The notes under the pieces: model-generated
What the model was told of the DNA's origin: nothing
What the model saw: only the letters and a program-made list of their open reading frames with translations
Database searches by the model: none
NCBI RefSeq assembly: GCF_026210795.1
Contig: NC_089445.1
Span: 2,232,001-2,296,000, forward strand
Direction of reading: 5' to 3'
DNA: 64,000 nt
Source: Rhizophagus irregularis
Lineage: Eukaryota; Glomeromycota; Glomeromycetes; Glomerales; Glomeraceae
Program-made: the position numbers and the translations under genes
In this document: one piece after another, positions 1-64,000 of the stretch
How positions within the stretch are numbered: position 1 is the stretch's first letter
Layout: each line of letters begins with the position of its first letter

Positions 1-24
1 TAAAAATTTCATATATGTTCTGAT

Positions 25-331
25 CAGTGTTCGGCAAATGACTTGAAATGACCAAATGATTCAAATGACAAATGACAAATGACATGTTATTTTAATGTTC
101 AAATGACACATGATCTTGGTCATTTGAATGTAATTTTGGCCAGCATTATGATTTTTGCCTACACTACATTCATTATTTTTTAATTATAGTCACATGATTA
201 TTTATGTGATAAATATTAGCCAATCAAAATCAAATGATTGAAATGACCAAATGACAAATAATTATGAATAATGACAAATAATTTCATAAATCATTTAAAT
301 GGTCAAATGATCAGGTTATTTCTAAACACTG
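25..331. mobile_element. hAT-like MITE (307 bp)
   Basis: Short non-coding element with terminal inverted repeats starting CAGTGTT at both ends (left CAGTGTTCGGCAAAT, right arm CAGTGTTTAGAAATAA on the opposite strand). It is flanked by GTTCTGAT (17-24) and GTTCTGGC (332-339), 6 of 8 bases the same, as expected for an old 8-bp hAT target duplication. The inside is built from repeated AAATGAC / GTCATTT words. No coding capacity. The family assignment rests only on the ends and the duplication length. Confidence 0.6.
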
Positions 332-606
332 GTTCTGGCATATTGTTATATAAAAGTTTAACTGTACTAAAAATTGAATTTAAATAAATTTTAAAAAATT
401 AATAGTAACTAAATATTATATTACTGATTGGTTAATAGTCACATAATGTATTTGTAGAAAGTATACACTATACAGAATTCATAATTGTAAAATATAGAAG
501 GAATACATTTAGCTTTAAGTCTTAAGCTTAAAATTAAATTGCTATAGAGTATATATAAGAATGTATACTTATAGAGAGGGTATTTATAGAAGTATATATT
601 ACTATA

Positions 607-781
607 CAGTCAACCTTTGTTATAACGAACTCTAGGATCCAGACCTTAACTTCGCTATAAGACTACTATAGTGAAGATTTTAAGAGATTTGATTGGTTAA
701 TTTGTTATAGCGAGGGGAAATTTATTATAATTGTCTGAAAAATTCACTATATCAAAGGTTCGCTATATCAAGGTTTGACTG
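607..781. mobile_element. pogo/Tc1-like MITE, copy 1 (175 bp)
   Basis: Begins CAGTCAACCTTTGTTATAACG and ends with the inverted form (CAAGGTTTGACTG), flanked by TA on both sides. A second copy of the same element lies at 59821-59992, about 90% alike by eye, including the internal words TAAGAGATTTGATTGGTTAAT and AATTCACTATATCAAAGG. TA flanks and CAGT ends fit Tc1/mariner-pogo type MITEs. Confidence 0.75.
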
Positions 782-1214
782 TAGTCATTTTTAATTAAAT
801 CATTAGATATATAATTAAACTTTAATATAATAATATATTGGAATCCATATAAAAAATTGGATACTTTAAAATATTAATGATATATATTATTAAAAGATAA
901 TTTGAAAAAAGTCTTTGTAAATTATTTTAATATTGAGTTGAATAAGATAGGATTCTGTAAATTAGTATATTTATTATGTGTATTTTCCTCTGCTCTGCAG
1001 GTTTACTTAAAACATCAAAGATAGTTTTAAATGTTATTTTTGACTTATTTAACAAAACTTTTTTTCAGGTTTCTTTTATTAATTCACATATCCTTTTTTG
1101 AAATAAAGGCAGGATTTAAACATTACATATGGGGCAAAATCTAAATTTATTAGTAAAATATTTTTGCAAAAAATAACTAAATAGTGAATGGTTATTTAAT
1201 TTAATTTATGAGTA

Positions 1215-1556
1215 TTGCTAATCTTAACCAGGGGGATAATTCCTCCCCCCCTTAAGAATTTAAAAAAAATAAACTTTTTTTATGAAATATATAAAATAAA
1301 TACAGTATAATTGGATATTAATTGCATAAAAATTTGGCAATTCTTGGTTTTAAAAAAAATTTTTATCATGAAAAATACAATTTAACTATAAAAATCAAAA
1401 TTATGTACTTTTCACAAAAACCATATGAACAACTACCTTTTTTAACTTAATAAAACCTTTTCTTCTCATAAATTTACATATAATCTTATAATATTTTAAT
1501 TAAAAATTGAAATAAAGGGAGAGGGGAGGAAAATTCCCCCAGGTTAAGTTTAGTAA
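1215..1556. mobile_element. Foldback MITE with C-rich arms (342 bp)
   Basis: Two arms of about 45 bp are inverted copies: left TTGCTAATCTTAACCAGGGG followed by a run of C, right CCCCAGGTTAAGTTTAGTAA preceded by a G-rich run. Between them lies AT-rich sequence without reading frames. No convincing target duplication was found, so the superfamily is unknown. It ends about 110 bp from the stop codon of the F-box gene on the minus strand and so sits in that gene's 3' flank. Confidence 0.55.
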
Positions 1557-1666
1557 TTCTCTTAATTTATTATTCTAATTTATTAATTTATATATAAAAT
1601 TTTTACATGTTAAAGGAAAAAATACATATAACTGAAATGATTATTTGATTCTAGTTAAAAATTGGG

Positions 1667-3459
1667 TTAATTTTTATGGACCTTATTAATTACTCCGCAA
1701 TATCTTTTAGTTAATTCATTTATATTCCCAATAATTACCGTATGTGGATCCCATTCAAATCTAATTGGCACAAACAAATTCTTCCGACATTTTATGAAAT
1801 TTTCAACTCCTTTACAAGAAACAGTCCAGCCTTTACCTACTATTAGTTTTCTCAAAGCTACGGGTTGTTTTCTTGTAAGTTCTCTTAGTATATTGTCAAA
1901 ACTTTTCAAGTCTTTATTTGAAGTGAAGGAATTATAGTTGTTGCATTGAAAATGTAATTTCTGAAGACTTTTACAAGAATCTAAAAATATCCATAATGCT
2001 ACTACATCATTTGATCCAATAGGTCCTTCATAAGAAACAAGATTTCTATTATTTTTAGCTAAAGAGTTTATCCATGTCATTGAATAATCAGGGTCATGCA
2101 ATTTACACCCTTGAATTTTAAGATGCGTTAATTCTTTGGAATTTTTTATAAATTTGCAAAGATTTTTCAAATAAGTTTCTGAAAATAAAGAAATAATAAA
2201 AAAATTTTTTAGCTTTTTTAAGGAAATCTCTGATAAATCTTGAAAATTTTTTTGGGAAATATCTCCCACATAATTTGTAATATACAATTCCTCTAGATTT
2301 TCAAAGTAATTCAATTCCTTTAGAGATGATAAATGAATGTTTTTTAACGTAAGTTGAGTTACAGTTTTAGCCTTATATAATAACGCACTAAATATTTCAT
2401 TATCCCAAGTATATTCATTTTTTGTTTCATGCCGATTTAGTCTTATAGAAGGCGTATCAACAAGTGTGAGCGATTTTATATTGATTTGATTATTAATTAA
2501 TCTAGCTGTATATTTAATATCCTGAGATGGACAAATTTCCAATGTATTAATTTTATAACAAATTGTTGAAAGAATTTCAAATAATCTTGGCATCGTTGTC
2601 CATATTTTACCAAATGTGAAGATTTTGACATTGGCTAAAGAAATTTTTGCGCTAGGCACATTTCTTATAGCAGATGTTAAAGATCCTGAAGTATAATTTT
2701 CGCTATTGACGTTTAACCCATATATTGTTGGTGTTGATCTAAGAATATGTTCTAATAATATTTGACTGATAATTGTAACTTTTTTTCGTAAGTCCGGACT
2801 ATCTTCATTAATATAATATCCTGCATTGTGTTGAACCCACTTTGTTAAATGCCATTCCAAGCTACGAATTCTTATATGTCTTACAAATTTGGCATAGTTG
2901 AATAATGTTTTTCTAGGCATTATAAGGATACCAATCTTCCTTTCAATTGTATTTAAATGATATTGTGGTAATGATTCAAGAAATATTGAAATCATTTGAA
3001 TTTTTTCATTACCTGGTAATTGAAAGCTTTTTTTATATCTCCAGGAATCACGCCATAAGATGCTCGTTGCAATTTTACACCATTCTCTATTAACTAATGC
3101 ACAAGCAAATAAAGTAGCAGGATCATTGTCAAGGAACTCCAATATATTTATAATACAATCAAGATTAAGTAAGGATGAATGACATATTAATCTGCCTTGG
3201 TTGAATCTTTATAATTACAACAATTAAGAACTTTGATAAAACGAAAAGGTTTGAAATAAATAAAATTCCAAAGAAATAATTATAATAATTACCTCTCAAG
3301 ATACCATGGAACATGCGTGGTTTTAAGCAACATCATTTTTTGTGGTCTAATTCTAACAATCATGTCTTGAAGTGTGTAAATCATAGAATGATCAAGAGTT
3401 ATCTTTGAATCTAAAATTGGTGCGTCAACTTGAATTGCACTCATTCTTGATAATTGCAT
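1667..3459 (-). CDS. F-box/LRR-like protein, two-exon model (563 aa)
   Basis: Probable SCF ubiquitin-ligase substrate receptor. The main exon (1667-3191) has an F-box around LLNLDCIINILEFL..ALVNREWC..ILWR, followed by about 430 residues rich in Leu, Ile and Asn with loosely repeated leucine segments, as in the large F-box families of arbuscular mycorrhizal fungi. The main exon has no ATG before the F-box. An upstream exon (3293-3459) starts with ATG, is open throughout, ends at a good donor (GAGAG|GTAATT) and joins in phase to an acceptor at 3192 (CAAGGCAG|A), giving 563 codons plus stop. The N-terminal 55 residues (MQLSRMSAIQ...VPWYLER) match no domain I recognise, and another acceptor-like site (TTCTTCTCAG) directly before that ATG means a further exon is possible. 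F-box identity is fairly sure; the 5' end is not. Confidence 0.65.
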
Positions 3460-3549
3460 CTGAGAAGAAATTTTGAAATTTATACTTAATATAAAGATAT
3501 TTAAGAAATTTTTTTATTGATGAAAAAAATAAGAGAGGTTCGCTAAGAA

Positions 3550-4030
3550 ATTTTTTTTATATTTCAGCACTACCACGTGATGCAGCAGCATGCATCAATG
3601 CATCTGCAGTAATCATGCGACCACAAAGTGGGCTGACGCCTGAGAAATTAAAAGTTTGGAAAGGTTTCAAAATATGATTGATTGGCTTGTAATGATCTCG
3701 TATGTTATTTATTTGAATATTAAAACTTCTAAACATTCTTGTCCAGTGAATAGGTTTTGTTCTGCATAAGCTATCACTAAAACGAATAGAAAGAAATGTT
3801 AGTAGAAAACAATATAATTAACAGAGAAAAAAAAAATTTCCTTAAGTCCAGTCTTTCTATATACCCTTGTCTTTTTACTTTCATCGCCCTTTAATTTCTT
3901 TTCTTACTCCTAAATGGTTTGGTTTTGGCTTTTTATTAACCATTCCTTGAACTTTCTATTAAAAAAAAAATTATTTCTAAAAGATACATTTAATCCTCCA
4001 TGAAGAAGCCCATGACGCTGGCATCCTAGA
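3550..4030 (-). other. Unresolved exon-like segments
   Basis: Several short open stretches with plausible splice sites lie here. On the minus strand, pieces read MPASWASSWRIK (about 4020), IAYAEQNLFTGQE (about 3750) and PLCGRMITADALMHAAASRG ending at a TAA near 3555; with donors GTATCT and GTTTAG they can be joined in phase to a peptide of about 53 residues. On the plus strand the same DNA gives an alternative last exon after an acceptor ATATTTCAG (3569), ALPRDAAACINASAVIMRPQ..., ending at TGA near 3677. The two readings overlap, so at most one is right. The composition is less AT-rich than the surroundings, which favours a real or recently dead gene. No family recognised. Confidence 0.3.
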
Positions 4031-4621
4031 TAAAAAGAAAAAAAAAATTTCATGATTTGTAGATTTCTGGATAATCTGATTTATATATAATAATAATAAT
4101 ATTTATAATAATATTTATAGCTTTGTAATACATTTATATTAATATTTTGTTAATAATAAATTCTATATCTGTTGAGTAATTTTATTACTTTTCTAAGATA
4201 TAACGTCAACAGTCAATATTTTTAGCCAAGCCAGTTTCAAATAAAATTACTTTCATTACAATTTGGTGACAGTAATGCATCAGATGGTGATATAAGAAAA
4301 TTCGTGACATTCTTTAAATTTTTAAAATTTTTATGTCGAAAAGATTCGGGTCGTTGCCAGTTATTATTTGCTTAATCTCCTTGTTAGAGTGTTTGAACTT
4401 GCCATTGCGAGGTTCGTAGTTACAAGCATTTTTTTTTTTCTTGATTAATTCAAATACACTATTTCGATTTAAAATCGCGTGAATATTATTATATAATTGT
4501 TTAGCGGTAAATCCGCAGTTACTACGTAAATTTAAAAAAAAATTTATTACTCTAAAAATAAATTTAATAAATGATAAAAATTTATATAATAATTTCTGAT
4601 TTACTACTTTAACGCTCTTAA
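4031..4621. other. AT-rich gap, no gene seen
   Basis: AT-rich sequence between the exon-like pieces and the glycosyltransferase stop codon. It has stop codons in all frames. Nothing further can be supported. Confidence 0.5.
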
Positions 4622-6984
4622 TTAATCGGATTTTAATTTTCCTTCAAATAAAGAAGCTATACTATTAACAATAAAACTAACTACTGACCAACCAGTCCAA
4701 ATTATGGACCCAATTATACTAAATAATAAAATTAATACAACTCCATAAACATCTAAATATTTTCCTCTAATAAATCCCATTCTCGAATCAGGTGTAATCC
4801 ATTCTTTTAATAACCATTCATATATATCTTCTATTGCAGGTTCAATAGATTCAGAATTAGTTTCATTACTTACTTTTTCTGAAGATTCTTTTCCTTCTTT
4901 CATATGTCTATTATCAACAACACTTTCTTTCACATCATTGTTGTTTGGATTTAATTGAGAAGCTTTCATAACAAATTCAATTAAATCGGCAGCTCTATAT
5001 TTTCGTTTACTATTAATTTTTGTTAATATCTGCATTCTTTTTAAATTAATTTTAACTCTGGATTCTAATTGTAAAAATTCGATTTTTCTTACAATATCGT
5101 CTACGTGTAAATCCATTTTATCCAATTTAAGTGCAACACCTTGTTCTTCTAACTTTTCAGCATTAGAAAATTGATCTGAAGCTAATGGTAATATTAACAT
5201 AGGTTTGCCTACATATAATGATTCATGACAACTTGCTACTCCTCCGTGTGTTAAAAATATTTTTGTATTTGAATGATTTAATATGGATACTTGCGGTGTT
5301 AATTCTTCTAATGATGAAGATGTAGTAACATAAATATGAGTATAACGATTATTGAGAATTTCTGACGTTTCTAATTGTGTGTCATCTGACAGCGTTGGGA
5401 AATTTTCAAGACCTGATAATGACCAAACAATTCCATCTATAATATTTCTGTCTATAACTTCTAAAAATGATTTTAACAATATTGCATAATTTTCCAGTGT
5501 CGTGAAAGCTTGCATACCGAATGATACATACATAATTCTCTGATGTAATGACAAGAATGATGAAAGTTTTGGTGTTAATGGTGGGTATGATTCTTGCATC
5601 ACTGGCCCAATTTCCTAATTAAATTTTCATTTGGAAGTGCATTAAAAACTTGAAATGAAGTATTAATGATATACTTAAGAAAGAACGCTTACTTGATAAA
5701 GTGGAGGTACAGGATGTGGAATCTAAAAAAAAAATATATATGTATATATAATATTTTCTATCAATTAATGCACTTGTTATCGAATTAACATTCAAATTTC
5801 CTCCTTCCTTTCTTCATTTCGTACCTCAAAACCAAAGTAAGTATCAGCCAAGAATAAAGAATTTTTAATTCTTTCTAAAGAACTAGTTATAGGAGATACA
5901 CCAACCGAAAGTCTTTTTTCATTTAAAAAAATAATTCTCTGTCTAGATTCATAAAGAAATCTGGCGGGTTGTATGATTAAACATTTAAATCTCTCGATAA
6001 ATGATCCTTTTTCCATATTCGAATGACATCCATAAATTGGATCTGATTTGTACGGTGCAAATGTTCGCCCTAAAATAAAAACGTTTTGTTTAAAGAAGTA
6101 GTTACGAGTTTCTTTCCTTCTTTCTTTTATAAAAAAAACCTTAAAAACAAATACTTACTGCTTAATGAACTGCTAACACCAACTGCTGGTATTTTAAATT
6201 TCCATGCAATATCAAAACAAGCTTCGTTATTTAATAAATCACATAAAAATAAATCTGGTTTAAAATCTATCGTAGATCGTTTATAAACTTCAAATCTTTC
6301 TGAATATTGTTTATCCGCTTCATCTTTTTCCAAGAAAAATGAATTATAATCGTATGGTTTTTCATATATTTCTTTATATATGTGTAATAATTCTTTTGTA
6401 TTATGTTCCGGTCCAGTGGAATATTGTCTTATCGATGGATAATTTGTGGGTGACGTAAAATTTCCTGGTGCAACTAAAGCTACCTACATAATTTGAAAAA
6501 AAAAGAAGAATGAAAAGTTTATCAATGCTATTTATAAACCAGAGAATAATTTTACCTTATATCCGCGCTCTATCAAAATCTTACAAATTTCCAATGATGG
6601 CCTAAGATGACTTAACCCTACACGAAAACAAACATTTAAAACAGAATAAACGAATAGCAGCATACTCAAGTGTTTGTATTGTTTACCTCCAACAAATGAT
6701 CCAACAAGTATATTTTTTGTTTCATTAATATTTTTATCAATTTCAAATTTACCAAATTTATTAGGATCGGGTTGTTTTTTAGTAAAAATATTTTTAAAAA
6801 TACTCCACAAAGAAGCCGTTTCTGTCGGATTTCGTGATGCTGTTGATTGTGTTTTTGATGAATCAGCTTGATTTATTTTATCTGATGACGATGCATTTAT
6901 CCCAATGACAATTAAATGAAATAAAATAATTGTCAATAATAAATAATATTTTGACGGGCGATTTGAAAAATTTAATAAAGTCAT
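4622..6984 (-). CDS. UDP-glycosyltransferase, membrane-anchored (650 aa, six exons)
   Basis: Transfers a sugar from a UDP-sugar to a small acceptor (GT1 family, GT-B fold). Exons on the minus strand: 6687-6984, 6556-6617, 6159-6483, 5825-6069, 5693-5722 and 4622-5614, all with GT/AG borders and matching phases, total 1953 nt. The N terminus has a hydrophobic signal or anchor (about residues 14-30). His103 in SHLRPS is at the place of the usual catalytic base. The UGT signature is clear at about 440-485: FLTHGGVASCHESL and GKPMLILPLASDQ. A second membrane segment near 610-636 (VVLILLFSIIGSIIW) followed by a short tail gives the animal-type layout: lumenal catalytic part with a C-terminal anchor. 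Length fits the family. Acceptor unknown. The gene lies in tandem behind the F-box gene at 7.3 kb; only 79 bp separate its ATG from the extended frame of that gene. Confidence 0.88.
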
Positions 6985-7062
6985 TATTTCACTTTTTAAT
7001 TTTTAGAAAAAGAAAAAAAAAATATAATAATAACGGAAGCATGCATTTAAAGCATTTATATT

Positions 7063-7254
7063 TTACCAAATTGACACGTTACACTGAAAATTCGGCTCTT
7101 GTTGCACAATTAAATTAGAGATCGCCACCTTATGATATAAATCTATACTAGACCAATAAGACCAAATATCTGAATTTAAATCATAATCTTTGAATAATTC
7201 TTCTAATAGATACATTTCTTCAATTTGTCTACAAGAGTGATAGTAATCTTGCTT
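7063..7254 (-). pseudogene. In-frame continuation of the F-box gene after TGA
   Basis: Sixty-three open codons directly after the TGA at 7255, in the same frame and ending at TAA (7063-7065). The acidic, aromatic-rich composition (YLLEELFKDYDL, DIWSYWSSIDLYHK) resembles coding sequence and not random AT-rich DNA. No splice pair removes the TGA in phase; the only candidate intron (GTTGAA...TTGTAG, 32 nt) is too short and shifts the frame. Best read as the former C terminus of the F-box protein cut off by a nonsense change; readthrough or an assembly error is possible. Confidence 0.5.
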
Positions 7255-7968
7255 TCAACTTGTTCTGATACAACTTAGGGTAAGTTCATGTTGTATACGA
7301 CTAAAATTCATTAATTCGTTTAATTTACATTTTCTCTCTGACAGCAAAAAACTTTTTTCATCGTTTGACTTCAAAGTGCAATATTCAGATTGAATTTCAT
7401 ATACATGAGATATCCAATAACTTTTTTTACTTTCATCCCAAGGATTACCCTCATTCCAAGGATCTTCATGAAATACCGGTGGAATTACATTAATCAGTTC
7501 AGGGGCAACTATCCATTTTTGTTCCAGTTCTTTCTTGGAGATGACTAGCAAAAGTAAACAAGATTCACATAAGCGAACTCTTGGAATCCAATAAATGCAG
7601 ATTCTAACATTTTTATTCCAGCAATTTTGGCATCCGTTTTCGATACACAAAAGTTTGGTAAATTCTCGATTTGACATGTCTTCGGGACATTTCATACTTC
7701 CAAATGGCGTAAAGTCTATCCGAGATTGTTCCCACAAGCACGAAATAGAATATCTTTCTGAACACAATAATGCATTAAATTTTTTACATACACATGACAA
7801 TTTGAGAAGATTATACGGATTTAAATATCTACAAATTCTTAAGAAGATCTTTAGACCCGATTCATATTCATCGGTTCCAGGAAGTGGATCAATGATTATT
7901 TTTGCAAAGCTTGAAGACATGTTATTTTGGCTGTTATTGAAAAAAATTTGATTAAAATAATATTTCAT
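7255..7968 (-). CDS. F-box-like protein (237 aa, stop at TGA)
   Basis: Probable F-box protein of SCF ubiquitin ligases. The likely F-box is at about residues 30-70 (LKIFLRICRYLNPYNLLKLSCVCKKFNALL), followed by several Cys residues (CIENGCQNCW, CESCLL). ATG at 7968 is the first start; ATG 7920 (MSSSFAK) is an equally good alternative 16 codons in. Odd feature: the frame stops at TGA (7255-7257) but continues open in the same frame for another 63 codons to TAA at 7063, with a protein-like continuation (QIEEMYLLEELFKDYDL). A CGA-to-TGA mutation would explain this. The gene is divergent from the membrane-protein gene starting at 8176. Confidence 0.7.
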   Translation of the reverse strand: MKYYFNQIFFNNSQNNMSSSFAKIIIDPLPGTDEYESGLKIFLRICRYLNPYNLLKLSCVCKKFNALLCSERYSISCLWEQSRIDFTPFGSMKCPEDMSNREFTKLLCIENGCQNCWNKNVRICIYWIPRVRLCESCLLLLVISKKELEQKWIVAPELINVIPPVFHEDPWNEGNPWDESKKSYWISHVYEIQSEYCTLKSNDEKSFLLSERKCKLNELMNFSRIQHELTLSCIRTS

Positions 7969-8011
7969 AAATGAATTATAATCAAATAAAGAAAAATTAA
8001 AACCTGAATGA

Positions 8012-8050
8012 CAAACCGACTTAATTTATAATCATGGCTTAGTCGGTTTG
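8012..8050. promoter_or_regulatory. Inverted repeat in divergent promoter
   Basis: Perfect 10-bp inverted repeat CAAACCGACT ... AGTCGGTTTG with an 18-19-nt spacer. It lies between the divergent starts at 7968 (F-box, minus) and 8176 (membrane protein, plus). It is GC-rich relative to its surroundings and could bind a dimeric factor or form a hairpin in a 5' leader. Function inferred from position only. Confidence 0.35.
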
Positions 8051-8175
8051 ATCACCGGGAAACTTACAAATTGTACGGCATATTATCCGGGGGTCCTATA
8101 GCTCTACAGCACGTGTAACGCGTGCGTTATTTGTCAAAAAAATTTGAAAGCATTTTTTTAAAAATTTTTAGAAAC

Positions 8176-8724
8176 ATGCCATTAAATTTAAGGATTTTTG
8201 TTTTATTTCATGATTATTTTTTTTTAATATTATGTTTAACTATTTTTGCTATAACACCAGTAGTTCAAGCGGCAGATGTTAGATCATTTTGTAAATGCGT
8301 TTGTGATCAAAATTCAACAATTGTTCCTTTAAGAATAAATCAAACATGTTCTGATTGTAATTTAGCTTTTTGTAAAGAAAATACTTCAAAAGAGGATTGT
8401 GATATTCCTACGTGTTTTCGTAAGTGTAATTTTTTTCTAAAATTTGGTTTTATTCTTGATGATTTATTTCGTTATTCTTTATAGAACGAGATTCTTACAA
8501 GGATGAAGTTATTGTATATTTCTATATTATTATAACGAGTGGATTACTTCTAATAGCTCTTACAAAACCTTATATAGAAAGATGGTGGAGAGTAAGTCTT
8601 TTTTTTTATACTGTAATTTTTTTTAAAGAAATTACTAATTATCAGATTAATTATTAATTATGATCTGACGATGGGATAGAGGACAAATCCACCACATACT
8701 TACACTTCAATGCCGAATAGTTAG
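8176..8724 (+). CDS. Small Cys-rich single-pass membrane protein (131 aa, three exons)
   Basis: Exons 8176-8419, 8485-8591 and 8680-8724, joined at GTAAGT donors and TAG acceptors with matching phases, give 131 residues. The N terminus is a signal peptide (FVLFHDYFFLILCLTIFAI, likely cut after VVQAA). The lumenal part has eight cysteines, mostly in pairs (CKCVC, CSDC, CKE, CDIPTC) and NxT/NxS sites. A transmembrane segment follows (VIVYFYIIITSGLLLIAL), then a short basic tail (IERWWRRTNPPHTY). The layout of signal, Cys-rich domain, one membrane helix and short tail is like the TMEM9 family of endosomal proteins; the match is in architecture and Cys spacing only. The first in-frame ATG after an upstream non-ATG open stretch was taken as start. 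Confidence 0.68.
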
Positions 8725-9060
8725 AAATTTTTTTTAATTAAGTGTTTTTAGTTTATCCTTGAAAAAATTTTTATATTAGTTATATTAGTTAAAAATTTTA
8801 AATCCATTATAAGGAATCCGTTTTCCTTATGCAAACTCTAATAATAAAATGCACAGAGTTTATTGCATAAATGAACTAATATTCATTCATCTATCTAATA
8901 TTTCAAACAAATTTCTAAACTATCTATGTTTGAGAGTATAAGCACGTGTGATGTTCATAATAGTGGTGAAAACCGATGTAATTAGGTCGTTTTATTAAGT
9001 ATGAATTGAGGTATTTGAAGGTGAAAGTTGACTTTCTTCATCAAATTTGACATATTTATT
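8725..9060. other. AT-rich gap between genes
   Basis: 3' flank of the membrane-protein gene and 3' edge of the MFS pseudogene on the opposite strand. No open frame, RNA gene or clear repeat seen. Confidence 0.4.
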
Positions 9061-10624
9061 ACTATCAGCATTTCTCTGGCACCATCTATCAGAATACTAC
9101 TCAATCTTCCACCACAATAGACCGAGACAAATTATTAAAGAAGTCATTTTCCATGTTTTCGGTAATAATTGTAATTTATACCAAATATAAGACTGAATAA
9201 CTGACCACCAAATGCTGGTGCCTTTATATGTATTAATTATCGGAAAGACAAATTAGTACGAGAGTATAAAAGCAGATGATAATTTATGCTCAACTTACTT
9301 CCCTAAAAATATAAAGGGTACGTTAAGTTAACCATGCTTCATTAATTAATACATGATAAAATAAATGAATGATCAATTTCAAATCTTGTCGCGCAGAACC
9401 ATTCAGTTGGAGCAATATCAAACATTGTACCACATTCTAACCCAATTCATACACTAGCAATCCATAAATTCTTCGCTCTAAACCTGCTAACATTTGAACT
9501 GCAAATAACATTGGTCTTGACAAAGCAAGAAACTATAACCTTTGAATAATAATACAATCTTACAATACGAGAAAATATCGAAAATAAGGAAATGTGTAAG
9601 TTTTGCAATGTTTGTGTAATTCAATGATGGTGTTTGATGGTGAATATGTAGCGATGAACATAAAAGTTTTAATAACAGTTTGATATACATTAAACCTGTA
9701 CCACTAATGAAGAATAATATAAGAAATAATAATCTTTATCTTGAGCTAGGTCATATCTACCTATATCATTTTCTTCATGATGTTGAACGGCAATGTCATT
9801 AACTCTTGCTTCTGGTAATAAAGATGCTTGTTCATTTGGCTGTAGCTCTTACTGTCGCAACAATTTCTTCACGTGGTGGCGGTAAAACTACGTCAAGCCA
9901 ATTTCCAATGAATTGACCTAAACCTGTTACAATTGCCAGGAAAACTAAAAAATGATCACCGTTTCCTCTATATATCATATATTGATTCGCGAAAAAGTGA
10001 ACGAAGAAAGCCTAATGTTGCACTTAACGATGCGCTGATGTTATTTCAAGATTTCTCGTCTTAATAAAAGAAAAGATTAAATTAACTTTGTGCACTAATC
10101 GAAAATTAATAATCGAGAAAAATTACATTGCTTACAACGGTTGTAAGAGACCTAAAATATGTCAATTGATTATAATCTTAAAACGATCGATATAAAAAGA
10201 GATAATATAGACGCAATTCCCACAAAAAATAAATAAAGAGCACAAATCAAGAAAGATGGTGAAGGTAGCAAGCCATTGTACGTTAGCGCAATACATAGAA
10301 CATCATAAAGGAAGACACCAAACACCCTAAAATTAAGAAAAAATTTTATTTAAAGTTGTATCTTTTTTGCATTAATCTTTGTTAAATTTTATTTCATCTG
10401 TTTGAAAGAACCACTAAGATAGATCCGTAATTTGCTGCGCTTCCGATAATATTTAATTCTACAGAATTAAATTCTAGTTTACCCACCAATTCTGTAGAAT
10501 AAGCACCAAACAGATACGATGTGCCACTAACTGCGCAAATTATTAATGCACTAATATATGATGAATTTATTTTTATACTTTGGGTAAAAACTAATGTAAC
10601 TATCACGGAATCGCGTAAGGTCAT
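9060..10624 (-). pseudogene. Nodulin-like MFS transporter, decayed
   Basis: Remains of a membrane transporter of the nodulin-like/MCH1-type major facilitator group. The first exon is intact (10394-10624, ATG at 10624) and reads ICAVSGTSYLFGAYSTELV, then ELNIIGSAANYGS, the typical first two helices. Further pieces follow in order on the minus strand: VFGVFLYDVL and SFLICALYLFFVGIAS (about 10220-10330), FLAIVTGLGQFIGNWLD (about 9925), LILFFISGTGLMYI (about 9700), NIAKLTHFLI (about 9590), IGLECGTMFDIAPTEWF (about 9420) and APAFGGQLFSLIFG (about 9215). They lie in different frames with stops between them (for example KDYYFLY shifts to LILFFISG), so no splicing restores one protein. Start and order are clear; the transported substrate is unknown. 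Confidence 0.7.
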
Positions 10625-10741
10625 ATATGAATGATATCATAGGATAACAATAAAATTAAAAAAGTGATAAATACTGTAATTTTTTTTAATCAATAATGAA
10701 TTTTAATTTTAAACATTAATTACTTTAATTTATAGAAATAT

Positions 10742-12661
10742 TCAAATTTTTAATAAACCATGATTAGCAAAAATTTTTAACGTTTCAGCACAAGTGACTA
10801 CTACGGATTCCACCTTCCCTTCTTCCACCAATTCCAACATACGTTTGTGTAAATCGGCTTTAACCAATAATTCTGCCTTGTCTTTATCAATACTAGCGAT
10901 ATTTTTCAAACATTCGATTGCTCTATGCTGAATTTCAGGAGAATTTTCATTTAATAAATCTTTAAGAATTTGAATTCCTTTTGGTCTATCCAGGATCATC
11001 TTACATACATTGGGATTAGTTGAGAGAATGGCCAAAGCACCCGAAGCGGCTCTTCTCGTTTCAAAATCATCAGTATCAGAAAAGGCAACGAGAATGGTAA
11101 TTTTATTAATTGATGATTGAGGATCACTATATAATTCATAAACAGGATCACAAAACATCATATTACATAAACATTCTGTTGCCGCTCTACGAACCAAAGT
11201 ATTATCAGAGAATTGTGAATTTTCAATAATCGGAATCCCTTTTAAATCATAAATACGCATCCTAATATCATTTTCCACGCTACTTAAATTGGTTAATGCC
11301 ATCAAAGATTCAAACTGACATAATTCATTTTCTCCTTGACATAAATTGAGTAAAGGACGAACAAGATCTGAAGATCGTTCACCTCTAAATACCAAACTTG
11401 GGTCCATTGTAATAGCAATTTTAGCTAAAGCTTGAGTTGCAAAAACCCTCCCTTCTTTTGTATTACCTTCTTTAATGACTAAAGGAATTAAAACCTTAAC
11501 TCCACCTTGTTGTACGATAATACCACGATTTGTCTGATCTGTCACTAAATTTAAAAAAATATTCGAAACCAATTGACGTATAATTTGACTTTGATTTTTT
11601 GATAATAAATTTAATGTTTGATTTACTCCAAATTTCATTATTTGCTTTATTCGATTTTCAACATATTCATCTTCATTCAGAGGGTTTATTTCGAAACTAC
11701 TTTCGCCATCGGCAATTTTCTTCAATTTTAATATTTGTCGTTCATTTTCGCTTAATTTTTTCCTATATGACGTAATGTTCGATAATATTACAGCAACTCC
11801 ATATAATAAATTATTATTCAATTTTTCTTGTTCTTTAACTAACTTAAAAATTTCTTTAAGTAAAGTGGGGTGATATGCGACCATTTCTTTAACCGTGGGT
11901 TTTAAACTTGCGTAAGCTAACCCTTCAATAGCGTTGGCTCTAACATCAATTTCTGATCCTTCATTTAATACTAAATTTTGAAATAATCCTGCTAACTCAT
12001 TTTCATCTTCCTCTTCGCTAACAATTTTCTTCCTTTCTTGATTTCCTTCCCCTGGTAAAATTAATTTATCATCCAACATTAATTTCGTTAATGTAACAGC
12101 AGCTAAACTTTTTATTTTTAAATTTTTACTTTTCATTAATTTGCTTAAATATTCTTGACAATTTAATTTTACCAACTTTCTACATTGTACCTGCGAACAT
12201 GCTATTGATAACATTTCTATAATTGATTCTCTTACTTCTTCCTTATCAAATTCTGCAAATTCCATTAAATCTGTTAATATTCCTCCTTCATCATTATCAT
12301 CCTTTTCTAAACAACTTTTTCCTATATCATTTTCTCCTAAATTAAATATGGCTGATAATGCTTTAATGCCATTTAATTTCTCTTGTTGTTTTGTCGAATC
12401 ACTTATCCATTTTATTATTTGTTTTTTTGTAATTTCTTTTAATTCTTTTTTTATCTGATTTTTTTCCAATAATTTTGTCAATATTAATAATGATAACGAA
12501 ATTATTTTACGAGACTCACTACTACCAAATTGCGATAAAAGATTAATGTAATCTTGCGAATTAATAAATGTTTCGCTAAAATTATCTTCTGCAGAATTCA
12601 CTTTTTGAAGGATAGAATTAAGATAACTAATTTGTTTTTCTTCCGATGCACTCAAGTCCAT
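10742..12661 (-). CDS. UNC-45/CRO1/She4-type myosin chaperone (639 aa)
   Basis: Cytosolic UCS-domain chaperone that folds and stabilises myosin motor heads, in fungi needed for actin-based transport, endocytosis and cytokinesis. A single exon gives a nearly all-helical armadillo-repeat protein. The central part has ARM-type units (VRANAIEGLAYASLKP) and the C-terminal UCS part holds FATQALAKIAITMDP, LCQFESLMALTNLSS, LVRRAATECLCNMMFC and RRAASGALAILSTN. Start: the upstream in-frame stretch begins with GTG, so the first ATG (12661, MDLSASEE) is used. No N-terminal TPR domain is seen, as in yeast She4, unlike animal UNC-45. It is divergent from the QPRT gene across 142 bp. Family assignment is firm. 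Confidence 0.88.
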   Translation of the reverse strand: MDLSASEEKQISYLNSILQKVNSAEDNFSETFINSQDYINLLSQFGSSESRKIISLSLLILTKLLEKNQIKKELKEITKKQIIKWISDSTKQQEKLNGIKALSAIFNLGENDIGKSCLEKDDNDEGGILTDLMEFAEFDKEEVRESIIEMLSIACSQVQCRKLVKLNCQEYLSKLMKSKNLKIKSLAAVTLTKLMLDDKLILPGEGNQERKKIVSEEEDENELAGLFQNLVLNEGSEIDVRANAIEGLAYASLKPTVKEMVAYHPTLLKEIFKLVKEQEKLNNNLLYGVAVILSNITSYRKKLSENERQILKLKKIADGESSFEINPLNEDEYVENRIKQIMKFGVNQTLNLLSKNQSQIIRQLVSNIFLNLVTDQTNRGIIVQQGGVKVLIPLVIKEGNTKEGRVFATQALAKIAITMDPSLVFRGERSSDLVRPLLNLCQGENELCQFESLMALTNLSSVENDIRMRIYDLKGIPIIENSQFSDNTLVRRAATECLCNMMFCDPVYELYSDPQSSINKITILVAFSDTDDFETRRAASGALAILSTNPNVCKMILDRPKGIQILKDLLNENSPEIQHRAIECLKNIASIDKDKAELLVKADLHKRMLELVEEGKVESVVVTCAETLKIFANHGLLKI

Positions 12662-12803
12662 ATTAGAGTCGAGAAATAAGATTTGCAATACACATGATGA
12701 TTGATTTATATGTGCTACAACTCGTGACACAGAAATATAAAAAGCAGAGCTTGTCGATCTTTTTTTTTTATGATCATCAAATTCTTTTTTTTTTAAAAAA
12801 AAA
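12662..12803. promoter_or_regulatory. Bidirectional promoter region, UNC-45 / QPRT
   Basis: Only 142 bp separate the divergent ATG codons of the UNC-45-type gene and the QPRT gene, so both promoters must share it. It contains T-rich and A-rich tracts just upstream of the QPRT start, common in fungal core promoters. No specific binding site identified. Confidence 0.5.
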
Positions 12804-14038
12804 ATGTCTGAAATTAATTCAATTTATGCTCATTTGTTATCACCATCATATAAGCAAGAAATTAGTAATTGGTTGAAAGAAGATGTACCATCATTTGATT
12901 ATGGAGGATTTGTTGTGGGAGAAGCTCAAGAAGTTGCTATATTATACGGAAAATCCGCGGTAATATTTTACAAACATTTTTTTTTAGTTTTTTTTTTGTT
13001 CATATTTGTGGCTTATACAGTAAGTATATAGGGAGTTGTGGCTGGTATACCATTCTTTGAAGAAGTTTTCAACCAATTGGAATGCAGGTTTTTAAGTTTG
13101 ATTATGTAAATGTTGATTCTTCTAATTATAAATTCTAATTTACTTTTTTAATTGGATAGAGTTGAATGGAATTTAAAAGAAGGAGAAGAATTTGAACCAA
13201 TAAAAGAAGTTGCCCGTGTTTATGGTAGGGCATGCAACATTTTATTGGGAGAACGTACTGCATTAAATATTTTGGCTCGTTGTAGTGGTATTGCTACTAG
13301 GTATATCATTATTTAGGAAAATAAAGGTAAATATTTATTTATATAATTGATGAAGTTATTCTATGTAGGAGTAAGAAGTGTATTAAATTAAAGGAAAAAT
13401 GTGATTTTCGAGGTGTAATTGCTGGGACAAGAAAAACAACTCCCGGTAATGTTTTTTTAGAAAGTTAGTCAAATTATGTACATAAATGTATGTATGTATA
13501 TTTAAATTACTTATGTAACAAATTTAAAGGGTTTCGAATTGTTGAAAAATATGGAATGCTTGTTGGAGGAGCTGATACTCATCGAATGGATTTGTCATCG
13601 ATGATAATGTTAAAAGATAATCATATTTGGAGTCAGGGTTCTATAAAAAAGGCTATTGGACGTGCAAGAAAAATAGGAGGATTTTCGCTAAAAATAGAAG
13701 TAGAATGTCTTAGTGAGCAAGAAGCTGATGAAGCCATCGAAGCTGGTGCCGATATTATTATGTTGGATAATATGAAAGGCGATATGTTAAAACAAACTGC
13801 TAAAACATTGAAGCAGAGATGGGCAGGAAAAAGAGCTTTTTTGATTGAATCAAGTGGTGGAATTTCCGAAGAGAATATAGTCGAATACTTTTCACCCGGT
13901 AAGTCATTTGTAAGATCTTTGTGGAATGAAGAAATTATGTATAATTTTTTTTTTTTAATAGATATTGATATTTTGAGCATGGGTAGTCTGTCTCAAGGTG
14001 TTCCTCATGTAGATTTTTCTTTGAAAATTAAAAAATGA
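12804..14038 (+). CDS. Nicotinate-nucleotide pyrophosphorylase, QPRT (291 aa, six exons)
   Basis: Converts quinolinate and PRPP to nicotinate mononucleotide with loss of CO2, in de novo NAD synthesis. Exons 12804-12959, 13032-13087, 13160-13300, 13369-13445, 13530-13898 and 13962-14038 join in phase to 292 codons including stop. The family pattern is complete: [73 protein letters not shown] and ESSGGI near the end, covering the PRPP and quinolinate pocket residues (Arg, Lys, His, Glu, Asp). Length matches the usual 280-300. Starts at [12 protein letters not shown]. Eukaryotic homologues act as cytosolic hexamers. No defects seen. Confidence 0.93.
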
Positions 14039-15190
14039 CATTTAAGCGTTATCACCAACTTTTAATTAGTATAAAGAAGTCTCTAAACTTCCTGCAAAAT
14101 TTTAACGTTAATGAAAATATTCATTTATAATAATGTATTATATAATTTCTTTATCGATAAATAACACTGGTATTTATCATGTGACTATATGTCACAAATC
14201 GAATGTTTTCTTTAGCTATTCAAGAAACCATAATACCTTCCAGAGAAATATTTCAGGCGATTTTTTTTACAGTTTCCTACTTTCCGAAATTATTATATTG
14301 AATTCCTGTAGTCGTTAATGATAATGTATTTCTCTGTAATAAAATAAAGAAACCATAATACCAAAGATAAATGCTACTGTATTACAAGAAGTTTGGCACT
14401 CCCTTATTATATGATCATATTATTATAGTATTTTATCATAACAGATAATATGACTTTAATAAATTTGTAAGTCATATAAAAGATTAATTATAAAATATGG
14501 CTTTCATCTATATTTCTAAATTAATTTTAATTTTATATAAATTTTACTTAAATTACCAATAAAAAATTTAATTATTAGTTATATTATATGAAAATTTTTA
14601 TTTCAAACCAGGGGATACCAGTATTTTTCTTCAAATTTTTAAAAAATATTCACATTCCAATTTTAAGAATTTTTTACAAAATTATTATTATAAACATCTT
14701 AAATAAAATATTAATTAAAAGCAAATAAAAGCAAATTGATAAAATAACAAGTAAAAATAAACTAAACATAAATCTTTAGATTTTATTAATTGTATTTTTT
14801 CAGTCAAAATGAGCATTTCCTTCTTTATTATTAAAAAACATACAATTTTGGAAGTTGTGATACCAAGATTCATATATTATATTGCTTCTTTTTGAATTTT
14901 CGTCTTAATTATTTCAGTTAAACAAATATTTTTTTGATTTTTGATAAACAATAAATTCAAATTCAATTAAAAGTAAATCAACCAACAAATTTTTAAACTA
15001 ATATCATTAATCTGTTTTTAAACTATCTAAAAAAAATCAAAAAAAAAATTAAAAGTTAGCAAATAAAGTTTAATATTAAATAATACAATAATAATAATCA
15101 ATATACTTTAATTCTAATTCTAATTAATCCTAATTTTAAATAATACTAATTAGCATATTTTACTATAAATATATTTAAAATATAACTCAT
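14039..15190. other. AT-rich intergenic region
   Basis: 3' flank of the QPRT gene with AATAAA-like words near 14338, then very AT-rich sequence. No open frames of interest, no RNA gene, no clear inverted repeat. Confidence 0.4.
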
Positions 15191-15191
15191 A

Positions 15192-15874
15192 CATCAGAAA
15201 ATTAGTTTAGGCGTAATTTAGTGTAATATTTTGGAGGTGGTGTAAAATTTCAAAATATTACACTAAAAACGTAATATTACAAAAGTTTACGCTCTTAAAT
15301 TTGAATAATTATAGTAATTTAAAAATCTCTCGCTATCTACTGATCCAATCAAAATGACCTATAGCTCATTGGAATTAGCTCATCAAGATGAATCGAATGG
15401 TAGTAAAAATCACATCTTTACGTTCAATAGATGACTTTCTATTAATTTAAAACTTTATTGCATACTATAAAGCGTTCTATCAACTGTAGAAATGTGATTT
15501 TACTACCATTCAATTCATCTTGATGAGCTGATTCCAATGAGCTATAGATCGTCTTGATTGGATCAGTATAGGGATTGGAATCGATTAATCAAAAATCGAC
15601 AAAACATAGTAAAATCGATTCTTGAGAATCGATTCTCAGCAATTTTTTACATATAAGTTAATCTGACTTCAAAGTAATTCTTCATACTGGCCAAGTGCTG
15701 ATTATTTTTGCTGAAATTAGAAACTGATTCAAAGTCAGGTTGGTCGTCTATAAGAAAAATCTTGAAAAGATTCGATTTTCGATTCCAATCCCTAGATCAG
15801 TAGATAGCAAAATATTCTTAAATTACTATAATTATTTAAATTTAAGAGCGTAAACTTTTGTAATATTACGTTTT
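15192..15874. mobile_element. Palindromic foldback element, truncated copy
   Basis: Copy of the element complete at 20689-21210. It starts CATCAGAAAATTAGTTTAGG and has the same order: a GTGTAATATTT inner hairpin, then a module near 15355 (GATGAATCGAATGGTAGTAA) and its inverted copy near 15490-15550. It is interrupted by a 226-bp hAT-like MITE at 15569-15794 and stops short of the last 60 bp of the right arm, where another element begins. No coding capacity. Confidence 0.7.
15569..15794. mobile_element. hAT-like MITE (226 bp) with exact 8-bp duplication
   Basis: Starts TAGGGATTGGAATCGATT and ends with the inverted form CGATTCCAATCCCTA. Flanks are identical 8-mers GATCAGTA (15561-15568 and 15795-15802). 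The intact copy of the host element at about 21058 shows the empty site GGATCAGTAGATAGC, which proves the insertion. TAGGG ends with an 8-bp duplication are typical of hAT elements. Confidence 0.88.
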
Positions 15875-15881
15875 TATTTAC

Positions 15882-16218
15882 TTTGAACTAATTAGTCAGA
15901 ACCCTGAACAATACTGATACAACTTACATTTGAGTTTGCATAGAGTTTATATTAAAATTTTTCAAAAGTTGCATATTACAAAGGTATTTTCAAAATTTCG
16001 TTATCCTACATTCTTCTATTTTAACACAACCAGTGATTCAATTTTAATAAAATTTATATTTATTAGATTTATCTTAATAAAAGGATTCTAATAATAGTAA
16101 AATCAAATTTCTAGCTTTAATATTGACAGAATTATGTTATAAAATGTATTTTTACTTCAGTACTTAAAGTTTACTTATGAGTTATATTAGTATTATTCAG
16201 GGTCCTACTAGTTAGTCA
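15882..16218. mobile_element. Imperfect inverted-repeat element (about 335 bp)
   Basis: Ends are inverted copies over about 40 bp: left ACTAATTAGTCAGAACCCTG, right CAGGGTCCTACTAGTTAGTC. The inside is AT-rich and non-coding. It abuts the truncated foldback element on one side and the LINE-like relic on the other. No target duplication was established. Confidence 0.45.
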
Positions 16219-17880
16219 TGCCCAGAAAAGATATAATTTCTTTGGTTTGACTGAAAAAGATATTGCTTGAACCATTGAAAAAAGTACTGGTAATGGCGAA
16301 CTGTATACTAACTTACTTATTGAACATTAGGAAGCCCTCTCAACCTTTGATATTGGTAATTTACAATCTTTATATCACTTTCTCTTTCTTTTTTATGAGT
16401 CTTTTGACTTTATCCAAGCTAACGTTAGTAAAGAAATAAAAAGCACTTGCAAAGAGTTTGTGAAATAACAGATGACATCACCAAAATAAATATCAGATAT
16501 GTCTGAATTTATAAAGAATCAAAATCTAAATAAAAAACTTAACGTTTATAACTCGTAATCAACTAATAGCAATAAAAATTTTAGAAACACTTAAAATGCT
16601 CAAATACCAATTAAAAGCTGTAGCACAACAAAAGGAACCAATTAGTATCCTCTCAGCAAAAGCCACTTCTTTTACACCCAAAGGTAAACAAAAGCAAGTT
16701 TCATATGCTAATATAGTTAAACAGGACCCAAAAGATAATGTCAGCAGACCAAACTCACCTTTACCTTTTGTGAAAAAAAAGAGAAAAACTGTACTCGTTT
16801 TCAAAGCTAATAATAGCAAAAGTTTTTCTAAAACTACCAAAAAATAACCTGCTACAACTTCACCCAAAACAATTAGTACCATAATGACTGGATATATACC
16901 TGTGAATAAAGATTTTGTCCAGAAAATTACAGTTTATGATATTCCCTCCACCTGGTTTTAACTTGATACACTTAATCATTTTAAAGCCTGGGGTCAAGTA
17001 GTTGCAATTAAATTTAAATTGCAACAGAAATACATTATTGTTACAATATCAATTGAACTCAATCAAGAGGCTACAAGACTTTGGAATGATGAAGTATAGA
17101 CTGCTCCACTTGGAGGTTTACCTGTATGATAGTTTCTAGCTAACTGGGATTTCAAGCAAAGAAAAGAATAGGAACAATTTCAGGCTATACTTATTAAAGG
17201 AGTTACTGCTTCAGTAATTACAGCTACTTTATATCTAAATAACCCTACTCATTCTATTTTTGCACTTGTAGGGTGCAAAGCATTTAAATTAATTCAAAAT
17301 CAGACATCTGCAAGTTAATAATTTACTTCGAATTATGGGTTGACTTGGAAAAGATCATTGATAAGCCATTTAGCTTGAACGAATATACTGGTGATTGGAC
17401 AAGATACTTTATCCCTAACTTGAAGCAAAGAAGGAGATACCCTCAGAAGGTGAATCAAAAAGGTGGCTCCAAAGTTTGAACAATTAATACTAATACTCAA
17501 TCGAGTAAAAAGCATAAGGTGACTAAGAAAATCAAGAATATAGATAAGATTTTAGGCGGTATTGACAAGCTTACTATATTAGCAGAAATAAGGTCAATGC
17601 TTAGAAAACTAAGAGCGTCTTGATAAGTTCAAAAGAATGTTCAGATAATCTTAATTTTAAAAGTGTAGTTATTATGTGAAATTCTTTTTTTTTGTTTTAT
17701 TTTTTCCTGCATCTTGTTTTTTTTTTGGCTTATAAGTGTATTTGCACCAGGTTTATTAATACATTCTCATTGCACTGCAGGGGTAGTTGATCTATTTACT
17801 GTATTCTCATGAAGTGTAACTCCTATATTGTATGATTCTAAGTGTCAAAATTAATAAACTTTAAATGTTAAAAAAAAAAC
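16219..17880 (+). mobile_element. LINE-like retrotransposon relic, ORF1 only
   Basis: Degraded plus-strand coding sequence of a non-LTR retrotransposon first protein. A Lys/Ser-rich piece reads MLKYQLKAVAQQ...SYANIVKQDPKDN (16596-16844); after a stop the same frame runs through an RNA-binding-like stretch (FVQKITVYDIPSTWF, LNHFKAWGQVVAIKFK, IELNQEATRLWND) and NNPTHSIFALVGCKAFKLI. A last piece (KIKNIDKILGGIDKLTIL) ends at about 17622. The 3' part has AATAAACTTTAAATG followed by an A run near 17870, a probable poly(A) end. Reverse transcriptase sequence is absent, so this is an internally deleted or chimeric copy. At least four in-frame stops; dead. Confidence 0.6.
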
Positions 17881-19080
17881 ATATTTTAAAAAAAATTATT
17901 TATAAAAATATAATAATATAAAAATAATATTTACTAATATAAATATAAAAAAAATAAAAAAAAATAAAATATAAAATAAAATGGAATAATAATAATTTGT
18001 TTAAATATAAAAGTATAAAAAGTTTATCTTATATATTATAAATTAATTATAATTTATATAATAAAAAGAAAAAAGTAGGTCCCATGATCACCCTTGCATT
18101 GACTACAGGGCCCTGGGCTAAGAAAACATATTCCACATATGTTTACCTGTATAGCATAATAGATCATTCGATAGTGCACGCGTGGGGTATTTTAATAATA
18201 TGACGAGCGGTTTATAAATTAATAATATTAATTTAATTAGGTAGTTTAGTAATTTTATTATATATTACTTTAATTATTTTAATAAATTTATAAATGTGCT
18301 GCGATTAAAAAAAAAAAATAAAAAGAAAAAAAATGCTGACTGATATTTTCTGATGTAATATATATTTTTTTTAATTTATTAAATATATATTACTTTTTTT
18401 TTTTTAATAACCACAGTACATTTATAAATTTATTAGAATAATATTAATAATATACCTAGGTAAAGAACTAAATAATTATGCTAATATTATTAATTTGTAA
18501 ACCATTCATCATTCCTTTATAAAACTCCACATATACTATCGGGTGGTCATGGTGACTAATCAGGTAGGTGATACCATTTTAGTGTGTAGCCATGATATCT
18601 TTATTTAGTAGACCACAAAGCCCACTTAAATATAATATTTTATTAAAATTTAGCTTTAATATATTAATATTTACTTATATTTTATTATATTAATTTTTTT
18701 CATAAAAAAATTAATATGATGCTAAAAGTCTATACTTAACAATAAAAATGTAACATTTAAAAATCTTTTAACTCTTTAAAAAAATACAATTTAAAAAAAA
18801 TAAACTGGTAACATTATTTTTTAAGATAAACTTTATTAAATTACTAATCAGATTTTTTAAAAAAAATCTATATAAAAAAATATAAACACTTGAAATTGCA
18901 TAATTTTTATATAATTAGCTCAAATTTAAAACAAAATATATTGACCAAAACTTATAATAATTTAGGTTAACTTTATATATTATAATAATACCAGTCCAAA
19001 TTATTTTAATTTGAATTAAACGTAATTTTTTTTTAAAAAAAAAAATTTTATTAATATATAACTTTTATAAAATAAAATTA
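17881..19080. other. AT-rich region with short hairpins
   Basis: Extremely AT-rich. A stretch around 18070-18590 is less so (CCCTTGCATTGACTACAGGG, and a CACGCGTGGGG word) and may be a repeat relic. The segments 18180-18300 and 18410-18500 share inverted words (AATAATATTAAT, CCTAGGTA). No gene seen. Confidence 0.35.
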
Positions 19081-20447
19081 CAGTCAACTCCCTCTATAGT
19101 CACTCCTGTTATAGTCACATTCTACTATATAGTCACACCAGTTGAATGTTCAAAACACTTTATTATTAAAATCTATCCTATATAGTCACAATCTATCTAT
19201 AATCACTATCACACCTATCCTCAAAAATCTTATTAAAAAAAACCATTTATAATCACAGTTATATAAAGAATATATTAAATAACTTGGCATCTAATAATCG
19301 TACAAAGATGTACCATAGCTTGTTAGAATTATCTCACTGAGGTGAATCGAATGGTGGTAGTTTTATCCTTTTACGATTACTGGCTGATGAGTTATTTAAC
19401 AAAATGTTAAGCATCAGCATTATTATATTTCTTAATTTACGTTTACTGCGCCATTTAACATTTTACTAAATTTTTCGGTACCTAGTGATTGTAAAAAAAT
19501 GATTACCGTATTCTTCTATTTTTAAGCACCACCTTTTTAGGGGAAAATTTTTGCGAAAGTTTAGGGTGGTGCTTAAAATCAGAAGTTTTTTTTTTACACT
19601 TTTTTTTGCGCTTTTAGTCATATTTGTAATGCAATGAATGGGTCAGAAGATGATTTGTTTGGATAAGATGAAAAAGAGGAGGAAATTGATAAAAATGAAA
19701 GGAAAATTGTAGATATAGATAGTGATTCAGCTGATGAATTAGATGAATTGTAAAATGATGCATCATAAAAATAAAATTTATTTTGAATAAAATATAAAAA
19801 ATTTTCAAATTTGAGGTGGTGTTTATTTTTGTTTTTCAAGTTTTTTTGGCAAAAGTTGGGGTGGTGCTTAAATTCAAGTAGTGCTTAAAAACGGAAGAAT
19901 ACGGTAATAGCTTGTTGGAATCGCCTCATCAAGACGAATCAAATGGTGGTAAACTCATCTCTCTGTGATCAATATTGACAGAGTTACTACTTAAAAACCA
20001 TTTAATATTTTTTAATTTTGGAAATTGATTTAGTGATTGGATTTCAATGTATTTTATACCATTAGATTCATCACATCAAGATGAATCGAATGGTAGTAAG
20101 ATCGTCTCTTTAGGATCAATATTGGCAGAGTCATTACACAAAAACCATTAATATTTTTTTAATTTTGGAAATTAATTTAATGATTGGATTTCGATGTATT
20201 TTATACCATTAGAACCGTTTCATCGAGATGAATCGAATGGCAGTAAGATCATCTCTCTACGATTAATATTGGTGGAATTATGAATTATGATACAATAAAG
20301 TTTTAAATATAATTTTGGCCAAAATTATGTTAATTTTTGGCCAGAATTATGATATACTAATATAAGAAATTTTTTATATAGTCACATCTCTTTATAATCA
20401 CCAAATATAAACTGTCCCAAATATGTGACTATAAAGAGAGTTGACTG
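19081..20447 (+). mobile_element. pogo-like non-autonomous element, copy A (1367 bp)
   Basis: Starts CAGTCAACTCCCTCTATAGT and ends ATAAAGAGAGTTGACTG, flanked by TA. Subterminal sequence is rich in TATAGTCAC / GTGACTATA words. The middle holds four copies of a 60-70-bp module built around GATGAATCGAATGGTGGT or close forms, each followed by a short AATATTG segment. It carries a nested 399-bp insertion at 19506-19904. A second copy lies inverted at 42442-43533. No coding capacity of its own. Confidence 0.8.
19506..19904 (+). mobile_element. Deleted pogo-type transposon with transposase C-terminal remnant
   Basis: Inserted in copy A of the pogo-like element. Ends are CCGTATTCTTC and GAAGAATACGG with TA on both sides; copy B at 42442-43533 lacks the insertion at the equivalent place. 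Inside, arms with AAGCACCACCTTTT / GGTGGTGCTTAAA are repeated. Plus-strand codons at about 19620-19752 read ICNAMNGSEDDLFG, one TGA, then DEKEEEIDKNERKIVDIDSD...ELDEL and stop: the acidic tail found at the C terminus of pogo/Tigger DDE transposases. This suggests an internal deletion that kept both ends and the last 45 or so codons. Confidence 0.65.
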
Positions 20448-20688
20448 TACTTTGAATCACTAGTAGTAATTATTACCAGTGTCACGTGATTTTTTAATTT
20501 TGACTAGAATTAAGTAATCTATATAGAAATTTTCTTTTTTGGAATCTTGTGTAATACATTTCTCCATTTTTGATGAAAAATAAAAATGCTTTTTTTTAAT
20601 ATTAAATTTCCAAAAAGAAAATTTATATATCAATTCTTTAATTCTGACCAAAATTTTAAAAATTATATAATACTAGTGATAATTACTG

Positions 20689-21210
20689 CATCAGGAAATT
20701 TGTTTAGGCGTAATTTAGTGTAATATTTCGAAGGTGGTGTAAAATTTCGAAATATTACACTAAAAACGTAATATTACTAAAGTTTACGCTCTTAAATTTG
20801 AATAATTATAGTAATTTAAGAATATCTCGCTATCTACTGATCCAATCAAAACGATCTATAGCTCATTGGAATCAGCTCATCAAGACGAATAGAATGGTAG
20901 TAAAATCGTATCTTTACGTTTGATAGATGACTTTCTATTAATTTAAAACTTTACTGCATACTATAGAGCGTTCTATCAACTGTAGAAATGCGATTTTACT
21001 ACCATTCGATCCGTCTTGATGAGCTGATTCCAATGAGCTATAGATCGTCTTGATTGGATCAGTAGATAGCGAGATATTCTTAAATTACTATAATTATTCA
21101 AATTTAAGAGCGTAAACTTTTGTAATATTACGTTTTTAGTGTAATATTTCGAAATTTTACACCACCTTCGAAATATTACACTAAATTACGCCTAAACAAA
21201 TTTCCTGATG
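20689..21210. mobile_element. Palindromic foldback element, complete copy (522 bp)
   Basis: Almost perfect palindrome: both ends are CATCAGGAAATTTGTTTAGG in inverted orientation, and arms of about 240 bp match throughout. Each arm holds its own small hairpin (GTGTAATATTTCGAA...TTCGAAATATTACAC) and a copy of the GAATGGTAGTAAAATC module. No coding capacity and no clear target duplication. Single-stranded DNA or RNA from it would fold into one very long stem. Confidence 0.8.
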
Positions 21211-22439
21211 TGCTAGTAATAAATAGCAAACTTCTTTTAATATTATAGAAAAAAAATTTTTAAAGATATTTGTAAATAAAAAATTTACCTTTTACTAATT
21301 TTTAATAGTTGGAATTGTTAACTAAAATTATATTCATTTTCTTTTGCAAAATCATATAATAAAATATTTAAGTTATATAATAAAAATTTTAAATATGCAT
21401 TTAGGGGCGTGCCAGAAATCATGTAATTTTGAAGGTGGATAGGAGGTCAGGTCCTGCAATCACGTCAATATAATCACGTGATATACCCAATAATGTAATT
21501 TTATTGGTCAATTTCTTATATATACCATCAGTATATTTTTACGCCACAGATACTTAGAGAATTCTTATTCCGGATCTTTGATTTGAAATTTTATAGATTT
21601 ATGTTATAAAATAATAATAATAATTCATATTTTTATTTATTTATTCTATTTATTTTTATTTTAATATTTATTTCATATATATTTATTATTAATGTTATTA
21701 ATAATGTATTATAAAGTTATTTATTAATAAATATATTTCATATGTGCCGATTTTTGGAATTAGTCTAAATTAAGATTTTTATAAAAATTTAATATTTTAG
21801 TAAGATTAACATTACACAAATCTAAATTAAATATGTGTTACATATTTACGTAACTCAGATTTAATAAAAAATAAAAAAAATTTTTTTAATCAATATTCAA
21901 AAATAACGGTAATAACCACTTCTTTTTCCTCATCACTGCCCATCACTTTTCCATCATTTTTCTATTCACTTTTATTTAAATATGACAAAAAAGTTTATAA
22001 GCAAATATAGCAGTTATTTTTAAGTGATAAATAAAAAAAAAACTTAATATTTTATATACATAGATAAGACATATTTTTTCATAATTTTTAGCTTTAATTT
22101 ATTGTTTTTTCTTTGTAAAAAATACATGCAAATAAAAAATAATTATGATGTAAAATAGTTGTAAAATGAATAATAAGATATTCTTTTTTTTCAAAATAAC
22201 TAATTATATATTTGTTTTTTATCTTTTAAAATTATTTTATTAGATTTATTCTACTAAAATCCTTAAATGGCAAATAAAATCTTTTAAATAAAGTAAAAGA
22301 ATTTGGGATTCTCTTATGAAAGCATTTTTTGGTAAGAAATAAAATTTTCAGATCGGACTTTATGCAGGTGGCAAAATCGTGCATTATTATTCCTGGAGAT
22401 ATGCTAACGTCATCATTTTACATTCATTTGAAAGCTGAG

Positions 22440-23000
22440 AATTTGCTCTATTGTAGGAATTAAAGATCAGGAAAATTGGATCACTGAATGAGGCGTAATT
22501 AACGATCAAAGTCAAATCAAATTTAAAAATTAAAAATAAATATATTAGACGTAATTATTCACAATCCAGTGATTCAATTCATTCGATTTTAGGCTTATTA
22601 GATAGACCTCAATTTTCTCTTTCAAATGAATATAATTTCATTCGTGTAGCTTGCATCTACAGGTATTTAATAAATTTTTTTATATCAGATTTTATTAAAC
22701 TTATAAAATTTTATATTAATAATATAATTGATGATTCCTAAACATCTACATATATTAAACAAATTATTTTAAATTTATTTTAAAGATAAAAGTTGGCATC
22801 ACCTTAGGGAGCAAAGATCATTCAAATTGAATCACTACATGTGAAATAATTAATGATCAAATTTAGATAAAATTTAATAAATATACTGAACGTGATTACT
22901 GAACAACTAGTGATTCAATTCACTTGATTTTAGATTCATTAGATAGATCTCGATTTTCTCTTTCAAATGAATGTAAATTTATTTGTATGGCTTATTTCTA
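22440..23000. repeat. Diverged direct repeat, two units
   Basis: Two units of about 200 bp in the same orientation (22440-22670 and 22810-23000). They share AATTAATGATCAAA-like words, GTGATTCAATTCA, ATTAGATAGA, and TTTCTCTTTCAAATGAAT followed by a GGCTT/AGCTT and TCTAC segment. They lie in the non-coding part of the 5.5-kb transposon. Function unknown. Confidence 0.55.
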
Positions 23001-23567
23001 CGAAGAATTATCAATGATTTTGTCATGAGAGTTATATTTGATCTTTTAAATTTTAATGATATCTTATATTAAAAAAAAATTAAAAATTATATAATTAATT
23101 AGTTTTTTTTGCATTATCTAGTATAAATTTATTATTCTTATATAAATGATAATTTATATTTGCTTTAATAAAATTATTTTTGTGTAAAAAAATTAGATTC
23201 CAAGGATCGGCCCATATGTTAAAAATTTAATATGAAGTGTCTCTTTCCAAAACCATTAAACTATAAAAAAATAAATCAATATTATTATAAATCTAAAATA
23301 AAAAAAAAATCTTTTTTTCGTTACAAAATTAGTGATCGTCAGTTACTGTGCCACCCGAAATGATAATAATTCGTTTTAAAAAATTATCCATAAAACTGCA
23401 GCATGATTTACATAGAACAATTCTCATTTAAGTTTACCAATCATATGTTAAAATTAAAAATTAAGTTCAAAGCACAATGCATAATGACATAATTTTTTTT
23501 ATTTCATACAAGAAACAACGAACTGTTCAATAATTTCAATAATTACAAACTTAATTATTACAAACTA

Positions 23568-26500
23568 TTATTCTCTATCCGACTGAACTTCACAAACATT
23601 CTGTTCAATTTCTTGCCATGGGTTTCTTTGAATAATATCCTCAGCAACATTAAAGTTTAATGGAATAACTACACATTCCATTTCCATTTCATTAGCCGTT
23701 CGTTTTGAATTTCTTTTTTGTTGAGTACGGCGTTTATTATAATGTGAGTGTATATTGCGCTTATGTTCCTTTACAAACTTGAGAGTCAGAAAATATTTGC
23801 TGCATATATCACAACACAAACGCTGATGTAATTCGTGTGGAATTGATAGACAACAACGATCATATTTAAGGATTTTAAGTTTATCATGATATTGAAGTGC
23901 ATGAATTGGATTAATAAAATGTCCATCTTTTTCTTTGGTAGTTGGAGGAAGAAATCCATTGTTTTCATCTAAGAGTATTGCTGCATCTGGAGCTCTGTAT
24001 TCACTATAATACTCTCAGTTCTTACATTTTTTTATATCCAGTAAATAGCGGCAAAGTTGTGTATGTTCCTCTATCCATTCCCATGATATTGAAGGTTCAG
24101 GTTCATCAAACGGATTTCTCTCCTGATCAACATATTCTACCGTAACAGGTTTTTCATGTATATTATCTCGTTTCCATATATCGCACAATTTTTTTCCTGA
24201 ATATTCAAAATTTCGTCTTGCTAACTCTTCATCTATCACATTTCCTTGACTATTTAAATGTGGCCCAAATTCCTCTATAGGTAAAGTGATACCAGCGAGT
24301 TTTTCAGATAAAGAAATCATGCTTCGCTCTACTGGATTATATGCACTTTGACCTGGGGCATGAGTACGAACAGTTAGGTAATCTAAATCAAGAGAACGAA
24401 AAGGTGAGCATATTGAATAATGTTTTTCATATGTTTTGGATTCTCGTCAAGTCCACCATCAATAAGAAGAACCCAAATTGGTCTAACTTTATCTTCTTTT
24501 TTTAGAGTATTAGAAAAATTTTCATTTTTTACAATACTTTCTAAATCCGCGATGTGAGTTGCTGATGATGTTCCAATAAAATATTCTGGCCTAATAAATA
24601 TGGAAAGTTGACCAGTTCGAAGTGTATTACTTGAATCAGCTGGATTAATAACTAAATAAACAGAAGGTATGAGTTTCATTTTTGAGCCTGTTGGAAAATC
24701 ATGGTCTTCAACAGTTACGGGTTCATTAACAGATTGGATTGTTTTAAATGTACGGCCGACTGCAGGTATACCCAACCCAATCTTTGCTTTATCGTCTTGA
24801 GAGATAATAATTGACTCATCTGCAAATACTTCGGCAAATATTTTCACTGCTTTAACAGACGCTAAACAGTAGTATTCGTCAACATGTGATTTCATATCTG
24901 TTCGTGCTATAGAAGTAGAGACCAACTTTGCTGATGATGATATGACATGCAGCAAAAGTATTTTGATGGTGAAATTGAAGATAAGTGGATAAGCATTGGT
25001 GAGATAAGTAGGTATTATACTTTTCTTCTAAAGTTTCACGTAAATGTTTTATTGTCCTTACTTTAATAACCACTTTTCTTCGTCTAGCATAGGCAGCTCC
25101 AAATTCAACACTATCATGAATCTTATCCCATAATTCTGGATCTTTCATAGTTGCAGATGGTCTTCCCAGAGTATTATATTGTTCAACAACTCCTTCTTCT
25201 AATATTTTTTTTTTTGTTCTTAATTTTGATTGAGCTTCAGCATGTCGTTTCAATTTACTTAATAATACACGTTGTTCTAATAGAGTATTTTGTTCTTCAA
25301 TTATTTTAGTTTTTAACGTAACTTTTAATGATTCATCTGTGGTAATTTTTACCATTTGTTGACATTCTGATATGTTTTTTATGGCTGAATTAATTTTATT
25401 AGCCGCGTTTTGTTGTGGTCTAGTATTAGTTTGTATTATTGTAATTAGAGCTCCGAATGGGTCGGGTCGGGTCGGGTAATTGACTTGACCTGACCCAAGG
25501 CAAGTCATGAATTTGGTGGCCTGACCCGAATATCACAGGTCAGTTCAGATACCCGACCCGACCCATTGACCTGATATATTTTAGGTCAAAAAAACGTTTC
25601 AGCACTTTTTATTACGCCAAAACGTCTTTTTTTTTGTTTCTTCTAATGAAAAATGTCGGACCTGACGTTTTTAAATTAAAGAAACAATTTTTTTTTGTTT
25701 CTTTTAATAAAAAATGTCAGGTTCGAGGTTTTTTAATTAAAGAAACGTTTTCTTTTGTTTCTTTTAATAAAAAACGTCAGGTTCGAGGTTTTAATTAAAG
25801 AAACGTTTTCTTTTGTTTCCAAACTTTTAATAAAAAATGTCGGGAGGTTCAAACGCTTTGTTTTAATTTTTAAAACGTCGGGTTAAAGTTTTTTTAATTA
25901 AACGCTTTTTTAATAAAAAATTTTTTTGTCGGTTCAACGTTTTTTAATTAAAGAAACTTTTTTTGTTTCTTTTAATGAAAAAACGTCAAACCCGACATTT
26001 TTTAATAAAGAAACATTTTTTTTTGTTTCTTTAATCGAACCCGATGTTTTTAATAAAAAAAGACATTTTTGTAATTATTTTTAATGAAAAACGTCAGATT
26101 CAGGTCAGTTTGGCATTTTTTTATATATATAAAATGCTGAAACGTCTTATTTTTGACCGAAATATGTCGGGTCAATGGGTCGGGTCAGGTACCCGACTGT
26201 GACTGACCCGACCCGAGGTCGGGTCATTAAATCTACTACCTGACCTGAATTTTTCGGGTTAACCCATCGGGTCACCTGATCCGTCGGGTCAAATTTGGAG
26301 CTCTAATTGTAGTATCAATAAACTCATTAACAATCGGTCTTGGAGTAGTAATATTTTGCGGAATGGAAGTGTATTTTTGAGTAGTAGGAGTAGCAGTAGC
26401 AGTAGGAGTACGATGTGATAAAAAAAAATTTTGATAAGAATGAATAGTAGGAGTTATAGTGTTATAATATTCATGAATTTTATTTTCAATAAAAGAAATA

Positions 26501-26689
26501 TCCTGTTTTCTAACTTCTTTCCAAGCAGTTATACATTCTTGCAATAATTTTTGACGATTTGGTTTTGAATTACAATGTACCGCTTGTTTATAATACGCAT
26601 ATGCATTACAAAATTCTTGATATTTATCTTAGGGTTCATTATAAAAGAAGGTTTTATTAAATTTTGGCAGTTTTAAAAAACTTTGCATT
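23568..26689 (-). pseudogene. DDE transposase-like protein with C-terminal zinc finger, broken
   Basis: Reads on the minus strand from ATG 26689 (MQSFLKLPKFNKTF). A coiled, Lys/Gln-rich N-terminal part (KIIEEQNTLLEQRVLLSKLK) is followed by a region with possible DDE residues: SQDDKAKIGLG, LLIDGGLDENP and NPVERSM. The C terminus has a finger CDICSKYF...HKRNIH and ends EVQSDRE. Breaks: TAA after FFYNEP (a CAA codon before mutation), an 860-bp insertion at 25446-26305, a frameshift near 24930, a one-base loss near 24400 (HLF to VLLI), and TGA at 24015 where CGA is expected. All pieces are collinear, so one protein of about 750 residues existed. I know similar repeated hypothetical proteins in arbuscular mycorrhizal fungi but no accepted family name. 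The DDE reading is inferred. Confidence 0.65.
25446..26305. mobile_element. hAT-like element with GGGTCGGGT-rich ends (860 bp)
   Basis: Ends TAGAGCTCCGAATGGGTCGG and, inverted, TAGAGCTCCAAATTTGACCC. Flanks ATTGTAAT (25438-25445) and ATTGTAGT (26306-26313) agree in 7 of 8 bases. It interrupts the transposase frame between codons for IDTTI and IQTNTRP. The termini are dense in CGGGT/ACCCG words; the middle (25590-26110) is a run of imperfect 60-70-bp tandem units built on GAAACGTTTTCTTTTGTTTC and AAACGTC. Non-coding. A shorter relative lies at 60459-60914. Confidence 0.8.
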
Positions 26690-26889
26690 TTTCAAAGAAA
26701 GAAATGACAATCAGATCAGATAAAAATTTTTTATAATTTATTTAATTAAGACAATCGGTTTCATTTTACAATTGTCTACAATTTTTTTTTTAGCCAATCA
26801 AATTTCTAATTAATCAAATAGTGATCACCTGGAGGGTGAGGGTCAGGTCTCTAATTGAGCGAAATCAGGTGATTTCTAGCACGCCTCTT

Positions 26890-28000
26890 ATTAAATAATA
26901 AAGTGATATTTTTGTTGCGCAAATAATCAGCACTTAAAATCATTCATTCAGTTATTTGCAAAAAATAATTGTATTTATATGGTAAAATGATTTAATAATT
27001 AAATTTTTATTTTTCATTATTTTTTCCATTAAATATACATATTATTTGTAAAATTTGCAAATTTGCTAATTTAATTTTTAAAATCTATATAAAAATGATT
27101 GGATATATTAAGCATAAATTTTCATTAATATCAAATCGGTTTGGACATCTGGTTGCATTCGTTTTAAATGCAAACCAGTTTTTATAATATAAATCTGAAT
27201 TAAACTGAATCATTAAAAAACAGGTAAAACTGGATTTAAAACCGGATGGTACATCCAGTTCCAAACTCTAGTACTAACTTTCAAATTTTTCTTTTTTCTA
27301 TTTATTAACTTTAAAGCATAATTTTACTACTTTAGTTAAATAAAATCAACTAAATTAATTGAAAAATATTCAGTAAGGTTAAAACTATATATATATATAT
27401 ATATATTTTTATGTTTTAGAAGACATCTCATAATCGAGCACACTAAAGCTACGTGGAGAAAGTACTAACAACTAAGGTTGTGATAATAAGGCATTTCTAT
27501 TATTGAGCATAATAATCAAGCAACCTACTCTATATTAGAAGTAACTAGATGTTTATTCCTATAAAAAAATTGGATACGTTTTTTATAAAGTTTTCATATG
27601 ATTTTTTTCTTTAGAAATAACGTATTATAATAGGATACGGAAAAATGCACAATTCCGTATCACTAAAAATATGGTTTGGATATGGAATTTGCACGGGATT
27701 CATATGGAATTTACATGATTTGATCACTGATTTTATCACGAAATTTATACGATTTGGTCACTGAATTTACTATTTGTATTACAGTTTACTATAATTGTAT
27801 TTTCATAAATCTAATTTTACTTTATTAAATTAAATAAAAAATAAAATACAAATATATTATGAAAATTCCCTCCTTATTAAAACCACTTATTGCAACCAAA
27901 ATTATTTATAAGTTCCTAAAAAAACAAAAAAAAAGAAACATAAGAACGTCTAACTTAATTGGAAACAAAACCCCTCATATAGTATCTGCAATTATCCAAA
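26890..28000. other. AT-rich region, no gene seen
   Basis: Includes a (TA)n run near 27390-27410 and loosely repeated ATTTGATCACTGAATTT words at 27660-27780. GATACGGAA words near 27635 recur inverted near 29160-29250, which hints at an old inverted-repeat element, but the borders cannot be fixed. Confidence 0.35.
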
Positions 28001-28720
28001 TCACCAAAGGTTAGCATTCCTACAAAAAAAGAAAGAAAACTTCAGAATGTCTGACCTACATAAAAGAAAAGAATTATGAAGTGTCTGATGAAAAAGAAAC
28101 TAAAACAACAAAATAAATCCAAAACTGACCTACAAAAAAAGAAGACTCTGAAGCAACAAAACTGTAATAACTTATAAAAGAAAAGAATCTGAACCAAACT
28201 TACAAAAAAAAAAAGAAAATTTGAACTGACCCAAAAAAAGAAAAAATCCTGAACCATCCTACAAAAAGGAAAGGATTCCTAAACTGATCTACAAAAAAGA
28301 AAAAAGAAAACTGAATCTTCTCACAAAAAAAAATCTGCTGGCCTATGAAATAAAAAAAGAAAAGGGAATAAATAAAAAATAAATTAAAAAAAATATTTTT
28401 TTAAAAAGAGAAATAATGAAGTTAGGAAAGTTAAAAAAATTTTATTTTAAAGGGAAGACGTCAAAGTTAGAAAAATAAAAAATTTTTTATAAAGAGGAAA
28501 TAGAAATAGAAAGAAGAAAATTTTTTTTATAAAAAAAAAGAGTGGGAATAAAAGAATAAAATCATAAAAATTTTTTTTTAAGGGAGAGTGACGAAAAAAA
28601 ACTTTTTTTTTTAAAAGGGGGGTGATGAAGAAAGAAGAAAATTTTAGAAAAAATAACAAAAATAAGACAAGAGAAAGGAAAGGAAAGACAGAAAGGAAGA
28701 TTGGAAGATCAAACTCATCA
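28000..28720. repeat. Purine-rich imperfect tandem repeat
   Basis: About twenty irregular units of 25-40 bp on the pattern CTGACCTACAAAAAAAGAAAA, grading into A/G-only sequence (AGAAAAAAGAAA, GGAAAGGAAAGACAG). The plus strand is almost free of pyrimidines between 28380 and 28700. Open frames on the minus strand here are composed of Phe, Leu and Ser only and are products of the bias. Confidence 0.6.
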
Positions 28721-28817
28721 AAGTAAGGGACTAAGGGTTTATATAAAAAACAAAAAACGTATCATAATAAATCAATAAACAATCATGTGATCTCGTGTTA
28801 TGATACGGGATTTTTGT

Positions 28818-29116
28818 AAAAGGTTTTGGTACGAAATCTTGAAAATCATTTGAGCAACTGATACAAGATCGACAACAAAATCTCGACAATCCAATATCTT
28901 GACAAGTCAAAATCCTGACAAAATTATAATACATTTAAACTAAATATTATATATTGCAAAAATTATTTTATTAGAAACATACATCACAAAATTGTCGATA
29001 TAATGACTTGTCGGAATTTTGAATTGCTGAGATTTTGGATTGTTGAGATTTTGTTATCGATCTTGTGTTAGTCGTGCAAATGACTGTCGAGATTTTGATC
29101 AAATACCTTTGTAAAA
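28818..29116. mobile_element. Foldback element (about 300 bp)
   Basis: Long imperfect palindrome. The left arm has ATCTTGAAAATCATTTGAGCA, ACAAGATCGACAACAAAATC and TCTCGACAATCCAA; the right arm has the inverted forms (GAGATTTTGTTATCGATC, TTGTGTTAGTCGTGCAAATG). The spacer is AT-rich. No target duplication identified. Confidence 0.5.
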
Positions 29117-29334
29117 TTATCTTCTAAAAATATTAAGTTTAAAAATTCCGTATACATTCCGCTTGATTAATTTTTTCCGTATACATTAGTTTTTTTAAAA
29201 AATGTTCAAAAATAAATTGCTTATTAAATATACGGAATTTGTATACGGAATCTATAGAAACGTACATAAAATGTATACAAAACGTTGAGATCCCCCAAAT
29301 TCCCTCTGTCATCAATTTACAGAGTTGCCACATC

Positions 29335-29410
29335 GAATGGGCATTCTCATGGTCAAACGAACGAATAATCGAACGAACGAACAAATAAACGAACAAACAA
29401 ATAATCAACA
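29335..29410. repeat. Short tandem repeat, (CGAACAAA)-like
   Basis: Imperfect 4-to-8-bp repeat AACGAACGAATAATCGAACG... followed by AACAAACAAATAATC. Non-coding microsatellite. Confidence 0.6.
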
Positions 29411-29601
29411 GCATAATTATCAAACAACATAATCAATGAACAAACATACAAAAACATGCAACAACAACATTCTTGGTTCACAACATAAATAGCGTTAGTA
29501 ATATAAAACATCAAGCGATATAAAATAAAATTTAACTTCTCTAAATTTTCCCCAAATTATATCCACTTTTACCTTTAATTTCAAACTTCGATAGCTCTCG
29601 C

Positions 29602-29814
29602 AGGACCCCGAAATATACATAAAAGGGTCAGGTCAGAGTTTGCGTATAATGAGTCAAAAAAATCATGTAGATCATTCCTTTTATGGATAATCCCAGCCAA
29701 AATAATATTTCCTAATTTAGATAATGGCTAAAATTATCGTAATTCCGGCCCTGAAAGAATGCGTATTTTGGACCACTTCTGGACCTGACCTCTACATATA
29801 TATTTCGGGGTCCT
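29602..29814. mobile_element. MITE with exact 8-bp duplication (213 bp)
   Basis: Ends AGGACCCCGAAATATACATA and the inverted form ATATATTTCGGGGTCCT, flanked by identical 8-mers GCTCTCGC (29594-29601 and 29815-29822). Subterminal GGTCAGGTCAGAG is mirrored by GGACCTGACCTC. The 8-bp duplication fits a hAT-type transposase. Confidence 0.8.
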
Positions 29815-29822
29815 GCTCTCGC

Positions 29823-30650
29823 TACGAATTATTACTTTTCAAAAATGTATATTTAATTCATCTTAAAATTTTCATTCTATTCAATTAAAATTAATTAAGC
29901 AAACATTAATTAAAGTTTAGGGCGAACCTATTACCTTTAATTAACATTAAACTTTACTAACAAATAATTAAATGAAACTTATATTTTTATTGAGTTCTGT
30001 GGATGAGAACTCTGGAATTACTTTGAATTCCGCTCTCTATTTATACAATTTTTATGCTACTTTCTATTCTATCTATATACTATCTTTTATGTTCTTTTTA
30101 CATATTATCTTTGAACTATCGTTCTAATATGCTATCTATATTTTAAATACGCTATCTTTTAATATGCTATCTTTTTATATATGTTCTTTTTAATATGTTA
30201 TCTTTTATGTTCTATCTTTATACTATCTTTTTATATTATCTTTTATATTATTTTATGTTCTTTAATCTTTCTGACATTATTTTATATGTTCTTTTAATTC
30301 GCTTTATGTGTTTTGCTTATAATCTATCTTTTGTGGCTTATAATTATTCTTTCTAATTGTTCTTATTGTTAAAGATTGCTAAGTCGCAATTGATCGACTC
30401 TAATTATTCTATTGGTTCTTTGTCAATCATTCGATAAATATTACATCATGTAGATCATTACTCTTCCTAAATGTTTATCCTTTTCCGGCTAATCATTTAT
30501 CCATCTACGTCAATTCATAATTAATTTGTTCGTTCTTAATATTTGGTAATTATATTTGGCGATTGAATTTTATCATTTTTTCGTGCTTGATATTTGACCG
30601 TTTACAACGTATCCTTTCTGTGTACATATTTCTTATAGGACATCCCTCCT
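29823..30650. repeat. AT-rich region with CTATCTTTTA words
   Basis: 30055-30345 is an irregular array of TACTATCTTTTATGTTC / GCTATCTTTTAATATG words, about 15 repeats of 15-25 bp. The rest is unremarkable AT-rich DNA without genes. Confidence 0.45.
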
Positions 30651-31038
30651 ACCAGAACTCCGCTTACTTATAATAAAGGTTACTGTAGAAAATTGGCCCT
30701 TTACTAATAGTTTTTACCTTACTTTTTTCTTATATTCTATTGGTTGATTAGCTAAAAAGAAAAAAAATCATAACAATATAACATAAAATTTCCTTTTATA
30801 GTAGGATCTGCAAAGCATTTTATATATGATTTTTATCTTAGGCCTAGGGTAACCTATCTTATAAATAAGTAGATTCCTCTCCTATCCCCTATATACCACA
30901 CTGCTGAGAAGATGACCCAAGTTTATACTTATAAAGAGATGGATCATAGTGTAGCAGGATTTCTAATAGTAATGTTACCTACTAGCGCTTATTAGGAATA
31001 AGTAACCACCCATATATGGCAGATATAACAGAACAGAC

Positions 31039-32516
31039 TAAAGCTCCTAACAGTTCGGGCTAAACTGGGAAACAGATCCAAAACTGGCTCAAAATTCAGT
31101 TCAGTTTGGTTCAGGTATTAGAACTGAAAAACTGGCGGTTCAGTTTAATTTAATCCAATTTTTTATAAAAATGCGAAAAATCAAATAGACGCACATCTAG
31201 TGAACGTACAAAGTCAAGCTATATATCATTGGATTCTTCTCGATAAGACGCGTCAAATGGTGGTAAAATCATATCTCTAGCATCGATAAATCACACGTTA
31301 ACCCACGCTAAATGATTTATCAATAATTGGAATTATTAAGCTATCTATCGATGCTAGAGACATGATCTTAGCATCATTCAACGCGTCTCAGTGAGACGAA
31401 TCCAATGAATATAACTCGTCTATATACGACCACTGGATGGCGAATAATGTCAAGTTTCGCATTTTTTTAAAATTTTTGAGCGTTAAAAATTAAAAATTCT
31501 GATACATGAATTTATTCGTCGTCCAATGGTCGTACAAATATGAATTAGGACTCATTAGATTCGTCTCGATGAGACGAGTCGAATGGTGGTAAGATTACGT
31601 CTCTAGTATCGATAGATAGCTTACTAATGCCAATTTTTTATAAATCATTTAGTGTGAATTAATTTACGATCTATTGATGCTAGAGACATGATCTCACCAC
31701 CATTCGACTCGTCTCATCGAGACGAATCCAATGAATCCTAATTCATATTTGTACGACCATTGGACAACGAATAAATTCATGTATTGGAATTTTTAATTTT
31801 TAACGCTTGAAATTTTTAAAAAAATGTTAAACTTGACATTACTCACCATCCAGTGGTCGTATATGGATGAATTTATATTCATTAGATTCGCCTCACTGAG
31901 ACGCGTTGAATGACGCTAAGATCATGTCTCTAGCATTGATAGATAACTTAATAATTCCAATTATTGATAAATTATTTAGCATAGCACTGGTAAAAAAATG
32001 ATTTATCCTACACATATCTTACACATATTGGGTACTTAAAATGTAGAAAATCATACACAAATAATACACATATCATACACATATCGGGTACTAATATATA
32101 TATCATACATATATCAGGTACCTGATAGGTATACTATATATATAAGTACCCGATATGTGTATGATATGTGTATTATTTGTGTATTATTTTCTACATTTTG
32201 GTATTCGATATATGTAAGATATGTGTAGAATATGTGTAGGATAGACCATTTTTTTACCAGTGTAGGTTAACGTGTGATCTATTGATGCTAGAGACATGAT
32301 CTACCACCATTCAACGTGTCTTGTCGAGACGAATCCAATGATATATAGCTTGACTTTGTACGATCACTAGATGGATGGCTATTCAATTTTTCGCATTTTT
32401 ATAAAAATTGGATTAAACTAAACTGAACCACTGGGTTTTCGGTTCGGTTCTTACAGATTTTAGCTCTAATCCAAACTGTCTATAATCTGGACCAAACCAA
32501 CCCATTTGGAGCTTTA
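31039..32516. mobile_element. hAT-like non-autonomous element (1478 bp)
   Basis: Ends TAAAGCTCC and GGAGCTTTA, with GAACAGAC (31031-31038) and GAGCAGAC (32517-32524) flanking, 7 of 8 the same. Terminal regions contain CAGTTTAGTTTAA / TTAAACTAAACTGAACC inverted words. The middle is a chain of inverted modules containing GAGACGAATCCAATGA and its complement (31220-31930 and 32270-32345), so the whole folds into several long stems. Contains a nested palindromic element at 31985-32262. Non-coding. Confidence 0.75.
31985..32262. mobile_element. CACTG-type palindromic MITE (278 bp), 3-bp duplication
   Basis: Starts CACTGGTAAAAAAATG and ends with the inverse TTTTTTTACCAGTG, flanked by TAG on both sides. 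Arms of about 135 bp are inverted copies, made of ACACATATC and GGGTACTTA words repeated several times toward a TATATATA centre. CACTA/CACTG ends, a 3-bp duplication and repeated subterminal words are the hallmarks of CACTA (EnSpm) elements. Inserted inside the 1478-bp hAT-like element. Confidence 0.75.
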
Positions 32517-33206
32517 GAGCAGACATCTAGAAGTCCTTTCATGATGGTTAACTTAGAAGTACTGCAATACTAAAACTACTAATACAGTCTCACTCAAAGT
32601 CCACTACAGGTCACGATTATCATATCAGCCCATCACAGTTGTAAGTCCCCTGGTAGTAATAGCAGTGACTACCAGAACAGTAAACTGCTAAGGGTACTGG
32701 AATTACCCCTTTTATTATAAGTAACCAACTCAGTTATCCAGAGATCACCCAACAGTACGTCAAATTCACTGAGGAATTGAATTTCACCTTAGAATCTTAT
32801 ATACCTGTGAACCTATAAACGTCTCCAATCAGCTTAACACCTATTAGAAAGTGAACTACTGCTAAGACATTGCACTTGAGACTTTACTATCTATGAGTAC
32901 CATCTAGTATAATAAACCCCCATAGTAAAGTTTATCATACCCTTAATGGTATTGTAGAGTGATCACCAAGACAAGAGCTCACCCAGATAGTATGCAAGCA
33001 ATGACCATCCAGACAGGACAATCGGCTTCCCAATGGCCTCATAGCTGAAGGACTAGATACCCCGACAAATAAATACCGCTGACTGGTATATACTAATTCA
33101 CCATGATGCAGTCCAGCCACTGTCCAGCCACTGTCCAGTCTACACTAATCCCTGTACCTTTGCACTATTGGTAGTAGCGTTCGCAATAAAATTCTTTTTA
33201 TTTCCG

Positions 33207-33300
33207 TAATCAGCGGAATTGAACCTGCGACCTTATCATACTCAGGCTTTATGAGAGGGGCTCATAAACTAATCAATGAGCCATGCTAAGGGTGATCAAC
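33207..33300 (-). repeat. tRNA-Met-like head of a repeat
   Basis: On the minus strand: A-box-like TGGCTCATTGATTAG (33269-33283), an anticodon-loop-like CTCATAA, and a perfect B box GGTTCAATTCC (33215-33225), spaced as in a tRNA gene. The acceptor ends do not pair well and the repeat body continues downstream, so this is a polymerase-III promoter of a SINE-like repeat or a tRNA pseudogene, not a working tRNA gene. Confidence 0.5.
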
Positions 33301-33303
33301 CCT

Positions 33304-34400
33304 GTTAAAACTATATATATATTAATTTTTATAAGTATAAATATAATATATATAGAGAAATATACAATTTGTTGTAATAGTACTAATTTTTGAATTTGTT
33401 TTTTCTATTTACCAACTTTAAAATGTAATTTATTATTTTGATTAAATGAAATTAACTTTCTAAATTAATTAATAATTGTTTAATAAGGTTAAAATTACTT
33501 GTATATTAATATTTATAAGTATATGTATATTATATATAAAGAAATTTATATTTTCATAATAATACTAACTTTTAAAATTTTTTTCATTTTGTAATTTCAC
33601 CACTTTGGTCAAATGAAATTAACTTTCTTTATTAATTAAAAGTTATTTAGCAATATAAAAATTATTTAATATTTGTAAAGTTTATTACATTTTTTATAAT
33701 AATAATACTAACTATTAAATTATTGTATAATATATTGTTATATTTAAATTATATATTTTATATAAATACTTTTATTAAAAAAATTATTAGTTTTTTTATA
33801 AATAAAAAAAATTTAAATTTTAATATAATAAATATAAATTATGTGATATAGGTAAACTTTATCTTTAATAAATTTTACTTTTGATAAGCATTAAAATTAT
33901 TTAAAAAAATAATAAATTAAAAATTAAAAAAACAAAAAAATTTTTTTAAAAATTATTATTAGCCAATTAAATCAGTAAATTTATATAACTAATATATTAA
34001 TACTAATTAGATTATTTTAAATTTTTTAATAAATTAGTTTAAATTTTTTAATTATTAGTTTAAATTTTTTAAGTTAAACTTATTATTAAATTTAAGCTTT
34101 TTTAAAATAACTTATAAGTTATTAAACAATTTAAATATAATTTAGTTTAAAAAAATATAAAACTTTATAATAATAATTTAAAATATAGTAAAAAACTATA
34201 TATTTTTTATTAATAGTTACAGTATATAAATAAAATCTATTATAATTTATAATATAAATCTTTATTAGTTTATTAATATTTGCTACAATTTCTTAAAATT
34301 TTGTTTTTTTATATTAAATTATTACTACAAATTATAATTTAAATTTTAGTAAAAAGAAATAATTTTAACTAAAAATACTTTATAATTTAATATATAAAAA
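33304..34400. other. Very AT-rich region
   Basis: Over 85% A+T by eye. 33310-33700 holds three loosely similar units with TTTATAAGTATA and CAACTTT/ACTTTAAAATG...TTAACTTTC words. No gene seen. Confidence 0.4.
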
Positions 34401-36110
34401 GTTGATCACCTTTAATTTATTGGTTAGTCTGTAAATTCTCTTATAAAATCTGGTTAAGATAAGGATGCAAGTTTAATTCTAATTAATTATAGAATTTGTA
34501 TTAAATTTTATTATATATAATATATACAATCTAAAGCCAAATAATGTGACCAAATTTTAACTATATGTATATCATATAATTTAATATATAGATTATATGA
34601 TTTTAATGATTATTTTTCTAGTATCATATTTCAAAAAAATTCCAGTATGAAAAATAGGCTGAGTTATTTAAAAAATATTAGAGTTTTTAACAGTTTTTAA
34701 TATTGTTTCAAAAGTTATTTGGAAGAGTTCATTAAGTGTTTTTTTAAACTTCTTATAATATCCTTTAGTTCACTATCTGTTAACTAATTATTCTTTATTA
34801 TTTCATTATCCTCTAATAAAATATCTTCTTTAGTTTATTTTTCTAATAAATACTTCTGTTTTTTTATTTTTTAAGTATATTTATATTGTACATTTAAAAA
34901 TTAAGCAAAAAGGATTTTAGGATATAGGTTAAAGATTATGTTACATGATTTCGCTTATTGAAAAATCTGGTTAGAATTATCATTAAACCTTAATTCTGGT
35001 CTAATTTATTATGACCAACTTAATATAGAATATATATTAAATTGGATGATTTTAAAATAATAGATTTTATAATTGAATTGTCCAATTGATAATTACATAG
35101 TAATATTCTATCAAATAACAGGCTTAAATTTTTTTATAATAATTAAATAATTTTTTTTCGATTTATTTTTAGTTTTCCTTTAAAGTTACTTGGCTTTACA
35201 CTGTATGTACATACTATATATATTAAAATGAAGTTATAAGATTAGTATAGACTGTATCATAATGTATTAATATATATAATTTGGCTGCATATTTTAACAG
35301 TATTATTCATTCTAAGATTAAAGCTATGATAAGCCTACTGTTCTGTCCAAATGGTTACTTCTATACCAGTAGAGTGAATTTCTATCCTAGTAGTTACTTT
35401 ACAATATACTATCTGAATCTTTAGTAGCTATATAATCCTTATAGATAATAAAGACTTAGGTGCAATATCTTTATAGCAGTTGATCTTTTAATAGATTCTA
35501 GATTAACTGGATTGTTTGTAGGTTGGAGAGTATATAAGGTTTGAACTCTGAAGTTTAATTCTTTTAGTGAGTTTAATGAACTAATTGGTGATTTCTAAAA
35601 GGCTAAGGTAGGCTTCTTAAATATAGGATGATTCTGTACTTTCAGTAGCTTTCTGTTCAATGGTCACTATTAATTGAATTGCATCATGGTGAATTAGTAT
35701 ATACAGTGCAGTTGCATATTTCAACAAAAGGTTATAGTGTCCTTTATTATACCACTAGGAGATAAACAATTGTACTAGGCTTAGATGAGCAATCATAGCC
35801 TATAGTGAGCTTTAAGTGGAACCAAATAAGACGTTCTAGTATTGAGGGTATCTGAATAATCGCTACTGTTGCACTTGTTCCTGTTAATATCTGCTATATA
35901 GAATGTTGTAGGATTAAAGATATAGCACATTTTTGCTTTATATGGTGGATAGATAAGAAAGCATATTAGATATTGTCTAGATTTAACATAGTAAGAGCGG
36001 GATATGCAAAAGTTCTTACTACCATATATTGATTGAGATTACTGTAAGAAGCTATAGTTCCAGTAGTTTTATTATTGGTGATATTATGATATTATAATTG
36101 CGCAAAGTTA
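34401..36110 (+). repeat. Second, decayed copy of the tRNA-headed repeat
   Basis: Starts GTTGATCACC and continues TTGGTTAGTCTGTAAATTC, ATAAAATCTGG, AGGATGCAAGTTTAATTC: the same order as the head at 33300-33207 on the minus strand but with mutated boxes. Farther on, GCATCATGGTGAATTAGTAT (35690) and GAGAGTATATAAGG (35525) match body words of the first copy, though in the other order. So the family is present twice, head to head, and has been rearranged. Much of 34520-35300 is plain AT-rich sequence. Confidence 0.4.
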
Positions 36111-37972
36111 ACCAAATTTAAAAAAAAATATGTATATATAATATACATATATAATTTTAATCATTTACTTTGAAATTTTATCAATATATTACTTTAACTT
36201 AATTTTTAATAAGATCTTTAAAATCTTTTTATTCCACCAAGTTTTAATAAAAAAAAAATCAGCAAAGTTTTAAAATAATTGTATTTGATAAACAAATAAA
36301 AATTAATTTATTACGTGACCAGAAATTAATTTTATTCCAAGTGAAAATTAGTTATATTTCATAAAATTTTTTTGTTTAAAAGTGAAATTGTACGAAATAA
36401 TTCATTTAAATAAATACTAAAGAACATATGAGAGAAATTCACTGTGACGGAGGTGGAGGATAACAAACAAACCCCTTTGGTGTAACATAAAGCATAAAAC
36501 ATAAGGGGGTTGATGCAGCAATGAATCAGATTTTGATTGGATTGATTTTGTGTAACATTAAACTAAAATATATCAGATATATTATTTCTAAAAAATTAAA
36601 ATTTAGGAAAATTTTTAAATATGAGTTAAGGAATAACGTTTACATTAAGCTTAAAAATATAACCTTTCAGGATTTGATTGTTCTACAATATGTATTGTTT
36701 GTTTACTCTTGCAACATCATAACAAAAGAAATGTCAAATGGAAATGAAGATCGAGATAAAAAAGTTCACACAGTGAAGGGTTACGTTGTAAATTTAATTA
36801 ACTAAAAATAATATACGGATAAGCTCTGATTGGTTAATCATTTAAAGTTTTAAAGAAATACGTCCGATTAATCAAGTACAATTTTTTTCTGTAATAATTA
36901 TGTATATATTATTAACTGCTAGATTGCGCAATGAATTTAAAATTTTTGGCTGAATTATAAAAAAAACATTTTTCCTAAATTCCTACCATATATGTAAGGA
37001 ATTAAAAATATCGGGCCGGAAGAAATTTTTATTAAGTGAAGCCATCCGACATCTGCGTAACCATAAATATTTATATTAAAAAGAAAATTGTACCATAAAT
37101 AAATAAGCTCACGTTTATATTACTGATATCTATTCAGTTAGGCACCCAAAAATGTGGAATGGGTTTCCAATTTACATTCATAAAATGAAATGCATTATTC
37201 TATAATCAGTAATCGCATGACGTCCCGTGATGGTATTAAAAGGAAATGATATTCAGCTTACAGATTTCTCAGGAGCCACGCAAAATATTAAAAATAAAAA
37301 TTTATTTTTCAATATCTCATTTAATTTTAAACCTGTATTATCCTATTTATTGTTAGAATATAAGTTTAAATATGACGATAATGTTAAAAAAAGTATATCT
37401 TCCTTTCTTTTTTTCCTTCTTCCTTTTAAAAAAAATCATTAGTCGTAGCTAGTTAGGCTCAAGGTTACGTGACACACCCATTAATGGCGTTTGTTGAAGT
37501 CCATAATAAGTCAAGCTCGATTAGTTAGTCATATGTAAACAAAGATCAACTTTTTGAAGTTGCACAATAAAACAGCTTCAGAACTATTTTTGTTTCAAAC
37601 AGATAAGCATTTCATTTCATAAATTTTAATAACTGTTCGCTTTCATTATTATAGGTAAGATAAAAGCATAAATACCCTAAAAATGACTTTTGCTTCAACG
37701 CCGATTTTCATATATATCATTTATATATTTTATGTCAATATTTTTTTTTTTTGCTTTTATAAAAAAAAAGAAATTTTTTTTACACAAATTTTATGTGCTT
37801 TGATAACCAAACCAATAATACATTCGATTGTTTTTATATAAATAAATTCGATTGACTTCTTTTCATCGTACAAAAAATTATTTGTTTCAAAAAAATTTTT
37901 TTTCTTACAATCTTATTTCTTCTTTTTTTTTTCTAAATATATGAAATCTTTAGTATCATTTTATCGTCAAAA
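36111..37972. other. Upstream region of the bZIP gene
   Basis: AT-rich. Some short open frames exist (an ATG frame of 94 codons at 36521-36805, a 71-codon frame at 37227) but none shows recognisable domains. The last 500 bp probably hold the promoter and leader of the bZIP gene, with long T runs (37740-37752, 37920-37932). Confidence 0.35.
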
Positions 37973-39192
37973 ATGAATGTATCTAGTCAACCATTATTCG
38001 CTTCTGCTTCACAACCTTCAAAGTTACCTATTCCTAGACTTCCTTCTATACCAACTTCATCTTGGTCATCATCGTCCACTTCAACGAATCCTATCATTCC
38101 AAATGGTAAAATTAATTTGCATTTTAAATAAAACGTCTTTTTTTTTTTATTTTGTTTAAAAAATTATTATTTTAATGTTGTGTGTTTACTTTTGAAATCA
38201 TCACCAGCACAGCAAAATGACAACGCAACTCAACAACAAACGACGAATAAACCACAAAATAAACGTGGACGCAAGCCTTTATCTTCGATGCCCACGACTG
38301 TAAGTTTTTTTTATTAATTATTTGTTACGAAAATGAAATACAGTGACCAACCTCCTTGAATTCGATTATTTCATTTCAATAGAAAAAACATATTCAGAAT
38401 TTAAATAATCAACGAGCCTTTCGTCAACGAAGAGAAACTTATATTCGTACTTTGGAAAATAAAGCTTCAAAGTTTGAAGGATTGTTGAAAGTTGCAAGAA
38501 ATGAACTTGAAAGTTTAAAAGAAAGGGTTGCATTATTGGAAGAACAAGTTGATATTGAAGAAAGAATAAATATTTGTAATAATGTCGGTGATCTTCGAAT
38601 GTCCTCCACCGCAGTAAATGATGAAAATATTAGAACACATAATATTGTTCATGATGATGATACAAATTCCTTTAATGATAATAATATTAATAATGATAAT
38701 TCAAACACTGGTTGTTGTGGAGATCAGCAATCACAAAATAGTAGATGCTTTACGCCGTTTGCAACAACAAATACACCACCACCTTTTTCATTCAATGATC
38801 AACATAGATTAATCAATCAACCACCTCAAATTTCTTGTAGTGTACCAATGTTACCTCCATTAGAAAGTATTGGTTCAATTAGAGATCCAATATTTTGTGA
38901 AACAAAAGAAGGTAATCTTTGCTTTTGTGAACCAATAAATGATCAAAATATAACGACGACGACTACGACTACGACTACGACGGGAACAGATAAATGTTCA
39001 AATGATAAATCTGTCACAGATAAACGGATGTGGATTTTACCAACTATACCTTCATCTTTATATTCTAATTATTCTCCTAACTTGGAATTACCCCATCAAC
39101 AAAATTATTTTTCACCTGTTTCTTCTGTAGTTACTACAACAAATTCATTTTATCCTTTAAATCTAAAATGGATCTTGAGTGACTCAGGATAA
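37973..39192 (+). CDS. bZIP transcription factor, fungal AP-1/Yap-like (344 aa, three exons)
   Basis: Exons 37973-38105, 38208-38299 and 38383-39192 join in phase (345 codons with stop). The N-terminal part is Ser/Pro-rich, followed by an AT-hook-like KRGRKP. The basic region begins at residue 76: NLNNQRAFRQRRETYIRTLE, with the fungal AP-1 pattern NxxRAFRQRRxxY. The zipper has heptad positions L99, F106, A113, L120, L127. The C-terminal half is Asn/Ser/Thr-rich with scattered Cys (CFCEP, CCGDQ); in Yap-type proteins such cysteines can sense oxidants, but the usual C-terminal Cys domain is not clear. A run of ACG/ACT codons (about 38952-38982) encodes a poly-Thr tract and may vary in length. 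Likely a nuclear stress-response regulator by analogy. Confidence 0.85.
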
Positions 39193-41536
39193 TATAACAT
39201 TTTTTATTTCTTTTTTTTTGGATATAGTATATGGGAGAGGAAATGTGAATTATTATTAGAGGGCTTACTATATATAGTGTTATTTAGAAGGTTCAAAAGG
39301 ATTATAGAAGGTTTTTTATTGTTTTTTTTAAAAAAAAATAGTTTTTGTACAAATTATGTAAAAAATAAAATAAATTCTGAACTATATTCCATAAATACAT
39401 TACGTAATTAAAACGCAGTAATTGCGGTAATTGGCGTTACATTACATATTATAAAATCATAGGGCTAATCCCATTTACACCAAATGTACTTAATAAGGAA
39501 ATACTTACAACTTTTTATCTGTATATACTTGACAGTTTTTTAGGTAATATCATGTGAGCTAAAGTTAAGATACGAGGATCTTAGGATCTTAGTGATGATA
39601 ATCGTATAATCAATCCTTTAACTAATTAGTTCTCGTGCACACAAAATAAACAAAGACATAACCAGAATATTTTTTATTAGTCAATGAATATTTTCATTCG
39701 TGCAATATATATTTAAAGTTTACGTCATAATTATTCATAACTCAAAAGGAGTGTCATATCTAAGATATAATTATATAATCACTTACAAACAAACAGAAAT
39801 GAATTGCTAACGCCCTTAAATTAATATTTGTAATAAATAATTGTTAATTGCGCCCGAAAGATAATTTTGGCCAGGAGTTAAAAATAAAATAATTTAAATT
39901 TACTTATCGTATCCCATTATTCGTCATCCTCATTACGTAATTTAATAATTTTAAGTTATTGAATAAACTTATAAATTATAAAGAATAAAAAGAACAAAAC
40001 TATAAACAAAAAATAATAAAATCTACAAAATAAACTGAAAAATAAATAAAATATAACTAAAATAAAGGAAAGTGTATTTATAAATACAGAACTAAAAAAC
40101 ATAATATTAATCAAATTAATTAATCATATAAAAAAAAAATTAAAGATAAGGAAAAAGCAAAAACAAAAAAAATTTTTATTTTGCAAATATGTAAAAAAAT
40201 AAATTTATAAATAAAATATTTGTAATTAAATAAAGGATAAATTTAAATCCAGCTTCTATATGTATGATTATACTTGCTACCCAAATAAATGGAATGTGGG
40301 TTCCATCCCATCCCATCTAAATCCTAAATTCCATTTTTATTCCAATCCCAAATCCTATTTATAAACTGCATAATTTTTTTTTAACATGAAATTTTTTTCA
40401 AATATAATACTCTTTAAAAAGATTTATTTTTTAATATAAACCTATTGGCATTTATATTATTATTATATAATCTGTATTAATTATTGGACTAAAGATATTA
40501 TATTTTATACTGTAATATACTAATAATTTAAATTTAAATTTAAAAAATTAGAAAACTGAATCCTTTTTTATTAAAAGCCATTTTTAATTAAATACCAAAA
40601 ATTTTTTTTGTTAAATACAAAGCAATTTTATTAAATCTTAAGCTTCATTTTATTAAACATTAAATTACTTTTATTAAATACTAATATTTTTTATTAAATA
40701 TAAAGACTTTTTTATTAAATACTAAGCCTCTTTTGTTATATACTAATATTTTTTGTTAAATACCAAGTTATTTTTATTAAATTTTAAGCTCTTTTATTAA
40801 GTATTAAGCTACTTTCTATTAAATATTTAATTCTTTTATTAAATAAAATATAAATCAGTTAAAAATAAAAATTAGATATTTTGTATTACATTTTTTTAAT
40901 AAATTCATAAATGTACTGTGAGTCTGTGATAAAAAAAAAAAATAAAAACAAAAATTTTAATTAATATAATTATATAAATATCTATTACTAAATATTACAA
41001 ATTAGTATTTTTCTAATTTATAGTTAATTTATATTAATTAATAGTTGCTAATTAAAATTCTAATTTATAGTTAATTTTAAATTAATTTCAATATAATTTT
41101 TTACTTTAATTAATGACTTTTTTGTTTAATATAATTTGATTTAATTTTAATAATTTGGTTTAATTTTATTATTTAATTTAAATCTTTTTTACTAATAAAA
41201 TAGATATTAATATAACTAATTAAAAGAAAATGATATATTAATATATTTGTTTTATATAAATATTAATTTATTTTAAATAATAATTTAAATTATTCAAATA
41301 TTAATATAAATGATACAAATATTATTTTAATAAATAATGTTATAAAAATTTAATTTTAAAAAAAAATGTAAAAAAAAGAATAAAGTATAAAATTACTTTA
41401 ATATTATATATTTTAAATAATCTTTATAAGAAAGCAATATATAATTTTAATTTTAAAATATCCTAAAATTATATATAGTACTAAAAAAAATGATACAATC
41501 AACTTCAGTTCCTTTATAATTATATTATTATACCTT
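39193..41536. other. Long AT-rich intergenic region
   Basis: 3' flank of the bZIP gene followed by about 2 kb of AT-rich DNA. 40590-40850 has many repeats of TTTTTATTAAATACTAAG-like words (about ten, 20-30 bp each). No gene seen. Confidence 0.4.
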
Positions 41537-41899
41537 CTTTACTAAAAATGGCCAATTTTTTGAAATGATTTTGTAATAATTTTAAAATATTACAAAAATA
41601 CATTTAATACATCAAAATGTTTTTATTATATTTTTGTTATTATTTTGTAATTATATTGTATCTAGATCTATAAAAATAACTCAAAATAATATCACAATAA
41701 TTTTTTAATATTTTTGTTATTATTTTATTATTATAATATAATTAACTTTGATATTATTTTAATATTTTAATCTCAAAAATACTTCAAATATATCTTGATA
41801 TATTTTAAAAATTTTACAAAATAATTGCACAATTATTTTGAAAGCCATTGTATCTAGATCTATAAAAATATTTCAAAAAATTGGCTATTTTTAGTAAAG
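41537..41899. mobile_element. MITE with CTTTACTAAAAATGGCC ends (363 bp)
   Basis: Left CTTTACTAAAAATGGCCAAT and right, inverted, CTTTACTAAAAATAGCCAAT, then TTTTTTGAAAT on both sides. The internal sequence repeats TTTTGTTATTATTTTGTAATTAT words. No clear target duplication. Non-coding. Confidence 0.6.
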
Positions 41900-42441
41900 T
41901 TTCAAAATTAAAAAAAAAAGGAATGTAATTATAAAAAAAAAGATATATGCTGTAACTATAAAAAAAGTTTTTTTAATATATTTATCAATAGTGTATTAAG
42001 CTAAAATATGATATATTTATAAAGAGAAATTTTATACAATACAATATAAAGAATGACTAATTATATAAAGAATTGATTGTAATAATAAAATTGATATAAT
42101 TAATATTGTAAAAATTAATAAAACTTTAATACACTTTTTTATATATTATAAAATATTTTTTTTTTATTATAAATTCTCTTTTTTTTCAAGATTTTGTAAA
42201 AAGTTTATACTTTAAATATAAGTCAAAAAAAAACAACCTTATTAATTATTTATTTAAATGAAAAAGCAATTAATACTTCTATAATTTGATAAATATTTCT
42301 CTTTAAGCCAAAATATAATGAAAATGATTCTTAAAAGTATTGAAAATATCCATTATAAGCATTCACTTTTTATATCAATTATATAAATGAAAATTAACTA
42401 TTTATTTCAAAAAATATGAAAAATTCATAAAATTTATTATA
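41900..42441. other. AT-rich spacer
   Basis: No gene or repeat with clear borders seen between the 363-bp MITE and the pogo-like copy B. Confidence 0.4.
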
Positions 42442-43533
42442 CAGTCAACTCTCTTTATAGTCACACATTTGGGACAGTCCATATTTAGTGATTATAAAAA
42501 GATGTGACTATATAAAAAATTTCTTATATTTGTATACCATAATTCCGGCCAAAAATTAACATAATTTTAGCCAGAATTATACTTAAAACTTTATTGTATC
42601 GTAACTTCGCCAATATTAATCGTAGAGAGATAATCTTACCGCCATTCGATTCGTCTTAATGGGACGGTTCTAATGGTATAAAATACGTCGAAATCCAATC
42701 ACTAAATTAATTTCTGAAATTAAAAAAATATTAATGGTTTTTGTGTAATAACTCTGTTAATATTGATTCTAGAAAGACGATCTTACTACCATTCGATTCG
42801 TCTTGATGAGACGAATCTAATGGTATAAGATACATCGAAATCCAATCACTAGATCAATTTCCAAAATTAAAAAATATTAAATGGTTTTTAAGTAATAACT
42901 CCGTCAATATTGATTATAGAGAGATGAGCTTACCACCATTCGATTCGTCTCGATGAGGCGATTCCAACGAGCTATAAATCGTCTTTTTACAATCACTAAG
43001 TACCGAGAAATCTAGCAAAATGTTAAATGGCGCAGTAAACGTAAATCAAGAAATATTATAATGCCGATGCCCGATGTTTAACATTTTGTTGAATAACTCG
43101 TCAGCCAGTGATCGGAAAAGGATAAAACTAGGAATTAAGTACTCGGTATAATGGTTACCCATTGAAGATGATAGGACATAGACCCGAGATTAGTCTCATA
43201 AGAGGCAATGGGTGGTCTGGCCGTAAACACTAGCAAAGGAAAAGGATAAAACTACTACCATTCGATTCGTCTCAGTGAGATGATTCTAACAAGCTATGAT
43301 ACATCTTTGTACGATTATTAGATGCCAAGTTATTTAATATATTCTTTATATAACTGTGATTATAAACGGTTCTTTTTAATATAAGATTTTTGAGGATAGG
43401 TGTGATAGTGACTATAGATAGATTGTGACTATATAGGATAGATTTTAATAATAAAGTGTTTTGAACATTCAACTGGTGTGACTATATAGTAGAATGTGAC
43501 TATAACGGGTGTGACTATAGAGGGAGTTGACTG
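42442..43533 (-). mobile_element. pogo-like non-autonomous element, copy B (1092 bp, inverted)
   Basis: Inverted counterpart of 19081-20447, with the same ends (CAGTCAACTCTCTTTATAGT and GAGGGAGTTGACTG), TA flanks and the same internal order of modules. It lacks the 399-bp insertion of copy A but has a 107-bp insertion at 43131-43237. Similarity is high over about 950 bp, so the two copies 22 kb apart could recombine and invert the segment between them. Confidence 0.82.
43131..43237 (-). mobile_element. 5S-rRNA-derived retroposon
   Basis: On the minus strand the insert reads GTTTACGGCCAGACCACCCA near the 5' end, GACTAATCTCGGG in the middle and ATGGGTAACC...TATACCGAGTACT at the 3' end, matching in order the eukaryotic 5S rRNA (ACGGCCATACCACCC, CTGATCTCGG, GGATGGGAGACC, ATACCGGGTGCT). 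It is about 107 bp, with some of the middle missing. It is flanked by an exact 17-bp duplication starting GGAAAAGG (43114-43130 and 43238-43254), and copy A of the host element shows the empty site. A 17-bp duplication indicates LINE-type reverse transcription, so this is either a SINE3-like family or a single 5S retro-pseudogene. Not a functional 5S gene. Confidence 0.8.
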
Positions 43534-44718
43534 TATTACATTAATTTTTATTTCAAATTTTTACAAATTATTTTTTAAAAATTCAATGATTAAAAAATAA
43601 TTTTTTCTTAAACTTATTAGAAGAAATAATTTTAAATAATATTTATTGAGCCTTAAAATACTTTTATAAATATTTATTGCCCTTAAGGCTATATAAATTT
43701 TTATTTTCACTTTATATTTTATTAAAATATACTCACTTGCTAATAGTATATATTAAAAATACTATATAAATAAGAAATAAATTTTCTGTTAGTAAAATAA
43801 GTTTTTTTTACATTTTTTTTATATTCAATAATTTAAGTTTTGCAAATATAGATTTTTACTCAAATCGTCTATTTATAGATAATTTTTTGGTATTACAGAA
43901 TAATTTTAGGCAACAAAAATTGTAAAAATTATTTAATAAATCCCTTTTATTTAAAGGATAAAATTACAAATTCAAATAAAATTTTCTTAAATATATATAA
44001 ATGCAAATATTGTAAACTAAAGTTACTAGAAAAACTAAAGGATTTTGGCAAGTTGGCAAAATGTTAAAATAGTAAAACTTTACTAAAAGTCCAAAACTAT
44101 ATAAAAGTTTTATGCAAAACTTTGGAAAAAAACAAACTTTGGCAAATTTTATTATAAATACTGAAATTGCCAAAATTTTACTAAAATCATAATAAAACTA
44201 TAGTAAAATTTTAATTGTAAAATTTTGGAGAGGTTTAGACAAGTAATTTTAATGTAAAACTAAAAAAAATAATAATGTAAAAGAACCTTTCAATTAGAAT
44301 TACAAATCATAATCTTTATCATAGAATAATAAAAAGAAAAAAAATCACAGAATTTTCAAGTAAAAACTTTATTAATAAAATTAAAAGAAATGCTAAAAAA
44401 GTTAACAGATAGAATATAAAATATTAGAAGATTGCCAGTTTAATTTATTTGAAAAGTCAACTTTTTTTTATTGATTTTAATTGTTTTAATTTATTTGTTA
44501 ATGTATTTTGCATTTTATATAAAATTATAATATCTGCAATGCTTCTTTTAATTTAATTAAAGTATAAAAACATTTATAATGGCTATTCCATCTAGTATTA
44601 TTGCCATAACAATTTGAATATATTTTTTATATGTTTTTTTTGTAAATTTTAAAGTTAGCCAATGAAATATTTATTATTTGATAATCTAAAATAAAATGCA
44701 ATTTTATTGTTTTTATTA
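43534..44718. other. AT-rich region
   Basis: No gene seen. 44020-44220 has repeated short words (AAAATTTTACTAAAA, TTTTGGCAA), and open frames here have no coding character. Confidence 0.4.
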
Positions 44719-45203
44719 AGGGGAGTGACACATATTACGTCATATTCATTTTACTATGAATTCTACCTTCCTCCCCCCCTTGTCAGATTTAATAACCAAT
44801 TAAATTTAATTATACAATTTATATTAATAGAATAAGTATAACATTAGATTTTAATTATCCTCCTCCCCCTCTCTAATAATTACGTCATATGTAGGATTGG
44901 TGAATGTTACATTACATAGTTACATTACACATAAATTACATTGTAAGTTATATGATCTTTGTGTAAGTTTACACATATAATTGGGCCAGAGTTATGACTT
45001 TTTGACCAGCATTACAATAATTTATCTAATTTCGGCTTAAATTACTATTAATTCTTTAATTTTTATTAACGAACAAATTTTTTATTTTCTTAGTTTATTT
45101 ACTTTTTATTTTAATTGTACTAAATTTTATTATGGATAAACAATATGAATTAATACTCATTTATCTTTATTAATAAAAATTAATAAAACTAAATAAAATA
45201 CAT

Positions 45204-46914
45204 TTATTCTTCTTCAATTTCTTCAGATAAATCTTGTTCTAAATACATTTCATTTAATTCTTCAAAATCATCTAGTATTTCGATATTATTTTCTATTTCT
45301 TTCTCTTCTGAATTCTCAATTGTTACTCCATTTTTAACTAACTCTTTAATTGTTAATGGAACATTTAGTTCTCTTAAAATCCGAAGATTCCAATATATAT
45401 ACACTAATTTTTCTGCGCAATCATTTATTAATCTATTTCACAATTTTGAATGAATAAATTTATATGCTGACCAATTTCTCTTGCTCGCTGCAGATATTGC
45501 GGGAATAGAAAGCAATTTTAATGCTATTGAACTAAGCAATGGATATCTTTTTTCTAACAAATGCCACCAATTAATTGGTTTATTTTTTATATTGCCCCAT
45601 AAATAAGATTTAGAAAAACCACTACATTTTCCAATAAATTCACTATATTCTTCTAAAACTAAATTTTGATTTTCCTCACCTGCTAATCTTATCAGTTCTT
45701 CTTCAATAATGTCATCTTAATACTGGTTATTTAATAATTTTCCATTGTACCTCGGATCTAATCTGTATGCAACAAGAACTGCAGGATTATATAAAAATTT
45801 ATTTCAACGATATTCAGCTTTTTAAATTGCATATACACTAAAATCATTAGGAATTTTGGTATTATTTTTGATTTGAATTTCAATTTTACGCAAGTTAATA
45901 AATGCAGTAGAAAGATATGGGTCATCTTGTTCAAGCTGTTGAATAAAAATAATAAATGGCAACAAAAAATCTTGCAAATCTTTAAGATTAGTCCAAAAGA
46001 TATCGTCTAAAATCTTAATTTTTATTTCACGATCTAAAGCTATATCTTCCCCTAATAAAGCCATCATTGCCATTTTAGATTTGAAAATACTATCTAAACA
46101 CTGATATGCTGATAACCACCTTGTTTCAACTGGTAAACTAAGGCCAATTTCCTTCCCATATTTATCCTTTTGAATCCTACGAAGTGCTGCAAGTGGAACT
46201 TGATGATTACGAAAATATAAACTTAGTTTTTTTGCCATATTTAAAATTTCATTAGCCCAATTATGCTTTATAATATCTTTTACCCAAAGATTTATACCAT
46301 GCGCCTAACATCCTAAAAATATTTTATTAGGGTATTTTTCTTTTAAAATTCTCCAAGCAGCTTTCATGTTATTTGCATTGTCAGTGATAACAGCAACAAA
46401 CTTATTAATTCCAGCTTCTATCATAACATCCTCAATACCTTTAGCTATATTCTCTGCATTATGACTTTGTTTTTTAGTATTCACTGATTTATAAAATATT
46501 GGTTTTGGTGTGGTAATCATATAATTAATTAATGGTTCTTTATTAATATTTAACCAACCATCACTTGTTAAACAAAAATATGGTGGTTCGTTCAAAACAT
46601 TTTTTGTTGCAGCTCTTATATTTTTGTAATCATTATTCAATAAATTTACAGATAATAATTACTGTGTAGGAATCTTGAATGATGGACATGCTTTTTTTAA
46701 AAAAATTTGAAAGTTTTCATTATCAATAGTATTGAAAGGAATTCCAGTACTATAAAATGCACGATCTAACAAAAATTCTAATTCTTGTTGGTCTTCATTA
46801 CTAATACTTTGCATATAATTATTGATTTTTGTTTGTTTTCATTTTTTAATATTAGTTGAATCTGAAGAAATTGGTAAATTAAATTCTTGAAAAGCTAATC
46901 TTGCTGAACAAGTA
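45204..46914 (-). pseudogene. hAT transposase, main part (DUF659-like and dimerisation region)
   Basis: Minus-strand remains directly following the BED finger at 59120-59253. In order: FLLDRAFYSTGIPF, then YFCLTSDGWLNINKEP and AVITDNANNMKAAW (the DUF659/RNase-H-like core with its Asp residues), AHGINLWVKDII, PVETRWLSAYQCLDS, and the C-terminal hAT dimerisation stretch (INWWHLL, IPAISAASKRNWS, FIHSKL). It ends in an acidic tail (EEIEEE). At least seven in-frame stops occur, at codons where Gln (CAG/CAA), Trp (TGG) or Arg (CGA) is expected, so all can be single C-to-T or G-to-A changes. No frameshift is evident. Inactive. Confidence 0.8.
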
Positions 46915-46959
46915 CTTTACAGAAACCTTGAATTTTTAAACAATACCGAATTGATATAA

Positions 46960-47720
46960 TAATGATGTTAAATAAATATCGTGGCGATATCGATTTGCAA
47001 ATGATATCATTATGATATCGCAATGATATCATTTCAATATTAATTCAATATATCGAAATGATATCGTAAAGATATTTGTTTGAAAAAATATCAGATCGAT
47101 ATCATTTCGATATTGTTATAACAACAATGAATTTTTTGAAAAATGGAAAGTAAATACGATATTAATATGATATCGTTCCAACATTAATTCAATATCAATA
47201 TGATATCGTAAAGATATCACTTTATAATTATCTAATCGACATCATAACGATATTGACGAAACATCAAATCGATATCATATCGATATTTCGATATTGTTAT
47301 AACAATAATGAAAAATAGAAAGTAAATACGATATTAATATGATATCGTTCCAACATTAATTCAATATCAATATGATATCGTAAAGATATCACTTTATAAT
47401 TATCTAATCGACATCATAACGATATTGACGAAACATCAAATCGATATCATTTCGATATTGTTATAACAACAATGAAAAATAGAAAGTAAATACGATATTA
47501 ATATGATATCGTTCTAACATTAATTCAATATCAATATGATATCGTAAAGATATCACTTTATAATTATCTAATCGATATTGACAAATAACGAAACGATATC
47601 ATTTTGATATTGTTATAACAATAATGATTTTTTTAATAAATGCAATATCAATATAATATTATTTTAATATTAATTCAGTATCAAAATAATATCAAAATGA
47701 TATTATCTATAAAAATATCA
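46960..47720. repeat. Left subterminal array, ATATCG/GATATC repeats
   Basis: About 760 bp of repeats made of ATATCGATATC-type words. Three units of about 170 bp (starting near 47140, 47310 and 47480) share AATAGAAAGTAAATACGATA, AACATTAATTCAATATCAAT and TTATAATTATCTAATCGA. The palindrome GATATC occurs many times. Placement next to the left end of the 12.2-kb transposon, mirrored on the right, suggests transposase or accessory-protein binding sites. Confidence 0.7.
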
Positions 47721-49403
47721 AATCAATCAAATATCGTTAAATTCAATTTTATAATATTTTAATAATTTGTAATCTAATTTAAAAGTTAATTTCAATAGAT
47801 TTAAGTTACCGGTTATTTATTACAATAACAATTTTAATTACAGATAAAGTATACATTAGTTTAAATATTATATAACAGATAAAAAAAATATCAATAAATC
47901 TATAATAAACTAATTCAATAAATTAGAATTATGAGTTAAATTGGTGATGTAAGTCAAAACATTATGCCTTAATACTCCAGAATCATAACTCATCAACCCA
48001 AAGTTGAGGATTAACCGGGTACCTTGCTTTAGATTCAGCGACACTGCCCAAGTTGGATGGGGTGTCACAGGTATGCTTTAAGAAGACTCGCTATGACTCT
48101 ATTGCAAAAAGGATAAGTATATTCGAAAACACCAGACATAAATTCACCTCAGAAGTTTGGCGGGAAACCCCTATAAACAACTGCAGTTTCATCATTACCA
48201 AAATCATTGAACTTAGGGATACAATGAAAAAGTTCATGAGAATGACGGCTTTAAAAAAAAATACAAATATATTCTCAACTTTGACAATGCACCCTTATTC
48301 TTTGGCCTGGAATTCTCATATGACTAAATTATTGTTGTTTGTAATTTGATCCATTGAATTCACTATAAATTGCCAGGCAAAGCGAACTTTTATTAGATAA
48401 CCATAGCTTCATCAACAAACGTTGCAATGTGTTTGGACAGATGACATCCTGTTTAATAAATTTTAAATGGGCAAACGTGGACCTAAAACCCATTAGAAGA
48501 TAGGCTGCAAGAAGTGCAAAGCAACCTACCTAACCCACGAGTGGGTCTAAGGGTTAGGGAATAAATTAACGCCCAAACACACACAAGTTAGTATGGAGTT
48601 AAAGTCTTACAAACTAAAAATTATTTTGCCACTTAATTCTCCAATAATCAATGTTATAAAAAAGTTACTTACGACTTAAGCCTACTTAATTATATATAAA
48701 ATGACACTTCGAACAGACAGAGCTCATGATATATGAGAATATCCCATCATGCCTATTTTAACCCTTGATTAAAGGATTTTCGTTGCGTTATCAAACTGAT
48801 TATATAAGTTTTACGCCTATATAACATAAGCTTATGCCCATATAATCAATCAAACAAGTCCGCCTTTTCCTATAACACACTATGCACGATGGCAAACGGT
48901 ATAGGAGGAAGACTCTAATTTTCAGAAAGAAAGTTTTTTTTTTCAAAAAAAAAAAACATACAAATAAATAGCGGTTAAATAAAATGGTGGTTGAATTGAC
49001 TTTTTAGGAATTAATAGGTCTTATACGTGATTATTTAATATACGCGATCATTTAATTACGTGATCATTTAATCAGACAATTTTATAAATTTGGTATTATA
49101 CGAACTTGATCAACCAATAATTGTTTAGGTAATGCACGGATGAGTTCTTTATAGGTGGATATTATCAAAATAGAGCCAAATTAACTTTACACAGTTTATA
49201 TAGATAATTGATTATTTAATGGTAATAACACAACAAGTTAAAGAAATTCAAATATGATTGAATCTCAACAGATATTCAAAACTTTTAAAACTTTTTGTGA
49301 TTTTTCGATTGAAGCTAATTATTATTAAAGTCTATACCATTAAAAGAATATAATTAAATAAACTAAAAAGAAATACTCAATAAAACTCAATTTTATTTTT
49401 TTA
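47721..49403. other. Region inside the 12.2-kb element without a clear gene
   Basis: 47930-48560 is less AT-rich (ACACTGCCCAAGTTGGATGG, ACCTAACCCACGAGTGGGTC) and could be an old gene or repeat fragment; a 98-codon open stretch at 48053-48349 starts with TTG and shows no domain. CCCACGAGTGGG is a perfect short palindrome. The rest is AT-rich with a T run and A run at 48945-48975. Confidence 0.35.
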
Positions 49404-50738
49404 TTAAAATTTTATAAAATCATTTATTAATGATTCTTCTTCGTCATATAATTTTATAAGAACGCACCTAAATCTATAATTTAATTTTATTAATATATTA
49501 TTATCAAAGGCGTGATGTGCGAAATAAATAAAATAACTTACTTGTTTTAGGGTATTTACTATATCACTTCCACTTCGGGAAGGGATAATTATATTTTTAG
49601 TCATGGTATCCAACTCCTTTATACCAGGTAAGTTTTTACCGTCCCAAGAAACGCGGACGGCTTCCTTAACAAACTCAACTAACGTATCCATGCCTCCATT
49701 ATTTGTCAATTCCAAAATATTGACAGCTGTGAGTTGACGGTTTAGAAGTTTCTGCACCACGTTTTCGTCAACGTAATCTTTAATTTCTTTTTGGGAAAGA
49801 TTTCCAGTCGTACCCCTATAATTAATTAATTAATAATTATACAAATAACACTATTTTGTTGACTATAAAACAATAAAATAAACAAATACCTGCTCTTTCT
49901 GATTTCTTTGTATTCCCTCACTAAATTTAGAATATTTTGGTTGAATTTATTCCTGAAGTCTGTTAAAGACTTACGAGTTTTATCTAGATATCCTCTAGCT
50001 TCGCTAGTGTAAATTTTAAACCGAAAAATTTTCACAACCAAATTGTCGAGTGCTTCACTACTCGGATTCCTCACTCGTAAAAATAAGCACTTTACCGACT
50101 CATCCCATAATCGTATTTTATCCTAAAATATTGAGATACGTTATTTGAGATTTAGACATAATAAATATTATCATATTGTATTAATACTAACTTCAGTATT
50201 CTTTGAACTAACAACATAAGATGATTCGTTCATCTCATTCGCTAATCGTAAGATTTCTGGATTTTTTACAAGCCAGTTACATATGTCTAATTTGGTACAA
50301 AACTGAAACAGATCCAGAATTGTTTTAGCCACGCCTAACTTGACGTTATCATCATCTTCTTCTTCTTCTTCCTCCTCCTCTTCTTCTTCACTTTTATCCC
50401 TTACATCCTCTTCTACTATTACTTCCTTTTCACTTTCGTTATGTTTTTGCCTGGTATTCATATCTGTATGTAATATATTATTTCAATTATTTCAATTAAA
50501 AATTAATAGAATAATATTAAAGAGCCAAAGCCTATATAAATTAATATTTACCTAATAATAATTGATTAGTTTCTTCAATATTTATTTCTCTCCTCTTTCT
50601 CGGTAAGGTCCTTTGATTTTTTTTCGATCCTATTATACATATTTTGGTTATTATTCTTACATATAAGCAAAACTTTTACGGAAGAGTTACATATATACCT
50701 GTTTCGATTTCTATTTCTTTATTATTACGTTTAGTCAT
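49404..50738 (-). CDS. Unrecognised transposon-borne gene (about 344 aa)
   Basis: Minus-strand gene inside the 12.2-kb transposon. Exons 50699-50738, 50552-50629, 50192-50463, 49890-50122 and 49404-49815 have good splice sites and matching phases. A further GTAAGT...TATAG intron (49474-49541) could be removed from the last exon, giving a protein ending soon after TLKQ. Seen: a Lys/Arg-rich N terminus (KKNQRTLPRKRREI), a Glu/Asp run (about 18 acidic residues), then helical sequence with paired Lys/Arg and hydrophobic residues (AKTILDLFQFC, VKCLFLRVRNPSSEAL, SLTDFRNKFNQNILNLVREY) and VRVSWDGKNLPGIKELDTM. No family recognised. Unlike the transposase gene nearby it has no stops or frameshifts, which suggests it was under selection or is younger. 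It may be an accessory protein or captured cargo. Confidence 0.6.
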
Positions 50739-52046
50739 AATATCGTAATGAGAGAACAAGAGAAAATGAGAGAACGAGAAAAAAAGTGAAGTAAACTTCT
50801 CGCAAGATTGTCATGATATAAATGAGATCTCCTTGATCAAAAGAGCGAGATTGTCGATATAACCCCTTGATCAAATATGGGATATAAAACGAGGTTGTCA
50901 CGATATAAATGAGATCTTAGTTACTGTAATTTTAATTATAGAACGTAATTGGAAAGTATGCAGGATCTCAATATCGTTGTGTACCGTATAAATTGAGGGG
51001 AATGCGGGATCAGTTGAAAATGTTGAAAGATGGAAAAAAACTATGATTTCTAGAGGATCGGAAATTAAATTTAGTTTATATAAATAAATAATTACAATAT
51101 CGAATTTCATTCAGTGACATTTTTTTTTATATGGAAGATTACCTCAAATTGATTTTACGGTTCCAAATTTTATTATATTTTCAGGCTATACGTGGAATGA
51201 GAAGAAAAATAATGGAAAGGGTGAGAAGAAAAATGATCGGTAGAAGAAAAAGGAGTGAAAAGAAATTAATGGAATATTACGTTTTGAATTTCCATTTTTA
51301 TGTGTGATACGATGACATGCAAGAAAAATTAAATTTTTAAATAATTATACTCTTGACGATAAAATATAAAATATGATCGGAAAAAAACCAATCAATAAAA
51401 AAGATCGATTATTTTTAAACTGAACCATGTGATGATCCTATCTAACTAAGCCATATCTAAGCCTTATTTAGTGTAAGCCCCTGGATTGATTACATAAAAG
51501 AATTTTTTAAATAGATAGATGGGATTTACAGTAATCAACTTACAACGATATTTGAAAAATACTGATATATTGATATTTTATACTGTAGGAAAGAGTTTTA
51601 ATACATATTGGTGTAATCAAATATCGGTATATAATGTATCAACTATACAAATAATGCAAGTCATGTGCAACTAATCATTTGTCTAATTGTTCGGTAATAT
51701 TCTAAAACGGAGTAAATTAAGATCGAATTAAGTTCCTTACGGTGTAGATTAAGGTTAGCTTAAAATTCAGTATAATTGTAATATATCATCGCAGTGTAAT
51801 ATGAAATATAATCAAGGAAGGACATGCGTGGTTTAAAATATTACATTTTCTTTTACCTTAAATATAATTTGCAGATTACTTTCGTCTTCTTTATTGCTTT
51901 TTTTAATGTATAATTATAAATAACATTTTTAACTCACTTTTTATTAATAGAATTTGTTTATTTATTTTTATTTATATATATTAATTAACGTCGTGATGCA
52001 GTATTACTGTAACTATATTTTTAAAATAAATTAATAAATCAAAAAA
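50739..52046. other. Promoter side of the unknown gene and spacer
   Basis: 50790-50925 holds imperfect repeats (GAGATTGTCGATATAA, GAGGTTGTCACGATATAAATGAGATC). The remainder to 52046 is AT-rich without genes. Confidence 0.4.
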
Positions 52047-52452
52047 TTATGTGTGTATTCAATGTTAAATAAATTAATTAAAGATGATTGCATTAGAACT
52101 AAAAAATTTAGACAAGATCATAAAAATAAACTCAAAGAAATTAAAAAAAAATATGTGTGTATTCAATGTTAAATAAATTAATTAAAGATGATTGCATTAG
52201 AACTAGACAAGATCGTAAAAATAAACTCAAAGAAATCAAAAAAAAATTATGTGTGTATTCAATGTTAAATAAATTAATTAAGGATGATTGCATTAGAACT
52301 AAAAAATTTAGACAAGATCGTAAAAATAAACTCAAAGAAATCAAAAAAAAATTATGTGTGTATTCAATGTTAAATAAATTAATTAAGGATTGCATTAGAA
52401 CTAAAAAATTTAGACAAGATCGTAAAAATAAACTCAAAGAAATCATAATAAA
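52047..52452. repeat. Four-unit tandem repeat, about 104 bp each
   Basis: Units start near 52047, 52152, 52247 and 52351 with TTATGTGTGTATTCAATGTT and end AAACTCAAAGAAATCAAAAA. One unit lacks AAAAAATTTA and another lacks three bases. Because unit lengths leave long open frames on both strands, short basic peptides (NKLIKDDCIRTK) appear, but these are side effects of the repeat. It lies directly upstream of the Myb/SANT gene and might be part of its promoter. Confidence 0.75.
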
Positions 52453-52513
52453 TTTATTATAAATATAGAGCCTTTTCTTGACATTTTCCCCATCAAACTA
52501 ATAATATTTAATA

Positions 52514-53127
52514 ATGGCAGCATTAAACTTAAACGCAAATCTTCCAGTATACATTCAATGGCCCGATGACGCTGCTTTGACCTTAATTCAGCGTCGTCAG
52601 GCCTATCAGCCCTTATTCACCACAACGAGGTTACATAACCAAAAACAATTATGGCATGGAATTGCTCATGATATACGAAACAACCACACATTCAGGCCAA
52701 CTAGAAAACAATGCAGAGAGAAGTGGAATGCACTAAAGGCGGGGTACGAGAATCTAGAGAGGCTAATCAATAGAAATCCTGATGATTACCCTACTCGTAC
52801 CCGTCTTTGCACGACGAGAGGTTCCACCAAGAACTCTCAGACGAGTTCTGGAGAGTTGAGCGTAAGTATTTATTATTTAACTGATTTTTTCATTAATTCA
52901 TTGCATTTATATTAATAATTGCTTTGTTTTAAGCATTAGTCCGGTCCTCCCGGAGAAATAGGGTGGATCGTAGGACATACGAGTATAGAGAGCGCAGGCG
53001 CTCTAGGCGCTCTCGCTCCCGATCCCCCTATCACCACCGAGAGCGCAGGCGCTCTCGTTCTCGATCTCCCTACTACTGAGAGCGCGGGCGCTCTCATTCT
53101 CGATCTCATCGTCACCGACGTCATTAA
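52514..53127 (+). pseudogene. Myb/SANT-like protein with RS-rich tail, frameshifted
   Basis: Starts MAALNLNANLPVYIQWPDDA. Residues about 18-90 form a Myb/SANT-like (trihelix-type) DNA-binding domain: WPDDAALTLIQRR, LWHGIAHDIRNN, RPTRKQCREKWNALKAGYENL. Near 52805 the frame changes: the expected continuation ERFHQELSDEFWRVE is one frame over. That frame ends at a good donor (GAGC|GTAAGT, 52861/52862) and joins in phase to an exon at 52934-53127 rich in Arg-Ser pairs (RRRSRRSRSRSP, twice), with one TGA before the last 15 codons. DNA of the tail is GC-rich with GAGCGCAGGCGCTC palindromes. So it was a DNA-binding protein with an RS tail, a possible accessory factor of the transposon, now broken by one frameshift and one stop. 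Confidence 0.62.
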
Positions 53128-53149
53128 TATTTTTATTTCATTTTATTTT

Positions 53150-53340
53150 TATTTTATTTTATTATATGTTTTATTTTATTTTATTATTATGTTTTATTTT
53201 ATTTTATTATTATGTTTTATTTTATTTTATTATTATGTTTTATTTTATTTTATTATTATGTTTTATTTTATTTTATTATTATGTTATATTTTATTTTATT
53301 ATTATGTTTTATTTTATTTTATTATATACTTATTATTTTA
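53150..53340. repeat. Short-period satellite, about 23-bp unit
   Basis: Seven to eight units of TTTTATTTTATTATTATG type, nearly identical. It directly follows the Myb/SANT-RS gene and is followed by an AATAAA word (53343) that may serve as polyadenylation signal. Confidence 0.8.
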
Positions 53341-53738
53341 TTCAATAAATGACATTATTCGATAATATTATTTGTCATACCAATTGTCATTAACCATATA
53401 CAGTATAATTGACCCTAAATTTTGTGTATCCATTAATAGCCAAATCGGCATTAATTTAACCGAAGTGATTACTTAATTGGCAATTGCATTTTTTTTTTTT
53501 TTTTTTTTGCCGACACGCTTAATAAATTTAAAGTTCTAATTGAATTAATAAAATTCTAGTTAAATTTAAATTAATTTAAATTGTAATTGTTATAAAGATA
53601 AGGAGACGATATAGTCACGCCAAACCAATAAAACCAATTCGAATTCGAAATCAGTTTTCTTACAGCAATCTTGGTGAGACAACTACTTCCGGTGAGAGAC
53701 GTTCACCTGTACGTTTACCTGATAATGATGACGATAAC
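53341..53738. other. Spacer before the transposase gene
   Basis: Contains an 18-20-base T run (53490-53508). A possible acceptor TTTTCTTACAG (near 53669) followed by in-frame codons into the ATG at 53739 (NLGETTTSGERRSP) suggests an upstream coding exon that I could not place. Confidence 0.35.
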
Positions 53739-56700
53739 ATGGACTTTCAGTATAATCACGAAGATAATGATTTAAGTTTTCAGAACATTAATGATGATGA
53801 TAATGAATATGGATCAATTGGTCCTCAGTATTACAATGATGAGATGGAAGATGATGATCAATCATTTGATAATGAAGAGGAAGAAGAAACTGACAATGAA
53901 TACAATAGTGAAGAGGAAGAGGAAAATGACAATGAATACAATAGGGATGAGGAGGAAGATGATGATAATGGAGACAATAATGAAGAGGAGGAAGAGGAAG
54001 GTAATAATGAAGAGGAAGAGGAACATAACAATGACGAAGAGGAACGTAATGACAACGAAGAGGAAGAAATACATCAAATTGTTGAAGCTTTGGATGAAGA
54101 CAAGATACCGTCCTGCAATGGTGAATTTGCACCGTACTTTGATAATTATACAACTACGGCACTATTTTGTTAGCTTCAGAAGCATAATGTTTCTACAAAA
54201 GCATATGAAGACCTTGTTGATATCATTCATAATCCTCAATTCGAACCTACTCATGTAGTAAAAAATATCCGTAGATTCCAATCATGGAGAAAACGTCTTC
54301 CTCTCCTACCAATAATAACAAAGCCTATTCAAATTTTACCAAAAAAAACTCCGTCAACTTCGTGAGATTCGAAGCTTTCATATCAACTCTCAATTAGTAA
54401 TATTATATTGCGTGTTCTCAACAATCCAATGCTGATGAAGCATATGTATTTCAGACCCGGTGTTAATTCTGAAACAAAGTTAGAATATTGGCATGGAACT
54501 TTATGGGGAGAATCACCACTTTTTGGACAACATGAAATAATAATATCAGAAGGTAATAGGACAATATACTTTGGTATAATTATAATTTGTTAACATTAAA
54601 ATATTTATTTTAATAAAATAGTAATATATCAATCTGGTGATTTTGTCTACTATCATGATAATGGTCTTAAAAAACGTGGAAGGTTGAGAGCAATTTTAAA
54701 AGATGAAAATGGAAACTATGAGTTACGAGTTCAACTAATTTTAAATTATGATGATTTACCTGGAAATATAAAAGGGCTATCAAGACGACGTCGTTCTCTA
54801 ACTGGGAAAGTATGGTTTCAGGATGAACCATTTATAACCATAATTACCTCTCAAATTTTAGAGAAAGTAACTATAATGATGACGTATAAACACCAAATTA
54901 TTCCAGAAGGTTCATTACGAATTACTGAAATAATTTATAAATGTAATGACCGTTGGCACGTTCGTGATGCAAAGCTTTCATACCAACATCCTTCAGATTA
55001 CATTTCTGTCAGAAATCCACCGTCATCTATGCCAGTTTATAAGCTGTTTTTAGATCTTTACTATGATGATTTTGGTACATTTAGAAATGTATATCATTCC
55101 TTAGGTGGCGTCTATATACAGTTTGGTAACATGCCAACGCATCAGAGAAAGCTAATCAAGAACCATTTTGTTCTTGGATTTATTCCTTTTGGTGGAAATT
55201 TTAACGAGTTTATGGTACCATTTGTTTCAGAAATAAAAAAATTTGAGAAAGGAAAGATTATGACTGTTCAAGGACAAGATGCATGGGTTATTGCTGGGTT
55301 GGACCTTGTTACAGCAGATCTACCTCAAGGTAATAATATGGCAGGAGTACTGAGGTATTTTTCAATTTAATTATTAATCTTAATAATATATTTTCGTAAC
55401 AACTATTAAAATGATTTAAATTTAAAAATCAATTTAGACATAATGCAAATAAAGGTTGCCGTACTTGTACAACTAAAAAGGAATCATTGAGTACCTATAA
55501 TCAGGATAGTGTGACAACATTACGTTATCATCATATCACAGATGAAGAAATTTCAAAAATTTCTCAAGAATCTGTAAGTTCAAAAGAGGACAAATTTGTA
55601 CAGAATATGGTTTAAGATCATTACCTAGTATTTTGGATAAATTAAAACGTGAGAGACGTTTACAGTACGCGGGATATTTATCGTACCCTAACAGGAAAGA
55701 TTGGGCGGCTACTAAAACTAACCTGTGAATTATTTTCACAAGAAGGAGAGGATGATTTTGTTAAAATTTGGAAAAATTTTGAAATTCAAAAAAAGTGGTC
55801 TCGTCTACCAAATCCAATTAGTCATTACAATAGCTTTATGATGTCTGATCTTCTTAGACTAGCTATGATTATGCCATTTTTATTAAATCGATTTTTAAAG
55901 GAATCAAGCCTCAAAAATAATGAAGCAGCCACTATTCGACAAAGGATTGATGTGGCTCGAATTAGCTTAGTGCTAAAAGCTATTATATCTTGTTGGGTAC
56001 AAGTTGCAAAGACTATGAAAGCAGTTTTTAATAAGGAATTTACGTTAGATAGCTATGAGGAATTACAGCTATGTCTTAAAGAAGAGTTTTTAATTCTTCC
56101 AAAGGTATAATTATAAATTTGAAATTCAGAACATGGAATAATTCAATAATTAACAATATTTTGTTTTTTTATAGGTTTTTGCAAGTTTTGTTAACTTACC
56201 AAATATACATATTAATATGCATCTTTTGATGCATGCTAAAACTTTTGGTACACTTGTCAACTCTCAGGTTGGTATAAAAGAGATGGTTCATCGTATCTTT
56301 AAAGGAATGGTACCAAAAACTAATTGCAAAACTATAGACCTGGATTTATTAAAACGTTACAATACTTTATTTGCAATTCGACATTTAGCAGATGGAGGTA
56401 TAGATCCAAGATTAAATAGATCTTGTACTGGGTTCACAAGTTCAAATTTTGATCAATTATTTTCGAATTGGTATGTTACAGAAGATAAATATTTAATTGA
56501 GGAACAAATTCAAAATGATGACGTAAAAGGTAAGATAGCAAAATATTATAGTACTTCATATTTATTTTTTCACATATGCATAATATTTACTAATCTTTTA
56601 ATTTAGTTACTTCACCAGTAAATTTTATTTCCAATATTTCCTTAAAAAAAGAATGTCAAAGCAGGAACATGATAAACTTCTCTTGACTTTGCATAATTTT

Positions 56701-57177
56701 AAAATTGAATTGTTTTTATCTTATGTGGATATGAAGTTTGAAGCGGCACTTATAAATTCTTCAATTAGTTGGTACAAATTAGCATCATATACAATTGAAG
56801 AAAAAAATGGTATTCTTTCAAAAGTTCACCTACATCTCGGTGATTTTATCACAATTTATGAAGAAGATCATGAAGAATCTTATGCAATAATCAAAGGTAT
56901 CTTTCAACATAAGGGTAATAATAACAAATATTATGCATTTATTGTTGTAGATTGGTTTGAAGATACTATGGTTGAACATTCAGTATTAAAATGTCCACTT
57001 TACCGTCTTCAAGCAACAGGAGATAAATGGAGACGTATTTTTCCAATTACTGTAATAGATAATGTTCAAAAAGTACACTTTATTCATAATTGTAATTCAG
57101 AAAGGTGCCAACTACCAAATCATGATACTACAAATAGAATTTGGATAAAAAATAATTTTTATTTTACAGCCATATAA
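53739..57177 (+). pseudogene. TNP2-like (CACTA/EnSpm-type) transposase, degraded
   Basis: Plus-strand gene with exons 53739-54552, 54622-55354, 55438-56104, 56175-56529 and 56607-57177. The N terminus is a Glu/Asp/Asn-rich low-complexity tract of about 100 residues. The transposase core reads VYKLFLDLYYDDFGTF, SLGGVYIQFGNMP, LGFIPFGGNFNEFM, GLDLVTADLPQGNNMAG and HNANKGCRTC, the TNP2 pattern with its conserved Asp and Cys residues. Later: NMHLLMHAKTFGTLV, VHRIFKGMVPKT, RHLADGGIDPR. The C-terminal domain (YAIIKGIFQHKG, YYAFIVVDWFED, VHFIHNC) resembles the reader-like tail of these proteins. Breaks: TAG where Trp is expected (after ALFC), TGA for Arg (after PSTS), a one-base loss near 55580 (SKEDKF), a shift near 55665, and one in an A run near 56650. 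Inactive in this copy. Confidence 0.78.
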
Positions 57178-58439
57178 TTATATTAATTATATAAATATAA
57201 TAAAATAATTATTTAATTTGTATCGTATAAAATTTTGGTTAAAATTAACCAATAAAATCATATGCATGATGTAATAATAAATTAAAATTAACCAATTAAA
57301 ATCACTTTAATTACATGCATGTGATATCTAAAAATAGCTAAAATTCGCGTTTATTAATGAGATTTTTTTTGTTTATTTTCAAAAATACACTTTTCTCTTG
57401 TCTTTTATATTAACACTTTACGGTATTTTGTTCGTCTCTTCTTTTCTCTTTTTAAAGTATACTTTAATTATCTTTTTACAATATTAACAATACTTTGGGA
57501 CACTTTAGTTTATATATTCAACATAGTAAAACATCCACATACGAAAAGCAAGAATAAAAAAAGAATAAAGAAAAGAAAATGTACCCACCACTTACATACG
57601 AAAGAAAAGAATAAAAGAAAGGAAAAATGTACCCACTTAACCACATACAAAAGAGAAAAAAGCCATTTTTTAAATAAATAGTGGAGCTGTTAAGCAAGGT
57701 ATGAAAATAGGATGTACGCGTATTTTTCATATTTTTTTTACAATATGTTGTGGTTTGAGTATTTTTTTGTTAGACTGTGGTATAAATGTGAATATATTTT
57801 TCAACGGCCATGTATCTATTGCTTGTTAAATATATTTGCAATTTCTTTGTTAGACTGTGGTATTACAATATGAAGTGTGAATATATTTTTCAATGGCCAT
57901 GTATCTATTGCTTGTTAAATATATTTGCAATTTCTTTTGTAATATTTGCTTTAGCCTGGAAGAAAATGTTGTAAAATAGGGCTGGATATTTATGGCATTT
58001 TCCGCCTTCCAATTACTTTGTCCGGGGGTAGCTTGACAATTTGTAGTTGTCCGTCAGTCGTAGCAACCAGCATTTTTTTACAATATTATGATTTTAAGAA
58101 ACAAAACACTCTCAAAAAAATTTAAAGAAAGAACTAACTTAAAAATATTATCATTTTTATTATTCTTTACAAAATCCCAGAATTACCTGCTCTAACTATT
58201 ATCCCAAGGTTATGTATTAAATTTTAAATATATTTTACAAAGAATACATTTTATTAATCATGATTGTTTTTTTTATATATATATATATTTTTTATCCATC
58301 CACTCACATACGAAAAGAAAAGAATAAAAAAGAGAAGAAAAAGGAAGAAAAGAAACGTACTCCACTCACCCATAATAATTCACTAATAAAAAATTATTAT
58401 TATTAATGTATAATAAATAATAAACATATATTACAATAA
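57178..58439. repeat. Transposase 3' flank with direct repeats
   Basis: 57770-57945 is a direct duplication of about 85-95 bp (TTAGACTGTGGTATAAATG, GGCCATGTATCTATTGCTTG, each twice). CACATACGAAAAGAAAAGAATAAA-type words occur at 57535, 57595, 57650 and again at 58305-58360. The segment 57960-58060 (TTTTCCGCCTTCCAATTACT, TTGTCCGGGGGTAGC) is less AT-rich but not coding. Confidence 0.5.
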
Positions 58440-59095
58440 AAATATTTTTGTGATGTTAATTCAGTGTTGATATAATATCATTACGATGTAGTTACGATAT
58501 TAAATAAATGTAAAACATTTTTTGTAATATTAATTCGATATTAATATGATATTATTATGATGTAGTTACAATATCAAATAAAATTGTAATATTAATTCAA
58601 TGTTAATACGACATCACTACGATGTGGCTACGATATCAAACAGATGTAAAATATTTTTGCAATATTAATTCGATGTTAATATAATATCACTACGATGTGG
58701 TTACGATATCAAATAAAATGTCAAATATTTTGTAATATTAATTCAATGTTAATACAATATCACTACGACATGGTTACGATATCAAATAAAATGTCAAATA
58801 TTTTGTAATATTAATTCAATATTAATATGACATCACTACGATGTAGTTACGATATCAAATAAATGTCAAATATTTTTGTAATATTAATTCAATGTTAATA
58901 CGACATCACTACGATGTGGTTACGTGATAATATTTACATCGCATAATGATCGCAGCGATATCGCAGAGATATCGAACTAATCAATATCGAATAAATACAG
59001 TTACGACTAACTTAACGATGTCGAATCTATATTTTATCAAAATATCGTAATGATATCGTAATGATATCATTGCGATATCTAATCAATATCGATTG
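58440..59095. repeat. Right subterminal array, ATATCG-type repeats
   Basis: About seven units of 70-80 bp on the pattern TAATATTAATTCAATGTTAA, TACGACATCACTACGATGTGG, TTACGATATCAAATAAA, followed by denser GATATCG words (58950-59095). It shares the GATATC, ATTAATTCAATAT and ACGATATC words with the left array but has a different unit length. Together they bracket the 12.2-kb transposon. Confidence 0.7.
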
Positions 59096-59117
59096 TAAAC
59101 TCCAAGTTTCAGCAAAG

Positions 59118-59253
59118 TATTATAATGATCAAGTAATCTAGTTGCATTCATTGCTTTCTCAGTATCACAATATTTACATTGAAATCGTTTCTTCCCATTT
59201 TGATCAGTTTTTTCTTCAAATTCAGACCAAAAACTAGATTTTTCTTGTGGCAT
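59118..59253 (-). pseudogene. hAT transposase N terminus, BED zinc finger (split)
   Basis: ATG at 59253 (MPQEKSSFWSEFEEK) and a BED-type finger: FQCKYC, then 13 residues, then His in LLDHYN. The last metal ligand, the Cys of NTCSARLAF, is on the other side of the 12.2-kb insertion at 46912. Codons stay in phase across the junction once the insertion is taken out. BED fingers at the N terminus are typical of hAT transposases and bind the element's ends. Confidence 0.82.
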
Positions 59254-59431
59254 TTTAATTAAGAATACGAGAAAAAAAGATGATCAAGATAATCAATCTA
59301 TTTATTACATATTTATATATAATCTTTAAAATTACATAATGTAATGTAAGTTTCAGAAAATTACTGTAACTTACAAAAAATTCTGAAAATTACGGTAATT
59401 TAACAACCCTAGTCATATATGTCACTTCCCT

Positions 59432-59820
59432 AATACTTACCTGAATTTAGCCAATTTTTTAAAAATTTTGCCTACAAATAAATTTATTTGATATGCAAAA
59501 TATGGAAAAAATGTAATACTATTAATATATTTAAGTTGAAGTTTACACCTATAAACACAATGTTTTTAATTAAAGAATAAAATAAAAATAAAAATTTTTA
59601 ATTAAAAATAATGTCTTTTAATTAAAGCACTTATTATAAATAAAATAATCATAATTTTAGTAAGTAAATACTTTATATAGTAGTAACATACTGTAATTTG
59701 AAAATACTATTGATCATAATAGCAATAAGATTAGCTCCTATATCATTAATAATCTCTTTAAACATAGTTTCAGTCTTTTTAAAACTTTTTTCTATTTCTC
59801 TAATTCACTGCTTATATTTA
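59432..59820. other. AT-rich spacer
   Basis: No gene seen between the outer inverted-repeat element and the next MITE. Confidence 0.4.
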
Positions 59821-59992
59821 CAGTTAACCCTTGTTATAACGAATCCTAGGGTTTAGATCTCAACTTCACTATAAGACTATAGTGAAGATTTTAAGAGATT
59901 TGATTGGTTAATTTATTATAGCGAGAGGAAATTTATTATAATTGTTTGAAAAATTCACTATATCAAAGGTTCGCTATATCAAGATTTGACTG
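59821..59992. mobile_element. pogo/Tc1-like MITE, copy 2 (172 bp)
   Basis: Same family and orientation as 607-781: starts CAGTTAACCCTTGTTATAACG, ends AAGATTTGACTG, TA on both sides. Internal match is almost complete (GTGAAGATTTTAAGAGATTTG). Confidence 0.75.
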
Positions 59993-60458
59993 TACTGCCT
60001 TTCAAACTAGTACTTCACCTTCAGATGTAATCAATATGATACTAAGAAGATTCTGATTCAATACATTAGTTAATTCATTAAAAGATAGCATAACGCCAAC
60101 AGAATCTGCTCTTAATTTTTGTACCATATCAGTTTGAAGATCTTGTACTTCAGCTTTAAAATTGTTTCTCCTAAAGTTTTATGTTCTAGCAATTTTAATA
60201 CAAGATTTAAAAAATGAAAAAGATTTAAAATTTCTTTATTTTCCATCCATTATAGTGAAAATCTTATAAAAACTGTAGCTCAAAAGTTCTAAATTGTTAA
60301 TTTTTCAAATATATATTGGTCATTTTTTGAAAGTTACCATGCTGGAAGTAATAGTTTATTAATAAATAAATCAAGTGAACCAATAAATGATGATAAATTA
60401 TTTATAATACATTAGTTATTTAAAAATTTATACAAAAATTTTCAAATATTATTAAAAT
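59993..60458. other. AT-rich region, no gene
   Basis: Sequence reads like decayed coding DNA in places (minus-strand Gln/Lys-rich bits near 60060-60240) but no frame is open long enough to support a call. Confidence 0.3.
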
Positions 60459-60914
60459 TAGAGTTTTGAATAGATTGATCAAATTCAGATAACCTAATAG
60501 GTTGATTTGAATTTATTAGTTCAGATTTAGCAATTACAATTTAGTATCAGTTCAGGTTGTAACATTATTATAACCTAAATAACCTATTAATTTGAAACTA
60601 TTGATTTTATATAATAAAAGTGAGTTGCAATATCAGAATTTACTTTTTTATATTAATTTTATATATAAAAAATGAATTGTGATATTAGAATTCACTTTTT
60701 TATATTGATTCTATATAAAAAAAGTTAGTTGCGGTATTGTGATTCATGATTTTAATATAAAAGTAAATTGCAATATTTTTTAAAAAAATGGATTGCACCA
60801 TTTTTTTTAATATTTTAATAAAAATTCTGAAAATTTTCAGATTTTAGTTTAAGTCAACTTAAACAAATAATCTGATATATAACCTTAACCTGACCTGACC
60901 CATTCGGAATTTTA
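60459..60914. mobile_element. hAT-like element with exact 8-bp duplication (456 bp)
   Basis: Ends TAGAGTTTTGAATAG and, inverted, TAAAATTCCGAATGGGTCAGG, flanked by identical ATTAAAAT (60451-60458 and 60915-60922). The right end resembles the TAGAGCTCCGAATGGGTCGG end of the 860-bp element at 25446, so this is an older, AT-shifted relative. The inside repeats TTGCAATATTAGAATTCAC... words with about 65-bp period (60600-60790). Confidence 0.75.
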
Positions 60915-61238
60915 ATTAAAATAATAAAAAATACATACTTGTTTATAAAAAAGAATTTATAGTTGAATTGAATGATTTTTTACAAACTTTTTTTTTGAAG
61001 TTTCAATATTTTTAGTTATTTTATTTTTTTCTTATAATTCCTGTATACTAAAAAGTTTGCAAATTATTCAGAATACTTTTTCTTAAAATATTTACATTCT
61101 TTAAATAAGTTTTAATTTATTTACTTTTATTTGAAAATTTTTTAAGTAATGCAGTTGAATGCCCATTAATTTTACTGCATGCAATACAAATACAGTAAAA
61201 TCATGCTTTTTCAGTTAATACTTTGATAAAATTACTTA
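60915..61238. other. AT-rich spacer
   Basis: No feature seen. Confidence 0.4.
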
Positions 61239-61416
61239 CCATATTTTTCTAAAATTAGTCACCCCCGAAATTAAGCATCTCTACCAACTTTCGTACTTTG
61301 ATAAAAAGATTTTTATATAAAATACTAGTAAAAAAACTTCCAAAATTAAGCACTTTCCCAAGTTTTTTAACCAAAATCCTTGTAAAAAATGGGTGACTAA
61401 TTTTGGAAAAATACGG
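61239..61416. mobile_element. Tc1/pogo-like MITE with CCGTATTTTTC ends (178 bp)
   Basis: Left CCATATTTTTCTAAAATTAG and right, inverted, CCGTATTTTTCCAAAATTAG, TA flanks. Both ends continue into GTCACCC. The ends resemble those of the 399-bp element at 19506-19904 (CCGTATTCTTC), suggesting the same mobilising transposase. Confidence 0.75.
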
Positions 61417-62125
61417 TAAGTTATATGGCATTTTATTAAAATAATTTTTAATACTATTAAAATAAGAAATATGATGTAGTAATTTTATGTAGATCATTTT
61501 ATAGATCATTTTGTAAATCTCTTGATTTTTTCGATTTTCTTGATTTCTTGATTTATTTGATAAATCTGATAAATTTGATATATTTAATTTATTTAATTTA
61601 TTAATTTTATTTGTTATAATTATTTTATTTTATTTATTTATTATATTTATTTTATTTATTTTATCAAATATTAATAGTATTAAGATTTTATTAAGTTAAA
61701 GGGAGAGATAAATTTACAGATAGTTTAGTATTTAAGAATTATATTGTAGTATTTAAGTTATACAAAAAGAGCATTATTTTTAGTAGTATAATTTAAGATA
61801 GTTAATCTTATAACCAAGAAATTAATAACTATATTTTCTACTTATATATTTAAAATCTTACATTATTTTAATAAAAACCTATTTTCTTTAACTGAACATC
61901 CAATATTATTTCACATGATTATTTGTGATCAACTTCAGACTATACATGGTCTGGTAATTCCCTATTTTCATATAAATATGTAATTCGTAATCCTGGTAAT
62001 TAATTACCAGATTTTTTGAAAAATACGTAAATACGTAATTATTTATGTTATACGTAATTAGCGTAAATATTATTGGCTGATCATGGGTCATGTGCTTTTT
62101 TTATATAAAGTCATATCAGAATTTT
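61417..62125. other. AT-rich region with TGATAAAT repeats
   Basis: 61520-61680 is a low-complexity run (GATTTCTTGATTTATTTGATAAATC, then TTTATTTATTTTA words). The rest has no supported feature. Confidence 0.4.
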
Positions 62126-62785
62126 ATTGTTTTTGCATTTTTATATATATAAATGCCAGAACCTTCTGTTTTGGCATTTTTTTGTATTTCTACAAGTAAA
62201 AATGCCAGAACTATCAGTTTCAGCATTTTTTTTGCATTTTACTAGTAAAAATGCTGGAACTATCAGTTTTGGCATTTTTTATTAGTAAAAACACTGGAAC
62301 TATTAGTTTTGGCATTTTTTTTGCATTTTTACTACTGGTAAACATGCTGGAACTATCAGTTTTAGCTTTTTTTGCATTTTTACTAGTAAAAATGCTAGAA
62401 CTATCAGTTTTCAGCATTTTTTTTTATTTCTACAAGTGAAAACGCTAAAACTGATAGTTTTGGCATTTTTTTCATTTCTACAAGTGAAAATGCCACAATT
62501 ATCAGTTTTGGCATTTTTTTTCATTTCTACAAGAAAAAATGCTGGAATTATCAATTTCAGTGATTTTCTTGCATTTTTACAAGTAAAAATGCTAGAACAT
62601 CAGTTTCAGTGATTTTCTTTTTATTATTACATGTAAAATGCTGAAACCATCAGTTTTGGTGATTTTTTTTCATTTTTACATGTAAAACTGCCAGAACTAT
62701 CAGTTTTGACTATTTTCTTTTTATTTTTACATGTAAAACTGCTGAACTATTAGTTTCAGCATGTTTTTTTGCATTTTTACATATC
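62126..62785. repeat. Minisatellite of hairpin-forming units
   Basis: About twelve imperfect units of 50-60 bp on the pattern AATGCCAGAACTATCAGTTT, TGGCATTTTTTTGCATTTTTA, CTAGTAAA. Each unit is a partial palindrome (AAAATGCC...GGCATTTT). Open frames in it on both strands are by-products of the repeat. It lies 400 bp upstream of the recombinase start. Confidence 0.75.
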
Positions 62786-62907
62786 ATATGATTAATTACC
62801 AATAGTATTTACAGTAATTATATTAAACGTAATTATTTATGGATATATTTGATTAATTACAAAGACATTAATAATTATAAATTATAGTGCTTGTAGCGAT
62901 TAATATT

Positions 62908-63004
62908 ACAATTATTAACCAATGCTAGCAGATGATTGGTAAGGATTTGGCCACGTAGTGGCCAAATCTGTCCAATCAGAATGCAGCATTGGTTAATAAT
63001 TGTA
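62908..63004. promoter_or_regulatory. Long inverted repeat upstream of the recombinase
   Basis: Arms of about 45 bp: CAATTATTAACCAATGCT ... AGCATTGGTTAATAATTG, with an inner perfect part ATTTGGCCAC / GTGGCCAAAT around GTA. Contains inverted ATTGG/CCAAT boxes. It sits about 185 bp before the ATG and could be a promoter or the terminal recognition region of the Crypton-like element. Confidence 0.5.
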
Positions 63005-63188
63005 TATTTATCCTTAAGCACAATAATGATATTATCGTGTGACATTATGATGTTTTATTTAAACTTTTATTAAACTCGAATTAAACTCATAAATTAAGCT
63101 TTTATCATTTTTTTTCTTTATCCAATTTCATTTCTCTCCATTTCTGATTCTTTTTTTTACACAAAACCTTTCTATTAATATTTTAAAG

Positions 63189-64000
63189 ATGCAAGATAAT
63201 AAAGATAAACGACCTTGTAAGAAATTAAAGGTGAACTTTACTTATAAAAAGCCTACTGATGATGAGCTTCGCAATCTTATTGATAGTAGCCGATGTAAAA
63301 ATACTGATTATTCAACTTCAAATTGGATACGAGCTTTGGAAAAATTTAGAACAGATGTTAATTATCAAGGATTGATTGAGAAAGTTGATACAAAAGAAGA
63401 ATTAGAGGATCAGCTTTGTAGATTTGTTCATGCAATGAGAAAAAAAGATGGTTCTGAATATCATGTTTCTTCAGTTAATAGTTGCATGTTTGCAATAAAT
63501 AGACATTTGAATAATAAGTCTGTCCTTTCAAAACCTATCAACATTATGGATAAAGATCAATATTACAAATTATGGCAGATTTTGAATGGTAAAGTTAAGA
63601 GTCTTGTGAGTCAAGGTCGTGGGGAGCGTAACGGTGCTGATGGATTTACTGAAGATGATCTTCTTCAGATTCTTGATCATCCAGCAATGTCTGGCAATGA
63701 TCCTGCCAGTTTATTATATAGGATCTTTTTTTTTAATGCTATTTTTTTAGGGTTAAGGGGAGGAGAACATTTCAATTTGCAGCTTCAAAATTTTATACGA
63801 AGAAAAGACAAATATGGTGGATTTGATGTTATCATTTACAAATCAAAAACTAATCAACGCGGTGCCAATAATATTGAATCTCAAGGTGATAAGTTATACA
63901 TTCCCGAAATACCTAGTATCATTGAAATGTATGAAAATTATTTTACCAAACATCCAACCCAAGCTGATCCACATTTTTATTTAAAGCCATGCAATATTAG
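63189..64000 (+). CDS. Crypton-like tyrosine recombinase, 5' part (runs off window)
   Basis: Open from ATG 63189 (MQDNKDKRPCKKLK) to the window end without stops or introns, 270 codons. The N-terminal part is Lys-rich, followed by a core-binding-like domain (WIRALEKFRTDV, VSSVNSCMFAINRHLN). FTEDDLLQILDHP and FNAIFLGLRGGEHFNLQ give the first catalytic motif of tyrosine recombinases (Arg in GLRGGE), then a Lys in the beta hairpin (IIYKSKTNQRG). The remaining His/Arg/Tyr motifs would lie outside the window. The pattern is that of DUF3504/Crypton-type proteins, common in genomes of arbuscular mycorrhizal fungi; whether this copy is an active element or a domesticated gene cannot be seen. Confidence 0.75.
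   Translation, partial: MQDNKDKRPCKKLKVNFTYKKPTDDELRNLIDSSRCKNTDYSTSNWIRALEKFRTDVNYQGLIEKVDTKEELEDQLCRFVHAMRKKDGSEYHVSSVNSCMFAINRHLNNKSVLSKPINIMDKDQYYKLWQILNGKVKSLVSQGRGERNGADGFTEDDLLQILDHPAMSGNDPASLLYRIFFFNAIFLGLRGGEHFNLQLQNFIRRKDKYGGFDVIIYKSKTNQRGANNIESQGDKLYIPEIPSIIEMYENYFTKHPTQADPHFYLKPCNI

Follow-up and report, generated by a model that had tools for sequence, protein, structure and literature searches.

In the window, a stretch of 64,000 nucleotides of the Rhizophagus irregularis genome, a hAT transposase gene is interrupted by a 12,203 bp insert with inverted CTTTRCWGAAAC ends (Table 1). The sequence reads TA followed by CTTTACAGAAACC at 46915 at one boundary and GTTTCAGCAAAG followed by TA at 59117 at the other. 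The N-terminal part of the hAT gene is found at 59253–59120 and the remainder runs from 46914 downward on the minus strand, where a match to DUF659 (PF04937, E 1e-17) at 46308–46658 backs the hAT assignment. When the flanks are joined with one TA, the reading MPQEKSSFWSEFEEK..CKYC..DHYNTCSARLAF is back in frame; with the extra TA left in, it is broken at the junction. The first-pass annotation had proposed that removal of the insert restores the frame and rebuilds a BED zinc finger. The restored CKYC reading agrees with this, but the rebuilt N-terminus has no Pfam match to zf-BED and the joined frame contains more in-frame stops elsewhere. The hAT copy in the window is therefore decayed. An empty paralogue of this site (L094) at C9:4278590–4278964, 96% identical, is uninterrupted and has a single TA. 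With the boundaries present and this empty paralogue, the proposed insertion of an element with inverted ends into a hAT transposase gene is confirmed.

Table 1. Features of the element and its insertion site in the window
Feature	Position	Strand	Evidence
Host hAT transposase gene, split by the element, decayed (3' limit 45825 nominal)	45825..59253	-	DUF659, joined frame, empty paralogue
Target site duplication, left copy (TA, 2 bp)	46913..46914		single TA at empty site L094
Left terminal inverted repeat CTTTACAGAAACCTTGAATTT	46915..46935	+	genome pattern search: 135 matches, control 0
Left subterminal array, GATATC(G)-rich; tandem 172 bp repeat 47086-47575	46936..47814		motif counts
ORF-A accessory gene, predicted; exons 50738-50699, 50629-50552, 50463-50192, 50122-49890, 49815-49542, 49473-49468	49468..50738	-	exons by inspection
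Myb/SANT-like ORF, PF13837 match at E 4.2e-10; first exon placed by inspection	52514..52861	+	Pfam
Transposase gene; exons 53598-54552, 54622-55354, 55438-56104, 56175-56529, 56607-57177	53598..57177	+	homology to open C20 copy
Stretch with homology to the BAH-like N-terminal domain	54630..55010	+	fold (L073) and Pfam (L116) of relatives, homology
Catalytic DDE core, TNP2-like, including C(2)C and H(3)H; exon 3 disrupted in this copy	55029..56330	+	motifs, hhalign
C-terminal region, weakly BAH-like	56773..57174	+	PF01426 in 2 of 7 aligned members
Right subterminal region; tandem ~73 bp repeat 58570-58924	58218..59096		motif counts
Right terminal inverted repeat, reverse complement CTTTGCTGAAACTTGGAGTTT	59097..59117	-	genome pattern search
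Target site duplication, right copy (TA, 2 bp)	59118..59119		empty site

The ends of the element are found throughout the genome. A 21 bp degenerate pattern that excludes the TA flank has 135 matches in the 146.7 Mb, 100 of them listed, and none in either control (0 and 0); 77 matches are obtained when TA is included. The left 201 bp of the element has at least 42 full-length matches and the right 201 bp at least 40 matches spanning at least 200 bases, both counts being lower bounds because only part of the candidates were scored. Among the matches listed for the two patterns, with and without TA, are 116 ends of the two main types, 80 of which form 40 inward pairs, 8–27 kb long, and 36 of which are without a partner within 30 kb. 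The search for paired inverted ends proposed with the first-pass annotation has thus found further copies. With C12 and C31, which come from the end homology and pattern lists, 42 inward-facing pairs were noted; at least one more, C6:5589119–5602183, was seen in the left and right end matches outside these. The following analysis is of 38 of the 42 pairs, those at C1:4041698, C2:582711, C15:2310505 and C32:207849 being left out. The copies examined have CTTT..AAAG termini and none of the 38 pairs has CAC or CACTA ends, as expected from the earlier description of ends unlike those of CACTA elements. In the pair L051/L052 the end reads CTTTATAG and the flank is TA, which is palindromic.

Matching 2 bp flanks are present in 32 of the 38 pairs (22 TA, 4 TT, 3 AA, 2 AT and 1 GT). 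When the pairing was shuffled, 15.1 matched on average, with a maximum of 24 in 10,000 shuffles. Chance pairing of the ends was rejected on this test and on the pattern control of 0. Exactly 3 bp are shared in none of the 38 pairs. Six pairs have no matching 2 bp flank, including two on C6 with a doubled left end, for which the outer end was used. Besides the window site, an empty site was found for three of the four flank pairs searched (4 of 10 joined pairs), with none for L039/L040 among the 40 of 782 candidates scored. The empty paralogous sites, at four insertions in all, confirm 2 bp duplications of TA, AT, TT and AA. In the family as a whole, the 2 bp that are duplicated vary in sequence and are most often TA. 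The TA duplication of the first-pass annotation is therefore right in its length and for the window insertion, but as a rule for the family it is too narrow, TA accounting for 22 of the 32 matching pairs. Tc1/mariner elements duplicate TA strictly, a rule that the family does not follow, as 10 of the 32 matching pairs have TT, AA, AT or GT.

The hAT gene is seen split in one assembly, and misassembly or chance could be responsible. The same boundaries in the 38 examined pairs at different sites, and the empty paralogues at four insertion sites, make this scarcely credible.

The subterminal regions are rich in GATATC, with 18 in the first 900 bp and 9 in the last 900 bp of the window element, against 0.2 in shuffled sequence for each. 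In the left array the observed/expected ratio of CpG is 3.45. All four of the copies counted have 18–22 GATATC per 900 bp on the left and 9–17 on the right, with the interior of the element at chance. The enrichment on both sides in these four copies substantiates the subterminal arrays described earlier.

The transposase gene is on the plus strand, with its exon borders predicted by homology from an open copy on C20. The window copy is broken, having lost its start codon and having in-frame stops and a frameshift in exon 3. The spliced transposase protein has no match to a Pfam transposase family; in particular, PF02992 (Transposase_21) matches neither the spliced 1113 aa protein at E 10 nor 13 aligned cores of the family at E 1. 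Comparison of these 13 cores by hhalign with 8 TNP2 sequences from the same genome gave 97.8%, E 6.8e-13, with the motif columns in register, against 0.6% for the reversed control. The TNP2-like transposase gene of the first-pass annotation is thus upheld by profile comparison. The motifs LDLYYDDFG, TADLPQGN, GCRTC, TPQDVYH, PNLHxxxH and KEMVH align in register with TNP2, and every residue of the CMC set is present: the three acidic residues (D, D, E), two Cys and three His. The His in TPQDVYH probably corresponds to the third one in the figure legend of Kojima. Profile searches of the PDB with the core gave nothing useful. The transposase alignment has no relative in viral and prokaryotic contig collections, a result that is uninformative on other fungi because of the content of those collections.

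In a tree, the family is apart from the TNP2 and Plavaka sequences of the same genome, which form groups with support of 100/98 and 100/100, respectively. A separate lineage, as suggested earlier, is consistent with this position, but the branch of the family group itself has support of only 52/91.

These results bear on two known types of element. A typical CACTA/EnSpm element whose ends have drifted would account for the TNP2-type core, the subterminal arrays, the size and the candidate helper gene. It would not be expected to lack CAC or CACTA ends and shared 3 bp flanks in all 38 pairs, to have no PF02992 match, to be apart from the TNP2 group in the tree, or to have a BAH-like domain preceding the core, and is improbable. 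A Plavaka element would fit the short duplications, which are 2 bp or 2–3 bp in the accessible text of PMC12730594, and Plavaka is prevalent in R. irregularis according to that of PMC11075540. Against Plavaka the family cores scored 80% by hhalign (E 1.4e-5, 181 columns), and one of the 13 aligned cores matches PF18759 at E 0.045. The TNP2 score is nevertheless above this, PF18759 does not match the spliced protein, and each of the 123 PF18759 places in the genome is more than 6 kb from any of the 95 transposase places compared. Plavaka ends are TGT or CATCA (PMC12730594, accessible text) and the PLAV sequences are a distinct group in the tree, leaving Plavaka a very slim chance.

A BAH-like domain, that is a chromatin-reader domain, appears to be N-terminal to the catalytic core. 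This is suggested by the predicted fold of a relative, L073, for which BAH was returned in all 50 of the VIA rows listed (best Z 12.2 over 117 residues). The BAH-like stretch of this model, residues 1–120, has block pLDDT values of 70–91, whereas much of the catalytic stretch is below 50 and the exon that encodes H(3)H and E is outside the model. In Foldseek, the predicted exon 1b–3 region of L073 has BAH domains or BAH-holding proteins at ranks 1–16 (best E 3.8e-5). RAG1/2 complex chains follow at ranks 17–26, with a best E of 0.026 and probabilities of 0.12–0.41. By sequence, Pfam BAH (PF01426) is found in the relative L116 with a sub-threshold E of 4.3e-5, in an open frame shared with the core; it is one of three near-identical places scoring 23.8–26.9 bits against a cut-off of 30.8. 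None of the seven members of the N-terminal alignment is matched to BAH by sequence, and the homologous stretch of the window has no Pfam match. The C-terminal region matches PF01426 in two of seven members (best E 8.7e-4), with the window member at E 0.062. Sequence and profile searches of the PDB with both BAH-like regions found no BAH. The earlier description of the element does not include this domain. Literature searches outside subscription journals and Repbase listed no paper describing a CMC-type transposase with a BAH domain.

Two further genes are carried. ORF-A, on the minus strand, has no Pfam family above threshold, and the predicted fold of its C-terminal domain is helical and of low confidence (pLDDT 60.5). 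Three of the four diverged relatives examined have the same ends and a second gene of the ORF-A type. Of 18 diverged ORF-A places, 11 have a listed transposase no more than 8 kb away, against 0.19 expected; these 18 ORF-A and 95 transposase places were picked by hand among the matches listed and include several near-identical copies of one family. The Myb/SANT gene is found in six of the eight whole copies and in none of the four diverged relatives, and is weakly constrained. The first-pass annotation's attribution of accessory genes to the element holds for ORF-A, present also in diverged relatives, but for the Myb/SANT gene it is not supported in that form. A Harbinger element was considered because of the Myb/SANT gene and rejected, given this distribution and constraint and the lack of any Harbinger transposase match in the spliced protein and the 13 cores.

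The transposase is under purifying selection between subfamilies and families, as judged from codon comparisons. Its dN/dS is 0.19 and 0.24 between subfamilies; in comparisons with two other families it is 0.13 and 0.18, with codons containing stops omitted and dS near saturation between families. In close copies the ratio is relaxed (window–C7 0.71, C20–C3 0.69). ORF-A is constrained as well, with a dN/dS of 0.19 (C16–C7).

Taken whole, with its mechanism, the best explanation is that this is very likely a cut-and-paste element of the CMC group. The transposase would cut at the element ends and join them to target DNA with a 2 bp stagger between the strands. In En/Spm, TNPA binds the subterminal repeats, and by analogy the ORF-A protein, the Myb/SANT protein or both may bind those of the present family. 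The BAH-like domain could, with moderate confidence, dock the transposase or integration complex on nucleosomes or modified histones. The window copy, unable to make a complete transposase, would rely on other copies.

It is possible, and proposed here tentatively, that the family is an undescribed CMC lineage in which a BAH chromatin reader before a RAG1/TNP2-like core would use nucleosome state to locate target or donor DNA, and in which ORF-A, kept across the lineage, would recognise subterminal repeats that vary between families. Alternatively, it may be a named TA-inserting CMC lineage in another organism, such as ESTA of the Pucciniales or the CNEST clade of Cryptococcus, with which it was compared by description. 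In the accessible parts of the sources, ESTA resembles EnSpm, carries CMC motifs and duplicates TA (Kojima 2025, PMC12730594) and CNEST is a CMC element with 2 bp TA duplications (PMC12810828). However, CNEST ends start with CACGG rather than CTTT (PMC12810828), the R. irregularis family also has 2 bp duplications other than TA, and those parts of the two papers mention no BAH domain for ESTA or CNEST. Identity with such a lineage is rather unlikely.

About half of the R. irregularis genome is repeats (PMC11075540, accessible text). The family also offers a group of transposases to which Pfam gives no match; its termini, its duplication rule, the empty sites and the candidate helper gene are known in enough detail for annotation and for an excision or integration assay. 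If the BAH-like module is real, chromatin reading by a cut-and-paste element becomes directly testable. Some retrotransposons have integrases with a chromodomain, and a BAH-bearing lineage, if correctly read, would be their DNA transposon counterpart. The predicted fold also weakly resembles RAG1 complexes, an extra data point for the CMC-Transib-RAG group.

The comparisons with known systems that follow use the accessible text of the papers cited. The family is like the CMC/CMCT clade (Kojima 2025, PMC12730594) in having the C(2)C and H(3–4)H motifs along with D, D and E, and in the 2–5 bp range of duplications, but the termini of that clade are CA..TG 'in most cases', whereas here they are CTTT..AAAG. 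With the CACTA/EnSpm elements (En/Spm, Tam1, Tgmt*) it shares the TNP2-type core, subterminal repeats, a transposase with a second gene, and large elements with deletion derivatives (PMC2613891). CACTA/EnSpm elements differ in having CACTA ends and a 3 bp duplication rather than CTTT ends and 2 bp; in addition, the present family has a BAH-like domain before the core, and a second gene that is a separate unit, lies on the strand opposite the transposase and has no Pfam match. Plavaka is likewise abundant in this genome, with duplications of similar length, but has TGT..ACA or CATCA..TGATG ends (PMC12730594) and the PF18759 domain that the spliced protein does not match. CNEST of Cryptococcus neoformans (PMC12810828) also belongs to the CMC supergroup and duplicates TA, but is about 7.2 kb with CACGG ends and 33 bp inverted repeats. 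Sly1-1 of Neurospora crassa (PMC4592977) has a duplication that is apparently at least 3 bp, but is likewise a CMC element, 11.5 kb long, with a transposase gene and a divergently transcribed gene of unknown function.

The 12,203 bp element inside the hAT transposase gene of the window is a real, multi-copy transposon. Its boundaries can be read in the sequence (Table), and the local frame is recovered when the hAT flanks are joined through a single TA, as the first-pass annotation had claimed; further in-frame stops remain in the host gene after joining. The middle part of this gene matches DUF659 (Pfam). The BED zinc finger said to be rebuilt is putative, resting on a visible Cys/His pattern, but the rebuilt N-terminus has no zf-BED match in Pfam.

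A search of the genome (146.7 Mb, 32 contigs) for the ends found 135 matches to the 21 bp pattern CTTTRCWGAAACYTKGARTTT, with 0 and 0 for the reversed-pattern control. The listed ends of the two main types number 116; 80 of them make up 40 inward-facing pairs that span 8–27 kb, mostly 12–15 kb, and 36 are without a partner. With those on contigs C12 and C31, 42 pairs were noted, and 38 were examined, 8 as whole copies and 30 as pairs of ends. A 27 kb pair encloses a TNP2 match, which suggests a nested insertion. Two copies on C6 have a doubled left end and are without a matching 2 bp flank.

Coordinates and characteristics of the element, its genes, its diverged relatives and associated end pairs
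Feature	Position	Size or spacing	Core identity	Ends	Flanks
Element	window 46915-59117	12,203 bp		CTTTACAGAAACC left, GTTTCAGCAAAG right	TA, TA
Left end region	window 46915-47814	900 bp
Right end region	window 58218-59117	900 bp
ORF-A, minus strand	window 49468-50738
Myb/SANT gene, plus strand	window 52514..52861
ORF-A, C4 family (L106)	C4:4098500-4103499, 3789-4637
Relative C18		8.3 kb	57%	CTTTGCAGAAAC	TA
Relative C4		8.9 kb	64%	CTTTACTGAAAC	TA
Relative C8		12.2 kb	~75%	similar	CA/TA, non-matching
Pair enclosing TNP2 (PF02992) match at C15:2323671	C15:2310505-2337579	27 kb
Doubled left ends	C6:5152737/5153053, C6:5202552/5202868	~316 bp
Seven inward pairs	C3:5476295-5480018, C6:1066007-1069727, C9:2046693-2050415, C15:1848455-1852163, C15:3772018-3775740, C19:428212-431886, C21:3225090-3228814	~3.7 kb		CTTTGCAGAAACCT
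Two inward pairs	C7:2588439, C17:1478165	~2.9 kb		CTTTGCAGAAACCT
Copy L029/L030	C14:110271

Identical 2 bp flanks are present in 32 of the 38 pairs (22 TA, 4 TT, 3 AA, 2 AT and 1 GT), against a mean of 15.1 and a maximum of 24 in 10,000 shuffled pairings. Exactly three matching bases occur in none of the 38, four in one pair and six in one pair. TA is strongly preferred, at 22 of 32 compared with 12.7% TA in the flanks. The window insertion has an empty paralogous site, L094, with a single TA. Other insertions likewise have empty paralogous sites with a single dinucleotide, with five loci read for AT, two for TT and one for AA; a search for the empty version of one further AT site found none among the 40 of 782 candidates scored. 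The matching flanks and empty sites therefore show that the duplication is 2 bp long and can have a sequence other than TA. The proposed TA duplication is thus right in length, and in sequence at the window, but 10 of the 32 matching pairs carry another dinucleotide. The copy on C14 is inserted in a high-copy AT-rich repeat, with the empty version in tens of near-identical places.

The subterminal arrays first described are present. In the four copies counted, the number of GATATC sites is 18–22 over the left 900 bp and 9–17 over the right 900 bp, against ~0.2 in shuffles, and the interior is at chance level. Observed/expected CpG is 2.6–3.5 in these end regions versus 1.0–1.2 in the interior, a difference that may be relevant to control of the ends by methylation. 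Flanks were read for four diverged relatives, C18, C4, C8 and C25. No ends like those of the other three (Table) were found in those of C25 (core ~40% identical). GATATC occurs 15 times left, 10 right and also 13 inside in C8; the arrays are absent from C4 (0 and 0) and C18 (0 and 1). The terminal dozen bases are therefore common to three of the four relatives, with the arrays missing in two of these three. The short end pattern CTTTGCAGAAACYT has 123 genome matches versus 2 for the control. The more closely spaced CTTTGCAGAAACCT pairs (Table) are likely to be short, non-autonomous families that share these ends.

The window transposase is broken, with a lost start codon, in-frame stops and an exon 3 frameshift. 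In the open copy on C20, five exons assigned by inspection encode 1,113 residues without a stop. Pfam searches up to E 10 give its spliced protein no transposase family. Among 13 aligned cores, Plavaka matches one (E 0.045), and TNP2 matches none of them at E 1. The same genome has at least 123 matches to PF18759 (Plavaka) and at least 155 to PF02992 (TNP2), with no PF18759 match within 6 kb of the 95 transposase places of the element's group compared. The TNP2-like nature of the gene, though without a Pfam TNP2 match, is upheld by profile-profile comparison with eight same-genome TNP2 sequences, some near copies (97.8%, E 6.8e-13, 336 columns). Plavaka gave 80% (E 1.4e-5) and reversed controls 0.6% and 0.06%. 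In register with TNP2 are D, D, C-x2-C, the His of TPQDVYH, PNLHxxxH and E; the CMCT signature is described as D, D, E, two Cys and three His (Kojima 2025, PMC12730594). A tree built from 13 family, 5 TNP2 and 4 Plavaka sequences places these in three separate groups, but the family group has only 52/91 support. Transposase dN/dS between subfamilies is 0.19 (C7-C20) and 0.24 (window-C20). Comparison with the C8 and C4 families, at nearly saturated dS, gives 0.13 and 0.18. Between close copies the values are 0.71 and 0.69, in line with copies that are in decay.

A BAH-like domain is predicted in relatives. In the model of the L073 exon 1b-3 region, residues 1–120 are confident (block pLDDT 70–91), as are some C-terminal helices, with much between them below 50. 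In the VIA structure comparison (best Z 12.2 over 117 residues) all 50 listed rows are BAH domains or proteins known to contain one. Foldseek ranks 1–16 are BAH domains or BAH-containing proteins (best E 3.8e-5), and ranks 17–26 are RAG1/2 complex chains (best E 0.026, ~400 columns, probability 0.12–0.41). The Pfam BAH model has seven genome matches; three, near-identical judging by their equal scores, sit 121 bp before transposase cores of the element's group. The one read, L116, is a single open frame of 466 residues with BAH at residues 2–96 (E 4.3e-5, 23.8 bits, under the 30.8 cut-off), followed by the core. It is 39% identical to C20 transposase exon 2 over 247 columns, from the first residues of the BAH-like domain. 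By sequence, BAH was found in none of the seven aligned N-terminal regions, among them that of the window copy, nor in PDB sequence searches. The C-terminal exon is weakly BAH-like: two of seven members match, the best at E 8.7e-4, and the window copy gives E 0.062. The BAH-like domain suggests that the transposase may dock on nucleosomes.

The claim that the element has its own accessory genes holds for ORF-A, which has six exons by inspection and no Pfam family above threshold. It is present in all eight whole copies, including the 8–9 kb copies on C15 and C16, which have little or none of the transposase gene. It also occurs in the C4, C8 and C18 families (28–63% per matched stretch) and was not found in C25. 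It is constrained (dN/dS 0.19, C16-C7; C7-C20 dS saturated). For 11 of 18 diverged ORF-A places selected from the list, several of the 18 being near-identical copies, a listed transposase is no more than 8 kb away, versus 0.19 expected. The Myb/SANT gene is less secure, being found in six of eight whole copies and none of the four relatives, with weak constraint (dN/dS 0.52–0.82). ORF-A and the transposase share a strand in the C4 family and lie on opposite strands in the families of the window element, C8 and C18. Over the left 2.2 kb, the window/C7 and C20 subfamilies are ~96% identical; transposase dS is 0.38 and Myb dS 0.17 (C7-C20), with ORF-A dS saturated. From their sequences they look like mosaics, the ORF-A segment as if swapped between element lineages.

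The transposase would assemble on the CTTTRCWGAAAC ends, aided by proteins on the subterminal arrays, and would then excise the element and integrate it with a 2 bp stagger between the target strands, preferably at TA. By position and conservation, ORF-A is a candidate TNPA-like helper. TNPA is the helper of En/Spm, and such helpers are described as varying from one CACTA family to another, along with the repeats (PMC2613891).

In its signature residues and the length of its duplication, the element agrees with CMC transposons. It differs from CACTA/EnSpm in its ends and in its 2 bp rather than 3 bp duplication, as first proposed, and has no match to the CACTA Pfam model. CNEST of Cryptococcus is described as a CMC element with 2 bp TA duplications, but with CACGG ends (PMC12810828). 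TA duplications are reported for ESTA, compared by its description (PMC12730594). A transposase with a divergently transcribed unknown gene is described for the CMC element Sly1-1 (PMC4592977), the arrangement also of this element. Plavaka is reported to be prevalent in R. irregularis (PMC11075540), so some copies may already be in repeat libraries under CMC or Plavaka. The literature searched on BAH with transposase or Plavaka (titles and abstract beginnings) contained no BAH-transposase fusion of this kind. Together with the CMC traits present and the CACTA traits lacking, this makes the element a probable variant within the known CMC group.
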